A stretch of DNA of 64,000 nucleotides from Veillonella rogosae JCM 15642 (GTDB taxonomy: Bacteria > Bacillota > Negativicutes > Veillonellales > Veillonellaceae): NCBI RefSeq assembly GCF_002959775.1, contig NZ_PPCX01000010.1:124001-188000 (forward strand), given 5' to 3'. Both the position numbers and the translations under genes were made by a program. Under the pieces are notes generated by a model, which saw only the letters and a list, made by a program, of their open reading frames with translations, had not been told where the DNA came from and searched no databases. Positions 1 through 64,000 of this stretch are shown one piece after another. Numbering within the stretch: the first letter of the stretch is position 1; each line of letters begins with the position of its first letter.

Positions 1-73
1 GCATTGCATCAGCTGCTTCAATAGCGCCTACTAAGCCCTTAGTTTCCACCATACCTAATGCTTCTTGTGTCAT
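1..73 (-). CDS. Bacterial microcompartment shell protein, PduA/PduJ type (5' part only)
   Basis: Only the first 24 codons are inside the window; the gene runs off its left edge. The peptide begins MTQEALGMVETKGLVGAIEA, the usual N-terminus of single-domain BMC hexamer proteins (PduA, PduJ, EutM), in which Glu-Thr-Lys-Gly-Leu-Val opens the first strand. An SD-like GGAGAG lies upstream of the ATG at 73. It is the last gene seen of the pdu operon, 44 bases after cobT. Such proteins tile the facets of the shell and carry small pores. PduA and PduJ cannot be told apart from so short a piece. Confidence 0.85.
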   Translation of the reverse strand, partial: MTQEALGMVETKGLVGAIEAADAM

Positions 74-117
74 CTGTTTTCTCTCCTTTTACAAAACATA
101 GAATAAAGATTACAAAT

Positions 118-1125
118 TTATTTTTCTAATAGTTCCACCATAGTACCTATATTCATAAAGGCAAAGTGCGCTGTTTTAAGTAGTTGTACCATGAGTACAG
201 CACCAGTACCTTCACCTAACGCCATTTGTCCATGGATTGGAACTTCATCAAGACGAATATTTGCATAAGCCAATGCTGCGGCCATCCCTACCTCGCGAGA
301 ATAATGAGATGGAATACCATATAATGGAGCGTCTCCATTCATTTGAGTGGCACAAGCCATTGCCACCGCTGTAATATACCCATCGATAACGAATGGGATA
401 TGTAAATCTGTACAAGCTACCATCGCACCTGTAATTGCGGCTATATCAAAACCACCAACGCGACTAATAACATCCTTTGGTGTATTGAGATGCCCTTTAT
501 GATGCGCTAAGGCAGTCCGTACAAACTCACGTTTTTGATTCATATACGCTTCGTCATCGGGACCAGAGCCAGGTCCTACAGTTATCCGTGGGTCTAATTT
601 TGTAAGCCCGCTTAACACGGCTGCCGATGTGGTAGTATTACCAACGCCCATTTCACCAAAGGAAAATAGATTAATTCCCGATTCCGCATAGTATATAACG
701 CGGTTGTAACCAGCTTGGTATGCTAAATCAAATTCTTCGCCGCTCATAGCGGCACCATGTAAAATATTTTTTGTACCTTGACTAACTTTTCGATCTATCC
801 CGATACCTTTAGGGCACGCAATACCAACGTCTACTACTTCATAAGGAATATGGTTAAAGATACAGTAATTGGCAACTGCGCTTTTACCGTCAATCATATT
901 CTGAGATTGTTTACGAGTAATTTCGTAGTTATAACCGATCAGTCCGTCTACGGAGATTCCGTTATCTGCAGAAAAGATAATATGTTGTGCATGAATCTCA
1001 GGCCGAATTTCTTGCCAAGCAAGACACATCTTTTTGAAATATCGTTCCCATAGACCCAAGCTTTTTGGAATGATCGCCTTATTTAAAATAAATTGATTAA
1101 GTTGTTCTTCAAAACCTCTGTCCAT
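118..1125 (-). CDS. cobT: CobT-like nicotinate-nucleotide:base phosphoribosyltransferase, pdu-operon copy
   Basis: The family transfers phosphoribose from nicotinate mononucleotide to the lower-ligand base of cobamides. Seen: the glycine-rich FGEMGVGNTTTSAAVL segment near the middle, the VGGFDIAAITGAM segment, and near the C-terminus GEGTGA, whose Glu matches the general base of Salmonella CobT (Glu317). The ATG at 1125 is preferred over an upstream TTG because GAAGG lies 7 bases before it. It sits between pduV and a shell gene, so it probably supplies or repairs the B12 cofactor of diol dehydratase. A second paralogue lies at 14622-15659. The base it prefers cannot be read from sequence; ArsA/ArsB-type specificity for phenolic ligands is possible. 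Confidence 0.88.
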   Translation of the reverse strand: MDRGFEEQLNQFILNKAIIPKSLGLWERYFKKMCLAWQEIRPEIHAQHIIFSADNGISVDGLIGYNYEITRKQSQNMIDGKSAVANYCIFNHIPYEVVDVGIACPKGIGIDRKVSQGTKNILHGAAMSGEEFDLAYQAGYNRVIYYAESGINLFSFGEMGVGNTTTSAAVLSGLTKLDPRITVGPGSGPDDEAYMNQKREFVRTALAHHKGHLNTPKDVISRVGGFDIAAITGAMVACTDLHIPFVIDGYITAVAMACATQMNGDAPLYGIPSHYSREVGMAAALAYANIRLDEVPIHGQMALGEGTGAVLMVQLLKTAHFAFMNIGTMVELLEK

Positions 1126-1143
1126 GGAAAAACCTTCTTTCAA

Positions 1144-1584
1144 CTAACTGTATATGTAGTCACATAAACGATCTAGCGATTCTTGATCGTGAACGGATAT
1201 TTCAAAAATCTTAGTAGCTCCCGCTAGCTTGAGATTGCGACGAGGAGCCTCCACATCTTTTCCCGTATCAACTTTTGACACAACACCGATAACTTCTCGA
1301 TTTAAAGAGTTCCCAAAACTAGGTGGGAAAATTGTTGTTTCATCACCTGCAGGAATCATAAAAATCACTATATCCGCATCATAGGCATGCAAGATAATCC
1401 CTCGATAGTAATTAGGATTTTCCATGTATTCCCCAGGGGTATCAATAAAATTACCCACTCGAGTTATGGCTTGTGTTTTGTGATACGTTGCAGAGCCATG
1501 AGTAATCGTATCTGCCAATGTGGTCTTACCACATCCGCTGCGCCCTACGAGAAGGATGCGTTTTTCTTTCTTTTCGGTACTCAT
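1144..1584 (-). CDS. pduV: PduV/EutP-type small GTPase of the microcompartment operon
   Basis: A 146-residue P-loop protein. Walker A is GRSGCGKTT near residue 15, followed by DTPGEY (G3) and SKVD (G4), the set expected for a compact TRAFAC GTPase. EutP and PduV proteins have this size and always travel with microcompartment genes; PduV has been linked to shell association and movement in Salmonella, but its function is unsettled. The gene lies between pduU and cobT, with a GAAAGGG ribosome site before the ATG. PduV is preferred over EutP because every neighbour is pdu-type. Confidence 0.85.
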   Translation of the reverse strand: MSTEKKEKRILLVGRSGCGKTTLADTITHGSATYHKTQAITRVGNFIDTPGEYMENPNYYRGIILHAYDADIVIFMIPAGDETTIFPPSFGNSLNREVIGVVSKVDTGKDVEAPRRNLKLAGATKIFEISVHDQESLDRLCDYIYS

Positions 1585-1597
1585 AATTACCCTTTCA

Positions 1598-1960
1598 TTA
1601 GGATCTTGTTAAATCCGTTGGGAAGAATCCTAATATGCGTTGCAAGCCTTCAATAACGCTCTGCAATGCGGATTCAACAGCAGATACATCTCCCGTTATG
1701 AGAAGTGCTCCCGAAAATCTGTCGATGAAACCAATTTCAATATCACCAGACTTACTTGCTATATCGGCTGCAATAATGGTCCCTTCGCCAGGTGTGATTG
1801 TAAGAATTCCAATGGCATTGCGTCCTTTTTCTTCAAGCCCCATTTTTCTAAACAAATCAGGCTTAGGATTAGCAATAACATGCGCTATAGTAACCTGCTT
1901 TCCGGGTACAAATTCTTGGATGATGCGTTGTTTAGCATCAATTACCTCTTGAAAGGCCAT
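1598..1960 (-). CDS. pduU: PduU shell protein (circularly permuted BMC domain)
   Basis: A 120-residue protein of the EutS/PduU family. The stretch from [19 protein letters not shown] through [38 protein letters not shown] and DVSAVESAL reads almost in step with Salmonella PduU from memory. In this family a circularly permuted BMC fold forms hexamers whose N-terminal strands build a small barrel over the pore. It is co-directional with pduV, 13 bases away. It is a minor shell component, expected on the shell facets. Confidence 0.92.
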
Positions 1961-2040
1961 ATAATCTCCTCCTAATACAAAATGTATAGTTCATATAGTG
2001 ACACGGACCATACATACGAGTCTTTCAATATAGATTTCCC

Positions 2041-2763
2041 TTAAGGTGCCACTAATTTAAAAAATACTACTGCTAAACCAGCCCCAATCAATGGACCAAT
2101 AAATGGAACCCATGCATATTGCCAATTCGCCGTTCCCTTATTAGGAATAGGCAAAATAGTATATGCCAGGCGAGGACCGAAGTCACGAGCTGGATTTAAC
2201 GCATAACCTGTAGTTGCACCAAAGGACATACCGATGGATGCAATGAGGATACCGATAACCACTGGAGCTAAGCCATCTGCCATCTTGCCCAAGCAAAGGA
2301 TTGCTAGAATGAGCATAAAGGTAGCAATGATTTCAGACATCAAATTGCAAGGTTTATGGTCAATAGCTGGACCAGTCGCGAAGATACCTACGCAGTTACC
2401 TTCATCAGGGCCTGTTTCCTTGAAGTGCGGATAATAGAATACTGCTGCAATAGTAGCACCTACAAAAGCGCCGGCAATTTGAGCGATAGACATCGGAATT
2501 ACTTGTTCCCATGGAAAGATACCTGCTACTGCAAGAGCAAAGGTAACGGCAGGGTTCAAATGACCAGGTCCACCTAGTGTAATTCCTATATACACAGCGA
2601 AGGTTACTGCAAAGGCCCATCCAAAAATAATGTGTAACCAGTTAGTACCAAAGATACCAACGATGGTTTTCTTTAACAAAATCGATGCATTTGTACTATT
2701 ACCAAATGCGAGTAAAACGGCAGTACCAACAAACTCACTAATATACATTTGCGTTACGTCCAT
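2041..2763 (-). CDS. pduF: PduF propanediol/glycerol facilitator (aquaporin family)
   Basis: Major intrinsic protein, 240 residues from the ATG at 2763, with about six hydrophobic spans. Both half-helix NPA boxes are present: GHLNPAVTFA in the first half and ALNPARDFGPR in the second. The Asp after the second box (NPARD) is typical of glycerol facilitators rather than water channels. It lies 10 bases from pduO. The expected role is diffusion of 1,2-propanediol (or glycerol) across the cytoplasmic membrane to feed the microcompartment. In Salmonella pduF lies outside the main operon on the other side of pocR, so its place inside this operon differs. GAGG sits 8 bases before the chosen ATG. Confidence 0.92.
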   Translation of the reverse strand: MDVTQMYISEFVGTAVLLAFGNSTNASILLKKTIVGIFGTNWLHIIFGWAFAVTFAVYIGITLGGPGHLNPAVTFALAVAGIFPWEQVIPMSIAQIAGAFVGATIAAVFYYPHFKETGPDEGNCVGIFATGPAIDHKPCNLMSEIIATFMLILAILCLGKMADGLAPVVIGILIASIGMSFGATTGYALNPARDFGPRLAYTILPIPNKGTANWQYAWVPFIGPLIGAGLAVVFFKLVAP

Positions 2764-2773
2764 TGTCTTCACC

Positions 2774-3829
2774 TCATCGAGTTAACAAAGATTGTAATGC
2801 ATGAGATGCAATGTCCATATCTTCTGCCACGGTACCACCGCTAATACCAAACCCACCGACAATTTCGCCATCGATGATGATTGGGTAACCTCCACCAAAG
2901 GTACAGATTTTACGATTTACCATGGATTCAATGTTGAATAGATCGCCATCAGGCTGTGCACTTTGATGTACTTCATGAGTTGCCGCTTTGAGAGCCACTG
3001 CTGTGTACGCCTTTGCCTGTGCGATATCGTTACTGATGAGCAATGCATCTGACATACGATGGAAATACATTAATACACCTTTTGCATCCACAATAGATAC
3101 AACAATAGGTACGCCTATGGACTGAGCATAGTCCAAGGCGGTTTGTGAAAGTTTCGTCATAATTTGTTCTAGCTTTGTTCTAGTTGCCATATAACTAACT
3201 CCATTTTCAGTAGTATGCTCCATATCCCATAGGCTCCGATTCGTTTCTGCCAGTACTTCTGCATGATTGTTCTTAACACGTTCTGCTACGCGTTCTACAA
3301 TTGTTTCTACAAATTGCACATAGTCTTCCATGCGAGCCATGATATAAAGAGCATCAGATAATCGATTAATAAATTTTCGAACCTCATCGCGAATTGGTTC
3401 TACCTCACCTAAACTAATGAGTAATCGTTCCCCTCGACGACATATAGTGCGCGCCACATGAAGCTCTGCGGCAGATAAATAATTACCGCTTAATATAAAG
3501 CTGTGTTGCTGTGGCAAACGCTTCGTATAGTCATCGATCATGTATTCCAATTCGCTTATATCTTGTTGTGAAATCAAATTACTACTTTCACTAAGATGTT
3601 CAACATGAGGTGTTGCTACCTCCGCACATAAGCGGAATAGCTGATGTTGTAATGTGTGAAGCACATGTTTATTGTCCTGTGAAATAACTAATTTCTCACA
3701 AACACTAACCTGTGCATTTAATTCATCAAAGGTTCCATATGTGTCCACACGAAGTGAATTCTTAGGTACTCTAGTGCCATCAAAGAGAGCCGTTGTACCT
3801 GCATCACCGGTTTTCGTATAAATAGCCAT
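2774..3829 (-). CDS. pduO: PduO: ATP:cob(I)alamin adenosyltransferase fused to a GlcG/HbpS domain
   Basis: Two domains in 351 residues. Residues about 1-190 are a PduO-type adenosyltransferase with the N-terminal TKTGDAGTT ATP loop and a helical bundle ending in FINRLSDALYIMAR. Residues about 200-351 are a GlcG/HbpS-like domain (DUF336) with the glycine-rich FGGGYPIIIDGEIVGGFGISGG segment. The first makes adenosylcobalamin, the cofactor of PduCDE; the second is haem- or cobalamin-associated in relatives. The same two-domain layout occurs in Salmonella PduO. The start is the ATG at 3829, 8 bases after GAGAGG. Its place after pduH fits cofactor repair next to the reactivase. Confidence 0.92.
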   Translation of the reverse strand: MAIYTKTGDAGTTALFDGTRVPKNSLRVDTYGTFDELNAQVSVCEKLVISQDNKHVLHTLQHQLFRLCAEVATPHVEHLSESSNLISQQDISELEYMIDDYTKRLPQQHSFILSGNYLSAAELHVARTICRRGERLLISLGEVEPIRDEVRKFINRLSDALYIMARMEDYVQFVETIVERVAERVKNNHAEVLAETNRSLWDMEHTTENGVSYMATRTKLEQIMTKLSQTALDYAQSIGVPIVVSIVDAKGVLMYFHRMSDALLISNDIAQAKAYTAVALKAATHEVHQSAQPDGDLFNIESMVNRKICTFGGGYPIIIDGEIVGGFGISGGTVAEDMDIASHALQSLLTR

Positions 3830-3856
3830 ATGCACCACCTCTCAATTTCATTGTGT

Positions 3857-4231
3857 TTAAAAGGCCACTTCCAATCGTTCATCAGAAGCGAATGGATTAC
3901 CTTTTACAAGGCGAGCTGCATTTACACCTAATGTGCGCAAGCTATCTGGATATTGAGCATAGCCCGTAAGTCGATAGATAAATTGATGAGCTGGTATATT
4001 TTTATACGTCAATACAATAGCCTGCTCATCAACACCAATACCTACTGACAAAGCTGAGTTTCGAGATGCTAAATCAGCCAAATCCATGTGAGTACCACTA
4101 TGGGCCTCGATTACCACGGGCAGTCCTTCCTCCTCAATGCCATATAAAACAGGCTTTAATACATCCTCACCGATATACGGTGTAGTATAGAGCAAGATGG
4201 TTGGCTTACTGATGATGCTTTGATCCATCAT
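3857..4231 (-). CDS. pduH: PduH, small subunit of diol dehydratase reactivase
   Basis: 124-residue protein of the PduH/DdrB family. Together with PduG it swaps damaged, adenosyl-less cobalamin out of diol dehydratase. Family-like segments are IGEDVLKPVLYGIEEEG and the C-terminal NAARLVKGNPF. Two ATGs are adjacent at 4231 and 4228; GGGAGG before them spaces better for the second. The start overlaps the pduG stop, which suggests translational coupling and a 1:1 complex, as known for the heterotetrameric reactivase. Confidence 0.9.
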   Translation of the reverse strand: MMDQSIISKPTILLYTTPYIGEDVLKPVLYGIEEEGLPVVIEAHSGTHMDLADLASRNSALSVGIGVDEQAIVLTYKNIPAHQFIYRLTGYAQYPDSLRTLGVNAARLVKGNPFASDERLEVAF

Positions 4232-6054
4232 AAGCCTCCCTTCTGTGCATAGGATAATACTAATCCTGTTGCTACCGCATTTCGTGCCCCTTCAATGCCT
4301 CGAATATTGCCTCGCCCCGCTACTAATGCATATTGTGAAAGTGCATCGGTTACGAGTTGAGGAATTTCAAAGTCTAATGCAGAGCCACCTACAATAACAA
4401 CGAATGGTATATCTCGCACATTATGAGTAGGACTAACAGATGCCAAAGCGCGGAGTGAATTTGTGACAAATACCCGTTTCTTTGCGGTTTGACGAACTCT
4501 TTTAATCGTTTCTAGCGGAATATCTCGCTCTACAGGAACAAGTCCATCAGGAGTGACGATAACAACACGGCCAAACAATGTAGCCGACAGCGGTTCATTA
4601 AAGAACTGCACCGTTCCATCTTCATGACGAATGTGATATACGCTAAGTACCTGAGCTAATGGATCTCGTTTGATGGCTTCTGCAATATGCATATCCTCTA
4701 AACCAAGTTCAGAATTGATGAGCATCGTTACCATGTTTCCCGCTCCAGCAAGATGAATGGCTTTAATTTTTCCTTCTTGGTTGATGATGGATGCATCAGT
4801 TGAACCTGCCCCTAAATCGAGTATGGCCATTGGTTTTGCTGTCCCCGGTGTAGTCAAAGCACCTAAGATAGCTGATTCAGCCTCTTCACCACCGATTTCA
4901 ACTGGTACGCCTAACTCTTTTTCTACCTGCTTTGCAATGATTTCCATTTGTAGATGATCTGACTTAACCATGGAAGCAATGCCTACGGCTTGTTCCATAG
5001 AGAACTCACCGGCAAGACCGCCCTTTACATTGATAGGAACAGCTACATCTACGGCTAGCAAGTCTTGGATGAATACATCTTGCGGTGATTTATTTGTCAA
5101 TTGCGCCATTGTAAGGCGAACCTTTTCAAGCATGCCACCTACGTTCGTACCTGCTTCACCACTGATATCATCGATAGGATGAACAGATTCGAGGGTTTCC
5201 ATAATCCTCTCGGCCCCAGCAGATACATCGACGGATACAGTTCGATCATTCCCCATAACAATGATGGATCCTGCCGGTATTACCCGCTCCTTAACGTCCC
5301 CTGCAGGTGTTTTAATAACGACTGCAGATCGGTTACCAATAAGGGCTCGAGCGATAGGCACAATATTCTTTGTTTCCTCTGGTGAAAGTTCAAATACAGT
5401 GGCAATCCCATAAGGATTAGATAATTGTGATACCACTTGTCCTGGTTCTACTACCTCTACTGCGGAGAGCATGCCCATTGGAATTTTGTCGATATACGCA
5501 ACCTCGTCTACGATAGGAATTTTGTTATCTAATCGATTATTAACGAGTACACCGTCATCGGCTTGAAGGATAGCAGCCCGAATATCATAACCTCGCTTAC
5601 AGTACGCATTAATAAGCTGTGCTACCAATTCAAAATCGATAATCTTTGGAGCTACCACGATGTATGGCTGACCTTGTGGCTTATCAATCAGTTGCTCAAT
5701 GGGAACCGTATAGCCTACGCCAAGGCCTAAACCACCTGGTGTTTTAGGGTTGTGCCCTATCATGGTCGATTCTGTAATTATGGTTTCTGTAATCGTTTCC
5801 ATAGCCACATCGCCGATAACTGGTGTAGCCTCATTAATGCGAACTAAGTCAATATCTCGTAGTGTAAGATTAGCAGACCTGATTAGCGACTTGAGGGCAT
5901 CCATGAGACCTACGATATTTTCGCGTGTTCCTTTAATGCCTGTAGTACTAGCGATAGCAGAAGACAAGAACTTTACCTCACCATTGCTATGCACTTCGGC
6001 CAAGGCCGCTTCTGTTGTCGAGTTTCCTATATCGATGCCAACAATTCGTTTCAT
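4228..6054 (-). CDS. pduG: PduG, large ATPase subunit of diol dehydratase reactivase
   Basis: 608 residues, the usual length of PduG/DdrA. The N-terminus MKRIVGIDIGNSTTEAAL is an ASKHA (actin/Hsp70-like) phosphate loop; a second nucleotide loop LDLGAGSTDASI occurs near residue 415, and VVIVGGSALDFEIP near residue 560 would complete the adenosine pocket. The protein uses ATP hydrolysis to open PduCDE and release inactive cobalamin. It follows pduE directly and overlaps pduH by 4 bases. No frameshift or missing core motif was seen. Confidence 0.95.
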   Translation of the reverse strand: MKRIVGIDIGNSTTEAALAEVHSNGEVKFLSSAIASTTGIKGTRENIVGLMDALKSLIRSANLTLRDIDLVRINEATPVIGDVAMETITETIITESTMIGHNPKTPGGLGLGVGYTVPIEQLIDKPQGQPYIVVAPKIIDFELVAQLINAYCKRGYDIRAAILQADDGVLVNNRLDNKIPIVDEVAYIDKIPMGMLSAVEVVEPGQVVSQLSNPYGIATVFELSPEETKNIVPIARALIGNRSAVVIKTPAGDVKERVIPAGSIIVMGNDRTVSVDVSAGAERIMETLESVHPIDDISGEAGTNVGGMLEKVRLTMAQLTNKSPQDVFIQDLLAVDVAVPINVKGGLAGEFSMEQAVGIASMVKSDHLQMEIIAKQVEKELGVPVEIGGEEAESAILGALTTPGTAKPMAILDLGAGSTDASIINQEGKIKAIHLAGAGNMVTMLINSELGLEDMHIAEAIKRDPLAQVLSVYHIRHEDGTVQFFNEPLSATLFGRVVIVTPDGLVPVERDIPLETIKRVRQTAKKRVFVTNSLRALASVSPTHNVRDIPFVVIVGGSALDFEIPQLVTDALSQYALVAGRGNIRGIEGARNAVATGLVLSYAQKGGL

Positions 6055-6072
6055 AATGACATCTCCTATAGG

Positions 6073-6609
6073 TTAATTATCACCTTTTAATTTTTTACGA
6101 CGCTCATAGTTTTCTGCGGCTTCACGTACAAAGTTTGCACAAATAGGAGCACCTAGGCCATCAAGTTCGCTAGCAATATCTAATAGTTCTTGTTTCGAAG
6201 AACGATACGGACGAAGTGCATTGTACATTTCAAGTAAACGTTTATCACTTACCTTCGTCATTTCTGCAGCGCGAGAGAAGTTGAGTTCAATTTGATCGCG
6301 ACCCCCAGCCTTAGCAATTTGACCTTGAGCTTTCAAAATAGATGGAGAAATTTTTAAATCGTCCATTGTAATATGTCCGGCCATTACGTTATCCATCGTA
6401 ATATGGCTTAAGTCTCGACCTTGGCCAAGATCAATCCATTCTGGATGTTTTTTAGCAATCGGATAATCCTTGATGGTAACCACCCTATCTACAACTGTTG
6501 TATTAGGTGTAGATGATGTATGAGGCGCAGAGTATTGTGTGGTATTTCCCTTTGCCCCTTCTATTTCAGATACGATCTGCCGAATTAAGGCTTCTAATTC
6601 GTTAGCCAT
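6073..6609 (-). CDS. pduE: PduE, small subunit of B12-dependent diol dehydratase
   Basis: 178 residues, with the conserved blocks DYPIAKKHPEWI, GRDLSHITMDNVMAG and ELDGLGAPICANFVREAAE of diol dehydratase gamma subunits. The first about 18 residues (NELEALIRQIVSEIEG) form an amphipathic helix like the encapsulation peptides that send Pdu enzymes into the shell, followed by a Ser/Thr-rich linker. With PduC and PduD it converts 1,2-propanediol to propionaldehyde. It lies 11 bases after pduD. Confidence 0.95.
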   Translation of the reverse strand: MANELEALIRQIVSEIEGAKGNTTQYSAPHTSSTPNTTVVDRVVTIKDYPIAKKHPEWIDLGQGRDLSHITMDNVMAGHITMDDLKISPSILKAQGQIAKAGGRDQIELNFSRAAEMTKVSDKRLLEMYNALRPYRSSKQELLDIASELDGLGAPICANFVREAAENYERRKKLKGDN

Positions 6610-6620
6610 AGTAAACCTCC

Positions 6621-7316
6621 TTATACAGTGACACGAACTTCATCAGCTGGCTTACCTTTTACTACATGCTTAGTTTCCTTGATATGAAGCAATGCAGATA
6701 ATGCTTGGTATTTTGGACGAGCCATTTGATCGTTCAATGTTGGTACTGGTGTTGGGGATTCGCCCTTAGCATATTTAGCAGCATTTTTACCGATGGCACG
6801 GTATGTTTCAGCTGTTAATAGAGGTGCTTGAGGGAATAATTCCAAGTTTGAAAGTGGTTGTAAATCCCGTTGGTGAATCAAGGTTGTACCTTTAGATTGA
6901 ATACCGATACATACGCCGGAACCAGAAATTGAATCACCTTCAACGGCTACAGCCGCTACATCAGAGGAACGGTATACGCGAATTACGCGAGCTTTAAGCC
7001 CTTCTTCTTCAATACCTGCTACTACTTGGCGAATTACTTCTTGATGCGGTACACCAACGATAGTTTGTCGTTGACTACGACCAAAAGCCGGTCCTACTGC
7101 AATGACTACTTCGTCTGCGCTTGTACCAGGTTGTGCAGGACCACCTGTTTGAAGCCAGCTATCATCGCCAGTTGGGTCTTCATGTCTAGGTGCTGCACTT
7201 GGTGCTGTACTTTCACCAATATTAGTCTTGAATTGTGGCGCCTCATGAACGCCGCCCATTTCTTGTAAAACGTCTAGGATAATAGAGCGTAATACATCTC
7301 TGTTAATTTCAGCCAT
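6621..7316 (-). CDS. pduD: PduD, medium subunit of B12-dependent diol dehydratase
   Basis: About 231 residues. The body ([66 protein letters not shown]) matches diol dehydratase beta subunits closely. The N-terminus [20 protein letters not shown] is an amphipathic helix of the type that targets PduD into the microcompartment, followed by a Pro/Ser/Thr linker of about 35 residues. Two ATGs are adjacent (7319, 7316); GGAGG lies 7 bases before the second, which is preferred. Confidence 0.95.
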
Positions 7317-7328
7317 CATGACACCTCC

Positions 7329-8990
7329 TTATATATCCCGTGGATCAATGGCGTTTGGAATATCTTTAATACGTTCCCAATCTTCACCTTCCACACGATA
7401 CCCTGTGCCAACACCTTGATAGTCATTTCTATTGTTAATCGCGGAGATAACGTTGAAATCACGGTCAAAGATGGCCGATGTTTGTAAGTAATCACCGGAG
7501 ATTTTTTGTTTCAATAAATTCAAAACACTTTGTGCTACATCAGGGTGACCTTCTTTAGCTAAGCCTTTTACGAAGTCGACGCCTGTAACACCACGGTTTA
7601 ACAAATCTTGAGCCGCTTTAATATCTGCGACCTTATCGCGAGGAGGCATGTCTTTAGAGCCATTTGCATAGGTAGCAGCCTCTACCTCTTGATCTGTAAT
7701 TGGAGGCAAGCCCAATGCTTTAAACAAGGCTTGAAGTGCACGAGCTGCTTTATTACGAACCGCCACTACTTCTTCTTCACGAGCAGGGATAAGACCGCCA
7801 TTTACCTTGAGGTCACGTTGGATAACTGTCCAGTCATCATAGTCCTCTGCATCCCAGTTAGAACCAGCGAACATATTGTCATAGTTTGGTGTAGAACTAT
7901 AACCAGAGCAGATGAAGTCAGTACCAGGTGCAAATTGCATCAATGTACGTGCTGTTCTACGCAAGTCAGAGTGACTGAATGTTTGGTCATTACTAGATGC
8001 ACATTCTAGGTCGAGCATAGCTGCTACAAGGTTTTCTGCCAATACAGCGCGAATACCAGAAGGTACGGCTGCTGGAATGCCGATACAGCTTACAGAACCA
8101 TTTTGAATACCTTGTACGCCGGCGCCTTTTGTAATGTATAGGCAGCGGATTTCAAGGTACAACATGGATTTACCTTCTGCTTGGCCCATTTGTACTTCAG
8201 AGCCTGTACCAGAAGTAAAGCGCATTTTAAGACCACGAGATGCATAAGCAGATGCTAAGAAGCCTTTAGACCAAGGTGTGTCATCACCATCGGTAAATAC
8301 ATCTTCTGTACCATATACGGAAATGGTTTCTGCATAAGCTGTGAAACCGCGCATACCAAGTTCTAATTCTGTTGCTTCTTCCAAGGAGCATTGAGTCAAT
8401 ACGCCTGGTCGACCACATTGAGAGCCTACGAGTAAGCTAATCGCATTAAGTGGTGCATAACGAGCAACGGCTACTGTTGTTTCTTCTTCCGCAAACCCAC
8501 GAAGTGCACCTTCCGCAGCATCGGCTGCAATTTGTACTGGGTTATCGTTTACATTTGTTACATGGGCTTGGTTAGCCATTGTGCGACGAGCACGCATTTT
8601 TTGCATACATTGCATCATCTCAACAACGTTCATAGAAGAAACAACTTCTAGCATTTTTGCGGGAGTAATAGATTTACAAATCTTAACGATTTCTTCACGA
8701 GGTACTGAAGGTGTAAGCATCATATTAGCAATGTCTTTTGAATCCATTGCCATCGCTTGTTGAGCACCGTCGAAAACAATACCGTAATTTGCAATAAATG
8801 TATCGATAAGATCAAAGTCTTCACGGCGTTTACCATCGAGTTCAACGATGCGGCCGCCTTCGATTTTGAGACTAGGCTTTGGATCTTGAGGAGATTCCAT
8901 AGCTATAAAACCTTCCTCTACCCATTCCTTTACATAACCATCCTGATTGACAGGACGTTGGCTTAAGACTTCGAAACGTTTTGATTTCAT
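7329..8990 (-). CDS. pduC: PduC, large catalytic subunit of B12-dependent diol dehydratase
   Basis: 554 residues from the ATG at 8990 (MKSKRFEVLSQRPVN), the usual PduC start. AAAGGATGG lies 8 bases before it, while the ATG at 9002 would leave no room for a ribosome site. The protein keeps family blocks across its length, including EEGFIAMESPQDPKPS, GMRGFTAYAETISVYGTE and FICSGYSSTPNYDNMF. It forms the TIM-barrel that binds adenosylcobalamin and potassium and starts the radical dehydration. Glycerol dehydratase is a close relative, but the shell genes and PduO/PduF context favour propanediol as substrate. Confidence 0.96.
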   Translation of the reverse strand: MKSKRFEVLSQRPVNQDGYVKEWVEEGFIAMESPQDPKPSLKIEGGRIVELDGKRREDFDLIDTFIANYGIVFDGAQQAMAMDSKDIANMMLTPSVPREEIVKICKSITPAKMLEVVSSMNVVEMMQCMQKMRARRTMANQAHVTNVNDNPVQIAADAAEGALRGFAEEETTVAVARYAPLNAISLLVGSQCGRPGVLTQCSLEEATELELGMRGFTAYAETISVYGTEDVFTDGDDTPWSKGFLASAYASRGLKMRFTSGTGSEVQMGQAEGKSMLYLEIRCLYITKGAGVQGIQNGSVSCIGIPAAVPSGIRAVLAENLVAAMLDLECASSNDQTFSHSDLRRTARTLMQFAPGTDFICSGYSSTPNYDNMFAGSNWDAEDYDDWTVIQRDLKVNGGLIPAREEEVVAVRNKAARALQALFKALGLPPITDQEVEAATYANGSKDMPPRDKVADIKAAQDLLNRGVTGVDFVKGLAKEGHPDVAQSVLNLLKQKISGDYLQTSAIFDRDFNVISAINNRNDYQGVGTGYRVEGEDWERIKDIPNAIDPRDI

Positions 8991-9011
8991 AGGGCATACC
9001 ATCCTTTCAGA

Positions 9012-9713
9012 TTAGATATAGGAAGGGGCTCCGTTCACTGGTTCGTCACCCATCGTAGCTAGCAATTTTTTGCCTACTTCACGAGCAGAAATAACCGCTT
9101 GTCGTACAGCCCCAGAATCGCCAGAAATCTGTAAAATAACTTCGTTAGAATTGCTTGTACCTGCAGAAGGAGATGCATAACCAATTACATCAACGTTAGC
9201 AGATTTAACAGCTACATCGGCCATCACTACGCCAATAGCTGCAGGAGCACCTACAATAAGGCCAAATGCTTTACCTTCAGGAGCACCAAATGCTGCATTT
9301 ACTGCATGACTAGCGCGTGCTGTATATTGCAATTCAAGATGACCAGCATCGTTTGCGTATACATCGCCAAAGGTACGTTCCACTTCAGCCAATGCCACTT
9401 CAATAGCGCGTTTTACATCGGATACATCATCACCACCAAAGATGATAAGAGAACCGTGACCTGCGCCACCTTTAGTATCACGAGGTAATTCAATGCTAAC
9501 GATTTCAGTATTTGTCGCTTTTACTGCTTCGTCAGCTGCCATAATATGAGGACCTGCACCAGTACGTGCACCTAAAATACCGATAGAACGATATTTTTTC
9601 TTCAATTGCATTGCATCTAATACTTGTTGATCTACATTAGCAATTACGAGACCTATAGTATCACCAGTTTTGCTAGTCCCTACAAATTCAGTTAATCCAC
9701 ATGTTGTCGCCAT
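9012..9713 (-). CDS. pduB: PduB shell protein (tandem BMC trimer), short PduB'-like form
   Basis: 233 residues from the ATG at 9713 (MATTCGLTEFVG), preceded by GGAGG with 5 bases of spacing. Two BMC domains are seen; RSIGILGARTGAGPHIMAADEAVKATNTE and GGAGHGSLIIFGG are strongly PduB-like, and it ends PSYI as in Salmonella. It forms pseudohexameric trimers. Salmonella makes a longer PduB and a short PduB' from an internal start; here the reading frame before 9713 gives only about 18 residues unlike the PduB leader, so only the short form seems encoded. It is the first gene of the operon, where pduA usually stands. Confidence 0.93.
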   Translation of the reverse strand: MATTCGLTEFVGTSKTGDTIGLVIANVDQQVLDAMQLKKKYRSIGILGARTGAGPHIMAADEAVKATNTEIVSIELPRDTKGGAGHGSLIIFGGDDVSDVKRAIEVALAEVERTFGDVYANDAGHLELQYTARASHAVNAAFGAPEGKAFGLIVGAPAAIGVVMADVAVKSANVDVIGYASPSAGTSNSNEVILQISGDSGAVRQAVISAREVGKKLLATMGDEPVNGAPSYI

Positions 9714-10022
9714 AATACCCTCCATACGTGTAATGAAAGTATCTTTGTACAGGAATGTATGTTGCAATATGTTATGCTATATCTCTTGATATTGTTTTAA
9801 GTCGCCTTATATCGCTTTTTATCGTTTCATTTATTTTTCATATATATGCAACGATATCCCCTGTACACCATATAATTTTATAGAGCATGCCTTGCTATTC
9901 AGTCACTGTCCATTGGGCTCAATCCTTTCTAAATATATGTAATATAAGGGTTTTTCTACCTTTATTATAAAAATTCTGTAATACAACTTTTTTTTGTGTA
10001 TTCGTAAAATGCGATTTTTCTA
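9714..10022. promoter_or_regulatory. pdu operon leader and promoter region (no clear -10/-35 assigned)
   Basis: About 300 very AT-rich bases between pduB and the divergent regulator gene, holding no credible gene. The pdu promoter must lie here on the minus strand. A TATAAT-like hexamer occurs at 9969-9964 but without a well-placed -35, which is common for promoters that need an AraC-type activator. No cobalamin riboswitch was recognised. Confidence 0.4.
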
Positions 10023-10051
10023 TTACAAAAATGCCACAATCCTGTTATACT
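10023..10051 (+). promoter_or_regulatory. Sigma-A type promoter of the PocR-like gene
   Basis: TTACAA (10023-10028), 17 bases, TATACT (10046-10051). It points to the regulator gene that starts at 10238, giving a leader of about 180 bases. Its -10 box overlaps the left arm of a dyad at 10048-10081. Confidence 0.55.
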
Positions 10052-10081
10052 AATACATATATAGCCGAATATGTATTAGTA
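10048..10081. promoter_or_regulatory. 13-bp perfect inverted repeat, candidate operator
   Basis: Arms TACTAATACATAT (10048-10060) and its exact complement (10069-10081) are separated by 8 bases. It overlaps the regulator's -10 box and initiation region, so it is a likely binding site for autoregulation or for control of the divergent pdu operon. There is no T-run after it, so it does not look like a terminator. Confidence 0.55.
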
Positions 10082-10237
10082 ATAACGTAGAGTTATAAGT
10101 ATATGAATTTCAAGTGGCATGTCACTTTTCTCTTTTCTTAGGTTTATGAGCAAGCCCACAAAATAGAGAGCAATTAAGGCGATTATAGCGGTGAGCTTAC
10201 TAGACCTCTCAGCACATTTGTGATTGGAGGTTCCACT

Positions 10238-11128
10238 ATGATTTGTACTCGGGAAGATACTAAACTTATCAACGAAATCATGCGAGATTTCACAAACATA
10301 ACAAAAATTGCTGCCATTTTTGTCAATAATCGTGGAAAAGTGTTATCTCAAGAATATAACTTTTCCCCCTTCTGTAAGGTAGTAAGGCGTAATCCAGCTT
10401 ATGCCAAGCGATGTAATCAATGTGATCTATATGGCGGACTCGATGCGACAAAAGAACTATCTTCTTGCCCATATCGCTGTCACATGGGCCTTATAGATTT
10501 CTCCGTGCCAATCATGAAAGATGGCGCCATCTTAGGCTTCATCATGGCAGGACAAACAAAAACAGAAGATACAACAATCAAGCCGATTTTACCTACCCAG
10601 ACAGATTGGCATGATGACACTAAACTCCGTGCTTTATATCGGACCTTGCCTGTTTTAACAGCTGAACAAATTTATAGTGCTACAAAGGTGTTACGGATCT
10701 TAGTAGAGCATTTCTTCCCATTCAATGATTCAGTAGCAGAAGAACTACCATATGAGCAATTACCAGACTTTGTCGAGTCTGAGCAACCTATTAATCGTCC
10801 AGAAATCAGAAAAGCTATCTTATACATAGAAAAAAATCTAAGCAAACGAGTGTCGCTCAGGCGGATTTCTGAACATATTCATTTAAGTGAGTCTTATTTC
10901 TCCAAGATTTTTAAAGATGATACGGGACTTTCAGTAGTGCAATATATAACACTACTCCGTATACAGGAAGCAAAAAAATTGTTGGTCTATTCCCAATTAA
11001 CAGTCAATCAAATCAGTAAAACCTTGGGATATAACAGAACGAGTTACTTCTGCAAGATTTTTAAAATGGCCACTACGGAAACACCTCATTCGTACAGAAA
11101 AAAATATGCTAAACCTATTGATGCATAG
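10238..11128 (+). CDS. pocR: PocR-like AraC-family activator of the pdu genes
   Basis: 296 residues from the ATG at 10238 (GGAGG 7 bases upstream); a GTG at 10220 is possible but lacks a site. Residues about 5-150 are a PocR-type sensory domain with several Cys (CNQCDLYGG and SSCPYRCHMG), and residues about 190-290 carry two AraC helix-turn-helix units (VSLRRISEHIHLSESYFSKIF and VNQISKTLGYNRTSYFCKIFK). PocR in Salmonella switches on pdu and cob genes in response to propanediol. Its divergent position beside pduB strongly supports the same job here. Ligand specificity is inferred. Confidence 0.88.
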   Translation: MICTREDTKLINEIMRDFTNITKIAAIFVNNRGKVLSQEYNFSPFCKVVRRNPAYAKRCNQCDLYGGLDATKELSSCPYRCHMGLIDFSVPIMKDGAILGFIMAGQTKTEDTTIKPILPTQTDWHDDTKLRALYRTLPVLTAEQIYSATKVLRILVEHFFPFNDSVAEELPYEQLPDFVESEQPINRPEIRKAILYIEKNLSKRVSLRRISEHIHLSESYFSKIFKDDTGLSVVQYITLLRIQEAKKLLVYSQLTVNQISKTLGYNRTSYFCKIFKMATTETPHSYRKKYAKPIDA

Positions 11129-11154
11129 TCAAAAAGCAAACAATAACTAGCAAA

Positions 11155-11191
11155 GCTAAAGGGCTCTATATTGAAAATAGAGCCCTTTAGC
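11155..11191 (+). terminator. Hairpin after the PocR-like gene
   Basis: A 15-bp perfect stem (11155-11169 with 11177-11191) and a 7-base loop, 27 bases after the stop codon. The following sequence is AT-rich but has no uninterrupted T-run, so termination may be partial. Confidence 0.6.
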
Positions 11192-11229
11192 AATATATAA
11201 ATCAATTTCTACACAACAGTGAAAATCAT

Positions 11230-11362
11230 AACCACCCGTAGAACGGGTGGTTTGCTCTGACCCTATAAGGGTCTTTCTCTAGTGGTGGCCCTCTAAAGAG
11301 GGCATTGAATGATCTGACAACCACTCTATTACCACTGGCTGCCCCCTACTCGGGGGCTTTTA
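11230..11362 (+). ncRNA. Candidate structured RNA at the right end of the IS200 element
   Basis: Four hairpins follow one another on the plus strand: 11230-11252 (9-bp stem), 11259-11273 (GACCCT/AGGGTC), 11288-11303 (GCCCTCT/AGAGGGC) and 11341-11357 (GCCCCC/GGGGGC). The last is followed by TTTTATTTT like an intrinsic terminator. TAGTGGT near 11280 can also pair with ACCACT near 11330, enclosing the third hairpin. The transcript would converge on tnpA and stop at its end. Structured RNAs are known for other IS200/IS605 elements; whether this one is expressed is unknown. Confidence 0.4.
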
Positions 11363-11368
11363 TTTTGC

Positions 11369-11839
11369 CTATTTTACTGGCTCACCCGTAAACGGGTCGG
11401 TGTATTCTTTAAAGTTTAATGTATCTTGCGCTATATCCTCTTGTAGTTGATTGCGAATATACTCTTTTATCGCTCCTTCATATCGTCCTACCGTATCCAC
11501 ATAATATCCTCTACACCAGAAATGTCTATTTCCATACTTATATTTTAAATTTGCGTGTTTATCGAATATCATGAGGCTACTTTTGCTTTTTAAATATCCC
11601 ATAAAACTCGATACGCTTAAATGTGGTGGTATCGTTACTAGCATATGAATATGATCCGGACAGCATTCCGCTTCTATAATCTCTACATTTTTCCTCTTAC
11701 ATAAATCTCGTAAGATTTTACCTACATCAGCTTTTATCCGACCATAAATTATTTGTCTTCTATACTTTGGAGCAAAAACAATATGATATTTACATCTCCA
11801 TTTACTATGTGATAAGCTTTTTACGTCATTCATTGACAT
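11369..11839 (-). CDS. tnpA: IS200-type Y1 transposase TnpA
   Basis: 156 residues starting at the ATG at 11839, after GGAGG; the frame is open further upstream but crosses the element's left end. The HUH motif is DHIHM (His63, His65) and the nucleophile is expected to be Tyr127 in EYIRNQ, the same spacing as IS608 TnpA. GYYVDTVGRY precedes it. The protein cuts and rejoins single-stranded DNA at the hairpin ends. No frameshift or stop is seen, so the copy may be active. Confidence 0.92.
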   Translation of the reverse strand: MSMNDVKSLSHSKWRCKYHIVFAPKYRRQIIYGRIKADVGKILRDLCKRKNVEIIEAECCPDHIHMLVTIPPHLSVSSFMGYLKSKSSLMIFDKHANLKYKYGNRHFWCRGYYVDTVGRYEGAIKEYIRNQLQEDIAQDTLNFKEYTDPFTGEPVK

Positions 11840-11987
11840 TGAACCTCCTATGTTGAAATGTTGTGGTTGCCAGACCAACTTCATTCTATCACTAGGAGGT
11901 TCTTTCCTTTTCTCTAAGAATTTTTTACCGACCCCCAGTTTAACTGGGGGTTTAGTCATGCCTATTCGGCGTACAAGAACAAAAAGA

Positions 11988-12017
11988 CGTAACACCAAAT
12001 GGTGTTACGCCTTTTTT
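11988..12017. terminator. Bidirectional terminator between the IS and metQ
   Basis: Stem CGTAACACC/GGTGTTACG (11988-11996 with 12001-12009), loop AAAT, then T6 on the plus strand and TCTTTTTG on the minus strand. It can end metQ transcription and any read-through from pocR. Confidence 0.8.
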
Positions 12018-12103
12018 GTATTAGAGAGTTAATCTGAGGAGATCTTTTGTGAAATATACTATGTTATTAACGATTTAATTTATGTTATTAACTATTCAAT
12101 TGA

Positions 12104-12937
12104 TTAGAACGCTGGAATAATTGCACCTTTGTAGTGTTCTTCAATGAATTTCTTAACTTCTGGAGATTGTAATGCTTTAGCTAGTTTTTGGATAGCTGGT
12201 TTGTTTTCATCACCAGGGTTAACGGAAAGAAGATTTGCATATGGAGAGTCAGCTTTCTCTACGAATAAGCCATCTTTTGTAGGATTAAGGCCGGCTGGCA
12301 ATGCATAGTTGGCATTGATTACAGCTGCGTCTAAGTCTTCGATGGAACGAGGAATTTGAGCCGCTTCTAACTCAGTAATTTGGATGTTTTTAGGGTTGCT
12401 AGTCACATCAAATGGTGTGTTTGTCAAACCAGTTGGATCTTTCAAAGTTACAAGACCCGCACTTTGCAACAAGAGAAGTGCACGAGCACTGTTTGTTGGA
12501 TCAGATGGAATTGCTACTTTTGCGCCATTTGGCAAGTCTTTCAAATCTTTAATTTTTTTAGAGTAAATCGCCAATGGTTCAATGTGAACTGGTGCAAAGC
12601 TTACGAAGTTTGTACCATGATCTTTATTGAAGTTATTTTGGTAAGGCACGTTAGCGAAGAAGTTTGCATCTACTTCTTTACTAGACAACGCCATGTTTGG
12701 TTGGATATAATCTGTAAACTCAACGACTTGAAGATCTACACCTTCTTTAGCCAATAAAGGCTTAATTTGATTCAAAATTTCCGCATGAGGTACAGGGTTT
12801 GCTGCTACTTTCAATACCTCTGCTTTAGAATTGCTAGCACCACTGGAGCTTGCGTTATTTGTGGAAGAACCACAACCACTAATCAATAAGGACGCACCCA
12901 GTACGGCCGTCGCTGCTAATGCTAACCATTTTTTCAT
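12104..12937 (-). CDS. metQ: MetQ/NlpA-family substrate-binding lipoprotein
   Basis: 277 residues. The N-terminal signal ends in the lipobox LLISGC, giving a lipidated Cys at about residue 22. The body matches NlpA/MetQ lipoproteins (VAANPVPHAEIL, VDANFFANVPYQNNF, VAIPSDPTNSARALLLLQSAGL, AAVINANYA). Family members deliver methionine to the MetNI ABC importer. Here metN and metI are not adjacent on either side, so it is either an orphan binding protein or works with a transporter encoded elsewhere; other amino acid ligands are possible. GGAGG precedes the ATG. Confidence 0.87.
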   Translation of the reverse strand: MKKWLALAATAVLGASLLISGCGSSTNNASSSGASNSKAEVLKVAANPVPHAEILNQIKPLLAKEGVDLQVVEFTDYIQPNMALSSKEVDANFFANVPYQNNFNKDHGTNFVSFAPVHIEPLAIYSKKIKDLKDLPNGAKVAIPSDPTNSARALLLLQSAGLVTLKDPTGLTNTPFDVTSNPKNIQITELEAAQIPRSIEDLDAAVINANYALPAGLNPTKDGLFVEKADSPYANLLSVNPGDENKPAIQKLAKALQSPEVKKFIEEHYKGAIIPAF

Positions 12938-13184
12938 GTAATCCTCCTATCTACGATGAAAACCTACATCTCTGACGAGGACTCATACGTATACAACATT
13001 CGTAGACATTGTAATAAATCTATTCTTCTTATCTTGTATCTACATTTAATTATTTAATAATTTCGATGTAGTAAGTATAGCAATTTAATTCCTACTCGTA
13101 TAATAGATTTTATATATATAATAATATAACTTTAATCTATAGCAAGATAAGAGTAATTACATTTAGCTATGCCAAGTACATAAA
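12938..13184. other. AT-rich intergenic region upstream of metQ
   Basis: About 250 bases holding the metQ promoter. I looked for an S-box (SAM) riboswitch or T-box on the minus strand and did not recognise the conserved core of either. No gene is evident. Confidence 0.4.
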
Positions 13185-13255
13185 AACGGTACTAAGATGA
13201 TTCCCCGTACTACTAGATAATATACCTAATAGCTAAAATCAAACTTAGTACCGTT
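13185..13255 (-). terminator. Long-loop hairpin after the DUF389 gene
   Basis: 12-bp perfect stem AACGGTACTAAG (13185-13196) with its complement (13244-13255) around a 47-base loop. On the minus strand the second arm runs into TTTTTATG, so it could terminate the DUF389/cobT transcript. The loop is unusually large. Confidence 0.5.
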
Positions 13256-13298
13256 ATAAATATTGCTTTATATAATAAATAACCTAATCAAAATCAAA

Positions 13299-14612
13299 TT
13301 ATAAAGTTGACTTTGTTTGCTCCACAGAAATAGTTACAGGTGCTGATAATTTAGCCTCTAACCAAGCTTTTATTCGTCCTGAATCTGCATCAGATACAGC
13401 GGATGTGGTATGGATGATCACCATATAGCGACTCGCTTTAGGCTGTTCTAGATTATCTATTAAAGGCATACCTTCCACTTTGCTTACAAACGGGAATAAC
13501 ACCTTTGCTTCAGCATCTGTCGTTTTCATAGTATTTATAGTTTCACTTACTAATTCATAAGTCGGTTGGTACAGATTACTCAAGTTTTTATATGTTTCAA
13601 GATTCTCTGAAGATTTATTCGAGTTCACCTTATCCGTAGTAGATTTTTTCTCATCTACGCTAGTAACAAATCGTAATGTATAAGGCTGCAAGTAATCATC
13701 CTTCTGTAACTTGTCATCCAACTGGGCTTGCTCCTCTGAAGTCACAGGAGCGCCTATAGCTACTATGTCTACTAGCTTATTCGTTCGATCCAATGAATAA
13801 TCAATCACTTGTCGACGTCCATCTTGATTAATATCATTCTTAATAAACTGCTCTAAATGATTTGACTCAGAATACTTGATGGTCATATCATAGCCTGCAT
13901 AAATACTTGGTATAGCCATAATAAGGCCAATCACAAGAAATATTAGCTGATTACGACGAATACGCTCTTCAGCTTGTTCATGGAATGGCAAACTATATAC
14001 GCCCTTTAAAACAATAAAAGCTGCAAAGAAGATGAAGAATGCATTTATAAAGAATAAATAACTAGCCCCAAAGAAATATTGCCAATTTCCATTAGCAAGT
14101 CCATATCCTGCCGTACACAGTGGTGGCATAAGTGCAGTCGCAATCGCCACCCCTGGTATAACATTATCTAAGCTCTTACGCGTTTGCCCAATAATCCCAG
14201 CTAACCCACCAAATATAGCAATGAATACATCAAAAATATTCGGTTCTGTACGCGCTAATAGTTCAGATGTAGCCGTCTGAACGGGAGAAATATAAAAATA
14301 TAAAGCAGATGCCAAAACAGCAATCGTCATCTGTAAGGACAATCTTAAAATACCACTCTTCGCAACTGTAAAATTAAGCGTAGCGAAGCCAAAGCCAGTT
14401 GCTAGAATAGGTCCCATCAACGGCGATATAAGCATAGCACCAATAACAACTGCCGTACTATTCATATTCAACCCAATAGAGGCGATAAATATGGAGAGAA
14501 TCAGGGTAACCAACGCAGGTCCCTTAATCTTAGCCCCACCTATCAATCTTTTAGCAATAGTTGCATCATCGGCGCGCTCAAAATGTATATCAAAGTATTT
14601 ATTTATTTCCAT
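13299..14612 (-). CDS. DUF389 family membrane protein
   Basis: 437 residues. The first about 225 residues hold five or six membrane spans, with the family block SIGLNMNSTAVVIGAMLISPLMGPILATGFG and the later GVAIATALMPPLCTAGYGLANG. A soluble region of about 190 residues follows. This is the layout of DUF389 (TIGR00341-type) proteins, whose function is not established. It starts 9 bases after the second cobT and is probably co-transcribed with it; no functional link is obvious. Confidence 0.85.
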   Translation of the reverse strand: MEINKYFDIHFERADDATIAKRLIGGAKIKGPALVTLILSIFIASIGLNMNSTAVVIGAMLISPLMGPILATGFGFATLNFTVAKSGILRLSLQMTIAVLASALYFYISPVQTATSELLARTEPNIFDVFIAIFGGLAGIIGQTRKSLDNVIPGVAIATALMPPLCTAGYGLANGNWQYFFGASYLFFINAFFIFFAAFIVLKGVYSLPFHEQAEERIRRNQLIFLVIGLIMAIPSIYAGYDMTIKYSESNHLEQFIKNDINQDGRRQVIDYSLDRTNKLVDIVAIGAPVTSEEQAQLDDKLQKDDYLQPYTLRFVTSVDEKKSTTDKVNSNKSSENLETYKNLSNLYQPTYELVSETINTMKTTDAEAKVLFPFVSKVEGMPLIDNLEQPKASRYMVIIHTTSAVSDADSGRIKAWLEAKLSAPVTISVEQTKSTL

Positions 14613-14621
14613 TCTTTCTCC

Positions 14622-15659
14622 TTATAATTTCATCAAATCCGCAAAGGTGCCCACATGTACAAACATATGCTGTGTCGTTTTCAACATTTGAACCATTAAG
14701 ATAGCTCCTGTCCCTTCCCCCATCGACATGTGGGCTTGAATAGGAACCATGTCTTGTGTAATATCTACCTCTGCTAAAGCTAGCTCTGTGCCTTTTTCGC
14801 GGGAATGATGTGACGGCAATGCATAGTCTGTAATGCGCTCGTTCATATGTACCGCACAAGCTGCTGCTACAGCTGTAATAAAGCCATCAATGACAAAGGG
14901 CTTTTTAAACTCAACACAAGCCAGCATAGCCCCAAGAATAGCTGCAATATCAAAGCCCCCTACATGGGCTACAATTTTACGAACTCTTTCAGCTTCACTG
15001 TCAGAAACAATACTAGCCTTATGCTTATCTAATACAGCGCGCACAAAATCAATTTTACGCTTCATCAAATCTGGTTTATTAGGCCAAGAACCAGGACCTA
15101 CCGTTTCAGTGGGATCCGCTCCAGTTAAGGCAGACAACACACAGGCAGAAGTCGTCGTATTACCGAGTCCCATTTCACCAAAGGAAAAAAGATTTATCCC
15201 TTGCTTTACATAATGCTTAACTCGTTCATAGCCAGCTTGAAAGGCACGATTAAATTCATCCTCAGTCATAGCAGGGTGGTTTAAAATATTCTTTGTCCCC
15301 TTTGCGACCTTGCGATCCACTCCGATGCCATCATCTGAGGCAATTCCTACATCCACAACTTCATAAGGAATGTTGTTAAAGTCACAAAATTGTGTGGCCG
15401 ACGAACGACCTAATAACATATTACGCGACTGCTTTTGCGTTACCTCGTAGTTATAACCTACATAGCCTTCCATAGTACAACCATTATCGGCGGAAAATAT
15501 GATATGCTGAGGTCGAATTTCACCACTAATCTCGCCCCAAGCTGTACAAATCTTACGGAAATATATTTCCCACAAGCCAAGTCCTCCTGGAATTAAGCAT
15601 TTAGCTTGGAGAAATTTATTCAGTTGTTGCTCTATGGCTGTGCTTGGCTTATCTTTCAT
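14622..15659 (-). CDS. CobT-like phosphoribosyltransferase, second paralogue
   Basis: 345 residues, homologous along its whole length to the pdu-linked CobT at 118-1125 (both share IIFSADNG, GYNYE, IPYEVVDVGIA, NLFSFGEMG and GNTTTSA). The catalytic Glu lies in MGEGTGAI near residue 317. It should activate a lower-ligand base as its alpha-ribotide for cobamide synthesis. It forms a pair with the DUF389 gene rather than with cob genes. With two CobT forms in 16 kb, either each handles a different base, as ArsA/ArsB do in Sporomusa, or one serves scavenged ligands during propanediol growth. Confidence 0.88.
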   Translation of the reverse strand: MKDKPSTAIEQQLNKFLQAKCLIPGGLGLWEIYFRKICTAWGEISGEIRPQHIIFSADNGCTMEGYVGYNYEVTQKQSRNMLLGRSSATQFCDFNNIPYEVVDVGIASDDGIGVDRKVAKGTKNILNHPAMTEDEFNRAFQAGYERVKHYVKQGINLFSFGEMGLGNTTTSACVLSALTGADPTETVGPGSWPNKPDLMKRKIDFVRAVLDKHKASIVSDSEAERVRKIVAHVGGFDIAAILGAMLACVEFKKPFVIDGFITAVAAACAVHMNERITDYALPSHHSREKGTELALAEVDITQDMVPIQAHMSMGEGTGAILMVQMLKTTQHMFVHVGTFADLMKL

Positions 15660-15768
15660 TCTATTATCTAGACGGTACTTAATGCATCGACTAGCCTTCT
15701 ATTAATTCGATATTATTCTATATGAAAGTATAACACAAATTATATGTTTTAGTAATATAAGGTTTGTA

Positions 15769-16680
15769 CTAGTACTCATATATACGAATTATCCTCTCAT
15801 CAGGGAATAATCTATGCTTTTTAGCCTTAAACTCCGGATTATTATTAGAATCAAAATATTCAATCGTATTTCTTAACTGCTCATGAGTAAAAGGACTAGT
15901 GCTTGGTTTATATACAAGTTGATTAAATACAGCATACCGTCCATCATATGCAGCAAATAGCAATTTAGATTTCGTATCTGGCTTGTATGAATCCACTAAT
16001 ATTCCAGGCAAGCCATTATTCCATACCGCTGAATAAGTAGGATTTAGAGACTCATCAAGAATTCCCCACATACGCCAATATACTTGCAATGTGTGATAAA
16101 AATTATACTCTTTATCTACAAGCACTTTATTTTCTATATCTTTACTATCAGGATGATCTACATCTAGAGGAATAATCTGAATAGAATACCAAATATCTCC
16201 TATCTCATACTCTATAAAAATATTGTTATCTAACATATAGAACATCTTTAACTCTGCACCTTTAGGAATGCGGAATGTCATGCCTTTACGAGTAATAATG
16301 TCTGTATATGAATCTATATCATTTAAATTCTTCTTACAAGGAACCTTGCTTCCTACTGGATACGATAAAAGAGTAGTCTTCTTCTCATTATGAATCAACT
16401 TATCCGTTGAATGATACAATCTCCCCTGAATTAAACTTAATTCTTGAGCATACGTTTCTTCTTCACGTAAATACCCCTTAGCTATGTCCTCGGTCCTCAT
16501 TCGTTCTAAATGTCTTTGTAAATCAGCTTCAATCTTATTATTAGTTTGTTCACTACTAACGCACTTCTCTTTAGCACTACCAGAAATATCACTTTGAGTA
16601 ACCTGCTCTTTTGCATGTACTTGTGAAGCCATAAGACTTAGCATTAACAGTGCAGCAAGGTATGAATATATTCTTTTCAC
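15769..16680 (-). CDS. Exported protein of unknown function
   Basis: About 303 residues from a GTG at 16680, chosen because AAGGAG lies 7 bases upstream and the next residues (KRIYSYLAALLMLSLMASQVHA) make a classical signal peptide with an Ala-X-Ala type cleavage site before KEQV. An upstream ATG would put 15 extra residues in front of it. The mature part is charged, with GMTFRIPKGAELKMFYMLDNN and YAVFNQL segments. I recognise no family. It is expected in the periplasm, since Negativicutes have an outer membrane. Confidence 0.6.
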   Translation of the reverse strand: MKRIYSYLAALLMLSLMASQVHAKEQVTQSDISGSAKEKCVSSEQTNNKIEADLQRHLERMRTEDIAKGYLREEETYAQELSLIQGRLYHSTDKLIHNEKKTTLLSYPVGSKVPCKKNLNDIDSYTDIITRKGMTFRIPKGAELKMFYMLDNNIFIEYEIGDIWYSIQIIPLDVDHPDSKDIENKVLVDKEYNFYHTLQVYWRMWGILDESLNPTYSAVWNNGLPGILVDSYKPDTKSKLLFAAYDGRYAVFNQLVYKPSTSPFTHEQLRNTIEYFDSNNNPEFKAKKHRLFPDERIIRIYEY

Positions 16681-16765
16681 AATACAACTCCTTAGCTTTA
16701 TAACAACCACTACAATAAACTTCAATCTCTACTAGTATTGTACCTTTTAATACTTGTAGAGTCAT

Positions 16766-16795
16766 CAAAGGGGCTGTAACAAAACAGCCCCTTTG
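16766..16795. terminator. Strong hairpin between two unknown genes
   Basis: 12-bp perfect stem CAAAGGGGCTGT (16766-16777) with 16784-16795 and a 6-base loop. It follows the stop of the 16828-17694 gene on the minus strand. The T-run is short, but the GC-rich stem could terminate in either direction. Confidence 0.6.
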
Positions 16796-16827
16796 TTCCA
16801 AATTTTATATACAAGCTCTGCACAACT

Positions 16828-17694
16828 CTAATGATACATATCTATATCTACTGTAATCATTCGCGTTCGTTCCGGATTAAACATAAAGTAAATCACTCTT
16901 GGCTGGTCATGATCAAAGTTATTGTAAACAACATATACTACATATTTCTCAGCTGATACTCGAGTGCTATAATAAAAATCTTCATTAGGATCATCACCGA
17001 CACTCTGGCTGCCATCAATTAACCAGGAAAATAATTTCCAGTTTTGTCGTTGAATAGTGATAATCTCATAATAATTGTCTATATCACTAACCAATACAGT
17101 TTTATCTTTTGGATATGTAAACGAATTAAGTACTTCTACTGTAGTATCCTTGTCCCTGCCATTTATAAACGTATACCAAGCATTAGATTTAACAGTTTCC
17201 TCATACCGTGAAATCGTTGCTTTATCACCATCTAATACTAAATAGCGTTGATTCCCTCCTATTCCAATTACCTCAGCAGAAGAAATCACTTTCAGGCTCT
17301 CTGGTAAAAACTTAGGTGCTTGTAATGGAGACGGAATATACCCAGCCTTAGATGAAGGCCATGTAGAGTGCCACCGTTGAGTATCATAATGGGATATCCC
17401 TACAGCAGAAAACACTAAGGTAACAGCTAATGTAGGAAGCATACATAGAAAAAAGATTACATAAAAATATGTTAAAAATCTTTTTCGTATAGCGTTCTCA
17501 TTATCGATTATTTCACATTTCTCAAACAACAGTACAATCGTAGCTACTAACAAAATCAAATAGTATAATCCAGAATATGATATCTCATCCGAGAACAAAA
17601 AAGTTAATATCCAAAGAGTTATAAAGAACCATATACTCTTTCTATAAGGATCAGAAAAAAAAATTTTCTTCAAGTAAATTAAACACTGTTGCAT
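16828..17694 (-). CDS. Membrane-anchored protein of unknown function (paralogue A)
   Basis: 288 residues with three hydrophobic spans in the first 100 residues, then a soluble domain. It is a paralogue of the next gene (17725-18555): both have a Trp-Pro motif after the membrane part, then a Tyr-(hydrophobic)-Val-Leu-(Asp/Glu)-Gly element followed by Ile-X-X-Tyr-Glu (RYLVLDGDKATISRYEE here), and both end in a short beta segment. No known domain recognised. The two genes are 30 bases apart on one strand, so they look like a tandem duplication. Confidence 0.6.
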   Translation of the reverse strand: MQQCLIYLKKIFFSDPYRKSIWFFITLWILTFLFSDEISYSGLYYLILLVATIVLLFEKCEIIDNENAIRKRFLTYFYVIFFLCMLPTLAVTLVFSAVGISHYDTQRWHSTWPSSKAGYIPSPLQAPKFLPESLKVISSAEVIGIGGNQRYLVLDGDKATISRYEETVKSNAWYTFINGRDKDTTVEVLNSFTYPKDKTVLVSDIDNYYEIITIQRQNWKLFSWLIDGSQSVGDDPNEDFYYSTRVSAEKYVVYVVYNNFDHDQPRVIYFMFNPERTRMITVDIDMYH

Positions 17695-17724
17695 TTACGC
17701 TCTCCACAACAATACCTACTCAAA

Positions 17725-18555
17725 TTACTTAGATTGATAAAACACAGCTCGTGTCCCATCATTACTGACCAAAAGTTCCACAAAATGAGGTCTTTTGGTA
17801 TTCCCATCATCTACAAACACATATAATCTATGATTTCGAGTAGAATTATATGTGTCCTTTACCACTCTTTTCGTTTCTTTTCGAGGTGCAAACCGTAACC
17901 ACTCTATGAAACTCCGTTTTGGTAAATTTAGAGGCTCCTCCTCAATGCTATCTATGATGTAATAACTATCAGGATGCGATATAAAACGCTTTACTTCGCC
18001 ACTTTCAAAATCTAGTAACCTATTATATTTATCAATTTGAGCTGTATAGGCAGCATGTTGTTTTGCAATTGCCTCATATTGAGCAATTACTTTAGGATTT
18101 CCCTCTAAAACTACATAACGATAAGGATACGCAGTAGCCCAAGCAACATCTGTTCGTACCATAGATACCTTATCGATACCTTCCGAAAGCTGCCCAGGAG
18201 ATTTAAGACCTTCTGGTAATTCGCTATTATTTGGCCATCCCCGTTTCCAATCAGTGGTACTGTACTCAAAATCCTCAAACTGATCAACGCTTGTATTAAT
18301 ATCATACGTAACCCAATCAGCTACGAGCCAAGATATGCTAAAAGTTATGGCAATAAACAACGCACAAGCCAATCGACTATGGGTACGTTCAGATATAGAC
18401 TGTTTCTTAAAGCGCCTATATTGTAAAAATACACTCAACAATATGGCTATACTAAAAACAATATATGTAATAGGCGCTATATTAAATAGCACTACCACAA
18501 TTGCAAACAACACGCATAGCATAACCGTTAATAGGCCATAAAATCCTTGGAACAA
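17725..18555 (-). CDS. Membrane-anchored protein of unknown function (paralogue B)
   Basis: 276 residues. Three hydrophobic spans in the first 85 residues are followed by a soluble domain containing RYVVLEGNPKVIAQYEA, which aligns with the same element of paralogue A. The C-terminus HFVELLVSNDGTRAVFYQSK parallels VIYFMFNPERTRMITVDID of A. Function unknown. It may face the periplasm through its soluble part; the positive residues after the third span do not settle the topology. Confidence 0.6.
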   Translation of the reverse strand: MFQGFYGLLTVMLCVLFAIVVVLFNIAPITYIVFSIAILLSVFLQYRRFKKQSISERTHSRLACALFIAITFSISWLVADWVTYDINTSVDQFEDFEYSTTDWKRGWPNNSELPEGLKSPGQLSEGIDKVSMVRTDVAWATAYPYRYVVLEGNPKVIAQYEAIAKQHAAYTAQIDKYNRLLDFESGEVKRFISHPDSYYIIDSIEEEPLNLPKRSFIEWLRFAPRKETKRVVKDTYNSTRNHRLYVFVDDGNTKRPHFVELLVSNDGTRAVFYQSK

Positions 18556-18579
18556 AACTCTCTCCTATAATGACAACAC

Positions 18580-19752
18580 TTAAAACATTTTCTTATACAA
18601 CACCTCAATATCTTCACGGCTTATTTCTGCCATTGTATTAGCAATATTCCCTGTAGCTACAACGTACACGTTATCTACAAGCCAAGGGATGTCTTTTTTC
18701 GTAAAGCCTAGTTCTGTAAGGTTTGTAGTAAGGTCCAGGTCATGTACGATAAAGCGTAGTGCTTCACCTAGTTCGGAGCCATCACCGTGGTTAAAGATAC
18801 GAGCTAATGCACCAAATTTATCTGGGTTAGCACTCCAAGTGTATTCCACTACCACAGGTTCAATAACGGCAAGGCCCACACCGTGTGTAATATCTTTAAG
18901 GCCACTGGCAGGGTGTTCCATACCATGGGCTAGTGTGACACCGGCCGTATTGATTACCATACCACCAATAGTGCTAGCAAGGGTTACCGATTCCCAAGCT
19001 TTTGTGAGTTGTTTTTCATTCAGTACTTCAGGTTTACCATTAACAACGGCTTTCACATGTTTATATAGAGGTACGAGATACTGTGCTAATAATGTTACTG
19101 CATAATAAGATAATGCATCGGTAAAAGGTTGTGCCGTTTTAGAGGTGTAAGCCTCGATATTATGGCATAGTGCATCAAAGCCAACAGAGGCCAACACATG
19201 AGGTGGCATGGTTCCCATCACAGCAGGATCTACAATAGATACCTTCGGCACGATTGCATTACAACGCAAAGATTTTTTATCCCCCGTTTCAGGATTGGTA
19301 AGCACACCAAAGCCATTACCTTCAGAGCCGGTACCACATGTTGTAGGAATGACAATGAGTGGTAATGCGGTATCGCTCGTTTTACGATTAAAGATATAAT
19401 CGTTAATATCCCCTTCGTTTACGGCCATAAAGGCAATGCCCTTTGCACAGTCCATGATAGAACCGCCGCCGATAGCGATAACCATATCACAGCTTTCAGA
19501 TTTAGCTAAAGCAGCGCCCTCTAAAGCAGTCGTCGTTAATGGATTAGCATCAACTTGATCAAACAACACATGGTCAATATGAGCAGTCTCTAATTTTGCT
19601 ACTACACGGTCATATAAACCAGATTTCTTCGCACTAGTGCGACCTGTTACGATGAGGGCTTTCTTACCATACGGTGCAGCAAAATCAGCAATATTATCTA
19701 CTTTATTCCAACCAAATTGGATGTTTACAGGTAAAAAATAAGAGAATTCCAT
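18580..19752 (-). CDS. Iron-containing alcohol dehydrogenase
   Basis: 390 residues, group III (Fe-dependent) alcohol dehydrogenase. Seen: nucleotide-binding GGGSIMDCAKGIA near residue 97, PTTCGTGSEGNGF near 140, metal ligands in GFDALCHNIEAY (Asp and His) and in AHGMEHPASGLKDITHG (two His). It resembles butanol dehydrogenases of the BdhA/YqhD side and would reduce aldehydes to alcohols with NAD(P)H. It is 8 kb from the pdu genes on the same strand; a role in disposing of propionaldehyde is possible but not shown. PduQ itself is a different branch. Confidence 0.88.
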   Translation of the reverse strand: MEFSYFLPVNIQFGWNKVDNIADFAAPYGKKALIVTGRTSAKKSGLYDRVVAKLETAHIDHVLFDQVDANPLTTTALEGAALAKSESCDMVIAIGGGSIMDCAKGIAFMAVNEGDINDYIFNRKTSDTALPLIVIPTTCGTGSEGNGFGVLTNPETGDKKSLRCNAIVPKVSIVDPAVMGTMPPHVLASVGFDALCHNIEAYTSKTAQPFTDALSYYAVTLLAQYLVPLYKHVKAVVNGKPEVLNEKQLTKAWESVTLASTIGGMVINTAGVTLAHGMEHPASGLKDITHGVGLAVIEPVVVEYTWSANPDKFGALARIFNHGDGSELGEALRFIVHDLDLTTNLTELGFTKKDIPWLVDNVYVVATGNIANTMAEISREDIEVLYKKMF

Positions 19753-19899
19753 GTGACAACCTCGTTTCTCTGAAAACTACTTCTTAGTGCTATTGTAATG
19801 TATATTTAAGGGCATGTAAAACCTCATAGGACTTTCACTAGAAAACAGGTATACTAATAATAAGAGGGGATATTTATATTTATAGAGGGAGAGACATCT

Positions 19900-21459
19900 A
19901 TGAAATTTGCCATTAAACATTTATGGTCATCGCTGCGGGACCTAGCAACGCAGTCACCTATATTGCTGGCATTGATTGCCGTATTTTCATGTACACCGTT
20001 GTATATTGAACAAGATTGGTTTGCCGAAATCGACATTAAGCTATACTCACTGTATTTCTTTATCGTTATATTACAAAGCTATATAACGAGAGCCCGAAAG
20101 TTTTCCATAGTATATACCTTAGTAAGTATCGGAATCAGCGTTGGTCTTTATATGATTCACGAAACGTACGGGTATGTGCGGGGCATTGAGCTAGCTACGG
20201 AAAATATATCGTACCTATGGCTATACTCCATGATTGCCTTGTATTTCACCTCGTCTGGTGAACACTACATCGGTGAAATCATCAACCGCATCAAACGGAT
20301 TGGCATCACCCTTGTTACATCTACGCTATATAACATTGTTATCATCATGAGTTTATGGTTCTTCTTCATCATCATTGACCAGCCATTCGACGTTGAAGAA
20401 ACCATTTTTAAGGTGCTCGCATCCATTAATATATTCATTTGTCTATCTATGGTATGTTCTTACAAAGAAGATCCAGAGGGCCCCGCAGAACCAAGTAAAT
20501 TCTTTACCGTTGTGTTCGGCATTATCTTGCCCAAGGCGTCCATTATTACAGGTATTCTAGCTAACATCTATTTAGTCTTAATCCTGTTAGGGCTTCGAGA
20601 AGATACGCGTTTCTTCTACACCTACTATCCGTATGTAGCCATTTTCTACCTATTCTACTTGGCTAGCTTTAGATCTAGTGAAAGTAGCAGAACTCAGCAA
20701 ATCTTGTGCTTCTTGTTCATTACGTTAACTACATTGTGCTTAGCCCTAATCGGTAAGCGTGTTATTAATGAACCAATTCTCTGGCTCAATACAATTTATG
20801 TGAGTGCATTCAATCTCATCTTCTTAGTACACAATATTTATTCTCTTGTGAAAGGTTTAAAACCTTCTGTACACACAACAGTTATGGCTCTAGCCTTAGG
20901 TGCTGTTCTCTTGACACCATTCATAGGCTATACAACGTATCGTGAATTTGTGACCTATACTAAAGTCGATGGCGAATGGCATGCAAGCCTACCAATAGCA
21001 GCCACCTTTGATCCTAACTTCACAGACTACGGCACACCATATGTACCTGTGGACGATTTAAAACTGCCAGATACCAACCCAGCAAACGGCAGACGCGTCG
21101 AGTATATCAATTTTGATGCTTTGTCTGCACCAAAGGTTATCTCTATTGCAGGCTACGATAAATACATTGAAAACATCGAATTAATAGTCTACGAAAGAGA
21201 CCTTAAGGAATACGAAGTAGAATCTGCCAACTTCGACTCCATCTCATTCAAGTTCCTCAACAAAGGCCTTGATTTAGAGGTATCTCTACCAAATGGAGTA
21301 ACAGAGGTGCATCATATTTATGATAAGTTCCTTACAGTCGATAAAACAGCTATCGATCCTGTCATTATAGAAGGCACTGGATACAAACTATTGATTACAT
21401 CGTACTTCATAAACCAATTCGATACACGTAAACTTAAATTTAATGTACTTTATAATTAA
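19900..21459 (+). CDS. Multi-span membrane protein, DUF4153-like
   Basis: 519 residues. About eleven hydrophobic spans cover residues 15-345, followed by a C-terminal soluble domain of about 165 residues. Overall layout and the YNIVIIMSLWFFFIII and GYTTYREFVTYTK regions resemble DUF4153 proteins, but I cannot confirm the family. An SD-like GGGAGAG precedes the ATG. It stands alone on the plus strand with the flavodoxin gene converging on it. Function unknown; transport or envelope role by its shape only. Confidence 0.55.
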   Translation: MKFAIKHLWSSLRDLATQSPILLALIAVFSCTPLYIEQDWFAEIDIKLYSLYFFIVILQSYITRARKFSIVYTLVSIGISVGLYMIHETYGYVRGIELATENISYLWLYSMIALYFTSSGEHYIGEIINRIKRIGITLVTSTLYNIVIIMSLWFFFIIIDQPFDVEETIFKVLASINIFICLSMVCSYKEDPEGPAEPSKFFTVVFGIILPKASIITGILANIYLVLILLGLREDTRFFYTYYPYVAIFYLFYLASFRSSESSRTQQILCFLFITLTTLCLALIGKRVINEPILWLNTIYVSAFNLIFLVHNIYSLVKGLKPSVHTTVMALALGAVLLTPFIGYTTYREFVTYTKVDGEWHASLPIAATFDPNFTDYGTPYVPVDDLKLPDTNPANGRRVEYINFDALSAPKVISIAGYDKYIENIELIVYERDLKEYEVESANFDSISFKFLNKGLDLEVSLPNGVTEVHHIYDKFLTVDKTAIDPVIIEGTGYKLLITSYFINQFDTRKLKFNVLYN

Positions 21460-21507
21460 GCATATAATACAATATAGTAATAATTACAACATCATATATA
21501 ATATGAC

Positions 21508-21538
21508 AAAAGCAGTACCCCACAGGGGTACTGCTTTT
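21508..21538. terminator. Bidirectional terminator
   Basis: 14-bp perfect stem AAAAGCAGTACCCC (21508-21521) with 21525-21538, three-base loop. A and T runs on the two sides make it work for both the DUF4153-like gene (+) and the flavodoxin gene (-). Confidence 0.88.
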
Positions 21539-21543
21539 ATTCA

Positions 21544-22059
21544 TCAATCTAACTTGGCTAGAATATATTGGGCAAAGTCTTGGGCCGCTTTAAAATCGTC
21601 TTCATTTGGGTGTACTACAGCTTGTTTGTGACGTGCATCGCGATCAGCAGATTGACCGTGGCTATGCCCTTTGGGGAACATCTTATACATCATTTCGATG
21701 ACCTTAGGGTCTACCTTGCCTTGGCAGATGAAAGTCCCTACAGGCTCTACGCCATCTGGTAAACAGTTTGCTGCATTGATTAAACTTTCCTTTGCATGTG
21801 CCATTTGAGGTGGTACGCCTGCTGTTGCAAACAGAGCAATGTGAGAGTTATGTAATGTGCCTAGCACATCACGAGCCTCTTTATTAGCTGTCCCTTTATC
21901 CACCCAAAATCCTGCAAATACAAGATCGTAAGATGATAAATCAGACGGCAATTCTTTCATAGATACACACGGTGTACCTGCTGGCAATACGCTAGTAATA
22001 GCCTCTGCCACTTGTTTAGTATTTCCCGTAAGGGAAGAATATATAACAATAGACTTCAT
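21544..22059 (-). CDS. Flavodoxin-like protein
   Basis: 171 residues. The N-terminal IVIYSSLTGNTKQVAEAI is the flavodoxin FMN phosphate loop (T/S-X-T-G-N-T). DLVFAGFWVDKGTANKEARDVL and IALFATAGVPP give the next beta strands and loops. Longer than a plain flavodoxin, with a His-rich tail region (KGHSHGQSADRDARHKQAV). Probably an FMN-dependent reductase or electron carrier in the cytosol; partner unknown. AGGAGG precedes the ATG. Confidence 0.82.
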   Translation of the reverse strand: MKSIVIYSSLTGNTKQVAEAITSVLPAGTPCVSMKELPSDLSSYDLVFAGFWVDKGTANKEARDVLGTLHNSHIALFATAGVPPQMAHAKESLINAANCLPDGVEPVGTFICQGKVDPKVIEMMYKMFPKGHSHGQSADRDARHKQAVVHPNEDDFKAAQDFAQYILAKLD

Positions 22060-22309
22060 GTCTTACCTCCTATTTACTATATATCTATTATAGGGCATGT
22101 ATGACATGCTTTTAATAAAATAAATCACAATAGTATATAGAACGATATAGAACGGAATTTTATATACTGCCGCGTACTATTTTACTATTCACAAAAGAGA
22201 TACATCATTCAAAATCATCATATATGCATCCCATATAGTACTTTCTAGCATTTATAACTATATCGATAAAATTAAGCATACTATATTTATAAATTTCTAA
22301 ATGTCAATA

Positions 22310-22338
22310 TTGAATGTATAGAATTTTTTAGCTATAAT
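22310..22338 (+). promoter_or_regulatory. Sigma-A promoter of nrdAB
   Basis: TTGAAT (22310-22315), 17 bases, TATAAT (22333-22338). Predicted start near 22345, giving a leader of about 155 bases before nrdA. The 250 bases upstream of it (22060-22309) are AT-rich and hold nothing I can name. Confidence 0.75.
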
Positions 22339-22364
22339 CGTAACATAATGTATAAGCTCAATAG

Positions 22365-22444
22365 GAAAACTACAACATATAGTAGTTTTCTTATTTTTCT
22401 GATTAGACTTAACTTAAAGATATTTTATACTTTTCAGTCTAATC
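22365..22444 (+). promoter_or_regulatory. nrdAB leader with terminator-like hairpin and second dyad
   Basis: In the leader, GAAAACTAC (22365-22373) pairs with 22382-22390 and is followed by TTATTTTTC, like a weak intrinsic terminator. Next, GATTAGACT (22401-22409) is complementary to 22436-22444 across a 26-base loop. Together they could form an attenuator. No NrdR-box pair was recognised with confidence. Confidence 0.4.
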
Positions 22445-22499
22445 TTATATATGCTTAGATTAACAGTTTTATTACTTTTAAGACTCAAGGGGAACAGTA

Positions 22500-24782
22500 A
22501 TGGAGATTATGATCAAGAAACGGGATGGCCATTTCGAGCCTTTATCCGTTGAAAAAACGAAACGTATGATTGCCTTCGCATGTTTGGGGTTAGATTCTTG
22601 TGATCCACTAGAATTGGAGTTAGATGCGAAGTTACAATTCGTTGATGGCATGACTACTAAAGAGATTCAAAAAACTTTAGTACAAACTGCTATCGAAAAG
22701 GTTATCTCTAAAAAAGACGATGGCTTCGGCAACCAAGTTAATAAAATGAACCAAGATTGGCAATTCGTAGCGGCTCGTCTATTCTTGTTCGACCTCTATA
22801 AAGAAGCTGCTATCACTCGCCGCTATAAAGCGTTCGGCTATGGCAACTTCCCAAATCTTGTACACATGCTTGTAGAAGAGAAAAAATACGCTGACTTCTT
22901 CGTTACAGAATATACAGCTGATGAATTGCAAGAGTTAGGCGATTACATTAAACCTAAACGAGACTACCTCTTCAACTATGAAGGTCTTAAATTATTAGCT
23001 GACCGTTACTTGGTAAAAGGCTTCAACAAAGAAATCTACGAATTACCACAAGAACGTTTCATGGCCATCGCCATGCACTTGGCATTAGTAGAAGGCGAAA
23101 ACAAAGTAGAATACGCTAAAAAATTCTACGACTTGATGAGCCAATTAAAAATGACAACAGCTACACCTACATTGGCAAACGCTGGTACACCATTTCATCA
23201 ATTGTCCTCTTGCTTCATCTCTGGCGTAGATGACAACTTATGGTCCATTTACGACGTAAACAGCAAATTCTCCCGCGTATCTAAACACGGTGGCGCTCTT
23301 GGTATCTACCTTGGTAAAGTTCGCGCATTGAACTCCGACATTCGCGGTTTCAAAAACTCCTCTGGTGGCGTTATTCCTTGGATTCGTTTGTACAACGATA
23401 CAGCTGTTGCAGTAGACCAATTGGGTAAACGTAAAGGCGGCGCCACAGTAACACTTGATATTTGGCACAAAGACTTCTACGAGTTCGTAGAGCTTCGCAC
23501 TAACAATGGTGACGACCGTCGTAAAGCACATGATATCTTCCCTGCTATCTCTGTTCCAAACATCTTTATGGAACGTATGTTAGCTCGTGAAAACTTTACT
23601 TTATTCGACCCTCATGAAATCTTAGCTGTAAAAGGCTATGCCTTAGAGGACTACTTCGATACAGAAGACGAAAAAGAGTTTACAAAACGCTATATCGAAT
23701 GTGAACAAGATCCTAACTTACATGGTATCGAAGTACCTGCCCTAGACATGATGAAAAAAATCATGCGCTCTGCTGTTGAAACTGGTACACCATTCATCTT
23801 CTTCCGCGATACTGTAAACGCTGCAAACCCTAACAAACATGCAGGTATGATTTACGCATCCAACTTGTGCCACGAAATCGCACAAAACGTTGGCTTCACA
23901 AACCTTGCTGAAGAAATTATCAACGAAGATGGCACTATCACTACAAAAACAAATACAGGCGACATGGTTACATGTAACTTGAATTCCATCAGCCTTGGCC
24001 GTATTACTGACGAAGAATTAGAAGAAAACATTGCCCTTCAAATTCGTATGTTAGACAATGTTATCTCTATTAATCAAGCGCCAGTGCCAGAATCTCGTAT
24101 GACGTCTGATAAATACCGCGCTATTGGTCTTGGTACTTCTGGTTACCATCACTACCTCGTAAACCACGATATCCAATGGGAATCTGATGAGCACATCGAA
24201 GTAGCGGACAAATTGTTCGAAAATATCGCGTACTATGCCATCAAAGCGTCCATGGAATTGGCTAAAGAAAAAGGTGCATACCCTGCATTCAAAGGTTCCG
24301 AATGGGAAACTGGTGCATACTTCACACGTCGTGGCTACACATCTGATCGTTGGAAACAATTGGCTGCAGACGTTGCTAAATACGGTATCCGCAATGGTTA
24401 CTTGATGGCTGTAGCGCCTACCGGTTCTACTTCCAACATTGCAAATACTACAGCTGGTATCGATCCGATCTTCAAAAAATTCTTCATCGAAGAAAAGAAA
24501 GGTTCTTTCACACCAAAAACAGCTCCAGATTTGAACAACAAAACATTCTGGCTCTACAAAGAGGCGCATACAATCGACCAACAATGGTCCATCAAAGCTT
24601 GTGGCGTACGTCAACGTCATATTGACCAAGCGCAATCTTTCAACTTGTACATCACACCTCAAATGAAAGCGAAAGAAATCTTAGACCTTTACGTTGAGGC
24701 CTACAAACAAGGGGTTAAAACAATCTACTACATCCGTAACCAATCCCTTGAAATGGATGAATGCACAAGCTGCTCATCCTAA
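22500..24782 (+). CDS. nrdA: Class I ribonucleotide reductase, alpha subunit
   Basis: 760 residues. An ATP-cone at the N-terminus (IKKRDGHFEPLSVEKTKRMI) suggests allosteric activity control. The catalytic set is present: Cys238 in LSSCFISG, Cys457 and Glu459 in NLCHEIA, Cys492 in VTCNLNSISLG, and the C-terminal redox pair CTSC that receives electrons from thioredoxin or glutaredoxin. It reduces ribonucleoside diphosphates using the radical from NrdB. AAGGGG stands 7 bases before the ATG. nrdB follows after 74 bases. Confidence 0.96.
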   Translation: MEIMIKKRDGHFEPLSVEKTKRMIAFACLGLDSCDPLELELDAKLQFVDGMTTKEIQKTLVQTAIEKVISKKDDGFGNQVNKMNQDWQFVAARLFLFDLYKEAAITRRYKAFGYGNFPNLVHMLVEEKKYADFFVTEYTADELQELGDYIKPKRDYLFNYEGLKLLADRYLVKGFNKEIYELPQERFMAIAMHLALVEGENKVEYAKKFYDLMSQLKMTTATPTLANAGTPFHQLSSCFISGVDDNLWSIYDVNSKFSRVSKHGGALGIYLGKVRALNSDIRGFKNSSGGVIPWIRLYNDTAVAVDQLGKRKGGATVTLDIWHKDFYEFVELRTNNGDDRRKAHDIFPAISVPNIFMERMLARENFTLFDPHEILAVKGYALEDYFDTEDEKEFTKRYIECEQDPNLHGIEVPALDMMKKIMRSAVETGTPFIFFRDTVNAANPNKHAGMIYASNLCHEIAQNVGFTNLAEEIINEDGTITTKTNTGDMVTCNLNSISLGRITDEELEENIALQIRMLDNVISINQAPVPESRMTSDKYRAIGLGTSGYHHYLVNHDIQWESDEHIEVADKLFENIAYYAIKASMELAKEKGAYPAFKGSEWETGAYFTRRGYTSDRWKQLAADVAKYGIRNGYLMAVAPTGSTSNIANTTAGIDPIFKKFFIEEKKGSFTPKTAPDLNNKTFWLYKEAHTIDQQWSIKACGVRQRHIDQAQSFNLYITPQMKAKEILDLYVEAYKQGVKTIYYIRNQSLEMDECTSCSS

Positions 24783-24804
24783 TACGAGATGTGTATATAA
24801 ATCT

Positions 24805-24835
24805 GATGACGACCTATAGCAGTATAGGTCGCATC
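24805..24835 (+). repeat. Intercistronic hairpin between nrdA and nrdB
   Basis: CGACCTATA (24810-24818) pairs with 24823-24831 around GCAG; GATG and CATC extend the stem beyond one bulged A. No T-run follows, so it is more likely an mRNA processing or stability element setting the alpha/beta ratio than a terminator. Confidence 0.5.
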
Positions 24836-24856
24836 GTTGTATAAAGGAGTCCTACT

Positions 24857-25885
24857 ATGGATAAAAAACTGATTTTCAACGAACATGGTGACCGTGGCAC
24901 GCAATCTATGATTGGTGGTAATACCACAAACCTTCGCGAATGGAACCGTATCAAGTACGATTGGGCGAACCAAATGTACCGTACGATGCTCAACAACTTC
25001 TGGATTCCTGAAGAGATTTCCTTGAACGAAGACGTTAAGCAATTCCCATACTTAACAGACTACGAACGTCGTGCATTTGATAAAATCATTGCATTCTTGA
25101 ACTTCCTTGATTCTATTCAGTCTGAAAACTTGCCTAACTTGAGCCGCTATATTACAGCATCTGAAGTGGCATCTTTATTGAATATCCAAACATTCCAAGA
25201 GGAAATTCATGCTCAAAGTTATTCCTACATTTTGGACACTGTAACGAACCCTATTACACGTGACAAAATCTACGATGAATGGCGTACAGATAAAACATTG
25301 CTTGCTCGTAACCGCTTCATCGCTGATGCATACCAACGTTTCAGCGACGATCCTAGCGAAGCAAACCTTATTCATACAATCATTGCTAACTATATCTTAG
25401 AAGGTATCTACTTCTACTCTGGTTTTAGCTTCTTCTACACTTTGGCACGCCAAGGTAAAATGACAGCTACATCCACTATTTTCAAATATATCAACCGCGA
25501 CGAAGTAACTCACCTTGTATTGTTCCAAAACATCATCCGCGAGTTACGCCGTGAACGCCCTGATTTATTCACACCAGAACTAGAAGAAAAAATCACTGAT
25601 ATGATTCGCCAAGGTACAGAGAATGAAATCGCTTGGGGTCAATACATCACTGATGATAAAATCCTCGGTCTTAACAACGTTCTTATCGAACGCTATATCA
25701 AATACCTTGCAAATATCCGCTTAGAAGCAATCGGCTTACCTCATCTATATCCTGAAATCAAGGATAATCCAATGGAATGGATCGAAAGCTTCTCCAACCT
25801 GAATAGCACAAAAACTGACTTCTTCGAAGCAAAAGTTACAAACTATACAAAAGCAGCAGCATTTGATTTCGATGATTTAGAATAA
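24857..25885 (+). CDS. nrdB: Class I ribonucleotide reductase, beta (radical) subunit
   Basis: 342 residues. All six diiron ligands are present: Asp85, Glu115, His118, Glu182, Glu216, His219. The radical Tyr is at 122 in HAQSYSYI, so it is a tyrosyl-radical enzyme and not a Tyr-less manganese/iron class Ic type. The C-terminal tail FDFDDLE is the kind of acidic peptide that docks to NrdA. This class needs an oxidant to assemble its cofactor, which is notable in an organism expected to be a strict anaerobe; no nrdI or nrdH is nearby. GGAG precedes the ATG. Confidence 0.96.
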   Translation: MDKKLIFNEHGDRGTQSMIGGNTTNLREWNRIKYDWANQMYRTMLNNFWIPEEISLNEDVKQFPYLTDYERRAFDKIIAFLNFLDSIQSENLPNLSRYITASEVASLLNIQTFQEEIHAQSYSYILDTVTNPITRDKIYDEWRTDKTLLARNRFIADAYQRFSDDPSEANLIHTIIANYILEGIYFYSGFSFFYTLARQGKMTATSTIFKYINRDEVTHLVLFQNIIRELRRERPDLFTPELEEKITDMIRQGTENEIAWGQYITDDKILGLNNVLIERYIKYLANIRLEAIGLPHLYPEIKDNPMEWIESFSNLNSTKTDFFEAKVTNYTKAAAFDFDDLE

Positions 25886-25903
25886 TAACAAAATAGATAA
25901 AAG

Positions 25904-25939
25904 AAAAAGTGATTCTCACGGTGGGAGAATCACTTTTTT
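25904..25939. terminator. Terminator after nrdB
   Basis: Stem AAAAAGTGATTCTC (25904-25917) with 25925-25938 and a T6 run on the plus strand. The A-run on the other side may let it serve the convergent gene too. Confidence 0.88.
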
Positions 25940-25968
25940 CATTATAAAGGTTATTCGGTTAATAACTG

Positions 25969-26607
25969 TTAGCCAGCTGTATATGGGCTGAATCGACCAG
26001 CAAATAGGTAGGAACCCATTTTGCCGAGTTTAGCAGCAAAGATAGAAGCTACAATGCCTAAAATAATCATAATCCATGCATTATCTGCATTTACGCCATC
26101 AGCAATAGCAATATAGGCTTGTACACAGGACAAGATGAAGTAAATAATTGTTAAGTAAATTTTTGCTTTTGGAATCTTAGACTTTCCTGTTTTGTAACGT
26201 AATATACTACCAATATAACCAGAAATACCACCAATGATAACGAGAAGTGGTAAAATCATTGCTACTAATGTAATAGCAGAGAATAATACATTTGCAATAG
26301 ATGGAATCAACAATGCAATAACAGGTACTAAGAAAGAAGCTGCTGTTGCTGCGATTGGGAAATGTACCGCAATTGGATGTAAATGAAGATCTAGCAATTT
26401 TTCGCGTGTTGGATTAATGCGACGTGGCTTGTAATCCATCCAAACTGTTGGAGGGAAACCACATGTTGGACAAGGTTGATCCCTGTACTTAGCTTCCTCA
26501 ATATATCCGCATACACGGCAAATTATCCATTCGGTACCTTGTTCAGGTGTTGGTTTAGCTGCGGTAGAACTTGTTGCTGCCGTAGCTGCTTTTTGTTCTG
26601 CTGTCAT
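25969..26607 (-). CDS. Rubredoxin-type domain fused to a four-helix membrane domain
   Basis: 212 residues. After an Ala/Thr-rich start, residues about 27-55 hold CRVCGYI and CPTCGF, two CXXC knuckles of a short rubredoxin (rubrerythrin-tail type). Residues about 75-205 hold four hydrophobic spans beginning LHLHPIAVHFPIAATAA, resembling DUF2231-like membrane domains, where the His residues could bind haem. This suggests membrane electron transfer, perhaps in oxygen or peroxide defence; that is inference. A Fur/PerR-like palindrome lies just upstream. Confidence 0.75.
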   Translation of the reverse strand: MTAEQKAATAATSSTAAKPTPEQGTEWIICRVCGYIEEAKYRDQPCPTCGFPPTVWMDYKPRRINPTREKLLDLHLHPIAVHFPIAATAASFLVPVIALLIPSIANVLFSAITLVAMILPLLVIIGGISGYIGSILRYKTGKSKIPKAKIYLTIIYFILSCVQAYIAIADGVNADNAWIMIILGIVASIFAAKLGKMGSYLFAGRFSPYTAG

Positions 26608-26636
26608 AATGAAATCTCCTTACTTAAGAAATTCTA

Positions 26637-26668
26637 TATAATTAAATAATGATTATTATTTAATTATA
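26637..26668. promoter_or_regulatory. Fur/PerR-like palindrome upstream of the rubredoxin fusion
   Basis: Arms TATAATTAAATAAT (26637-26650) and its exact complement (26655-26668) flank GATT. The inner AATAATGATTATT is symmetrical about one base, like 7-1-7 Fur or PerR boxes. A TATAAT reading towards the gene lies at 26673-26668, so a repressor here would block initiation. Confidence 0.5.
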
Positions 26669-26763
26669 TTATAACATAATTCACTAAGTAAAAGTAAAAT
26701 TTATATGCTTATTAAAAAATTAAATATATCATGCTGCTAACGTACCTATAATCAAAGGTTACG

Positions 26764-26793
26764 GTATTTGATTTTGATAAATTAGAATAATAA
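26764..26793 (+). pseudogene. Remnant resembling the 3' tip of nrdB
   Basis: In one frame this reads VFDFDKLE followed by two TAA codons; the end of nrdB reads AFDFDDLE followed by two TAA codons. Over the 27 bases starting at TTTGAT the two agree at 24. It has no open frame upstream (a TAA occurs a few codons earlier). It is likely a relic of a duplicated or replaced nrdB end. Confidence 0.45.
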
Positions 26794-26794
26794 G

Positions 26795-26838
26795 AAAAAA
26801 GATACCCAATCCAGATTTTTGGATTTGGTATCTTTTTA
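26795..26838 (-). terminator. Terminator of the DIP1984 transcript
   Basis: Stem of about 17 bp with one mismatch (26795-26812 with 26821-26838), 8-base loop, T-runs on both sides. It follows the minus-strand genes at 26849-27497. Confidence 0.75.
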
Positions 26839-26848
26839 TAGTTTATAT

Positions 26849-27049
26849 TTAGAAATAATCCCCAACGCCACCCTCGTTTTTACAGTCGACACATGGTAAT
26901 ACATTGTAAATTGTATCAATACATTTGTGCGCAAATAGGCCTACACTGTAGATTTTCATTCGCCCCATGAATGTATTCATAAAACGCTTGGTAAAAGCAA
27001 AAGTTTTGTGTCCACCCTGTATCAAACTACCAACTATATTAGCTTTCAA
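26849..27049 (-). CDS. Possible small protein (weakly supported)
   Basis: An open frame of 66 codons starting at a TTG that overlaps the end of the DIP1984 gene by 11 bases, or about 43 codons from an internal ATG (MNTFMGRMKIYSVGLF). It has a CVDC pair near the C-terminus and stops just before the terminator. There is no clear ribosome site and no family is recognised. It could equally be 3' untranslated sequence or a decayed gene. Confidence 0.25.
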   Translation of the reverse strand: MKANIVGSLIQGGHKTFAFTKRFMNTFMGRMKIYSVGLFAHKCIDTIYNVLPCVDCKNEGGVGDYF

Positions 27050-27497
27050 TCAATTCGGTGGTCCAGTTAGCAGACTGCAATAGATTGTCTAATAAACGAA
27101 CTTGTTTTGCTATATTGTCAGCTTCTTTTTGGATATCTTTGACGTTGACGGTTGGGATTAATTTGATTTCAGACCCTCTCGCACGAAAATTGATACTACC
27201 TGCGCTAGACGCCAATGTCCGATAAGCACTTAGACGCAATGCAGCACTATCTTTTTCCGCAATAATTTCAGTAATAGAGCGACCTTCTACAATAGTTTTG
27301 CAATTTGTTAAATTAATATCTGCAATTAACTTTTGAAGTCTAGTTACACATTGATCTAATGTTTTTAAAAGCTCTTCAGGGTTCTCATTCGGTGCTTCCC
27401 CTTCTTGCACTAAACTATTTTGAGTCAAACGAAGCTCTAAATCGCTAATTTTATAATTCAAATCAGCACGTTCTTGTAATGCTTCTGCTAGTTTCAT
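27039..27497 (-). CDS. DIP1984 family protein
   Basis: 152 residues, mostly alpha-helical with coiled-coil character. The start MKLAEALQERADLNYKISDLELRL and the later LVQEGEAPNENPEELL and INLTNCKT are hallmarks of the DIP1984 family (some relatives are annotated septicolysin). Function is not established. Monocistronic or with the small frame at 26849; GTGAGAG precedes the ATG. Confidence 0.82.
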   Translation of the reverse strand: MKLAEALQERADLNYKISDLELRLTQNSLVQEGEAPNENPEELLKTLDQCVTRLQKLIADINLTNCKTIVEGRSITEIIAEKDSAALRLSAYRTLASSAGSINFRARGSEIKLIPTVNVKDIQKEADNIAKQVRLLDNLLQSANWTTELIES

Positions 27498-27582
27498 AAA
27501 CTCTCACCTCATATTTTGAAATATATGGATATTAATATACTGACTGAACTAATACATACTATTATATTTAGTATCTAGTTTC

Positions 27583-27999
27583 TTATAATACTTTCCGCAT
27601 CATCACATGTGGACAGCCTTCATCAAGGTATTCTTCCCCTTCTGCTTTATAGCCAAGAGACTCGTAAAATGGTTTTGCCTGTACTTGCGCTGATAAGGAG
27701 CAGGTCTTAAATCCATCGCGGCGAATGCCGTTTTCTGCGGCTATCATAATCTTAGTACCTAGATGTTGTCCACGATATAGCTTGCGTACCGCCATGCGAC
27801 CAATATGGGCATCTCCAGCTACGTCACTTGGAAAATATCGGCAAGTGCCAGCCGCTTTACCATCTATGGATAAGAGAACAAATTTTGCAGTCTCATCGAT
27901 TTCATCGAATTCTTCAGTAAAACCTTGTTCCTTCATAAACACGTCAATACGTATTTGTTTTATTTCATCAGTAATATGATCTAAAATTTGAATAACCAT
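27583..27999 (-). CDS. GNAT-family N-acetyltransferase
   Basis: About 138 residues from the ATG at 27999, chosen because GGAGG lies 4 bases upstream; an earlier ATG at 28020 lacks a site. The acetyl-CoA loop is YRGQHLGTKIM, preceded by the beta strand HIGRMAVRKL, and the C-terminal AKPFYESLGYKAEGEEYLDEGCPHVMMRK is typical of ElaA/YjcF-like GNATs. Substrate unknown. It is monocistronic and faces away from the small-peptide locus. Confidence 0.85.
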   Translation of the reverse strand: MVIQILDHITDEIKQIRIDVFMKEQGFTEEFDEIDETAKFVLLSIDGKAAGTCRYFPSDVAGDAHIGRMAVRKLYRGQHLGTKIMIAAENGIRRDGFKTCSLSAQVQAKPFYESLGYKAEGEEYLDEGCPHVMMRKVL

Positions 28000-28050
28000 A
28001 TCGCCTCCACTGCTACTCATATATCGCTATTTGCGTAAAATTATTTTTGT

Positions 28051-28056
28051 TATACT
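28051..28056 (+). promoter_or_regulatory. Extended -10 promoter of the small membrane peptide
   Basis: TATACT preceded by TGT, an extended -10 (TGN). A poor -35 (TATTTG) lies 17 bases upstream. The start would be near 28063, giving an mRNA of about 190 bases that ends at the hairpin 28203-28245. Confidence 0.5.
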
Positions 28057-28113
28057 GTACCTAAGAGAGTCAATTGACGTGAGTTAGGTTCATCACCGAA
28101 AGGTGGTGATACT

Positions 28114-28191
28114 ATGACAAAACATGAAATTACATATGTAGTTATCATAATTTTGTTATCCGTAGTTACTATCATTGCCTTAGTTAAGTAA
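28114..28191 (+). CDS. 25-residue hydrophobic peptide, candidate type I toxin
   Basis: MTKHEITYVVIIILLSVVTI-IALVK (hyphen added): a charged start, one membrane span of about 17 residues and a terminal Lys. AAGGTGGTGA lies before the ATG, but ATCACC and GGTGAT around it can pair, partly hiding the ribosome site. Size, hydrophobicity, structured leader and an opposing antisense promoter resemble membrane toxins of type I systems (TxpA, BsrG, Fst kinds), though the sequence matches none I know. It could also be a small membrane regulator. Confidence 0.5.
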   Translation: MTKHEITYVVIIILLSVVTIIALVK

Positions 28192-28198
28192 GGTAATG

Positions 28199-28309
28199 AA
28201 AACGCCTAACGTAATGAGGTGGCTAGACCTCTAACACGTTAGGCGCATCATTTTTACCCAAATTTTAGATGAGCCTAACGCTACCGACACGTTGATTGGC
28301 TCTCTTTAT
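28199..28309 (-). ncRNA. Candidate antisense RNA opposing the small peptide
   Basis: On the minus strand, TTGCTA (28345-28340), 18 bases, TATAAT (28321-28316) is a good sigma-A promoter, with a start near 28309. The RNA would hold a hairpin GAGCC/GGCTC (about 28299-28270) and end at the 28245-28203 hairpin followed by TTTTC. Its last part is complementary to the 3' end of the peptide mRNA. Confidence 0.45.
28203..28255. terminator. Bidirectional terminator shared by the peptide mRNA and antisense RNA
   Basis: Outer stem CGCCTAACG (28203-28211) with 28237-28245 and an inner GAGGT/ACCTC stem. T5 follows on the plus strand at 28251-28255, and TTTT on the minus strand. Confidence 0.7.
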
Positions 28310-28442
28310 AAACTTATTATACTACAATTTAGTCATGAATAGCAAAAATCATTTTTATACAAAAAGCCTTATTATATCTACATTCCAAATAATTTATTAA
28401 GCACATTATTTTTAAAACTTCTATGAAATTTAATTTTAAGTA

Positions 28443-28480
28443 TTGCATAATTTTATCATTTGGGTTTATACTATACCCAA
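28443..28480 (+). promoter_or_regulatory. Promoter and overlapping dyad of the aromatic biosynthesis operon
   Basis: TTGCAT (28443-28448), 18 bases, TATACT (28467-28472). A dyad TTGGGT (28460-28465) / ACCCAA (28475-28480) is centred on the -10, so a repressor could also act here. The predicted start is about 25 bases before the leader peptide. Confidence 0.65.
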
Positions 28481-28504
28481 CATTTTAGAAAGGAGCAACC
28501 AAAG

Positions 28505-28594
28505 ATGACTAACCAAATTAGCCTCGCTACAAAACAATACTTTTATTGGTTCTTTATCCAACATACGGGTAAGGAACTATTTGTGGTGCGCTAA
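28505..28594 (+). CDS. Leader peptide of the aro operon, rich in Tyr, Phe and Trp
   Basis: 29 codons: MTNQISLATKQYFYWFFIQH then TGKELFVVR. Residues 12-17 are Tyr-Phe-Tyr-Trp-Phe-Phe, six aromatic codons in a row, which is far beyond chance. AGGAG lies 9 bases before the ATG. It precedes an intrinsic terminator and the DAHP synthase gene. The layout is that of a ribosome-stalling attenuator leader like pheL or trpL: shortage of any charged aromatic tRNA would stall the ribosome at 28538-28555. No such leader is annotated in the family to my knowledge. Confidence 0.8.
   Translation: MTNQISLATKQYFYWFFIQHTGKELFVVR
28563..28571 (+). promoter_or_regulatory. Antiterminator 5' strand inside the leader peptide
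   Basis: ATACGGGTA (28563-28571) is exactly complementary to TACCCGTAT at 28638-28646, the 5' arm of the terminator, and copies the terminator's own 3' arm (TACGGGT, 28652-28658). A ribosome stalled on the aromatic codons leaves it largely free to form the antiterminator; a ribosome that reads through covers it. Confidence 0.7.
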
Positions 28595-28630
28595 TTAAGA
28601 CTTAGTTATTATTAGTTGCTTAGAATAGTA

Positions 28631-28669
28631 AAAGGGCTACCCGTATTAGATTACGGGTGGCCCTTTTTT
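28631..28669 (+). terminator. Attenuator terminator upstream of aroF
   Basis: Stem of about 15 bp with one G-U pair (28631-28645 with 28652-28667), loop TTAGAT, then T6 at 28664-28669. It lies between the leader peptide and aroF, where it would stop transcription when aromatic amino acids are plentiful. Confidence 0.85.
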
Positions 28670-28727
28670 GTTTGCTATCCCGTATGGTAAGCCCAGCTAT
28701 TCACTGTAGTTACAAGGAGGAATTATC

Positions 28728-29741
28728 ATGATTATTACATTGAAACAAAACGCCGCACAAACAGAGGTATCTCGTTTACGCAGTGAATTAGAGGCTCAAG
28801 GGTTCGTTATTCATCCTGTAGAAGGCACGCGCTACAATATTTTAGGTCTTATCGGCGACACTGCATCCCTCGATGCGCGCCAAATCGAGTCCCTAGATTT
28901 CGTAGATAAAGTAACTCGTATTCAAGAACCATACAAAAAAGCAAACCGTAAATTCCATCCAGATGATTCTGTAATCAACGTAGGTGGTGCACTTATCGGT
29001 GGTGGTCACTTCGCAGTTATGGCTGGCCCTTGCTCCGTAGAAACACCGGAACAAGTAATTGAAACTGCAAAAGCTTGTAAAGAAGCAGGCGCTACAATCC
29101 TTCGTGGCGGTGCTTTCAAACCTCGTACATCCCCATACTCCTTCCAAGGCATGGGTCCAGAAGGTTTGGAATTGTTAGAGCTTGCTAAAAAAGAAACAGG
29201 TCTTCCTATCGTTTCTGAAGTAATGGATATTTCCCAATTACAATACTTCGATAACGTAGATATGCTTCAAATCGGTGCTCGTAACATGCAAAACTTCACA
29301 CTTTTAAAAGAAGTAGGTAAATTAAACAAACCAATTCTTTTAAAACGTGGTTTGTCATCTACATACGAAGAATGGTTGATGGCTGCTGAATACATCATGT
29401 CCGAAGGCAATGAACAAGTTGTATTATGCGAACGCGGTATCCGCACATTCGAAACTAAAACTCGCAATACCTTAGATGTAACAGCAATCCCTATGATGCA
29501 CGAATTATCTCACTTGCCAATCATCATGGACCCTAGCCACGCAGCAGGCATGAGCCGCATGGTTCGTCCACTTTCTCTTGCATCTGTAGGCGGCGGTGCA
29601 GACGGCCTTATGATCGAAGTTCACAACGATCCATCCAAAGCATTATGCGATGGCCCTCAAGCATTACGTCCAGACCAATTCACTAGCCTTATGAAAGAAG
29701 TTATCGCATTGCGCCAAGCATTGGTAGAATGCACTAAATAA
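28728..29741 (+). CDS. aroF: DAHP synthase (3-deoxy-7-phosphoheptulonate synthase), type I-beta
   Basis: 337 residues. The first about 70 residues are the ferredoxin-like regulatory domain of the Thermotoga-type enzyme, followed by the barrel with AGPCSVETPEQVIETA, RGGAFKPRTSPYSFQG, QIGARNMQNF, LKRG, CERGIRTFE and DPSHAAG. It condenses phosphoenolpyruvate and erythrose 4-phosphate, the first shikimate step. The N-terminal domain mediates Tyr/Phe feedback in relatives. AAGGAGG lies 7 bases before the ATG; it is the first enzyme gene behind the attenuator. Confidence 0.95.
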   Translation: MIITLKQNAAQTEVSRLRSELEAQGFVIHPVEGTRYNILGLIGDTASLDARQIESLDFVDKVTRIQEPYKKANRKFHPDDSVINVGGALIGGGHFAVMAGPCSVETPEQVIETAKACKEAGATILRGGAFKPRTSPYSFQGMGPEGLELLELAKKETGLPIVSEVMDISQLQYFDNVDMLQIGARNMQNFTLLKEVGKLNKPILLKRGLSSTYEEWLMAAEYIMSEGNEQVVLCERGIRTFETKTRNTLDVTAIPMMHELSHLPIIMDPSHAAGMSRMVRPLSLASVGGGADGLMIEVHNDPSKALCDGPQALRPDQFTSLMKEVIALRQALVECTK

Positions 29742-29815
29742 TCTCACATACCACACAAATGAGCTAGTATCCGTTATAATAGATACTAGCTTATTCTTTT
29801 AAGAAAGGAACCGTT

Positions 29816-30868
29816 ATGACTCGCATCCATATTAACGCGTCCACACCGTATGACGTTGTCATCGAGGAAGGCGCTTTACAACGCATCACCGATTATATTA
29901 AACCGTTAAAACCAAATTGTCGTGTTATCATCGTCAGCGATAGCAATGTGGCACCGCACTATTTGGACTCTGTGAAAGCAAATATGGAACATGCCGGTTA
30001 TACTGTTTGTGATTATGTATTCCCTGCTGGTGAAAGCTCCAAAAATGCACACCAACTCATCGATTTAGTAGAATACATGGCGGCCCAATCGTTAACCCGT
30101 AAAGATCTTCTCATCGCCCTTGGCGGTGGTGTTGTAGGCGATATGGCAGGCTTTGCAGCAGCTACCTACTTACGTGGTATCGACTATGTACAGGTTCCTA
30201 CCTCTCTATTAGCCGCCGTAGACTCCTCTGTAGGCGGTAAAACAGCAGTCAATCTCGAAGCGGGTAAAAACCTTTGGGGTGCTTTCAAACAACCTATCCT
30301 CGTCCTCTGTGATCCTACAACCCTCAACACATTGCCAGACATGGAATGGAAAAATGGTTGTGGGGAAATTATCAAATATGGTTTCCTCGATGTACCAGGT
30401 TTATTAACCCAACTCGAACATAAACCATTAATTAAACATCGCGATAGCGTGAGTGCCGTTATCGCTCGCTGCGTTCAAGCAAAGGCTGATATCGTGGAAC
30501 AAGATGAACGCGAATCCGGTGTTCGTGCCCTCTTAAACCTAGGTCATACCTTTGGTCATGGCATCGAAAAGGCCAGTCACTTTGAAGTCCACCATGGCTA
30601 TGCTGTAGCCATCGGTATGATTCTCATGGCTCAAGGTGCTGTCAAACATGGAGAGTTAGATAAAGAGGCATTAGACAAATTAAAGGCCCTCATAGAAGCA
30701 CACGATTTGCCAACCACTACGACCATAACAAAAGAAGAAATCCTAGCAGCTGCTAAGCACGATAAAAAAAGCGAAGGTGCTACTATAAAAATCGTTGTAC
30801 CTACTAGTTATGGTCATAGCGAGCTCAAGGTTGTTACCCACGAAGAGTTAGCAACCTATCTTGATTAA
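29816..30868 (+). CDS. aroB: 3-dehydroquinate synthase
   Basis: 350 residues. The NAD-binding and Zn-site blocks are all seen: PAGESSKNAHQL, LIALGGGVVGDMAGFAAATYLRG, QVPTSLLAAVDSSVGGKTAVN, NGCGEIIKYG, LLNLGHTFGHGIE and HHGYAVAIGM. Second step of the shikimate pathway, converting DAHP to 3-dehydroquinate. Starts 74 bases after aroF with AAAGGAA before the ATG. The small inverted repeat in the gap (GCTAGTATC / GATACTAGC near 29763-29790) may tune expression. Confidence 0.95.
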   Translation: MTRIHINASTPYDVVIEEGALQRITDYIKPLKPNCRVIIVSDSNVAPHYLDSVKANMEHAGYTVCDYVFPAGESSKNAHQLIDLVEYMAAQSLTRKDLLIALGGGVVGDMAGFAAATYLRGIDYVQVPTSLLAAVDSSVGGKTAVNLEAGKNLWGAFKQPILVLCDPTTLNTLPDMEWKNGCGEIIKYGFLDVPGLLTQLEHKPLIKHRDSVSAVIARCVQAKADIVEQDERESGVRALLNLGHTFGHGIEKASHFEVHHGYAVAIGMILMAQGAVKHGELDKEALDKLKALIEAHDLPTTTTITKEEILAAAKHDKKSEGATIKIVVPTSYGHSELKVVTHEELATYLD

Positions 30869-30974
30869 GATAACTTATCTATTACGATTAAGTTATTTAA
30901 ATTGTCTAACGCCTACAACCTGCATAATCGTTATTTGTAATATAAGGTTTACCTAATACTTAAAGGAGATTTAT

Positions 30975-32243
30975 ATGCATTCCGTAACGAACGCCATTCC
31001 TACAGGAACGATTGCGTCCATTCCAGCAAAGGCCCATGCACACCGCGCATTGATTTGTGCAGCTCTTGCTACCTCTCCATCTACTATATTATTGAGTCGT
31101 ACCTCTAAGGATATCGATGCAACGATGGACTCCTTACGAGGCTTAGGGGCTCACGTAGTATATGAAAATAAAATTGTTACCGTTACTCCTGGCCCCGCTC
31201 CTGTAAAGGGCAATGTAGTACCTCACGAATCAGGAACTACATTACGCCTTTTGTTACCTGTAGCAGCATCCATCTGTAATGATGTAGATGTAGATGCCAA
31301 AGGTCGTTTACCAGATCGCCCACTCGAACCTATGCTAGGTGAAATGAAAGCGCACGGCGTAACATTCTCTCAAGATAAACCACCATTTACTATGACAGGT
31401 CGTCTTCAAGGGGGCAATTTCTCCATGGTAGGTGACGTAAGTAGCCAATTCTTCTCTGGTTTATTATTGGCTGCTCCTCAAATCGGCCTATCTACCATCA
31501 CGTCAACTACACCACTACAGTCTAGTGATTATGTAACATTAACAACTGAAACTATGCGCGATTTTGGTGTAGAAGTAGAGCACACCTTACCAGATACCGA
31601 TATTAATGAGGCTTTCACAGTCCCATTTGGTGCATCTTTCATCGGTCGCGATAGTTACCAAATCGAAGGCGACTGGTCTAATGCAGCAATCTGGATGGTG
31701 GCGGCTGGTATGACTGGCAAACCAATTACGATTACAGGCATGAACAAAAACTCTGTACAAGCGGACCGCCGCATCATGCAAGTTATGATTGATGCTGGTT
31801 GTGATGTTGTATGGGATGGTATGAATGTAACGGTCACAGGTCGCGCTTCTAAACCGATTCATGCAGATCTCGAGCAAATGCCTGATATGTTGCCTGTTAT
31901 GGCGGCTCTCGCTTGCTCTATTTCTGGTGAAAGTTCCTTTGTTAAGGGTGCTCGTCTACGTTTAAAAGAATCGGATCGTCTTGTAGCTGTTGCTAATCTC
32001 GTAAGAGACTTAGGCGGTACAGTTCGTGAAGAAGGCGATGACCTATATATCATCGGTAGTGGTATACTTAAAGGTGGCCAAGGTGATTGCGTAAATGACC
32101 ATCGCCTCGTTATGGCCGGCACATTGATGGCTCTCATCAGTGAAAATCCTGTTACACTAAAAGATAGCGAAGCTATCACAAAATCCTATCCAGACTTCTT
32201 TGAGGACTGGAACTTACTGGGTGGTAATGCACAACCAGTTTAG
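30975..32243 (+). CDS. aroA: EPSP synthase (3-phosphoshikimate 1-carboxyvinyltransferase)
   Basis: 422 residues. Family signatures: SIPAKAHAHRALICAAL, ESGTTLRLLLPVA, GRLPDRPLEPML, LRLKESDRL and the closing ITKSYPDFFEDW. Catalyses the sixth step, adding enolpyruvate to shikimate 3-phosphate. The usual N-terminal Ser-Lys-Ser at the active site reads Ala-Lys-Ala-His here (residues 18-21), a variation of the loop that binds shikimate 3-phosphate, while the later residues are normal. AAAGGAG precedes the ATG. Confidence 0.93.
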   Translation: MHSVTNAIPTGTIASIPAKAHAHRALICAALATSPSTILLSRTSKDIDATMDSLRGLGAHVVYENKIVTVTPGPAPVKGNVVPHESGTTLRLLLPVAASICNDVDVDAKGRLPDRPLEPMLGEMKAHGVTFSQDKPPFTMTGRLQGGNFSMVGDVSSQFFSGLLLAAPQIGLSTITSTTPLQSSDYVTLTTETMRDFGVEVEHTLPDTDINEAFTVPFGASFIGRDSYQIEGDWSNAAIWMVAAGMTGKPITITGMNKNSVQADRRIMQVMIDAGCDVVWDGMNVTVTGRASKPIHADLEQMPDMLPVMAALACSISGESSFVKGARLRLKESDRLVAVANLVRDLGGTVREEGDDLYIIGSGILKGGQGDCVNDHRLVMAGTLMALISENPVTLKDSEAITKSYPDFFEDWNLLGGNAQPV

Positions 32244-32315
32244 ATTTCTAATCGTATCTAGTGTAATCTAATAGATAATAGAAATAGTACGTACTATATA
32301 GTAGGAGTTAATATA

Positions 32316-33410
32316 ATGGCATCTAATTTCGGTAAAACCATACAGGTATCTACCTTTGGCGCCTCTCATGGGTACGCCATCGGCGGTATTGTAGAAGGTC
32401 TACCTTGTGGACATACCATCGATATCGATGAGTTAAAAGCCTTTTTAAAGCGCCGTGCGCCAGGGCAAAATCAATTAACAACACAACGTAAGGAAGCCGA
32501 TATACCTGAATTTTTAGCAGGTATGGTAGACGGCATGCTCAGTGGTTCTCCATTGGCATTTATGATTCGCAACACATCCCAACACTCTAGCGATTACAAT
32601 AACTTACGCGACATCCCTCGCCCATCTCATGCGGATTTTACAGCTCGTATGCGCTACGGTGATAAGGTAGATATGCGTGGTGGTGGCCATTTTTCAGCGC
32701 GTCTTACAGCTCCGCTTTGCGTAGCTGGTGGCATCGCTCTACAACTATTACGTGAAAAAGGCATTGAAATCCACGGCCATTTAAAACAAGTGGGAACCGT
32801 CCAAGATGCACCTATTGATATGGTTCATCCAGATATGAAAGCATTAGCTAGTATCGCTACAGAGCCGATCGCTATGGTTGATCCAGAAAAACGTAGCGAA
32901 GTAGAAAACCTTGTAATGAACCTCAAAAAAGATGGGGACTCTACAGGTGGTATCGTTGAAGTCGTTGCTACAGGACTACCAATTGGCCTTGGAAACCCAA
33001 ACTTTGACGGTATCGAAAACCGCTTAGCCCGAGCAATCTTTGGGGTCCCAGCCATTAAAGGCATATCCTTTGGCGGTGGCTTTGATATGTGTGCACAACT
33101 TGGTTCCGAAGTGAATGATGCTTTCACCATGGATGGTGACAAGATTACAACAACTACCAATAATAGCGGTGGTATCCAAGGCGGTATTACCAATGGTTTG
33201 CCTCTCGTTATGCAAGTAGGCATCAAGCCAACACCATCCATTTATAAAGAACAACCTTCTGTATCACTTTCCCGAAAAGAGGACACATTGCTCACCATTC
33301 AAGGTCGTCACGACCCATGCGTAGCGCTTCGTGCAGTACCTGTAATCGAAGCTGTTACGGCCCTTGTTATTCTTGATTTCTTAGGAGATATTGACCATGA
33401 ACTTAGATGA
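32316..33410 (+). CDS. aroC: Chorismate synthase
   Basis: 364 residues. Characteristic blocks: FGASHGYAIGGIVEGLP, RRAPGQNQLTTQRKE, RPSHADFTARMRYG, GGGHFSARLTAPL and the C-terminal GRHDPCVALRAVPVIEAV. Uses reduced FMN to convert EPSP to chorismate, the last common step. TAGGAG precedes the ATG. The 3' end overlaps the next gene by 14 bases, implying coupled translation with pheA. Confidence 0.96.
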   Translation: MASNFGKTIQVSTFGASHGYAIGGIVEGLPCGHTIDIDELKAFLKRRAPGQNQLTTQRKEADIPEFLAGMVDGMLSGSPLAFMIRNTSQHSSDYNNLRDIPRPSHADFTARMRYGDKVDMRGGGHFSARLTAPLCVAGGIALQLLREKGIEIHGHLKQVGTVQDAPIDMVHPDMKALASIATEPIAMVDPEKRSEVENLVMNLKKDGDSTGGIVEVVATGLPIGLGNPNFDGIENRLARAIFGVPAIKGISFGGGFDMCAQLGSEVNDAFTMDGDKITTTTNNSGGIQGGITNGLPLVMQVGIKPTPSIYKEQPSVSLSRKEDTLLTIQGRHDPCVALRAVPVIEAVTALVILDFLGDIDHELR

Positions 33411-34536
33411 AGTACGCGTTAAAATTAACGATATAAACGACCAAATGCTCGCCCTCTTCAAAGAGCGCATGGAACTCTCCAAAGATGTAGCAGCAGCGAA
33501 AAAAGAAATGAACAAGGCCATTTACGATGCCAAACGGGAACGCGATATCCTCGACAAAGTAACGCGAGATGCAGGTCCAGACCTCGACCTATACGCACGC
33601 CGTTTCTTTGAAGCATTATTCAGCTTGAGCCGTACGTATCAGTCTGAACAATTATTCCAAGATAATGTGTTCACTGTTAAAATGAAAAAGGCCATTGAGC
33701 AGTCCCCTACATTACCTCCACAACGTGGCAGCGTAGCTTGTGCTGGCGTCTTTGGTAGCAATGCGCAAGTGGCGTGCGATAAATTATTACCACTCAGCCA
33801 AATTCACTATGTAACAGGCTTCCGTGCCGTATTCGACGCTGTTGAGTCTGGAGAATGTCAATTCGGCGTATTACCTATCGAAAACAGCTCCAATGGTTCT
33901 GTAAAAGAAGTGTATGACCTTCTAGAAGATCGTAAATGCTATATCGTACGCGGTACTCGCCTATGGATTTCTCACGATTTACTCGTGAAAAAAGGCACAA
34001 AACTAGAAGATATTCACACTATCATCTCCCATCCTCAAGCGTTGGGCCAATGCAGCCACTTCCTAGAAAAATTAGAAGGTGTAGAATTGCGCTCCTTTGA
34101 TAACACTGCTCGTGCTGCACAGCTTGTAGCGGCTAGTGATGATCCAGGTGTAGCCGCTATCGCCGCACCTCAATGTGCAGACTTGTACAACTTGTCTCCG
34201 TTGATGCGCAACATCCAAAACAGCGATAACAACTATACCCGCTTTATCTGCATCAGCAAGGACTTCCATGTATACCCAGGGGCTAATAAAATCTCTGTGG
34301 TAACTACAGCAAGCCACGCTCCAGGTGGTCTTGGTACATTGCTTACCAAGTTTGCTAACATCGGCGTAAACCTTACAAAACTCGAGTCTCGCCCTATCGT
34401 AGGCCATAACTTTGAGTTCTTGTTTTACCTCGACTTAGAAGCATCCTTAGCAGATCCAAAGGTATTATCTGTACTAGCAGAGCTTCATACATCCCAAGAT
34501 AAGTTCCGCTTACTCGGTAATTATCCTGAAAACTAA
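33397..34536 (+). CDS. pheA: Bifunctional chorismate mutase/prephenate dehydratase (P-protein)
   Basis: 379 residues from the ATG at 33397 (AGGAG 9 bases upstream). Three domains: AroQ chorismate mutase (about 1-90, LDEVRVKINDINDQMLALFKERM), prephenate dehydratase (about 110-285, with LPIENSSNGSVKEVYDLL and the active-site TRF in NNYTRFICIS), and an ACT domain (about 295-375, GGLGTLLTKFANIGVNLTKLESRP) that normally binds Phe for feedback inhibition. It commits chorismate to phenylalanine via phenylpyruvate. Confidence 0.95.
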   Translation: MNLDEVRVKINDINDQMLALFKERMELSKDVAAAKKEMNKAIYDAKRERDILDKVTRDAGPDLDLYARRFFEALFSLSRTYQSEQLFQDNVFTVKMKKAIEQSPTLPPQRGSVACAGVFGSNAQVACDKLLPLSQIHYVTGFRAVFDAVESGECQFGVLPIENSSNGSVKEVYDLLEDRKCYIVRGTRLWISHDLLVKKGTKLEDIHTIISHPQALGQCSHFLEKLEGVELRSFDNTARAAQLVAASDDPGVAAIAAPQCADLYNLSPLMRNIQNSDNNYTRFICISKDFHVYPGANKISVVTTASHAPGGLGTLLTKFANIGVNLTKLESRPIVGHNFEFLFYLDLEASLADPKVLSVLAELHTSQDKFRLLGNYPEN

Positions 34537-34601
34537 TATATTCATCACTACTAGTCCCTATAAGGGCATATATAGTACAATGAATATAGTTATAAAACTT
34601 C

Positions 34602-34633
34602 AATGGCTAATAGGTACCAGCCTATTAGCCATT
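34602..34633. repeat. 13-bp perfect hairpin upstream of aroE/K
   Basis: AATGGCTAATAGG (34602-34614) pairs with 34621-34633 around TACCAG. There is no T-run behind it, so it is not a standard terminator. It lies in the only sizeable gap inside the aro operon and may be a processing or translation-control element for aroE/K. Confidence 0.5.
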
Positions 34634-34659
34634 CTATGTATATTGACCTAGGAGGTCCT

Positions 34660-35895
34660 ATGAAATTTGGTTTACTTGGCCGTACGTTAGGCCATAGCTT
34701 CTCCCCTCGCATTCACAGTGCACTAGGGAATACAAATTATGAATTATTTGAACGCGAACCGAGCCAATTGCAAGAGTTCTTCGCGGATCCAGAATTACAG
34801 GGTATCAACATCACTATCCCATACAAGGTAAATGCCCTTGAAGCTTGTGATATAGTAGACCCTCGCGCTGAACGCATCGGCTGTGTGAATACGATGGTTC
34901 GCAAGGATGGTAAATGGCACGGCTATAATACAGATTACGATGGTTTCGTGTTTACTCTGCAACATGCTGGCATTGATGTAGCTGGCAAGGAATGTATTAT
35001 CCTTGGCGACGGCGCTTCCTCCGCTACTGTTCACGTAGCTCTTGAAGACTTAGGAGCTAAGAACATAGTTCACCTCTCTCGTAAGACCGCACCATTCTAT
35101 GGTGATGCGCCTAATTACTACGAAACAGCACAGATTATTATTAACTGCACACCGATTGGTATGTATCCTCATAATCCAGCTAACCTTATCGATATTACGC
35201 AATTCTCCAAATTGGAAGGCGTTGTAGATCTCATCTATAATCCACGCCGCACGATTTTGTTGTTACAAGCAGAAATGATGGAAATCCCTCATTGTGATGG
35301 CTTGCCATTCCTCGTGGCTCAAGGCGTTGAGGCTGCTAACCATTTCCAAGGTGAAAGCTTTGGCACAAAGGAAATCGAGCAAATCTTGCGCGATATGCGC
35401 CGCGAAAAGGAAAACATCATTCTCATCGGCATGCCTGGCGTAGGAAAAACTACAGTCGGCAAAGCGCTCGGTGAAGAAATGAGCCGTACTTGCATCGATG
35501 TGGATCATGAGCTAGAAAAAGAAATCGGTGATATTTCCACATACATTACAGAGCAAGGGGAACCAGCATTCCGTGAAAAAGAAGCGGAAATGATTGCAAA
35601 ATTCGGTACCCAAACAGGTCTTATTATTTCCACTGGCGGCGGCTGTGTAACAGTGCCTAAAAACTTCGCACACTTACGCCAAAACGGTCGCATTTACCAA
35701 TTAACACAACCGATAGAAAACCTATCTACTACCGGCCGCGTACTCTCTAGTGGCGGTATCGAGCGCTTACGCGAGCTCGAAGAAATTCGTACACCAATGT
35801 ATGAAAGCTTCGCTCAATGCATAATAGAACATAACCGCAATGCACCAGAAACAGTAGCAGCTATCCTAGAAGACTTCGAAGCAAACTTATTATAA
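34660..35895 (+). CDS. Fusion of shikimate dehydrogenase and shikimate kinase
   Basis: 411 residues from the ATG at 34660 (AGGAGG 4 bases upstream). Residues about 1-240 are AroE: LGHSFSPRIHSAL, INITIPYK, GCVNTMV, NTDYDGF, then the NADP loop ILGDGASSATVHVAL. Residues about 250-411 are AroK: Walker A IGMPGVGKTTVGK, IDVDHELEKEIG, FREKEAEMI and STGGGCVT. The usual AroK lid Arg region is shortened (TTGRVLSSGGIERL). The fusion supplies consecutive steps four and five in one chain. AroE and AroK are separate in most bacteria. Confidence 0.93.
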   Translation: MKFGLLGRTLGHSFSPRIHSALGNTNYELFEREPSQLQEFFADPELQGINITIPYKVNALEACDIVDPRAERIGCVNTMVRKDGKWHGYNTDYDGFVFTLQHAGIDVAGKECIILGDGASSATVHVALEDLGAKNIVHLSRKTAPFYGDAPNYYETAQIIINCTPIGMYPHNPANLIDITQFSKLEGVVDLIYNPRRTILLLQAEMMEIPHCDGLPFLVAQGVEAANHFQGESFGTKEIEQILRDMRREKENIILIGMPGVGKTTVGKALGEEMSRTCIDVDHELEKEIGDISTYITEQGEPAFREKEAEMIAKFGTQTGLIISTGGGCVTVPKNFAHLRQNGRIYQLTQPIENLSTTGRVLSSGGIERLRELEEIRTPMYESFAQCIIEHNRNAPETVAAILEDFEANLL

Positions 35896-36056
35896 GAGCC
35901 TGTATATCACATTTGTAAAACCCTTTACAGATAAATGGCTAAGAGCATCTACATCTGAATTAGTAAGAGCCTCAATAGCTTTATAAGTAAATGCATTTAC
36001 ATCTGTGTTTCTAGATAAAACTAAAACTCATATTTTAACTTCATAGATATAGTACT
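35896..36056. other. Spacer after aroE/K
   Basis: About 160 bases with no gene. Short imperfect repeats of TAAGAGC and ACATCTG occur, but I see no element I can name. Confidence 0.3.
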
Positions 36057-36094
36057 AAAAGCAGTAGTTATTCCTAAGATAACTACTGCTTTTT
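36057..36094 (+). terminator. Terminator of the aro operon
   Basis: 15-bp stem AAAAGCAGTAGTTAT (36057-36071) with 36079-36093, loop of 7, ending in a T6 run. It closes the operon begun at 28443. Confidence 0.88.
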
Positions 36095-36135
36095 TATATG
36101 TACTATTAATTATAGGTATTTGTAGAAAACTACAT

Positions 36136-36164
36136 TTGCAATTACAATGTAATTACAAATAATA
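36136..36164 (+). promoter_or_regulatory. Antitoxin-operon promoter with tandem operator decamers
   Basis: TTGCAA (36136-36141) and ATAATA (36159-36164) are 17 bases apart. Between them TGCAATTACA (36137-36146) and the palindromic TGTAATTACA (36148-36157) repeat with an 11-base step, a plausible autoregulatory site for the ribbon-helix-helix antitoxin gene downstream. Confidence 0.45.
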
Positions 36165-36255
36165 GAATTAAGTAACTTGAATACTTTTAATATAAAATCA
36201 ACAACATGACCAAAGCGTTATAGTCATAATCCAAAAGAATATCAGGAGAGATACT

Positions 36256-36873
36256 ATGAAAACAGTAAATCTACAAGTCCGCATCAATGAAGATCTAAAA
36301 CAAGAAGTATCTAGCATATTAAAGGCACAGGGACTATCCTATACCTCTATGCTAGACGCACTATTTCGTCAAATTATAAAAGAACGTCGCATTCCTTTCG
36401 CTATTGCGTTACCAACAACACCTACAGACAAAACACCAACGCCAAGTACACTCAACAATAACGGTACCTACGAACAACCCCAAACAACATTAAAGGCCTC
36501 AGATACTATAAATACATACGGAACATCAACAACAAACGAAATAGAAATATCCTTTGATAAAATTGATAAAACAGGCATACTCAATATCCGTATAAACCCT
36601 AAAGTCAAAACACTAACAACAGCTATCCTAAAAGAAATGGGATTAACTATATCATTATTGATTACACTAATCTCCAAACAAATACAATTTTCAAAAGCAA
36701 TTCCTAAGTCAGTAAACAAGCCTATCGCTTGTGACTCTATGAATGCAGACTTTCTTACTGACGAAGAAATCGACCAGCTACTGGAAATGGCATATATAGA
36801 TATGGAACAAGGTAACTTAATTTCAGCTGAAGAACTTTTTGAGCAACTAAAGAGAGAAGGTCTTCTTTTATGA
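36256..36873 (+). CDS. RelB/DinJ-like antitoxin with two ribbon-helix-helix domains
   Basis: 205 residues. Residues about 3-52 (VNLQVRINEDLKQEVSSILK, SYTSMLDALFRQI, RRIPFAI) are a DinJ/RelB-type RHH domain. Residues about 108-155 (ILNIRINPKVKTLTTAILKE, TISLLITLISKQI, KAIP) repeat the same fold after a Thr/Pro-rich linker. The C-terminal about 45 acidic residues (FLTDEEIDQLLEMAYIDMEQG) look like a toxin-neutralising tail. Normal DinJ is about 86 residues with one domain. A coupled toxin frame overlaps its stop by 4 bases but is broken. Confidence 0.7.
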   Translation: MKTVNLQVRINEDLKQEVSSILKAQGLSYTSMLDALFRQIIKERRIPFAIALPTTPTDKTPTPSTLNNNGTYEQPQTTLKASDTINTYGTSTTNEIEISFDKIDKTGILNIRINPKVKTLTTAILKEMGLTISLLITLISKQIQFSKAIPKSVNKPIACDSMNADFLTDEEIDQLLEMAYIDMEQGNLISAEELFEQLKREGLLL

Positions 36874-37054
36874 GCTATAAAGTTTTATTTAGTAAGCTTG
36901 CTGAAAAAGAAGTGAACGATATCCTATATATAAGACTAATAATGAAATATATTATTTTCGAAAAATGGTCACTAAACATTATATTGTCTTATACTCTATA
37001 AAAAATAAAACTGTAATAATTAAAAAAGTACTAACGCAAGGTATGAACATATAA
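36870..37054 (+). pseudogene. Decayed ParE/RelE-type toxin gene
   Basis: The frame from the ATG at 36870 (coupled by ATGA to the antitoxin) begins MSYKVLFSKLAEKEVNDILY, a normal ParE/RelE start, then turns to nonsense and stops at 37001. In another frame, 36959-37054 reads RKMVTKHYIVLYSIKNKTVI and on to LTQGMNI, resembling the C-terminal strands of the same family. Together about 51 of the normal 95-105 residues remain, so an internal deletion with a frameshift removed the middle. No active toxin is expected. Confidence 0.7.
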
Positions 37055-37080
37055 AAAAGTCGGCTTTCGCCGACTTTTTT
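37053..37080. terminator. Bidirectional terminator between the toxin relic and aroD
   Basis: 12-bp stem AAAAAAGTCGGC (37053-37064) with 37069-37080, loop TTTC; T6 on both strands. It overlaps the aroD stop codon. Confidence 0.9.
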
Positions 37081-37873
37081 AATGCACTTTTATGCGTTTA
37101 TGTTGTTGTTCATCGAAGACGCCATCTACGTCGAGGGTATCGAGGATGCGCTTTAGTTCATACACATCGATTTGACCCGGTGCCGACGCTTTGCCAGCGG
37201 AGGCAAAGGTCATAGCATTACCAAATAATGCACCTGCTGCACGTGTAACAACCCCCAATGGTCCCATGGCCATCGTAATGATTGGGTCAGCTGGATACAA
37301 GGCTTTAACTTCAGCCGTTGCCTCAAGGAGGGTTAATACATCCCCTGTTGTATGAGGCATAACAGCCATCTTTGGTACATCCGCCAAGAATTTTTTCATT
37401 TGAATGAGACGATTTACAATAACCTCGTGGCTTGGTGTACCATGGAAATCATGATTACTCATAACTATCGTTACACCATGCACCTTGGCAAACTCTATCG
37501 TTTTAAGCATTCTATCTTGATCGAAGAATAACTCAATATCGATAGCATCTACTAATCCAGTCGGAATAAGACGCTCTAGCATTGTGAAATAATCTTTGGT
37601 AGAAATAGACTTCTCTCCGCCCTCACCTTTTGTGCGCCAAGTAAATAATAAGGCACGGCCTTTCAACTGAGGCTTAATGAGCATTAATAGTTCAATAATA
37701 GAGTCAATAGAGTGGGCCCGCTCGTAATAGTCAATGCGCAGCTCCACAACGTGACACGGCGTATTACATGCAACCGCAGTAGCATCTAAAATTTCTTTCA
37801 TGGTTATGCCCACAATAGGAACACATATCTTTGTACCCTTATCACCGAGTACAGTATGACCGATACGGACCAT
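37079..37873 (-). CDS. aroD: Type I 3-dehydroquinate dehydratase
   Basis: 264 residues from the ATG at 37873 (AAAGGAG 5 bases upstream); the frame is open 27 codons further but without support. Active-site segments: VVELRIDYYE, MSNHDFHGTP (the catalytic His) and PKMAVMPHTTGD (the Schiff-base Lys), then TMAMGPLGVVTR and SAPGQI. It converts 3-dehydroquinate to 3-dehydroshikimate, the one shikimate step missing from the operon upstream, and is transcribed towards it. Confidence 0.94.
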   Translation of the reverse strand: MVRIGHTVLGDKGTKICVPIVGITMKEILDATAVACNTPCHVVELRIDYYERAHSIDSIIELLMLIKPQLKGRALLFTWRTKGEGGEKSISTKDYFTMLERLIPTGLVDAIDIELFFDQDRMLKTIEFAKVHGVTIVMSNHDFHGTPSHEVIVNRLIQMKKFLADVPKMAVMPHTTGDVLTLLEATAEVKALYPADPIITMAMGPLGVVTRAAGALFGNAMTFASAGKASAPGQIDVYELKRILDTLDVDGVFDEQQHKRIKVH

Positions 37874-38125
37874 AATAACTCCTTTCCGTCCCACACGGTG
37901 AGACAAATGACTTACCTTAAACTTAACTATATACCAATATTTTTGTAAAAGCAATCAATCAGCCTATATTGGATTGCTATTCACAAAAAACGTATGAAAG
38001 CCTGTTATTATGCACTAAAACAGTATTCTTAGATTAACGATTAACATCACTTTTTGTTATGCCCAAAACTTTAGGACTAATAAAATATGATTATATTATA
38101 TGAACCTTACAAAACTAGTTATACT

Positions 38126-38176
38126 AAAAAAGATACCTTGCTCAACTGCTGTAATAGTTAAGTAAGGTATCTTTTT
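38126..38176. terminator. Bidirectional terminator after the MFS gene
   Basis: Stem AAAAAGATACCTT (38126-38138) with 38164-38176 and an inner region that can also pair, T5 on both strands. It closes the MFS gene. The region 37874-38125 upstream of aroD has its promoter and nothing else I can name. Confidence 0.8.
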
Positions 38177-38180
38177 AATG

Positions 38181-39413
38181 TTAATCATGTTGTACGGATA
38201 TTTTTCGAGCTTGGAAGCCCATATAAACTAATAGCAAGCCGGTAATGCTAAATACATAGGATATGCCAACGTAGGTGGATACTATACTTGCAAATACAGG
38301 GCCTACCATAGACCCAAATTGTTGCGCCGTCGTTGTCATACCAAACATGCGCCCTCTAAAGCTTGGATCTGTATTCAGTGTGACAGCAGCACTCAAGGAT
38401 GGATTAATACCTACAATACAGGATCCAATGAGTACTTGTAGTACGCCAAACCACCAAATACCAACAGGTAAGCTTTGCAATAAAAGGACAATACCACTGC
38501 CTAACATACAATAGGAAATCGTTTTAAAGTAACCTCTTCGTTCTCCAATACGTACCCAAATATTGGTCGTTAAAGAACCAGCTAAGCCACCGATACTGAG
38601 GATGGTACCAGAAATAATCGCAGCCCCCTCCATTGTGCCTTGCATATCCCCTACATAAAGAGCCAAAATAGGCTGTAGCATCATAATGGCACATTGCATA
38701 AAGAAGAAAATCCACAATAGCCGTACTAATACAGGCTGTTGTTGGACTGCTTTAAAGTCCTCACGCAAGGATGTAGATTTTGTAGGGTGAGCAGCTTGCT
38801 CTTTTCCATCAGCACCTACATCATGTAATTTCGGTTCTTTTACAAAGAATAATACCGCTAAGGTAGCGATTAATACAGCAGCACCAGACACATAAAATAC
38901 AGGACGCATGCCTACGATACTTTCAATGGCACCACCTAAAAATGGACCAACTACATTGCCTAAAATTAAGCCCGTTTGGAAAATACCAAGAGCGCGGCCT
39001 ACCTGTTTCTCATCGACGCTGAGGGACACCATGGTCATAGCTGCAGGATAAAATCCATTGGCAAAGCCCACAAAGGCACGGCCTAGCAATAGTTCATACT
39101 CATTACTAACCATACCAATGAGAATATAGGAAACGGCAATCGCAAAACCAGCTCGTAAGGCCATCCGTTTCTTGCCCTTATTATCCGCAATTTTTCCCCA
39201 TATGGGCGCCATAATGCCGGCGATAAGAAAGGTAATACCAAAGACAAGGCCAGACCAGAGGGCTACATCATCCTTTGGTACACCTAATTCCAATAGATAG
39301 ATTGGCAAGAAAGGAATAATCATGGTGTAGCATATAGCAAGCACAGTCATACTAGCCGTAATAATCCATACATTGCGCATGCCACCTCGAGCATCATATT
39401 TGGTTGTACTCAT
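38181..39413 (-). CDS. MFS transporter, drug:proton antiporter (DHA1) type
   Basis: 410 residues with twelve hydrophobic spans. The loop between spans 2 and 3 carries GKIADNKGKKRMAL, a variant of the MFS signature, and span 5 carries GIFQTGLILGNVVGPFLGG, the antiporter motif C region (Gly-rich, ending Gly-Pro-X-X-Gly-Gly). This suggests export rather than uptake. The substrate is unknown; relatives export drugs. TGGGGAGGAGG precedes the ATG; monocistronic. Confidence 0.85.
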   Translation of the reverse strand: MSTTKYDARGGMRNVWIITASMTVLAICYTMIIPFLPIYLLELGVPKDDVALWSGLVFGITFLIAGIMAPIWGKIADNKGKKRMALRAGFAIAVSYILIGMVSNEYELLLGRAFVGFANGFYPAAMTMVSLSVDEKQVGRALGIFQTGLILGNVVGPFLGGAIESIVGMRPVFYVSGAAVLIATLAVLFFVKEPKLHDVGADGKEQAAHPTKSTSLREDFKAVQQQPVLVRLLWIFFFMQCAIMMLQPILALYVGDMQGTMEGAAIISGTILSIGGLAGSLTTNIWVRIGERRGYFKTISYCMLGSGIVLLLQSLPVGIWWFGVLQVLIGSCIVGINPSLSAAVTLNTDPSFRGRMFGMTTTAQQFGSMVGPVFASIVSTYVGISYVFSITGLLLVYMGFQARKISVQHD

Positions 39414-39653
39414 ATTGACCTCCTCCCCATATAATCGTATAGCTTATATAGCTTGTTTAGCTCATCAAAGGTATCAAGCTAATCAAGTAACCGAGCTTAT
39501 TTACTCAAAAATTAATACAGATATAAAGAAGAGCCGCATACAAAACGCGACTCTTTCCATACATTACCTGACAGATAGCCATATCAATAGGTGGTAATTA
39601 GTACTAATAATACTAGCACTTATACTGAAACCTCTAGATTAGACTATCATTTA

Positions 39654-40070
39654 TTACGTTGGGAATTTGTGATCCATTACGTCTTGCAAGGAAACGCGTT
39701 CCATTACATGACGGAATTCATCTTGCAAATACTGCCACAACGGAGCAGTCAAGCAATCGTTAAACATAGGACATGGTTCTACATCGTCTTCTAAGCAAGA
39801 TACGAGAGCAATGGAGTCCTCTGCAGCATATAAAATTTCATATACATTGTATTCAGCAGGTAATTTCACCAAGCGATATCCACCGTATTTACCACGTCCA
39901 CTTTTAACGAGGCCAGCGGAAGATAAGCGAGATACAATCCCCTCTAAGTATTTATCGGAAAATCCTTGGCGTTCTGCAATCTCACGAATTGGTACATTTT
40001 TTTCTACCCCGTGCTCTGCAATATCCGCCAATATCCGTAAGGCATAACGCCCTTTTGTAGATATTTTCAT
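39654..40070 (-). CDS. Rrf2-family regulator, IscR-like
   Basis: 138 residues. The winged helix reads MKISTKGRYALRILADIAEH and PIREIAERQGFSDKYLEGIVSRLSSAGLVKSGRGKYGGYRL. Three Cys at 92, 100 and 106 match the IscR cluster triad (92, 98, 104) in order and nearly in spacing, so an iron-sulfur cluster is likely. IscR-type proteins sense cluster supply or redox stress. No isc or suf genes are in the window; it is divergent from the purine permease gene. Confidence 0.87.
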   Translation of the reverse strand: MKISTKGRYALRILADIAEHGVEKNVPIREIAERQGFSDKYLEGIVSRLSSAGLVKSGRGKYGGYRLVKLPAEYNVYEILYAAEDSIALVSCLEDDVEPCPMFNDCLTAPLWQYLQDEFRHVMERVSLQDVMDHKFPT

Positions 40071-40214
40071 AAGTTAACCTCTAAGTCATTCATAATATAT
40101 TTATAGTATATCATAAATTCATACAAAAAATGGTGGGAAATATGATACACTATACATATATCGAAATATTTTATTTGGGTATTTTTTTAATTTCATATGG
40201 GAGGATGTTATCTA

Positions 40215-41582
40215 ATGTTAGATAAACTATTTCAACTCAGTGAACGCGGTACAACTGTTAAAACCGAAATTTTAGCTGGTATTACTACGTTTATCACGAT
40301 GGCGTACATCCTATTCTTGGCGCCAAACATTCTTAGTCTTGCAGGCATGGATAAAGATGCAGTCCTCATCGCAACAGCTTTAGGCGCTGGGCTCGTAACG
40401 ATTTCCATGGGGTTATTCGTTAACTATCCAATTGCTCTCGCTCCTGGGGTTGGTCTCTTAGCCTTTTATTCCTTTACCGTAGTTCTCGGCATGGGCGTAA
40501 CTTGGCAAACGGCATTGGGTGCGGTATTCATTTCAGGTCTCGTATTCCTCGTATTAACACTTACATCGATACGACAAATGATTGTTGAAGGCATCCCCGC
40601 CTCTATGAAGGTTGCCATTACCGTTGGTATCGGCCTCTTCATCGCTATCATCGGCTTAAAGTTATCCGGCTTGATGGCTATCTCCATTAGTTTGTCTCCA
40701 AACTCCTTAGGTCAAGTTGTGCAAACGCACGGTAATTTAGTGCCCCCTGCGTCCGAATCGCTCTTAACGCTTGGTAATTTGCACAGTGGCGAAACATTGT
40801 TAGCACTATTCAGCCTCATCTTTACAGCTCTATTGATGGCTCGTAAAATTCAAGGTTCTCTCTTGATTGGTGTGGCAGTAACAACAATTCTTTCCTATGC
40901 TACTGGCCTTTCCACAATGACTGAGAACTTCACTGTATTAGCAGTTCCTGATTTCTCTAAAGCAGCATTCCTTCAATTAGATATTCCTAGTGCGCTCCAC
41001 ATGGGCTTAATCACGATTATCTTCTCCTTCACCTTCGTAGAATTGTTCGACTCCATGGGTACCTTGATTGGTACTGCTACAGAGGCGAAAATTGCAGATC
41101 CTAAATCTGGTAAATTCCCAGGTCTTGGTAAAGCGATGACTGTCGATGCTATCGGCGTTAGTGCTGGCGCGTTGCTCGGTACTTCTACGATTACTGCCTT
41201 TGTTGAAAGTGCAGCAGGTGTAGGTGCTGGTGGCCGTACAGGCTTAACGGCTGTCACAACAGGCGTATTATTCTTAATTTGCTTGTTCTTGGCTCCTATC
41301 GTATCCTTGGTGCCAAACGCAGCAACATCACCTGTGCTTATCATCGTTGGTGCCCTCATGTTAGGTGCTATCAGAAATATCGACTTCGATGATTGGACAG
41401 AAGGCTTCCCCGCATACCTTGTTATCGTTTTGATGCCTTTCACATATAGCATCGCTAACGGTATCTCTGCAGGTCTCGTTGCATACCCTCTACTCAAGAT
41501 CATTTCTGGTCGTGCCAAAGAGGTTAACTGGATTATGTACGTATTGGCGGTACTCGTTATCATCCGTTACGTATTCTTCTAA
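40215..41582 (+). CDS. Purine (NCS2/AzgA-type) permease
   Basis: 455 residues from the ATG at 40215 (GGGAGG 10 bases upstream). The start LDKLFQLSERGTTVKTEILAGITTFITMAYILFLAPNIL is the standard N-terminus of AzgA-like nucleobase permeases. Later blocks: FVELFDSMGTLIGTATEA and GALLGTSTITAFVESAAGVGAGGRTGL, which line the substrate site. Predicted uptake of hypoxanthine, guanine or adenine with protons. No purine riboswitch was recognised in the 140-base gap before it. Confidence 0.92.
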   Translation: MLDKLFQLSERGTTVKTEILAGITTFITMAYILFLAPNILSLAGMDKDAVLIATALGAGLVTISMGLFVNYPIALAPGVGLLAFYSFTVVLGMGVTWQTALGAVFISGLVFLVLTLTSIRQMIVEGIPASMKVAITVGIGLFIAIIGLKLSGLMAISISLSPNSLGQVVQTHGNLVPPASESLLTLGNLHSGETLLALFSLIFTALLMARKIQGSLLIGVAVTTILSYATGLSTMTENFTVLAVPDFSKAAFLQLDIPSALHMGLITIIFSFTFVELFDSMGTLIGTATEAKIADPKSGKFPGLGKAMTVDAIGVSAGALLGTSTITAFVESAAGVGAGGRTGLTAVTTGVLFLICLFLAPIVSLVPNAATSPVLIIVGALMLGAIRNIDFDDWTEGFPAYLVIVLMPFTYSIANGISAGLVAYPLLKIISGRAKEVNWIMYVLAVLVIIRYVFF

Positions 41583-41706
41583 TTAACGTATGCTCATAAT
41601 TAAGCTATTGTGAAAGCTAACATTCGGTTGTTATCATCACTAATACGCTAAGAACAAAATATATTTAAAATGCCAAAAGCATAATATATGTAAATTACAT
41701 ATACTA

Positions 41707-41758
41707 AGAGAACCTATCTTCAAAGATATTAGTAATATATCTAGGAGATAGGTTCTTT
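41707..41758 (-). terminator. Terminator in the permease / exported-protein gap
   Basis: AGAACCTATCTT near 41709 pairs with AGATAGGTTCT near 41747, followed by TTTTC on the plus strand. It suits read-through from the permease gene (+); the remaining gap (41583-41854) shows no gene. Confidence 0.6.
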
Positions 41759-41854
41759 TCATTATGCACTGTTTTTGGTAAATGTTAATGCTTTACGATA
41801 GCAAAAATTGTACTATATAGTCTTATTACTGTTTAGTATTATTACTCTTTAGTA

Positions 41855-43168
41855 TTAACGAATCGTTTTTACACCAATTAAATCTGTACGACTTGGGTCG
41901 ATATCTTTTAATGGCACTACATGCTCTCTATAAAAGTCTGCTTCAGATGCTTTCACAGGCACTTGGAAGAACAAGAAATATGCCATATTATCCTTGTACC
42001 ACGTAACACTACGTACCAAGCCCTTATCTACATCCCCTGTATATTGAACCTCCCCTATTGGAGTGGAGTCGCTCCACTGTACGTCATGGTACTCCATTGG
42101 GATATATTCTTCAGGCCATACAGTATCCATAGAGTAGCTCATGCGGAAGACCATAGTATGAGTTACCCAACGACCGCTGCGCTCTTGATACTCTTCACCT
42201 TGCTTCCAATATACAGTTTCTAATACATCATTGTCATAAAAATGTGTAGCATAGTATGTATAGCCAAACGGTAAATAACTTGGTACAGATACGTCATAGG
42301 ACATCTTATGAGATGCATTAATTACACCGCTAGGTAAACCGATGGTTTTGCTAGTAAGTATAGGCCACACAGAATTCGTATGTGTACGCAATGGCAACCC
42401 AATCGTTTCATAAGGAGGCCAATCTATTTCAACCTTTTGTTTAACAGGTTCTTCAATATGTTGCTCATCATTGCGGTCACCACGTAGTCGATTATCATCA
42501 ACGGCTACGTTACTCACAGGACCTACAGAGTCTACAATTTTGCTTACAAAGTTTTGATTTCTTAAAGAAGCAAAGTAGAGCATATAAACTTTATTATCTT
42601 TTTCCCAGTAAGCAATTTGAATAGCGTCTTTTCTAGAACCTAACGTATATACAGAAATTCCATTAGGGGTAGTAAAGCTAACTGCATCCTTAGCATTGTA
42701 ATTTGTCTTTTCTAATATAGGTGTTACCACTGTATCAATAGCCCAACCCATACGATATACAATATCTGTATTAGAGAAGGTTAGCTTCGGACCAAATTCT
42801 CCATCACGGCCCGTTTCTGTATAAACTATTTCTAATACGTCATGGTCCTTGGCTTTTACATCACGTACTGCATAATCTTTAGGCATATAAGACGGAACTT
42901 GTATAGGATAGCCAAATTCCTGCGCGGTACTCTCAATATTAGTGTTAACTAAATCATAATCATCAACTTGATCATACCAACGATAACGATCAGCGAGTCT
43001 TTTATTATCATCGATGAGCTCTTTATTATCTACATCTCGTTCAACAGGAACGGTATTACCATTTTTATCAATTAATGGGTATGTAGCACTAACTGGCTGT
43101 ACGCCAAACGTGCTTACTGTAGTAGCCATCGCGGCACATAAAACAGCAGATGTTATTAGTTTCTTCAT
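41855..43168 (-). CDS. Exported protein with two DUF4367-like repeats
   Basis: 437 residues. Signal peptide MKKLITSAVLCAAMATTVST-FGVQPVSA (hyphen added). Two copies of one module follow: the first about 95-215 (PIQVPSYMPKDYAVRDV, HDVLEIVYTETG, YRMGWAIDTV), the second about 285-425 (VSVPSYLPFGYTYYATHFYD, NDVLETVYWKQG, FRMSYSMDTVW, YTGDVDKGLVRSVTWYKDNM). The second is close to the two shorter paralogues downstream. The module recalls DUF4367, seen in envelope-stress proteins. Predicted periplasmic or surface-linked; function unknown. Confidence 0.75.
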   Translation of the reverse strand: MKKLITSAVLCAAMATTVSTFGVQPVSATYPLIDKNGNTVPVERDVDNKELIDDNKRLADRYRWYDQVDDYDLVNTNIESTAQEFGYPIQVPSYMPKDYAVRDVKAKDHDVLEIVYTETGRDGEFGPKLTFSNTDIVYRMGWAIDTVVTPILEKTNYNAKDAVSFTTPNGISVYTLGSRKDAIQIAYWEKDNKVYMLYFASLRNQNFVSKIVDSVGPVSNVAVDDNRLRGDRNDEQHIEEPVKQKVEIDWPPYETIGLPLRTHTNSVWPILTSKTIGLPSGVINASHKMSYDVSVPSYLPFGYTYYATHFYDNDVLETVYWKQGEEYQERSGRWVTHTMVFRMSYSMDTVWPEEYIPMEYHDVQWSDSTPIGEVQYTGDVDKGLVRSVTWYKDNMAYFLFFQVPVKASEADFYREHVVPLKDIDPSRTDLIGVKTIR

Positions 43169-43222
43169 ATTCTCTCCTCTTCGAGCGGTTACACAGGTTT
43201 CCGCTTTTCCAATATCGTATAT

Positions 43223-43897
43223 TTATATAGCCGTATAATTTACAGGCTCCACATGCTCCTTATAGAATTCAGCATCAACTGATTTCACAGATTCTAAGAA
43301 CAATAAGGAATATGCCATACCGTCTTTTGTCCACGTAATGCTGCGAATTAGTTGCGCTGCTGGATCCCCGGTGTAAAAGACTTCGCCAGATTCACCTTGT
43401 TCAGACCATTCAAAGTCCTTATACTCAGCAGGAACATACGGTACATCTTTTACATCTTTCACTGAATAGCCCATTCTATAAACGAAAATACTACCAGAGT
43501 TTCTCTTCCCAACTCGATATGTTTGGGAATTTTTTATAAAATATACAACCTCTAATACATCATTTTTGTCTTGCCGCACTGTATAGATTTCATAACCATA
43601 AGGGATATAACTAGGTGCCTTAACTTCATATGGAAGCTTCTGAACTGCCTCTTTTAGTTGTCCCTTAAAAGTATGAGCCTTTTTTGTATTCTCTATAGGC
43701 CAATCATGAAAGTGCCACTGTAAGCTATCAATTCTAGGCTCTACATTTTTAAAGTTATGTCCTAGCTTAAGCGTTTTTGTAGATACAGAATTATCTGTAT
43801 CAGCAGGAGTATCTATAGTTTCTGCTATTGCCATTCCTACAGATAGTACCCCAACAGCGATAACAGCTAAAAGGGACTTATACATTATTTTTCTCAT
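43223..43897 (-). CDS. Exported DUF4367-like protein, paralogue 2
   Basis: 224 residues with a signal peptide (MRKIMYKSLLAVIAVGVLSVG then MAIAE) and one DUF4367-like module: PYEVKAPSYIPYGYEIYTVR, KNDVLEVVYFIKN, YRMGYSVKDV, YTGDPAAQLIRSITWTKDGM, FYKEHVEPV. It shares long near-identical stretches with the next gene upstream on the strand (43988-44749), such as YEWSEQGESG-type and AYSLLFLE segments. Function unknown. Confidence 0.72.
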   Translation of the reverse strand: MRKIMYKSLLAVIAVGVLSVGMAIAETIDTPADTDNSVSTKTLKLGHNFKNVEPRIDSLQWHFHDWPIENTKKAHTFKGQLKEAVQKLPYEVKAPSYIPYGYEIYTVRQDKNDVLEVVYFIKNSQTYRVGKRNSGSIFVYRMGYSVKDVKDVPYVPAEYKDFEWSEQGESGEVFYTGDPAAQLIRSITWTKDGMAYSLLFLESVKSVDAEFYKEHVEPVNYTAI

Positions 43898-43987
43898 ATT
43901 TTTTCCTCTTTATAAGCGATTACAAATTCTACCGCTATTACACAATATATTGTTCTAGATACAATTTGTATAACATCAGTTTATCTG

Positions 43988-44749
43988 CTAAGGAATCATT
44001 CGTTCTTTATTATATTCATCAATTGTTTTGTTTGAAATCTTCGTAACCGGATAGTTTCCTAATAATTCATAACGTGAGCTATCTATATTTTTTACAGGTA
44101 CCACATGTTCCTTATAGAATTCAGCATCAACTGCTTTCACAGGTTCTAAGAAGAATAAGGAGTACGCCATGCCACCTTCCGTCCACGTAATGCTACGGAT
44201 CAATTGTACTCCTGGCTTACCTGTATAATACACCTTGCCAGATTCACCTTGCTCAGACCATTCATAGTCCTTATACTCTGCAGGAATATACGCTGTGTCT
44301 CTTACGGTATCCAAGGAGTATCCCATTCGATAGGCCATAACATTAGTAATAAATTTTTCTCCAGCCTGATAGATAGGTGCATTTCTTTTGTAATATACAA
44401 CCTCTAGCACATCATTTCGATCAAGACGTGCTGTATAAAGCTGATATCCAAAAGGTATATAACTAGGTGCCTCAGCCTCATACGGTAATTTCTGAGTAAC
44501 CTCTGCTATCCCCTTAAAGTTACGAGCACTGTCTTGAGTCATTATAGGCCAGCCTACTAATTGCATTCTTGGTATTTGTATAATTAGAGAAGCATTATTC
44601 ATGTTTGGCGTAACATTGTTAGACTTAGATGCGGCCTCAGAATGATTAATCGATACAGACTGATCAACAGTATCTGCGGATACATAGCTTATAGATACTA
44701 AACCAACAGCTATAGCAGCTAAAATGGATTTACATATTAATTTTTTCAT
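43988..44749 (-). CDS. Exported DUF4367-like protein, paralogue 3
   Basis: 253 residues: signal peptide MKKLICKSILAAIAVGLVSI through SYVSA, then one module (PYEAEAPSYIPFGYQLYTAR, RNDVLEVVYYKRN, YRMGYSLDTVRDTAYIPAEY, YTGKPGVQLIRSITWTEGG, FYKEHVVPVKNID). It is the first of three tandem genes, each with its own AGGAGAGAAT-like ribosome site and 55-90 base gaps. Together with the two repeats in the 437-residue protein, four copies of the module occur within 3 kb, pointing to recent duplication. Confidence 0.72.
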   Translation of the reverse strand: MKKLICKSILAAIAVGLVSISYVSADTVDQSVSINHSEAASKSNNVTPNMNNASLIIQIPRMQLVGWPIMTQDSARNFKGIAEVTQKLPYEAEAPSYIPFGYQLYTARLDRNDVLEVVYYKRNAPIYQAGEKFITNVMAYRMGYSLDTVRDTAYIPAEYKDYEWSEQGESGKVYYTGKPGVQLIRSITWTEGGMAYSLFFLEPVKAVDAEFYKEHVVPVKNIDSSRYELLGNYPVTKISNKTIDEYNKERMIP

Positions 44750-44925
44750 ATTCTCTCCTCATTAAGCGATTATACGCTTTATATAATGATATATTTCTTT
44801 ATATATATCAGAAATCCCATTATTATTCTGTTGCTCGTGCTACTTCATAAAACCTTTATACAATCTATCCTGCAAGTAAGTTCTCCTAATAAGAGAGCTA
44901 TATTATATTTTTTGCAAAAAAATCC

Positions 44926-44965
44926 TACTGAACGCTATATCATAATAGAGTTCAATAGGATTGTT
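44926..44965 (-). terminator. Terminator of the Nim-like gene
   Basis: Stem AATCCTACTGAAC (44926-44938) pairs with 44953-44965 with one mismatch; on the minus strand it runs into T7 (44925-44919). Confidence 0.82.
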
Positions 44966-44971
44966 GTATCA

Positions 44972-45484
44972 TTATTTAGTTAATGGCGGCATAATAGCAT
45001 CTTGTTCAAGTTGTCTTCGTCTTTTAGCCGAATAGTCAACAACTTTAATTCGAACTACGCCTACAGAGTTTACCATGGCGTCCGTAAAAGTAAACTCACG
45101 ACCTGTCTGATGTTTCATCAATACTTGTAAGCCATGAGACTTTTCATCAATAGCCTCTAAATAGGTAGCCTCGCCACGACCCATCACACTAGAGTATACC
45201 GAGCTATATTTACATGGTATATCTCCACCTGAAACGAGTGCTTCATCGCTACCATCAATTTCAATAAATACATGTGGATTCGCTTGAATCAAACTAAACT
45301 TCTTTCCCTCATAATGGCCATGTACATAGATATAAAGTACCTCATCTATAAATTCATATCCAAAATGTAAGGGCACCACGTAAGGGTAATCACCATCCAT
45401 CAGACCTAGATGAATGATACGAGTGCTACTTAAAATACCTTTAATTTCATCTATATTGGTAACCATGCGATCTTGTCGTCTCAT
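44972..45484 (-). CDS. Pyridoxamine 5'-phosphate oxidase-like flavoprotein (NimA-like)
   Basis: 170 residues from the ATG at 45484 (GGAGG 5 bases upstream). Split-barrel flavin-binding fold: MRRQDRMVTNIDEIKGILSS, IIHLGLMDGDYPYVVPLHFGYE, LYIYVHGHYEGKKFSLI, YSSVMGRGEATYLE. It resembles the NimA/5-nitroimidazole reductase group and general PNPOx-like proteins. A NimA role would reduce nitroimidazoles harmlessly, but most such proteins in anaerobes have unknown physiological substrates. Confidence 0.82.
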   Translation of the reverse strand: MRRQDRMVTNIDEIKGILSSTRIIHLGLMDGDYPYVVPLHFGYEFIDEVLYIYVHGHYEGKKFSLIQANPHVFIEIDGSDEALVSGGDIPCKYSSVYSSVMGRGEATYLEAIDEKSHGLQVLMKHQTGREFTFTDAMVNSVGVVRIKVVDYSAKRRRQLEQDAIMPPLTK

Positions 45485-45643
45485 AATAGCCTCCATCGTT
45501 TTACGTAAAATATACTCTATGTATCATTATAGCAAATTTTATAAACCTTTTAAGGCTAAGTATTCTCTTAAAATGAATAATTTCTCTTTTATTCGTATAT
45601 TAATAATACTATTTTTTCTATATGTCCACTGTATAAATACATT

Positions 45644-45672
45644 TGACTTTTTACAATAGATACTGTATTATA
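45644..45672 (+). promoter_or_regulatory. Sigma-A promoter of the amino acid permease
   Basis: TTGACT (45644-45649), 17 bases, TATTAT (45667-45672), with a start expected near 45680 and a leader of about 90 bases containing short TATAGATTCTATAGATTATAGA-type repeats. Confidence 0.7.
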
Positions 45673-45770
45673 AGAAAATAGTTTTATAGATTCTATAGAT
45701 TATAGAGGCTATGGTAGCATTCCATGGCTTTTTATATTTGTAGATAGTTTGTAGAAAAGAGGTCTTTACT

Positions 45771-47213
45771 ATGTCTGATACGCATCAGTTAAAACGGGGT
45801 CTTAAGAACCGGCACGTACAGTTGCTCGCCATTGGCGGTGCCATTGGTACAGGCTTATTCTTAGGCTCCGGTCGAGCCATTCACTTGGCCGGTCCATCCA
45901 TTATTTTCGCCTACCTTATTACAGGTATTATCTGCTTCTTCATCATGAGAGCATTAGGCGAATTGTTATTATCCAATTTGAATCACCACTCCTTTATCGA
46001 CTTCGTGGAAGATTATTTAGGTGATCGAGCTGCCTTTATCACAGGATGGACATACTGGTTCTGTTGGCTGTCACTAGCCATGGCAGACTTGACGGCCGTA
46101 GGCCTCTATATGCAGTACTGGATACCGTGGCTGCCACAGTGGATACCAGCCTTGATTGTCCTTGTCGCCTTACTATTAATGAATTTAACAGCTGTAAAAT
46201 ATTTCGGCGAAATGGAGTTTTGGTTTGCCTTGATTAAGGTAATTGCCATTATCTCCCTCATTATTATCGGTATCATCATGATTTTCACGGGCTTTACTAC
46301 TGATGCGGGTGTCGCCGCCTTTAGTAATATGTGGAACTATGGAGGATGGTTCCCGAACGGAACGATGGGCTTTATCTTATCATTCCAAATGGTTGTATTT
46401 GCTTTTACAGGTATCGAACTCGTAGGTCTGACAGCAGGCGAAACGGAAGATCCTGAAAAGGTTATTCCTATGGCCATCAACAACATTCCATTGCGTATTA
46501 TTTTATTCTATGTGGGCTCCTTGGCCATCATCATGAGTATTTACCCTTGGACGGCCGTTAACCCATCTGCTAGCCCATTTGTAGCCGTATTTACCGCTGT
46601 TGGTATCGCAGCCGCTGCAGGCATTGTAAACTTCGTGGTACTCACCTCTGCTGCGTCTGCTACAAACTCTGGTATCTTTAGTACAGGCCGTATGATTTAT
46701 GCCCTTGCTAAACGCGGTCACGCACCTAGCTCTATGCGTCGCTTAACGCACAGCAGCGTACCGTACCAAGCAACGATTTTCTCTGCAGCCGTATTATTGA
46801 TTACAGTTGTACTTAACTACGTAATGCCTGAAGCAGTATTCGTTATGATTACATCTATCTCTACCTTCTGCTTCATCTTTATTTGGGCCATGATGGTTAT
46901 TTGTCACCTTAAATATCGCAAGAAAAACCCTGAGTTAGCGGCACAATCTAAATTCAAAATGCCACTATATCCAGTAATGAATTACGTGATTCTCGGCTTC
47001 TTCGTTTTCGTTCTAGCTATTCTAGCGCTAAACGAAGACACGCGAATCGCCCTCTTGTTCACACCAATTTGGTTCGTTATCCTTTGGGCCTTCTACTCCA
47101 TGCTTAACACGGACGATGAAGATGCTCTTGGAGAAGAACTTATCGAGATGGCTGGCGTAAAAGAAATTTACAAAAAAACTAAAAAAGACGACTCCGATGA
47201 CTACGTAATTTAA
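45771..47213 (+). CDS. Amino acid permease, AAT family (CycA-like)
   Basis: 480 residues, twelve spans. The start LKRGLKNRHVQLLAIGGAIGTGLFLGSG is the hallmark of the AAT family. FAFTGIELVGLTAGETEDPEKVIPMAINNIPLRI and TSAASATNSGIFSTGRMIYALA are also typical, the latter close to CycA (D-Ala, D-Ser, Gly). Proton-coupled amino acid uptake is expected. The exact substrate cannot be read; YtnA or AroP-type specificity is possible. Confidence 0.88.
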   Translation: MSDTHQLKRGLKNRHVQLLAIGGAIGTGLFLGSGRAIHLAGPSIIFAYLITGIICFFIMRALGELLLSNLNHHSFIDFVEDYLGDRAAFITGWTYWFCWLSLAMADLTAVGLYMQYWIPWLPQWIPALIVLVALLLMNLTAVKYFGEMEFWFALIKVIAIISLIIIGIIMIFTGFTTDAGVAAFSNMWNYGGWFPNGTMGFILSFQMVVFAFTGIELVGLTAGETEDPEKVIPMAINNIPLRIILFYVGSLAIIMSIYPWTAVNPSASPFVAVFTAVGIAAAAGIVNFVVLTSAASATNSGIFSTGRMIYALAKRGHAPSSMRRLTHSSVPYQATIFSAAVLLITVVLNYVMPEAVFVMITSISTFCFIFIWAMMVICHLKYRKKNPELAAQSKFKMPLYPVMNYVILGFFVFVLAILALNEDTRIALLFTPIWFVILWAFYSMLNTDDEDALGEELIEMAGVKEIYKKTKKDDSDDYVI

Positions 47214-47261
47214 TTAAAGGCGATTACATAAGTTAATAAAAGTTGTCTACGTGACTTAACA

Positions 47262-47288
47262 AAGAGCCCGTGCATAGCACGGGCTCTT
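47262..47288. terminator. Bidirectional terminator
   Basis: 12-bp stem AAGAGCCCGTGC (47262-47273) with 47277-47288, loop ATA, T-rich flanks on the plus side. It closes the permease gene and the convergent exported-protein gene. Confidence 0.88.
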
Positions 47289-47291
47289 CTT

Positions 47292-47864
47292 TTACTTCAT
47301 AGTAGGGAAGTTTTGTTGTTCATATTGTTGTTGATACGCCGGAAGATTGCTTGTATCTTCATCGTAGTTAAAGATCGTTTTGCTGCGATATCCACCTTGC
47401 GTAATGATGATATCGATAGAGGATGGTACCTCTTGACCAGTACGCTCTAAATGGTTAATTAGTTCTTGTAAAGCTTCAGCTTGACGCAAAGAACCTGTCA
47501 TGTATTTACCTTTAGATAAACCTGTATTTCTAATCACTTGACCATTATGTACTTGGCCTCTAGTATCTACATAATAGAAACGTACAGCTGCCTTATCTCC
47601 CGTAGGCACTGCTTTAACATAAATAGCTTTCCAGTTCTTTTTAACCATAGCTTTAGTAGCGTCTGCTAATTTATTAGACAAGCGTTGTGTTTCTTTATTA
47701 GTGGCTTTGGATACACCATTTACCTGTTGAATTTCATCATTCATAGGCATTTCGATAGGTGATACCACTGAATCTTGTTGTACCTTTTTTGCATCTGCAG
47801 GCTGAACTGCCAATACACCAACAGCTGCCATTACAGCTAACGTTGTAAGAGCAATTTTTTTCAT
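47292..47864 (-). CDS. Small exported protein of unknown function
   Basis: 190 residues. A signal peptide (MKKIALTTLAVMAAVGVLAV through QPADA) is followed by about 165 residues with KLADATKAMVKKNWKAIYVK, AVRFYYVDTRGQVHNGQVIRN and SSIDIIITQGGYRSKTIFNY. No family recognised. The Gln/Tyr-rich C-terminus (LPAYQQQYEQQNFPTMK) is unusual. Likely periplasmic. GGAGAG precedes the ATG. The gap 47865-48057 behind it shows no gene. Confidence 0.62.
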   Translation of the reverse strand: MKKIALTTLAVMAAVGVLAVQPADAKKVQQDSVVSPIEMPMNDEIQQVNGVSKATNKETQRLSNKLADATKAMVKKNWKAIYVKAVPTGDKAAVRFYYVDTRGQVHNGQVIRNTGLSKGKYMTGSLRQAEALQELINHLERTGQEVPSSIDIIITQGGYRSKTIFNYDEDTSNLPAYQQQYEQQNFPTMK

Positions 47865-48057
47865 ACTATCTCTCCTTAGTCAGGTTACACTAAAACAAAT
47901 TATATTTTATACAACAAATTACATTATATGTATTATATCACTTTATATCAAGTCATTCTTCTTTTCAAAACTAGTACTCTTGATTATTTGATTCCATCGC
48001 AACATAGAATCACCTCGCTTATGTATAGTATAACTAAATCTCTAACCTAATAAAAGA

Positions 48058-48115
48058 AAAGGCTTCAATCAATGCTCGACAAAACGTATTCTGTCAATAA
48101 TGGATTGAAGCCTTT
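48058..48115 (-). terminator. Terminator of the CDF exporter gene
   Basis: 13-bp stem AAAGGCTTCAATC (48058-48070) with 48103-48115 around a 32-base loop; on the minus strand TTTTCTTTTA follows. Confidence 0.7.
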
Positions 48116-48126
48116 ATTTTATACTA

Positions 48127-49251
48127 TTAGTTACTAAAGTCTGTATCCACAATAGCAAATTGTGTATATTCTGGGCAGCGTTTTTGCATTTCTGCTTTAA
48201 TTTTTTCTAATGTGCCATGTGGATCTTCTTCGTCAAAGTCAAAGATAATATCGTAATAGATAACTTTCTTTTCTTCTTGTACGTAGAACGCATGTACTTG
48301 TACTACATGTGTATATAGACTTACAACTTGATCGAGAGCTTGTCTTACTTCAAGCACTTCTAAACTTGGTTGGTTTTCAGCATATACACCAACGGTCATA
48401 GCAATACCAAATTTTTTATAAAGATGAACGGCGATACTTTTTGTTAGTGGATGAATATCTGCCATAGTCATCGTATCTGGCACTGTAATATGAACAGATC
48501 CAATTGTCTCACCAGGACCGTAGCTATTTAATACTAAATCATATACACCGCCCACATTTGGATGTTGAGCGATAGTTTCTTTAATTTCACGAACTAAGTT
48601 ATCATCTGCACGAACGCCAAGTAAGTGATTATACATTTCTTTTAAAATGTCATAAGCAGCTTTTAAAATTAAAACAGAGATAACCGCACCTACATAACCT
48701 TGAATGTCAAAGTCAAAGAAGAATACTAACGCTGCAGATACTAATGTAGCAAAGGTAATCACCGCATCAAAGAGGGCATCTATACCAGATGCTACGAGAG
48801 CATCGGATTTATATTTTTCACCTTGCGCCTTAATATAGCGGCCCATCACTACTTTCACAACAATAGCAACGGCGATAATCATCAAGCTTGGAATATCAAA
48901 GGTAGATACCTCAGGGTGAAGAATTTTTTCAATAGATTCCTTGAGGGATCCAATGCCTGCACCTAGGATGATGAAAGCAATGGCCATAGTAGTCATATAT
49001 TCGATACGACCATGACCAAATGGATGCTCCTTATCGGCACCTTTAGCTGCTAATTTTGTACCAACAATAGTTAACACAGAGGACAAAACGTCTGTTAAGT
49101 TGTTTACCGCATCAAGGATGATGGCAATAGAGTTAGACGCAAGGCCTACAATCATTTTAAAAATAACGAGAACGACGTTACCTATAATACCTTTTATACT
49201 AGCAAGCGTAATCCCCCGATTACGTGCTGCACTATTTTCTTGCAAAATCAT
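48127..49251 (-). CDS. Cation diffusion facilitator, probable manganese exporter
   Basis: 374 residues: six spans in the first about 215 residues, then a cytosolic domain with a second, longer C-terminal region. The membrane metal site reads Asn50-X3-Asp54 (DAVNNLTD) and Asp158-X3-Asp162 (GIDALFD). Zn exporters normally have His/Asp-X3-Asp and His-X3-Asp; the Asn-Asp-Asp-Asp set is described for Mn exporters such as pneumococcal MntE, so Mn2+ is the best guess. HPFGHGRIEY, a family motif, is present. Monocistronic. Confidence 0.88.
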   Translation of the reverse strand: MILQENSAARNRGITLASIKGIIGNVVLVIFKMIVGLASNSIAIILDAVNNLTDVLSSVLTIVGTKLAAKGADKEHPFGHGRIEYMTTMAIAFIILGAGIGSLKESIEKILHPEVSTFDIPSLMIIAVAIVVKVVMGRYIKAQGEKYKSDALVASGIDALFDAVITFATLVSAALVFFFDFDIQGYVGAVISVLILKAAYDILKEMYNHLLGVRADDNLVREIKETIAQHPNVGGVYDLVLNSYGPGETIGSVHITVPDTMTMADIHPLTKSIAVHLYKKFGIAMTVGVYAENQPSLEVLEVRQALDQVVSLYTHVVQVHAFYVQEEKKVIYYDIIFDFDEEDPHGTLEKIKAEMQKRCPEYTQFAIVDTDFSN

Positions 49252-49562
49252 ATTATACTACACCTCTTACATTCAATTCACTAAGCTATAAATCGAAGCA
49301 TATCGATTTATTTACATTTCTATTATAGCTTATCAATTATCATTTGTCATTATATTTTTTGAAAAATTTTTATAAAATCGTTGATTTTACTGAATTATCA
49401 ATAATTCTCATTTCTCAATTAGAGCATTTGATGTATTGTGACTTCACAATCTATAGTGTAGATCTATTATTAACAAACTACTATCTAATTATTAATACAT
49501 AATACATATTATGTACTAATTGATACTTATCTAGTGATAAGTATCAAAGTAATTAGAGGTAA
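49252..49562. other. AT-rich intergenic region beside the DnaA-box array gene
   Basis: 310 bases almost without G or C runs. It includes the CDF promoter and an 11-bp perfect hairpin TGATACTTATC (49521-49531) with 49536-49546 that follows the RluA-family stop codon. No gene is seen. The stretch 49320-49520 is notably AT-rich and lies about 250 bases from the DnaA-box array. Confidence 0.5.
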
Positions 49563-50567
49563 TTATGCGGTAACCGTAATACGCTCGCCTGTGCGCATGT
49601 GTGTAAATACAACCTTTTGGGCACGCAATTGGAACGGCTGCCCCGTTGGTTGTGCGCCATATAAGGTATCCCCTACGAGAGGGTGACCTATATGGCTGAA
49701 AGCCACACGAATTTGATGTGTTTTTCCTGTGTACAAACGGACTAAAACCTCTGTATATCCACATTCTTGGGAGTTATACACAGATTTGTCCACATTTTGA
49801 CCACTTTTATCCACATCTGATAGTTCTATATCCACATTTTTTGATGCTATATCCACAAAATTTTTGGACTTATTCACAGAGTTATCCACAGGCTGTGAAG
49901 AGTGTCTACATAGGACGGAATAATCTGTACGAGTCTCTTTTCCCTTAGGATTTACTTCGTAATGAATTCCATCAGCACTGCGTTCCATAGGGAATACCAA
50001 GGAATCTTCATCAGCTTCTACGATGCCTTCCACAGTAGCCATATACCACTTTTCAAAGGTATTATCATCCATTTGCTGTTGATAAAGACTTTGGGCTAAT
50101 CCACTTTTAGCAATCGCAATACAGCCCGTTGTATCTCTATCTAAGCGATTCAAGAAACGTACCTTCCGCTTAATACCATGTTCTTTAAAGTAATACGCCA
50201 CACCATTGGCAAGGGATACTTGGTCTTTGGAGTTTACTGTCACACCAGCCGGCTTATCCACAATGAGGAGATCATCATCTTCATATAAGATATGTAGATT
50301 CATTTCAATTGGTTCATGATCTATTTTTTCCTTCGCCATGGCAATCCAAATCTTGTCACCTTCGGAGATAACATCTTTTGGCGTTGCTTTATGGCCGTTG
50401 ATGTGGATTAGTTTTTCCTCAAATAACTTTACTAAGGATTTACGAGGATACTTTGTATCTAGTACTGCACCTAATGTAATATCCTGTTTTTCACTACGTG
50501 CAGCGTCTATATCTGGGGCAGTTACGGTCCACAAAATATCGTCGGGACGATGTGTTTTTCTCGCCAT
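49563..50567 (-). CDS. RluA-family pseudouridine synthase with an unusual insertion
   Basis: 334 residues. An S4-like N-terminal RNA-binding domain (LVKLFEEKLIHINGHKA) is followed by the catalytic domain with LLIVDKPAGVTV, LNRLDRDTTGC (nucleophile Asp) and YTGKTHQIRVAFSHIGHPLVGD. Between YSVLCRHSSQ and EVLVRLYTGKTHQ there are about 44 extra residues rich in Val-Asp-(Lys/Asn/Ile) (such as VDIASKNVDIELSDVDKSGQ). The paralogue at 62332-63201 has only about six residues there. The insert is encoded by the DnaA-box array at 49755-49890. It should isomerise uridines in rRNA or tRNA; the insertion sits in a surface loop, so activity may survive. Confidence 0.9.
   Translation of the reverse strand: MARKTHRPDDILWTVTAPDIDAARSEKQDITLGAVLDTKYPRKSLVKLFEEKLIHINGHKATPKDVISEGDKIWIAMAKEKIDHEPIEMNLHILYEDDDLLIVDKPAGVTVNSKDQVSLANGVAYYFKEHGIKRKVRFLNRLDRDTTGCIAIAKSGLAQSLYQQQMDDNTFEKWYMATVEGIVEADEDSLVFPMERSADGIHYEVNPKGKETRTDYSVLCRHSSQPVDNSVNKSKNFVDIASKNVDIELSDVDKSGQNVDKSVYNSQECGYTEVLVRLYTGKTHQIRVAFSHIGHPLVGDTLYGAQPTGQPFQLRAQKVVFTHMRTGERITVTA
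49755..49890 (+). repeat. Array of eight DnaA-box-like 9-mers in one orientation
   Basis: Boxes start at 49755, 49774, 49786, 49807, 49828, 49849, 49870 and 49882. Four fit TTATNCACA exactly (TTATACACA, TTATCCACA, TTATTCACA, TTATCCACA). Four differ by one base (ATATCCACA three times, TTGTCCACA once). Five successive starts from 49786 to 49870 are exactly 21 bases apart (two helical turns); pairs at both ends are 12 bases apart. The spacers differ in sequence, so this is not a simple tandem repeat. It lies inside the RluA-family gene. Confidence 0.85.
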
Positions 50568-53155
50568 TAGTATCTCCTTTCTACGAGTTCATTGTCTCGT
50601 GGCATATAGTTCAGTAGCGAGCTTGGTTGAACCGCTCGGCCACGTATATTGGTTTGTTCAAAGGTAATGGTCAGCTCTTGCTTAGGGCGCGTTATAGCCA
50701 CATAGAACAAGCGCTTTTCTTCGTCTTCACGCCCTTCTGCAATGGCAAACGGGCTTGGGAAGGTACCTTCGTTAAGGCCTGCTAGGAATACATGGTCAAA
50801 CTCGCTCCCCTTTGCTTGATGGATGGTAATGATAGGAATGCGATCTTCGTTTCGTACCTGTTGAGCTGGCTCACCTGCAGTAAGGGCCGCCATCTGCAAG
50901 ATTTGATTTAATCGAGCTAACCCAGCTGGCCCCTCATAGGCAGCATCAAGTTTTTCCATAATGCGATATAGATCCCGTATATGCTCTACCTTCGCTGCTT
51001 CCCCATGGGATTTATAGTATTCTAGAACCCCCATTTGATTCATTATGTACGCCAATAACTTCGTTGGCAATTCCGTATAGGCCTTTCTACGTAACGTTGC
51101 CATTTGGGATGCAATATTGGTGAAAGCAGCTTTATATTTATTGATTGCCACCATACGACCAGTCGTTGTAGGCACGATATTTTCTTTCACTGCATAGATT
51201 AAAAGCTGTGCAGTGGCCAAGATATCGTCCATCGCATTGTGCGTAGGCTCATGATTGATAGGAAACTCTGATGCTAGGAAGCCCAGTTTATGGTTTGGCA
51301 AATTAGGATAGAAGCGACGGTAAATATCGAGTGTATCATAGATAGCCTTGAATTCTGGATTACCTAAATTATGGCGTGCCAATTCATTAGTAAAGATAGT
51401 CACATCGTAGTTTACATTATGGCCTACGATAATGGCATTCTTGGAGAATTCCTTAAAGGCCTGTAGTACTATAGCTGGCTCTTCGCCGTGTTCTTGTAAA
51501 TACGCATCGGAGAAGCCGTGAACCTCTTCGGATTGACCCACAGGTACGCCTGGGTTGATAAAGCGTTCAAAGGTCTCTAGGACCTGTCCATTTTCATCGA
51601 TACGGATAGCCGCAATTTGAATAATACGATCCTGAGACGTATCGGTACCAGTACTTTCTACGTCATACACCACGACCTCATGATGTTCTAAACCACTGAC
51701 GAGCTTCGCATAAGGCTCTGCTTCAAAGATAGGCATATCCATAAAGTCCGTCAATTTTAAGCCCACTTGTCGCGTCTCAGGGCTTTCAATAGCTGCGATA
51801 CGAGCGTCACCGATACCAGCAACATAGCGTTTTATAATGCGCTTAGCGCTAACGGAGTCATTCGGGTTCATAAGCAATTTAAAGTAGGCCATAACGTCTT
51901 TGATTTCTTGGCGCCTAAAGAATTTAAACTCATCAATAATCATAAAGTGACGGCGTTCGTCTTCAGGTTTTTCATTGTTGAGGCGTTCAAAGGAGTCGCT
52001 CAGCCGTTGCGCCTTTTTATTATCCCGCACTAAAACGCCAATATTAGCATCCTTTGGCAAGGCGCAGATAGCTTCATAGATATACCTGCCCTCAAGATAG
52101 CTATTTTTACAGCCTTTAATGAGAACAGGCTTCCCCTTTCTTTCACTATTGGCGCGAGGCAATTCAGTATATATAGAGCCTACCAGATTAGGGAACATAT
52201 TCTGCAATGTTTTAAAAGCCATCGTAAAGAGCGTCCAGTTAGAACGGTAGTTTTCGTAAAAAATGATTTTTAAAGGCTTAAAGTCCGCATCAAACTGCTT
52301 GAGCAAACGAAATGGATCGGACCCACGCCATTCGTATATAGTTTGGAAATAATCCCCACATAATAGGACGTGATTACCTTCCCAAAGCATTTCAAGTACC
52401 TTGTACTCTAGTACGCCTGTATCTTGCATTTCATCTACAGAGATATAGTTGTAACGGCTACGCCAACGCTCACGAACTACGGGATCTTGGAATAGACGAT
52501 GAACACCACAGATGAGGTCCGTGAAATCTAGACCATGTACAGAGGCTAAACTTTCATCATAGGCGGCAATCCATTCGTGCCCATGGTTCAAGAAGTCATG
52601 AAGTTCACTGTAGAGCACATTCCCAAAGCTAGAAAACTGCTGCTCAATTGCGGCACGTTGTTCCTTCTGCAAACGCTCAATAGTTCGTCTATAATCGCCT
52701 ACGAGATCATCAGAATAGAACCCATATAAGGAGCGATATTCTTTCACCATACCGATGATGTTGGCAAAGGACATTTCTCGCAATTTACCTGGACGATACG
52801 GTTCAGACAATTCCTTGCAATCCTCTTCATCAAAGATAGTTACATCCGTATACAAGGTTTCATTGCGCTTCCCCTCTTGTTGGAGTACGAAAAAGCAAAA
52901 GCTGTGGAATGTACTAACCTCCACAGCCTTTGCAGGACTGCCTACGAGCGATTGAATGCGGTCTTTCATCTCGTTTGCCGCCTTGTTCGTAAAGGTCATG
53001 CACAAGATATTCTCCGCCTTCGCATAGCCGCCCTCGATGAGGTGAGCCACTCGATAAGCAAGTGTATTCGTTTTTCCCGTCCCAGCGGACGCTAACAAGA
53101 GGATATTCTGTTCAACTTCATCAATAACGCGTTGTTGTTCACGATTGATAAGCAT
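50567..53155 (-). CDS. UvrD-like helicase with an embedded DnaQ-type 3'-5' exonuclease domain
   Basis: 862 residues. Superfamily 1A helicase motifs in order: Walker A ASAGTGKTNTLAYR (23-36), STFHSF, DEMQDTG (241-247), GDYFQTIYEWRG, ENYRSN, then after a long gap TIHQAKGSEFDHVFLAG and FYVAITRPK. Residues about 492-657 are a DEDDh exonuclease: VYDVESTGTD (Asp498, Glu500), GHNVNYDVTIF (Asp584) and HNAMDD (His639). The exonuclease sits in the helicase 2B region rather than at an end. The combination suggests one machine that unwinds and degrades 3' ends in repair. Its stop is coupled to the next gene's start. Confidence 0.9.
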   Translation of the reverse strand: MLINREQQRVIDEVEQNILLLASAGTGKTNTLAYRVAHLIEGGYAKAENILCMTFTNKAANEMKDRIQSLVGSPAKAVEVSTFHSFCFFVLQQEGKRNETLYTDVTIFDEEDCKELSEPYRPGKLREMSFANIIGMVKEYRSLYGFYSDDLVGDYRRTIERLQKEQRAAIEQQFSSFGNVLYSELHDFLNHGHEWIAAYDESLASVHGLDFTDLICGVHRLFQDPVVRERWRSRYNYISVDEMQDTGVLEYKVLEMLWEGNHVLLCGDYFQTIYEWRGSDPFRLLKQFDADFKPLKIIFYENYRSNWTLFTMAFKTLQNMFPNLVGSIYTELPRANSERKGKPVLIKGCKNSYLEGRYIYEAICALPKDANIGVLVRDNKKAQRLSDSFERLNNEKPEDERRHFMIIDEFKFFRRQEIKDVMAYFKLLMNPNDSVSAKRIIKRYVAGIGDARIAAIESPETRQVGLKLTDFMDMPIFEAEPYAKLVSGLEHHEVVVYDVESTGTDTSQDRIIQIAAIRIDENGQVLETFERFINPGVPVGQSEEVHGFSDAYLQEHGEEPAIVLQAFKEFSKNAIIVGHNVNYDVTIFTNELARHNLGNPEFKAIYDTLDIYRRFYPNLPNHKLGFLASEFPINHEPTHNAMDDILATAQLLIYAVKENIVPTTTGRMVAINKYKAAFTNIASQMATLRRKAYTELPTKLLAYIMNQMGVLEYYKSHGEAAKVEHIRDLYRIMEKLDAAYEGPAGLARLNQILQMAALTAGEPAQQVRNEDRIPIITIHQAKGSEFDHVFLAGLNEGTFPSPFAIAEGREDEEKRLFYVAITRPKQELTITFEQTNIRGRAVQPSSLLNYMPRDNELVERRY

Positions 53156-53164
53156 GATAGCCTC

Positions 53165-53419
53165 CTATTTTAAAAAGCCGTACCATCCGGCAGCAATGAG
53201 CATTGGAATAGGGCCTAGAATTGCAGTTAAAGCCCATACGCCCAAACCAATATCCATAGGAATATTGAGGATATGAACGCATACTAAATACGTCAAAATA
53301 CCAGTTACTGCATTCATAAATACTCGTTTAAGAGTAAAAAAGGCTACTTTGAAAGCAATGTAGGCTACAGCAACGGATACAACCGCCGAAATAATCGGTG
53401 ATGCTAATAAAGCTTCCAT
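53165..53419 (-). CDS. BofA-like membrane protein
   Basis: 84 residues with two or three spans, ending GPIPMLIAAGWYGFLK, the typical C-terminus of the pro-sigma-K processing inhibitor BofA family. It lies beside recR, as bofA does in Bacillus (recR-yaaL-bofA). In spore formers BofA restrains SpoIVFB. No sporulation genes are in the window and Veillonella is not known to sporulate, so it is a relic or has a new membrane-protease partner. Confidence 0.82.
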   Translation of the reverse strand: MEALLASPIISAVVSVAVAYIAFKVAFFTLKRVFMNAVTGILTYLVCVHILNIPMDIGLGVWALTAILGPIPMLIAAGWYGFLK

Positions 53420-53420
53420 A

Positions 53421-54017
53421 TTATCCTTTCATTTCTTGGCGGTTCACTACGGCACCGCCTAACGTTAATTCATCGGCATATTCGATATCGCCACCCACAG
53501 GAACACCGCGGGCAATGCGCGTTACCTTAATACCACTTGGGCTTAATAAACGTGCCAAATAGAGAGCTGTCGCCTCCCCTTCTACGTCTGGGTCAGTAGC
53601 GAGGATAACCTCTTGTACGACACCATCGCGAAGGCGGGCAATCAATTCTTTTACGCGAATATCGTCAGCACCGATGCCCTCTATAGGGGACAAGGCACCT
53701 TCCAATACGTGATATAAGCCCTTATAGTCACCACTGCGCTCGATAGCAATGACATCGCGAGATGTTTCAACGACCATAATCGTCGTTTGATCGCGGTTCG
53801 GATTGCTACAGAATTCGCAAGGGTCTTGAGCTGATAAGTTAAAGCAAATAGAACAGTGACGCGTAGCCCCCTTCGCTTCCACGATGGTTTCCACGAGACG
53901 GTCTACCTCTTCCTTCGGCATTTCTACCAAATGATAGGCCAAGCGTCTAGCCGACTTGGAGCCGATACCTGGCAAGCGGCGCAACTGCTCTACGAGCCGT
54001 TCTAAAGCATTTGTCAT
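53421..54017 (-). CDS. recR: Recombination protein RecR
   Basis: 198 residues, the usual length. Helix-hairpin-helix LRRLPGIGSKSARRLAYHL, four-Cys zinc finger CSICFNLSAQDPCEFCSNP, and a Toprim domain with VVETSRDVIAIERSGDYKGLYHVL and LATDPDVEGEATALYLARLL. Works with RecO and RecF to load RecA on gapped DNA. The start codon directly follows the ybaB stop, and the order dnaX-ybaB-recR is conserved across many bacteria. Confidence 0.97.
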   Translation of the reverse strand: MTNALERLVEQLRRLPGIGSKSARRLAYHLVEMPKEEVDRLVETIVEAKGATRHCSICFNLSAQDPCEFCSNPNRDQTTIMVVETSRDVIAIERSGDYKGLYHVLEGALSPIEGIGADDIRVKELIARLRDGVVQEVILATDPDVEGEATALYLARLLSPSGIKVTRIARGVPVGGDIEYADELTLGGAVVNRQEMKG

Positions 54018-54347
54018 TTAGAATAAACCTGTTGGCAAGTTAAGACCACCAGTTACTTTGCCCATTTCTTGAGCCAAGAGGTCGTCTACTTTTTTGCTAG
54101 CTTCGTTTACAGCAGCCATCACTAAATCTTCTAACATTTCTACATCTTCAGGATCAACTGCAGTTGGGTTCAATTTCAAAGACTCGATGATTTTTTCACC
54201 GTTCATCACAACTGTTACAGCACCGCCACCAACGGAAGCCTCTACTGTACGAGTTTTTAATTCTTCTTGCATTTTCTTCATATCTGCTTGCATTTTTTGA
54301 ACTTTTTTCATCATGCCAGCCATATTGCCCATACCTTTACCAAACAT
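54018..54347 (-). CDS. YbaB/EbfC-family nucleoid-associated protein
   Basis: 109 residues. An N-terminal Gly/Met-rich stretch (MFGKGMGNMAGMMKKVQKMQ) leads into a long helix and the central VEASVGGGAVTVVMNGEKII strands, the mark of YbaB/EbfC. Family members bind DNA as tweezer-like dimers. Located between dnaX and recR as usual. GGAGG precedes the ATG. Confidence 0.95.
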   Translation of the reverse strand: MFGKGMGNMAGMMKKVQKMQADMKKMQEELKTRTVEASVGGGAVTVVMNGEKIIESLKLNPTAVDPEDVEMLEDLVMAAVNEASKKVDDLLAQEMGKVTGGLNLPTGLF

Positions 54348-54397
54348 TGTAATTCCTCCTTTTAGGATCTACGTCCTATACTAATATTCTAATTGAT

Positions 54398-56899
54398 TTA
54401 TTCTTCGATGACCTCGACGATGATGTCGTGGTCTTCAGATAGTTTTTCTAATGTTTCTGCCAAGAGAGGATTATTTCGCTCCTCTTCCGTCATATTTGCT
54501 GGGTCCCATGCATATTCACGAGCAACCGTCACACTATCGATAGGCGCAACTTCAATAGGTGCTTGTGAAAGCATAGTATGATCATCACTTTGATAAGGGG
54601 TTCCCTGTTGCTGTTCGCCCCCATTAGACTTTGGGACAGCTTCTACCTCAATATGGGCACCGCTATCCATAGGGCGTTCTAGAACTTCCCCATCTTCACT
54701 GATAACAGTGACACTATCTAATGGATGTGGTGGCATATCATCTAAAGATGATACGTAAGATTCCTCCATATCCTCTACAGGCACATCATCAAAGGAATGA
54801 ACTGGAATATCATCACCAGTTGTGGCACTTACAGCAGCATCACCCGTCTTCTTTGCTAAGAAGGCTAATGCTGCGGCCTTTGCCGCATCTACCGCTGCAG
54901 AATCAGACTTACTTGGTTGCTCATCATTAGTTAAGTCCATTTGTGTCGGCTGTGCCCCAGATGTTGTATGTACATCTACCATTGGCTCTTGCGGTCGTTG
55001 CGGTGTTTTTACTTGGCGCTGCGTCGTACTACCAGAGGCCTTTTTATAGTCTTTGTAAACTTGTGTAAGAGCATCTACGATTTCCACATGTACTGGATAA
55101 CCCAGTGTATAGGTGAAAGCATCTGCCGCTTCTGCTAAGTTTACTTCGTTGGTCATTACATTAAGGTGCAATGTATTTTTGAAGGCCATAACCGCCTTGC
55201 TTTGATCTACGTATACAAGTTGACCTTGGCCGATAACAGTAGAGGTCATATTTCGATTGCTATCCTTCAAGTATTTAATGACATTGGACTGTACATTGCG
55301 ATACTCTTGAGCCGACAAGATTTGATCACTAATAATAGCTTGTGTACTAATACCTTTTTTACCACGACCTTTGGCTTGATTTCTAGCAGGTCGTTCTGGT
55401 GCACTGCTTGTACTTGGTGGCGCCATACCAATACCGCCCATTGGAGGCGGAGCCATACCTACTCCATTCATAGGAGGCGGTGTACTACCTGGTGTACCCA
55501 TAGGTGGAGGTGTCATGCCTACACTCGTAGGCGGTGGTGTCACGCCTACGCCACTTGGAGGCGGCACAGTACCAACAGTACTATTTTGAGTACTACTCAT
55601 AGAAGCATTCTGTACAGCAGCATTATCTACAGAAACAAAGTTATTAGCATAACCACCAGTCGGGCCAAAGGCATTGGCACCGTAAGCAGGTGCAGTTGCG
55701 ACAGCTGGACCGCGTTGCTCTAATTGAGCCATGCGGTTCAATAAATCATTTCGTTCAGATCGTTCTGAAGACTCTAATGCATACACACGGTCTTCTAAGC
55801 TTTCATCAACAGAGCTTAATTTGGCACAAAGTACTAAAAGGCCCATTTCAATGATAGTTCGTGGATTATCCACCTGTTTGGCATCATTCATGATGGATTG
55901 AGCACTGCGCACATATTGATTAAGCTCATTAAAATCGATGCTTTCAGCTTGAGCTAAAAACTCAGCCTTAAAGGCATCGTATACCTTGAGCTCGTCCGCA
56001 TCAGGTGCTACCTTACCAACTAGCAAGGCCCGCACGTGCTGAATGAGGGCTTCCATAATCTGCGTCGCATCACGACCTTCTGCTAAGGCATCGTGGATAT
56101 AGGACAGCAATTTAGGTCCATTCCCGTTGCGCAACGCATCTAGGAAGTGAATAATCCATTCTTTGCTAACAAGACCAATCAGTTCTTCTACTACTTGCGG
56201 CGTAATAATGCCTGTTGCCATACCGGCACATTGGTCTAAGATACTCAACGCATCGCGCAAACCGCCATCTGCATGAACAGCGATGAGCTGTGCTGCTGCA
56301 GGATCTAATCCAAAGCCTTCCTTTTCCGCTACATAGGATAAACGCTGTGCGATATCATCAGACGTAATGCGTCTAAAGGTATAGCGTTGACAACGAGATA
56401 CGATAGTAACAGGCAATTTTTCAATTTCTGTGGTAGCGAAGATAAACATAACGTGAGCTGGTGGCTCTTCGATAGTTTTTAAAAGCGCATTCCAAGCCTC
56501 AGTCGTAAGCATGTGGGCTTCGTCGATGATGAACACCTTTTTACGGCCTTCAACCGGCATGAATTTGACGCTTTCACGAAGGGCACGCACCTCATCGATA
56601 CCACGGTTGGATGCGGCGTCGATTTCAAGAACGTCCATGGACTGGCCGCTCAAAATCGATTTACAAGCACTACACTCGTTACAAGGATGATCCGTTGGCC
56701 CATGCTCACAGTTGATAGCGCGCGCAAAAATCTTGGCCATACTCGTTTTACCAGTCCCTCGCGGACCAGCAAATAAATACGCATGCGCCACCTTATCCTC
56801 GCGGATAGCACGCATCAACGTATCCGATACTTGATGCTGACCAACCACATCGGTAAACGTCTGCGGACGGTACTTACGATATAACGCAATATATGCCAT
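54398..56899 (-). CDS. dnaX: DNA polymerase III subunit tau (and possibly gamma)
   Basis: 833 residues. Domains I-III (1-370): Walker A GPRGTGKTS, zinc knuckle CEHGPTDHPCNECSACKS, DEAHMLT (Walker B) and sensor 1 FATTE. A Pro/Gly/Met/Ser linker (about 390-510) with repeated PPPM(S)GVG units follows, then a C-terminal region (about 520-660) and a long acidic tail. Longer than Bacillus DnaX (about 563). AAA clamp-loader subunit bridging polymerase and helicase. A run of six A at codons 514-515 may allow a shorter product. Confidence 0.95.
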   Translation of the reverse strand: MAYIALYRKYRPQTFTDVVGQHQVSDTLMRAIREDKVAHAYLFAGPRGTGKTSMAKIFARAINCEHGPTDHPCNECSACKSILSGQSMDVLEIDAASNRGIDEVRALRESVKFMPVEGRKKVFIIDEAHMLTTEAWNALLKTIEEPPAHVMFIFATTEIEKLPVTIVSRCQRYTFRRITSDDIAQRLSYVAEKEGFGLDPAAAQLIAVHADGGLRDALSILDQCAGMATGIITPQVVEELIGLVSKEWIIHFLDALRNGNGPKLLSYIHDALAEGRDATQIMEALIQHVRALLVGKVAPDADELKVYDAFKAEFLAQAESIDFNELNQYVRSAQSIMNDAKQVDNPRTIIEMGLLVLCAKLSSVDESLEDRVYALESSERSERNDLLNRMAQLEQRGPAVATAPAYGANAFGPTGGYANNFVSVDNAAVQNASMSSTQNSTVGTVPPPSGVGVTPPPTSVGMTPPPMGTPGSTPPPMNGVGMAPPPMGGIGMAPPSTSSAPERPARNQAKGRGKKGISTQAIISDQILSAQEYRNVQSNVIKYLKDSNRNMTSTVIGQGQLVYVDQSKAVMAFKNTLHLNVMTNEVNLAEAADAFTYTLGYPVHVEIVDALTQVYKDYKKASGSTTQRQVKTPQRPQEPMVDVHTTSGAQPTQMDLTNDEQPSKSDSAAVDAAKAAALAFLAKKTGDAAVSATTGDDIPVHSFDDVPVEDMEESYVSSLDDMPPHPLDSVTVISEDGEVLERPMDSGAHIEVEAVPKSNGGEQQQGTPYQSDDHTMLSQAPIEVAPIDSVTVAREYAWDPANMTEEERNNPLLAETLEKLSEDHDIIVEVIEE
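55355..55360 (-). promoter_or_regulatory. Candidate frameshift or slippage site in dnaX
   Basis: The coding strand reads GGT AAA AAA GGT ATT AG. A one-base backward slip gives Lys-Lys-Arg-Tyr then TAG, ending the chain after about 517 residues, right where the linker meets the C-terminal domain. AAAGG lies just upstream. E. coli dnaX makes gamma through a similar A-rich slip, but the ideal A-AAA-AAG heptamer phase is absent here. Confidence 0.4.
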
Positions 56900-57090
56900 T
56901 GGAACACCCCCTTTTTTCCGAAAATTACAATACTTTATTATACCATATTCACGGAAATCTGACTCATTTTATAGACTTTATCGCATAATTCTAAGGTAAT
57001 ATTTTTATTTACAAATAATGTCGATGTTTACTAGCCAAAAGAACATCTTATTAGACTTAGCAAACTATCCTAGACCTTGGATTAGACATA

Positions 57091-57113
57091 AAAAAAGCGG
57101 CCCCTCAGGCCGC
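57091..57113 (-). terminator. Terminator of the SRP RNA gene
   Basis: GCGGCC (57097-57102) pairs with GGCCGC (57108-57113) around CCTCA; on the minus strand T6 follows (57096-57091). Confidence 0.9.
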
Positions 57114-57114
57114 C

Positions 57115-57256
57115 CTGCAATATTCGATCACGACAGCCCCCGGGTTCCCCGTGGCACATGAAGGTTACCGCTTAGTGCTGCTACCTCTCAGTCCTGACAC
57201 GATTCACAGGCCCCCATTGCACAGGCCCGAGAACTGCCATGATCCAATATTGCAAT
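57115..57256 (-). ncRNA. ffs: Signal recognition particle RNA (small, 4.5S-like)
   Basis: About 140 bases on the minus strand. The ends pair along roughly 20 bases (57253-57234 with 57136-57117) to make the long SRP rod. The apical domain IV motif, complementary to 57167-57198, reads GTCAGGACTGAGAGGTAGCA then GCACTAAGCGG, close to the conserved SRP core. It binds Ffh for co-translational targeting. Placement just upstream of dnaX matches Bacillus scr. Exact ends are estimated from promoter and terminator. Confidence 0.85.
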
Positions 57257-57262
57257 ACAAAT

Positions 57263-57291
57263 ATTATACATGAAAATGCCTCTGTAGTCAA
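57263..57291 (-). promoter_or_regulatory. Sigma-A promoter of the SRP RNA gene
   Basis: On the minus strand TTGACT (57291-57286), 17 bases, TATAAT (57268-57263). The first transcribed base would be near 57256, at the start of the paired SRP stem. A near-consensus promoter suits a stable RNA gene. Confidence 0.85.
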
Positions 57292-57354
57292 AACTATAGA
57301 GGCATTTTACAGTATTAATCTTATATAACGGAAGTTAACTAGGAAATAAATAGA

Positions 57355-60300
57355 TTATGCATATTTTTCTTTGAATGCAGCTAATTGTGCTTCTTCTAAG
57401 GATAAGCCTTGTGTTTTGAAGCGTTCAATAGCATTGTGCATTTCTTCATATGCTACTGGTACAACTTTTGTGAATCTATTTACAAAGTTATTCCAGTTTT
57501 CTAGAATATGACGGCCTTTAGCGGAGTTCGTATGCAATACGTGTTGTTCTACTAATTCTTTAATGCGTTTAAGGTCATCTTCAGTGTTAGCAGGACGTAA
57601 TTCTACAAGACCTGTATTGACATAGCGTTCATCACAATCGAGGATATACGCATAGCCACCGGACATACCTGCCGCGAAGTTACGGCCGATTTTACCGAGT
57701 ACAAGCACTTCGCCACCAGTCATGTATTCACAACCATGATCGCCTACACCTTCAACAACAGCAGTAATACCACTATTACGAACGGCGAAACGTTCACCAG
57801 CTACACCGTTGATGTAGGATGTACCAGAAGTAGCGCCATAGAAGGCAACGTTACCGATAAGGATGTTTTCGTCAGCTTCAAAGATAGAATCTTTAGGAGG
57901 ATATACAGTGATAGTACCACCGGACAAGCCTTTACCGAGATAATCGTTCGCATCGCCTTCGAGTTCTAAAGTCATGCCTTTAGGAATGAAAGCACCGAAG
58001 GATTGGCCTGCAGAGCCTTCAAAGTTCAACTTGATTGTGTTATCTGGCAAGCCGCTTTCACCGTAACGACGAGTCACCTCAGAGCCAACCAAAGTACCTA
58101 CAACACGGTTAATGTTTGTAATAGCCAATTTAGCGCGAATAGGTTTTTGATCCTCAATAGCAGGGCGGCACATACGCAAGAGCTTGGACATATCCAATGT
58201 GCGTTCCAATTCGTGATCTTGGTCAACAGTATGCATGTGACCTACAGAGGAATCGATGTATGGACGGAACAAAACGCGTTTAAGGTCAACGCGAGACAAT
58301 TTGAAATTATCGTCTTGAGATTTTTGACGAACGAGGTCGATACGGCCAACGAGTTCAGCTACAGAGCGAATACCTAAGCGAGCCATGATTTCGCGTAACT
58401 CACGAGCGATGAAGATCATCAAGTTTTCTACATACTCAGGTTTACCTGTAAAGCGCGCACGCAATTTTTCATCTTGTGTAGCTACGCCATAAGGGCATGT
58501 GTTGAGGTTACATACACGAGCCATTTTACAGCCTACTGCAACGAGTGGCAATGTACCAAACCCGAACAGTTCAGCACCTAGCATAGCTGCTACCGCTACG
58601 TCGAAACCGGTCATCAACTTGGAGTCTACTTCTAATTGAACGCGGTCACGCAATCTGTTGAGCATCAATGTTTGATGCGTTTCGGACAAACCTAATTCCC
58701 AAGGCACCCCAGCGTGTTTTACAGACGTACGGCCTGCCGCACCTGTACCACCGTCGTAACCAGAGATCAAGATATTATCTGCTTTTGCTTTCGCAACGCC
58801 AGCAGCGATAGTACCAACGCCAGCTTCAGATGTTAATTTAACGGAAATACGTGCATCTTTGTTGACGCATTTCAAATCGTAAATCAACTCAGCCAAATCT
58901 TCGATGGAGTAAATATCATGATGAGGTGGTGGAGATACGAGCTCAACCCCTGGAGTAGAGTGACGTGCTTTGGCGATTTCAGGGTACACCTTTTTACCTG
59001 GCAATTGACCACCTTCACCTGGTTTAGCACCTTGAGCACATTTAATTTGTAATTCTTTTGCGTTGATGAGGTAATTCGCAGTTACACCGAAACGACCAGA
59101 GGCGATCTGTTTTACTTCGGAGTTCATGCTATCGCCGTTTGGCAATGGTTTGAAGCGAGCTACATCTTCGCCGCCCTCACCAGAGTTAGATGTAGAGCCA
59201 AGGCGGTTCATAGCGATAGCAATCGCTTCATGCGCCTCTTTACTGATGGCACCATAACTCATAGCGCCTGCTTTAAAGCGTTTTACGATAGATTCTTCAG
59301 CTTCAACCTCTTCAATAGGAATGCCGCCGCCTACTGGGTAGTTCAATTCCATCAAGGAACGCAATGTAACGTGGTAATCATTGCGAATTGCTTTAGAATA
59401 CTCTTTATATTTAGCATAGTCGCCATTGATAAGGGATTCTTGTAACAAATCAATCGTCTTAGGGTTAAACAAATGCTCTTCCCCATCTTTTACAGGACCA
59501 TACCAACCGCCTGGTTCAAGAACAGTTTCGTCGGATTTGAAAGCACGTTCATAACGAGCTAATGCTTCGTGTGCTACACCGCCAAGACCGATACCACCGA
59601 TACGTGTTGGCGTATTTACGAAGAACTTGTTGATAAAGTTAGTATTCAAGCCCAAAGCTTCAAAGATTTGTGCGCCATGGTAGGAGCGAACTGTGGAAAT
59701 ACCCATTTTGGACATAACCTTCATGATACCGCCTACAGCTGCTTTGATGTAGTTCTTTTCAGCTTCTTCAACCGTAATATCGCCAAGGCGTTTACGAGCT
59801 TGTAAGTCGCGTACTGTTTCAAGTGCTAAGTATGGGTTGATAGCTGTTACACCATAACCAATTAATGTACAGAAGTGATGAACTTCGCGTGGCTCACCAG
59901 ATTCGAGAATAAGACCGATTTCTGTGCGCAACACTTTATTGATCAAGTGATTATGAACAGCCGCTACAGCCAACAATGCTGGAATTGGTGCATGATTTTC
60001 ATCGACGCCACGGTCTGATAAAATCAATACATTTTGTTCTGTACGTGCTGCCTCTTCTGCTTTTTCACATAATTCATTTAATGCATCACGCAAGCCTTCA
60101 GCACCCTTAGTTGGATCGAAGAGGATTGGCAATGTAACGGATTTCATACGACGGCAGTCAAGAGCCTTAATGGATGCCAATTCTTGGTTAGTAAGGATCG
60201 GTGTACGCATGGACAATGCATAGGTACCAGCTTTGTTAGGATCTGTTAAGTTACCAGAGTTACCAAGCATAACGCGCGTAGATGTAACCATTTCCTCCCG

Positions 60301-61938
60301 AATGGAATCGATTGGAGGATTTGTTACTTGCGCGAACATTTGCTTGAAGTAGCTATATAACAATTGTGGTTTATCGGACAAGATAGCAAGTGGAGCATCG
60401 GCACCCATAGCGCCTACAGGATCTTTACCATCCTTTGCCATAGGTACAATCATACGTACAAGGTCCTCTTGAGTATAACCAAAGGCTTGTTGATTTTTGA
60501 ATAAATCTTCAACTTTTGGAATGTCGCTTTCATCAGCTTGTGTAATTTCAGACAAGTGAATAACGTGCTCTTTTACCCATTCATTATATGGCAATTCAGT
60601 AGCAACTCGTTGTTTGATTTCTTCGTCGGAAATGATGCGTTGTTCTTCAGTATCGATGAGAAGCATTTTGCCTGGTTCCAAGCGACCTTTAGCGCGAATA
60701 TTTTCAGCGTTTTCGTTAACTACACCTACTTCAGATGCCATGATAACGCGATCATCAGTTGTTACATAGTAACGAGCAGGACGCAAACCGTTACGGTCAA
60801 GTACGCCACCGATAACAGTACCATCAGTGAAGCCCATAGCGGCAGGACCATCCCATGGTTCCATCATGAAGCTATTGAACTCGTAGAAGTCATGTTTTTC
60901 TTGGCTCATGAGATTATTGCGTTCCCAAGGTTCAGGAATCATCATCATGATTGCATGAGGCAAGGAGCGACCTGTCATGTGCAAGAATTCCAAGGTGTTG
61001 TCGAACATAGCGGAGTCAGAACCGCTGTCATCTACTACAGGGAATACCTTTTTAATATCTGGGAATAATGGAGATTCTGCTTTACCTTCACGAGCATTGA
61101 TCCAGTTTACATTACCGCGGATAGTGTTGATTTCACCATTATGCACTAAGAAACGGTTAGGATGCGCCCGAGCCCAGCTTGGGAATGTATTCGTACTGAA
61201 ACGGGAGTGAACCATAGCCAATGCAGATGTAAAGTCAAGATCGCTCAAATCAAGGTAGAAGTCACGCAATTGACCAGGTGTTAACATACCTTTATATACG
61301 ATTGTTTTAGAGGACAAAGATGCGATATAAAAATCGCTAGATAATTCCTTGCTCAACGGAATGATGCGTTTTTCCGCCAATTTACGGATAATGTACAATT
61401 TACGTTCGAATTCTTTATTATTCGTTACATCTGGACCTTTACCGATGAGGATTTGAATCATCCAAGGACGAATAGCAGCCGCCTCTTGACCAACCTTTGT
61501 ACCATCAACTGGTACTTCACGCCAGCCGAGAACAACTTGACCTTCTTCGCGAACAACCTCTTCAAAAATGCGTTTTTGCTCGTTACGGAGACTTTCATAT
61601 TTATGGGCAAAGACCATACCTACGCCGTAATCACCAGCGGAAGGCAAGTTAATGCCAAGCACTTCGCATTCGCGCTTAAAGAACTCATGTGGAATTTGTA
61701 CCAAAATACCGGCACCATCCCCTGTGTCCTTATCGGCGCCTGCACCACCGCGGTGCTCAAGACGCTCTAAAATACGCAAACCATCATCGATAATATCATG
61801 GGATTTTTTACCCTTAATATTAACGACAAAGCCCATGCCGCACGCATCCTTTTCAAATTGGCTGCTGTACATACCATTGGCTTCGAGTCTAGCTTGATCT
61901 AGACGTTGTTGCTCGATTGTGCTCTGATTCATATCCAT
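57355..61938 (-). CDS. gltB: Glutamate synthase large subunit
   Basis: 1527 residues from the ATG at 61938 (GGAG 8 bases upstream; an earlier GTG at 61947 is less likely). A short propeptide is followed by Cys33 in EKDACGMGF, the glutaminase nucleophile exposed by processing. Later: FMN barrel with SGYDGGTGAAGRTSVKHAG, the 3Fe-4S cluster Cys in GCKMARVCNLNTCPYG, and the C-terminal beta-helix (GGTITVYPP, GNVAFYGATSG, GGEVLVLG). Makes glutamate from glutamine and 2-oxoglutarate. gltD is not adjacent. Confidence 0.95.
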   Translation of the reverse strand: MDMNQSTIEQQRLDQARLEANGMYSSQFEKDACGMGFVVNIKGKKSHDIIDDGLRILERLEHRGGAGADKDTGDGAGILVQIPHEFFKRECEVLGINLPSAGDYGVGMVFAHKYESLRNEQKRIFEEVVREEGQVVLGWREVPVDGTKVGQEAAAIRPWMIQILIGKGPDVTNNKEFERKLYIIRKLAEKRIIPLSKELSSDFYIASLSSKTIVYKGMLTPGQLRDFYLDLSDLDFTSALAMVHSRFSTNTFPSWARAHPNRFLVHNGEINTIRGNVNWINAREGKAESPLFPDIKKVFPVVDDSGSDSAMFDNTLEFLHMTGRSLPHAIMMMIPEPWERNNLMSQEKHDFYEFNSFMMEPWDGPAAMGFTDGTVIGGVLDRNGLRPARYYVTTDDRVIMASEVGVVNENAENIRAKGRLEPGKMLLIDTEEQRIISDEEIKQRVATELPYNEWVKEHVIHLSEITQADESDIPKVEDLFKNQQAFGYTQEDLVRMIVPMAKDGKDPVGAMGADAPLAILSDKPQLLYSYFKQMFAQVTNPPIDSIREEMVTSTRVMLGNSGNLTDPNKAGTYALSMRTPILTNQELASIKALDCRRMKSVTLPILFDPTKGAEGLRDALNELCEKAEEAARTEQNVLILSDRGVDENHAPIPALLAVAAVHNHLINKVLRTEIGLILESGEPREVHHFCTLIGYGVTAINPYLALETVRDLQARKRLGDITVEEAEKNYIKAAVGGIMKVMSKMGISTVRSYHGAQIFEALGLNTNFINKFFVNTPTRIGGIGLGGVAHEALARYERAFKSDETVLEPGGWYGPVKDGEEHLFNPKTIDLLQESLINGDYAKYKEYSKAIRNDYHVTLRSLMELNYPVGGGIPIEEVEAEESIVKRFKAGAMSYGAISKEAHEAIAIAMNRLGSTSNSGEGGEDVARFKPLPNGDSMNSEVKQIASGRFGVTANYLINAKELQIKCAQGAKPGEGGQLPGKKVYPEIAKARHSTPGVELVSPPPHHDIYSIEDLAELIYDLKCVNKDARISVKLTSEAGVGTIAAGVAKAKADNILISGYDGGTGAAGRTSVKHAGVPWELGLSETHQTLMLNRLRDRVQLEVDSKLMTGFDVAVAAMLGAELFGFGTLPLVAVGCKMARVCNLNTCPYGVATQDEKLRARFTGKPEYVENLMIFIARELREIMARLGIRSVAELVGRIDLVRQKSQDDNFKLSRVDLKRVLFRPYIDSSVGHMHTVDQDHELERTLDMSKLLRMCRPAIEDQKPIRAKLAITNINRVVGTLVGSEVTRRYGESGLPDNTIKLNFEGSAGQSFGAFIPKGMTLELEGDANDYLGKGLSGGTITVYPPKDSIFEADENILIGNVAFYGATSGTSYINGVAGERFAVRNSGITAVVEGVGDHGCEYMTGGEVLVLGKIGRNFAAGMSGGYAYILDCDERYVNTGLVELRPANTEDDLKRIKELVEQHVLHTNSAKGRHILENWNNFVNRFTKVVPVAYEEMHNAIERFKTQGLSLEEAQLAAFKEKYA

Positions 61939-61969
61939 AACGTGCACTCCTTCATATCACTTGATCATC

Positions 61970-62003
61970 CCAAGCGCTGCGGCATCGTTCCGTTCGGGCT
62001 TGG
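61970..62003 (-). promoter_or_regulatory. Leader hairpin upstream of gltB
   Basis: CCAAGC (61970-61975) pairs with GCTTGG (61998-62003) around a GC-rich loop that can pair internally. It lies about 30 bases before gltB in its leader. No known riboswitch was recognised. Confidence 0.35.
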
Positions 62004-62111
62004 TGAAAGTATAACTAACAAACTATTTCATAATAAATCTATAAACTTTATAGTCTATAGAATTTTATGTCTACGCATAGTATACACCTGTCCTCTGTGA
62101 ATTGAAAATAT

Positions 62112-62150
62112 AAAAAAAACATAGTCTATGCTTTTGATGCATAGACTATG
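62112..62150 (-). terminator. Terminator behind the second RluA-family gene
   Basis: 12-bp stem CATAGTCTATGC (62120-62131) with 62139-62150, 7-base loop; on the minus strand T8 follows (62119-62112). T5 on the other strand may make it bidirectional. Confidence 0.88.
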
Positions 62151-62197
62151 CGTTTTTATCACTATTGTTTTTTGTATACACGAATACACAATCATCA

Positions 62198-62290
62198 ATT
62201 GAGCTTTTTTTGTTTTACGTGGCACGCTCTATGTCCACATCTAACGATTGAGCTTTCTTTATTTTACGTGGCATGCTCTATGACCACATC
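62198..62290. repeat. Two 44-bp imperfect direct repeats
   Basis: 62198-62241 and 62247-62290, a period of 49 bases, agreeing at all but about four positions. Each contains TTTTACGTGGCA, GCTCTATG and CCACATC. They lie in the untranslated tail of the RluA-family transcript, before its terminator. Origin unknown; they could be a recent duplication or part of a dispersed repeat. Confidence 0.7.
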
Positions 62291-62331
62291 ATCATTTAGA
62301 TTATAGTTGATATACCTTATAAAAGCAATTA

Positions 62332-63201
62332 CTATTTTTCACGACCAAAGTCGTCCCCTACTTCACAGGTTACCGTTATAGGCTCGTCCTTACCATAGGG
62401 TACAAAAGTGAGTTCTGACGCATGTAAGCATTGACGTGTATAGGGTTTGTTACGTGTGCCATACATAGCGTCACCAACGATAGGATGTCCGATGTGCTCC
62501 ATGTGTACACGAATTTGATGAGTTCGACCTGTGAGCAATTTAAATCGCAGTAAAGTATGATCCCCATCATGACTAAGGACGGTATATTCCGTTTGTGCCG
62601 GTTGACCAAATTCATCGATGACACGGCGGTTATCAAATACGGGATCTACACCGATAGGCGCGTCGACAACACCATCTGAGTCAATGCGACCTTCTACAAG
62701 GCCAGTATAGATGCGATCGATACGACCAGCTTGTAGTTCATCTGTGTAGTACTGCTGCGCTTCCTTAGTTTTGCCAAAGAGAATGCAACCCGATGTGTCG
62801 CGGTCAAGGCGATGCACAGGGCGCACCTTATGGACTACGCCCTTTTTCGCATAATAACCTGCCACATAGTTGCTCAATGTACAAGACTTTGTTTGACCTG
62901 CTGGATGAACGAGCATAAAAGGATTCTTATTAACCACCAAGGTATGAGCATCTTCGTAGAGAACGGTAATAGGCCCCTTTTCTACATCTACGCCATAATC
63001 CTTATCTTGTGGCAGTTCCAATGTTAAGACATCACCTTTTTTGAGGGAACGCTGAGAATGGGCTACACGGCTATTTACTTTTACCCGTTTCTTGCGAAAC
63101 ATCATTTGAATATCCCGAGAGGATAGAGAAAACCGTTCCTTTACATATTTAGAGACCGTTAATTCTGTCGGTTCTTTTACCGTATACGTTTTCCAGCTCA
63201 T
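62332..63201 (-). CDS. RluA-family pseudouridine synthase
   Basis: 289 residues. The N-terminal S4 domain (VKERFSLSSRDIQMMFRKKR and VNSRVAHSQRSLKKGDVLTL) is followed by VVNKNPFMLVHPAG, VHRLDRDTSGCILFGKT (nucleophile Asp) and LLTGRTHQIRVHMEHIGHPIVGDAMYG. It uses the normal short loop where the gene at 49563 has its insertion. Converts uridine to pseudouridine in rRNA; the target cannot be read from sequence. Starts 1 base after the stop of the gene upstream, so the two are one operon. Confidence 0.92.
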   Translation of the reverse strand: MSWKTYTVKEPTELTVSKYVKERFSLSSRDIQMMFRKKRVKVNSRVAHSQRSLKKGDVLTLELPQDKDYGVDVEKGPITVLYEDAHTLVVNKNPFMLVHPAGQTKSCTLSNYVAGYYAKKGVVHKVRPVHRLDRDTSGCILFGKTKEAQQYYTDELQAGRIDRIYTGLVEGRIDSDGVVDAPIGVDPVFDNRRVIDEFGQPAQTEYTVLSHDGDHTLLRFKLLTGRTHQIRVHMEHIGHPIVGDAMYGTRNKPYTRQCLHASELTFVPYGKDEPITVTCEVGDDFGREK

Positions 63202-63202
63202 A

Positions 63203-64000
63203 TTACCACCACTCGTTAATATATGTTTTTTGTTCAGGATAGAGGATATCGAAATAATCTAACCATTCTTCCCCGACTGAAAGTTTACCTTCAAAGGCAA
63301 GATCCCGTACTGTTAATGTGCCCATCAAGAGTTGGCTCAAAGCGCCCACTTCAACAGTAAGATCTACTTCACCTTCAAGCGTATCAGATACTTTCTTAAC
63401 AGTTGGCGTCAATGCACCGCCATATTGTACTTCGTAGCGACCTTCATTCCATGCACAAAGGCTATCTTTAACGCCAAAGGTCAAAGTAATAGGCATCATC
63501 AATGCCTCTGGATTTACAGGAATCGCTTCAAGAGCCGCTTTCACATCCACAATACGGCTCATCATATATGGCATTGTGGAATGTCCGCTTTTACCATCTG
63601 GATAGAAGCGATAGTATGTATCGTGAAGGCCTTCATTCCAACGGATAGAAGTGCCTTGGGAGCGATGATTGTAGAAGTAATTGAGCAATGCCCGTTGTGC
63701 ACGGCGTGTAGTATACACCAATTCAGAAACAGGGATTTCAGGTTGGCCTAAACGATATACAGCATACCCTTCGATAATACTTTCATCATTGCGCACAACA
63801 GTGATATTTACACCTTCCGCAAAGAAGCTGCCAAGCAAGCGTTTCCATTCTTTTTCACCGCGCTCTGCATAACCAGATAAACGCGCTGTATACGCTTTAT
63901 ATACCGGATCTAGCAATGTCCATTGTTCTACGCTATTAAGCAAGCCAAAGCTCAAAGATTTATCCGTCATAGGGCGCAAGTCTTCAAGAGACATGGTGTT
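63203..64000 (-). CDS. Eis-like N-acetyltransferase, C-terminal part (cut by window edge)
   Basis: At least 263 residues; the frame stays open to the right edge, and the Met codon at 63994 is probably internal. What is visible matches the second GNAT-like domain (GYAVYRLGQPEIPVSELVYT) and the C-terminal sterol-carrier-like domain (LTFGVKDSLCAWNEGRYEVQ, DLTVEVGALSQLLMGTLTV) of Eis-type enzymes, normally about 400 residues. Eis acetylates aminoglycosides and lysines in mycobacteria; in this lineage the substrate is unknown. It heads an operon with rluA. Confidence 0.8.
   Translation of the reverse strand, partial: NTMSLEDLRPMTDKSLSFGLLNSVEQWTLLDPVYKAYTARLSGYAERGEKEWKRLLGSFFAEGVNITVVRNDESIIEGYAVYRLGQPEIPVSELVYTTRRAQRALLNYFYNHRSQGTSIRWNEGLHDTYYRFYPDGKSGHSTMPYMMSRIVDVKAALEAIPVNPEALMMPITLTFGVKDSLCAWNEGRYEVQYGGALTPTVKKVSDTLEGEVDLTVEVGALSQLLMGTLTVRDLAFEGKLSVGEEWLDYFDILYPEQKTYINEWW

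Follow-up and report, generated by a model that had tools for sequence, protein, structure and literature searches.

A predicted ribosome-mediated attenuator with codons for three aromatic amino acids upstream of the aroF operon in Veillonella

The pheL, trpL and pheST leaders of Escherichia coli are single-amino-acid devices that serve terminal branches or a synthetase, and DAHP synthase is regulated otherwise in this bacterium. The enteric ilv and thr leaders are multivalent, with one leader responding to several related amino acids. For aroF, leader control has been described in Corynebacterium glutamicum, where the aroR leader upstream of the gene carries a Phe-Tyr-Phe motif and acts through ribosome-mediated attenuation (Neshat et al., 2014; PMC4046766, PMC11802643); phenylalanine is effective in this system and tyrosine is without effect (PMC11802643). 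The predicted uORFC-13-1 of Acholeplasma has 24 representatives and is confined to Acholeplasma and environmental sequences (PMC8632094). His leaders are known from Firmicutes (PMC2965389, PMC9413887); Staphylococcus has a Leu-rich ilv leader (PMC5794164). Our search of the freely accessible literature brought up no description of aromatic leaders for Negativicutes.

The leader described here lies in a 64-kb stretch of Veillonella DNA, C1:124001-188000 of genome G000 (the window, to which all positions refer), and its 5' region is flanked by a minus-strand GNAT acetyltransferase gene and by aroF, whose product in the host genome is 98% identical to AroF of V. parvula SKV38. Direct reading of the + strand places a promoter at 28443-28472 (-35 TTGCAT, 28443-28448; -10 TATACT, 28467-28472; spacer of 18 nt) and a Shine-Dalgarno sequence AAGGAG at 28490-28495, 9 nt before the ATG at 28505. 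The leader ORF (28505-28594), encoding MTNQISLATKQYFYWFFIQHTGKELFVVR, comprises 29 sense codons and the stop codon TAA (28592-28594). Its codons 12-17 (28538-28555; TAC TTT TAT TGG TTC TTT) specify Tyr-Phe-Tyr-Trp-Phe-Phe, exactly as the first-pass annotation of this DNA had claimed, so that a run of end-product codons stands ahead of shikimate and phenylalanine genes. The window contains a single run of at least six aromatic codons on its two strands, compared with about 0.07 occurrences expected under a first-order Markov model, and none of the 60 simulations produced such a run with all three amino acids. Since its Shine-Dalgarno sequence, ATG and stop codon are conserved, the ORF qualifies as the short translatable reading frame that a ribosome-mediated transcription attenuator possesses, and it is presumably translated.

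Downstream of the leader, six genes, assigned with Pfam, follow one another on the + strand with gaps of at most 106 nt: aroF for DAHP synthase (28728-29741), aroB for 3-dehydroquinate synthase (29816-30868), aroA for EPSP synthase (30975-32243), aroC for chorismate synthase (32316-33410), pheA for chorismate mutase/prephenate dehydratase (33391-34536), and an aroE-aroK fusion for shikimate dehydrogenase/shikimate kinase (34603-35895). A terminator-like site at 36057-36093 (+ strand) closes the operon after aroE-aroK. The aroF product is the sole DAHP synthase found in the genome, which contains no class II enzyme; the other PF00793 match is KdsA. Control of the entire pathway had been proposed for the leader, and this would hold for the genes of the aroF-aroB-aroA-aroC-pheA-aroE/aroK operon but not for aroD, which is found on the opposite strand (37079-37954), nor for tyrA and trpE, which are located elsewhere. 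We saw neither a leader nor a T-box adjoining tyrA. Directly upstream of trpE lies a T-box (RF00230; G000:C10:79879-80130, L201) that matches with an E-value of 3.7e-15 but scores below the Rfam gathering cut-off, and in our own reading of the alignment UGG occupies the specifier position. Hence, aromatic tRNAs seem to be monitored in this genome by two different devices, with a leader peptide serving the common pathway and a T-box serving the Trp branch.

Two further reading frames in the neighborhood of the operon deserve a mention. Just past it, positions 36256-36873 (+ strand) encode a protein of 205 amino acids with two RelB-antitoxin-like stretches. At 28114-28191, a 25-codon ORF for a small hydrophobic peptide (MTKHEITYVVIIILLSVVTIIALVK) is embedded in very strongly folded RNA (28050-28320) whose ends pair (28063-28081 with 28288-28306), a layout that resembles that of type I toxin mRNAs; the ORF has no Pfam match and, among the loci of other genomes examined, was found only in L083.

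The RNA of the leader region, with all elements on the + strand, can adopt alternative structures. Strand 1 (28547-28559), which comprises the Trp codon, the two Phe codons and another four bases, forms with 28567-28579 of strand 2 (28563-28579) a 1:2 hairpin of 13 pairs (-14.7 kcal/mol) that was absent from the first-pass annotation. Positions 28563-28571 of strand 2 (ATACGGGTA) are the exact reverse complement of strand 3 (28638-28646; TACCCGTAT), which belongs to the 5' arm of the terminator, and they contain the same TACGGGT that occurs in the 3' arm of the terminator itself; the nine-base antiterminator mimicking a terminator arm that had been claimed for this site is thus present. An inner antiterminator helix, likewise absent from the earlier account, joins ACTATTT (28576-28582) to GAATAGT (28623-28629); 90% of its cells are paired in relatives, and the two helices combined reach -21.8 kcal/mol. 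The intrinsic terminator (3:4), also correctly recognized beforehand as a strong one, sits between the leader ORF and aroF at 28630-28667, with 16 pairs (-27.9 kcal/mol) and a U-tract. Antiterminator and terminator share strand 3 and are therefore mutually exclusive, and the region as a whole folds 8.9 s.d. below dinucleotide shuffles. Given that the terminator exceeds the antiterminator in stability, the switch must operate kinetically, like that of trp.

We interpret these elements as a classical ribosome-mediated transcription attenuator, a reading to which we assign a probability of about 0.9 on the strength of the sequence and of modeled RNA structures. RNA polymerase would start near 28480, with a ribosome following on the 29-codon leader. 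When charged Tyr-, Trp- and Phe-tRNAs are plentiful, the ribosome would reach the stop codon and cover strand 2, which would pair with strand 1 after the ribosome's departure; in either case, strand 3 would pair with strand 4 and transcription would end at about 28668. When any one of these tRNAs lacks its amino acid, the ribosome would halt on codons 13-17 (Phe-Tyr-Trp-Phe-Phe) and mask strand 1, leaving 28563-28579 free for strand 3 before strand 4 emerges; the stall would also let 28576-28582 pair with 28623-28629, and aroF-aroB-aroA-aroC-pheA-aroEK would then be read. In this way, the cell can probably turn on the aro pathway in response to a shortage of Tyr, Trp or Phe.

The positions at which a stalled ribosome would have this effect were computed for 26 genomes with a simple equilibrium model that assumes a ribosome footprint. 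Each codon was put in the A site, the RNA was masked to 12 nt downstream, and the probability that strand 3 pairs with strand 2 before strand 4 exists was determined. The mean 2:3 probability amounted to 0.87 for Phe13, 0.96 for Tyr14, and 0.97 for each of Trp15, Phe16 and Phe17, compared with 0.10 for both of the flanking codons, Tyr12 and Ile18; in one genome (L121) it attained just 0.1-0.5. Footprint offsets of 9-15 nt shifted the window by one codon and always kept Tyr14, Trp15 and Phe16 within it. According to this computation, the control codons are sited such that a ribosome stalled on them frees strand 2; they occupy precisely the positions that attenuation demands, with a codon for each aromatic amino acid at the center. 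The earlier proposal that a single leader senses all three aromatic amino acids gains from the Tyr, Trp and Phe codons in the computed window, but the response is deduced from the codons; the operation of the switch in vivo and an effect of every one of these amino acids on it are likewise inferred from the sequence.

A leader of recognizably the same kind precedes aroF in 26 of the 27 Veillonellaceae genomes that carry this aroF, and the 27th (L120) has a divergent leader with YAYFNF. The peptide reads QYFYWFFIQRTGKELF in Veillonella (conserved core QYFYWFFIQ.TGKELF), QYFYFWFFIQSTGKGLF in the sister genus g4 (core QYFYFWFFIQ.TGKGLF), and NTF[FY]WFFIQTTGKELF in the sister genus g3 (core NTF[FY]WFFI..[TA]GK.LF). 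Although the leader of L094, a divergent genome, is situated 357 nt upstream, it retains YAYFWYF. Nearly all 27 genomes have kept a TTGC.. element together with a TATAAT-like box, and a GGAG-type Shine-Dalgarno sequence is likewise retained in relatives. A covariance model of the attenuator (R1) found the aroF site as its sole convincing match in the genome; the one weak match that was read (C10:129512) looks like an ordinary terminator. Neither did NCBIfam profiles match the leader peptides to any family, nor did an exact-motif scan of viral contigs give a match.

Pair counts on the family alignment (A1) bear on the three structures to different degrees. The terminator is paired to 93.7% in relatives (36-58% when slid), with five pairs changed on both sides and 16 such cells, compared with 3.7 in shuffles. 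The 1:2 hairpin is paired to 98.4%, and its covariation score exceeds those of all 500 shuffles. Pairing of the antiterminator amounts to 92.6% (32-41% when slid), but this element is almost invariant, with one covarying pair and no more covariation than in shuffles; it is conserved rather than proven by covariation. Scarce 2:3 covariation is to be expected because the strands double as codons (strand 2) and as part of the terminator (strand 3). The first-pass annotation had tied its reading to covariation upstream of aroF and to conservation of the aromatic codons and of both alternative pairings in relatives; in Veillonellaceae, the codons and the pairings are indeed conserved, and paired changes support the terminator and the 1:2 hairpin.

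To cover a wider range of genomes, we scanned 400 nt upstream of aroF for short ORFs with at least five aromatic residues in eight. Such a leader is present in 26 of 27 genomes of the family, 22 of 24 of the order's other families, and 34 of 39 in the rest of the class (Negativicutes). Outside the class, where the sample consists of the best AroF matches in the collection and is not a survey, 56 of 72 loci, mostly from Clostridia, have one. Opposite-strand controls yielded 2 (family), 0 (order), 1 (class) and 5 (outside) hits, and shuffles 2.5-5.6%. Trp forms part of the aromatic cluster in 24/27 (family), 17/22 (order), 28/36 (rest of the class) and 10/55 (outside the class) leaders, counts that are non-independent because the genomes are related. 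From these sequences, Trp looks like a Negativicutes feature, with leaders outside the class being mostly of the Tyr/Phe type. Among the mostly clostridial loci L009-L082, most aroF genes have Tyr/Phe-rich short ORFs (e.g., AAEYFYFYF), usually without Trp.

The core S-[WQR]-[GS]-Y-x-F-S-[AFV]-G-[YF]-F is common to many leaders from the rest of the class (other Negativicutes, L125-L188). A hairpin joins their S-x-G codons, and W/Q in one arm co-varies with A/F in the other (arm variants GCTGGGGCTA/TAGCGCCGGC and ACCAAAGCTA/TAGCTTTGGC); this pairing beats all 1000 re-pairings, although the best of three registers was chosen, which favors the observed pairing. Beyond Veillonellaceae, no one partner that would form a 2:3 antiterminator throughout the class emerged consistently from duplex and stall scans; at some of these loci, ATGAG after the core may pair with CTCAT in the terminator and is a candidate. 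The terminators of the other Negativicutes (L125-L188) often share GGCTC in the 5' arm. In family f13 (L163, L185), a T-box-like RNA takes the place of the aromatic leader before aroF, a swap of the sensing device.

The most serious competitor is a narrower version of the attenuator reading, so that the confidences in the two overlap: the same device may respond to fewer than three amino acids, Phe being the likeliest and Trp perhaps another, with the remaining aromatic codons being tuned by RNA pairing or their amino acids being too well supplied to cause a stall. We give this a sizeable minority chance. The aroR leader of C. glutamicum, with its Phe-Tyr-Phe, provides a precedent in responding to Phe and not to Tyr (PMC11802643), and the Trp codon and two Phe codons of the Veillonella leader lie within strand 1, where an RNA hairpin alone would keep them. 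Most g3 leaders are devoid of Tyr, those of L110 and L116 have a Gly codon instead of the Trp codon, and trpE has its own T-box. A response to all three amino acids is favored by the position of Tyr14, Trp15 and Phe16, all inside the computed switch window, by the retention throughout Veillonella and g4 of Tyr12 and Tyr14, which lie outside strand 1, and by the class-wide leaders, most of which retain all three amino acids.

Conservation of the non-aromatic residues IQ.TGKELF would also be in keeping with TnaC-like arrest of the nascent peptide by a free aromatic amino acid, but strand 2 encodes these residues, and RNA pairing accounts for them. Likewise, elsewhere in the class the non-aromatic residues and their RNA partner change in concert (SWG..SAG versus SQS..SFG), as pairing predicts. 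TnaC-type arrest on excess would also switch a biosynthetic operon the wrong way, and we consider it very improbable. An even smaller chance falls to a T-box or metabolite riboswitch accompanied by a chance ORF. The genome does have T-boxes, and family f13 has the T-box-like RNA before aroF; however, no Rfam covariance model (including those for His, Leu, Thr, Trp and Phe leaders and T-box RF00230) matched at the Veillonella leader with a gathering score, and none was convincing below it. We found no Stem I, specifier or antiterminator sequence of a T-box there, nor a T-box antiterminator motif in the Veillonellaceae aroF leaders, and the leader ORF is conserved as a protein. Control might instead be exerted mainly by a repressor, with the terminator as a passive roadblock. 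A dyad, TTGGGT (28460-28465)/ACCCAA (28475-28480), does extend over the -10 and had been put forward as a possible repressor site; it is not conserved beyond the nearest species, those of the V. parvula group. Its arms have decayed in L090-L093 and are missing from the sister genera, whereas the promoter and the attenuator are retained there, which makes primary repressor control highly improbable. Upstream of the leader, the sister genera (L108-L119) have a spaced TTGC..GCAA inverted repeat around the promoter; its g4 form, TTGCCAA...TTGGCAA, is unlike the Veillonella dyad.

Ribosome-mediated attenuation as such is already known; the three-aromatic leader and its wide distribution appear to be new. 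At somewhat less than even odds, the Veillonella leader belongs to a widespread but so far undescribed family that precedes aroF in Negativicutes and Clostridia, with Tyr/Phe as the common form; Negativicutes would have placed Trp codons in the stall window, and the charging of three tRNAs would set the flux into the whole pathway, with trpE read separately by its T-box. If so, anaerobic Firmicutes, for which one would normally expect T-boxes, would commonly control the first aromatic step by classical leader-peptide attenuation, and one leader could combine three tRNA signals. The Tyr-Trp-Phe order in a three-codon window would offer a clean system to study how a multi-amino-acid attenuator weighs its inputs. 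As a rule for annotation, the short reading frame left unannotated ahead of aroF in these genomes probably represents a regulator rather than a hypothetical protein.

The E. coli pheL, trpL and pheST leaders (PMC11802643) have the same 1:2, 2:3 and 3:4 anatomy and the same principle of attenuation by tRNA charging. The contrast with single-amino-acid enteric leaders that the first-pass annotation had drawn holds, but multi-aromatic aroF leaders are known in Corynebacterium and are common in Clostridia in our scan. Multivalence is shared with the enteric ilv and thr leaders, which differ in serving branched-chain amino acids or Thr/Ile instead of aromatic ones. In Acholeplasma, uORFC-13-1 likewise combines a predicted uORF carrying Phe codon(s) with an intrinsic terminator upstream of aroF; no Tyr/Trp run is described for it (PMC8632094). 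The trpE T-box of the same genome also reads aromatic tRNA charging (UGG at the specifier position) and controls an aromatic operon, but by direct tRNA binding and without a leader peptide. C. glutamicum aroR, likened here by its description, shares with the Veillonella leader a mixed-aromatic leader peptide before a DAHP synthase gene and ribosome-mediated attenuation, and differs in being actinobacterial and in its Phe-Tyr-Phe motif without Trp.
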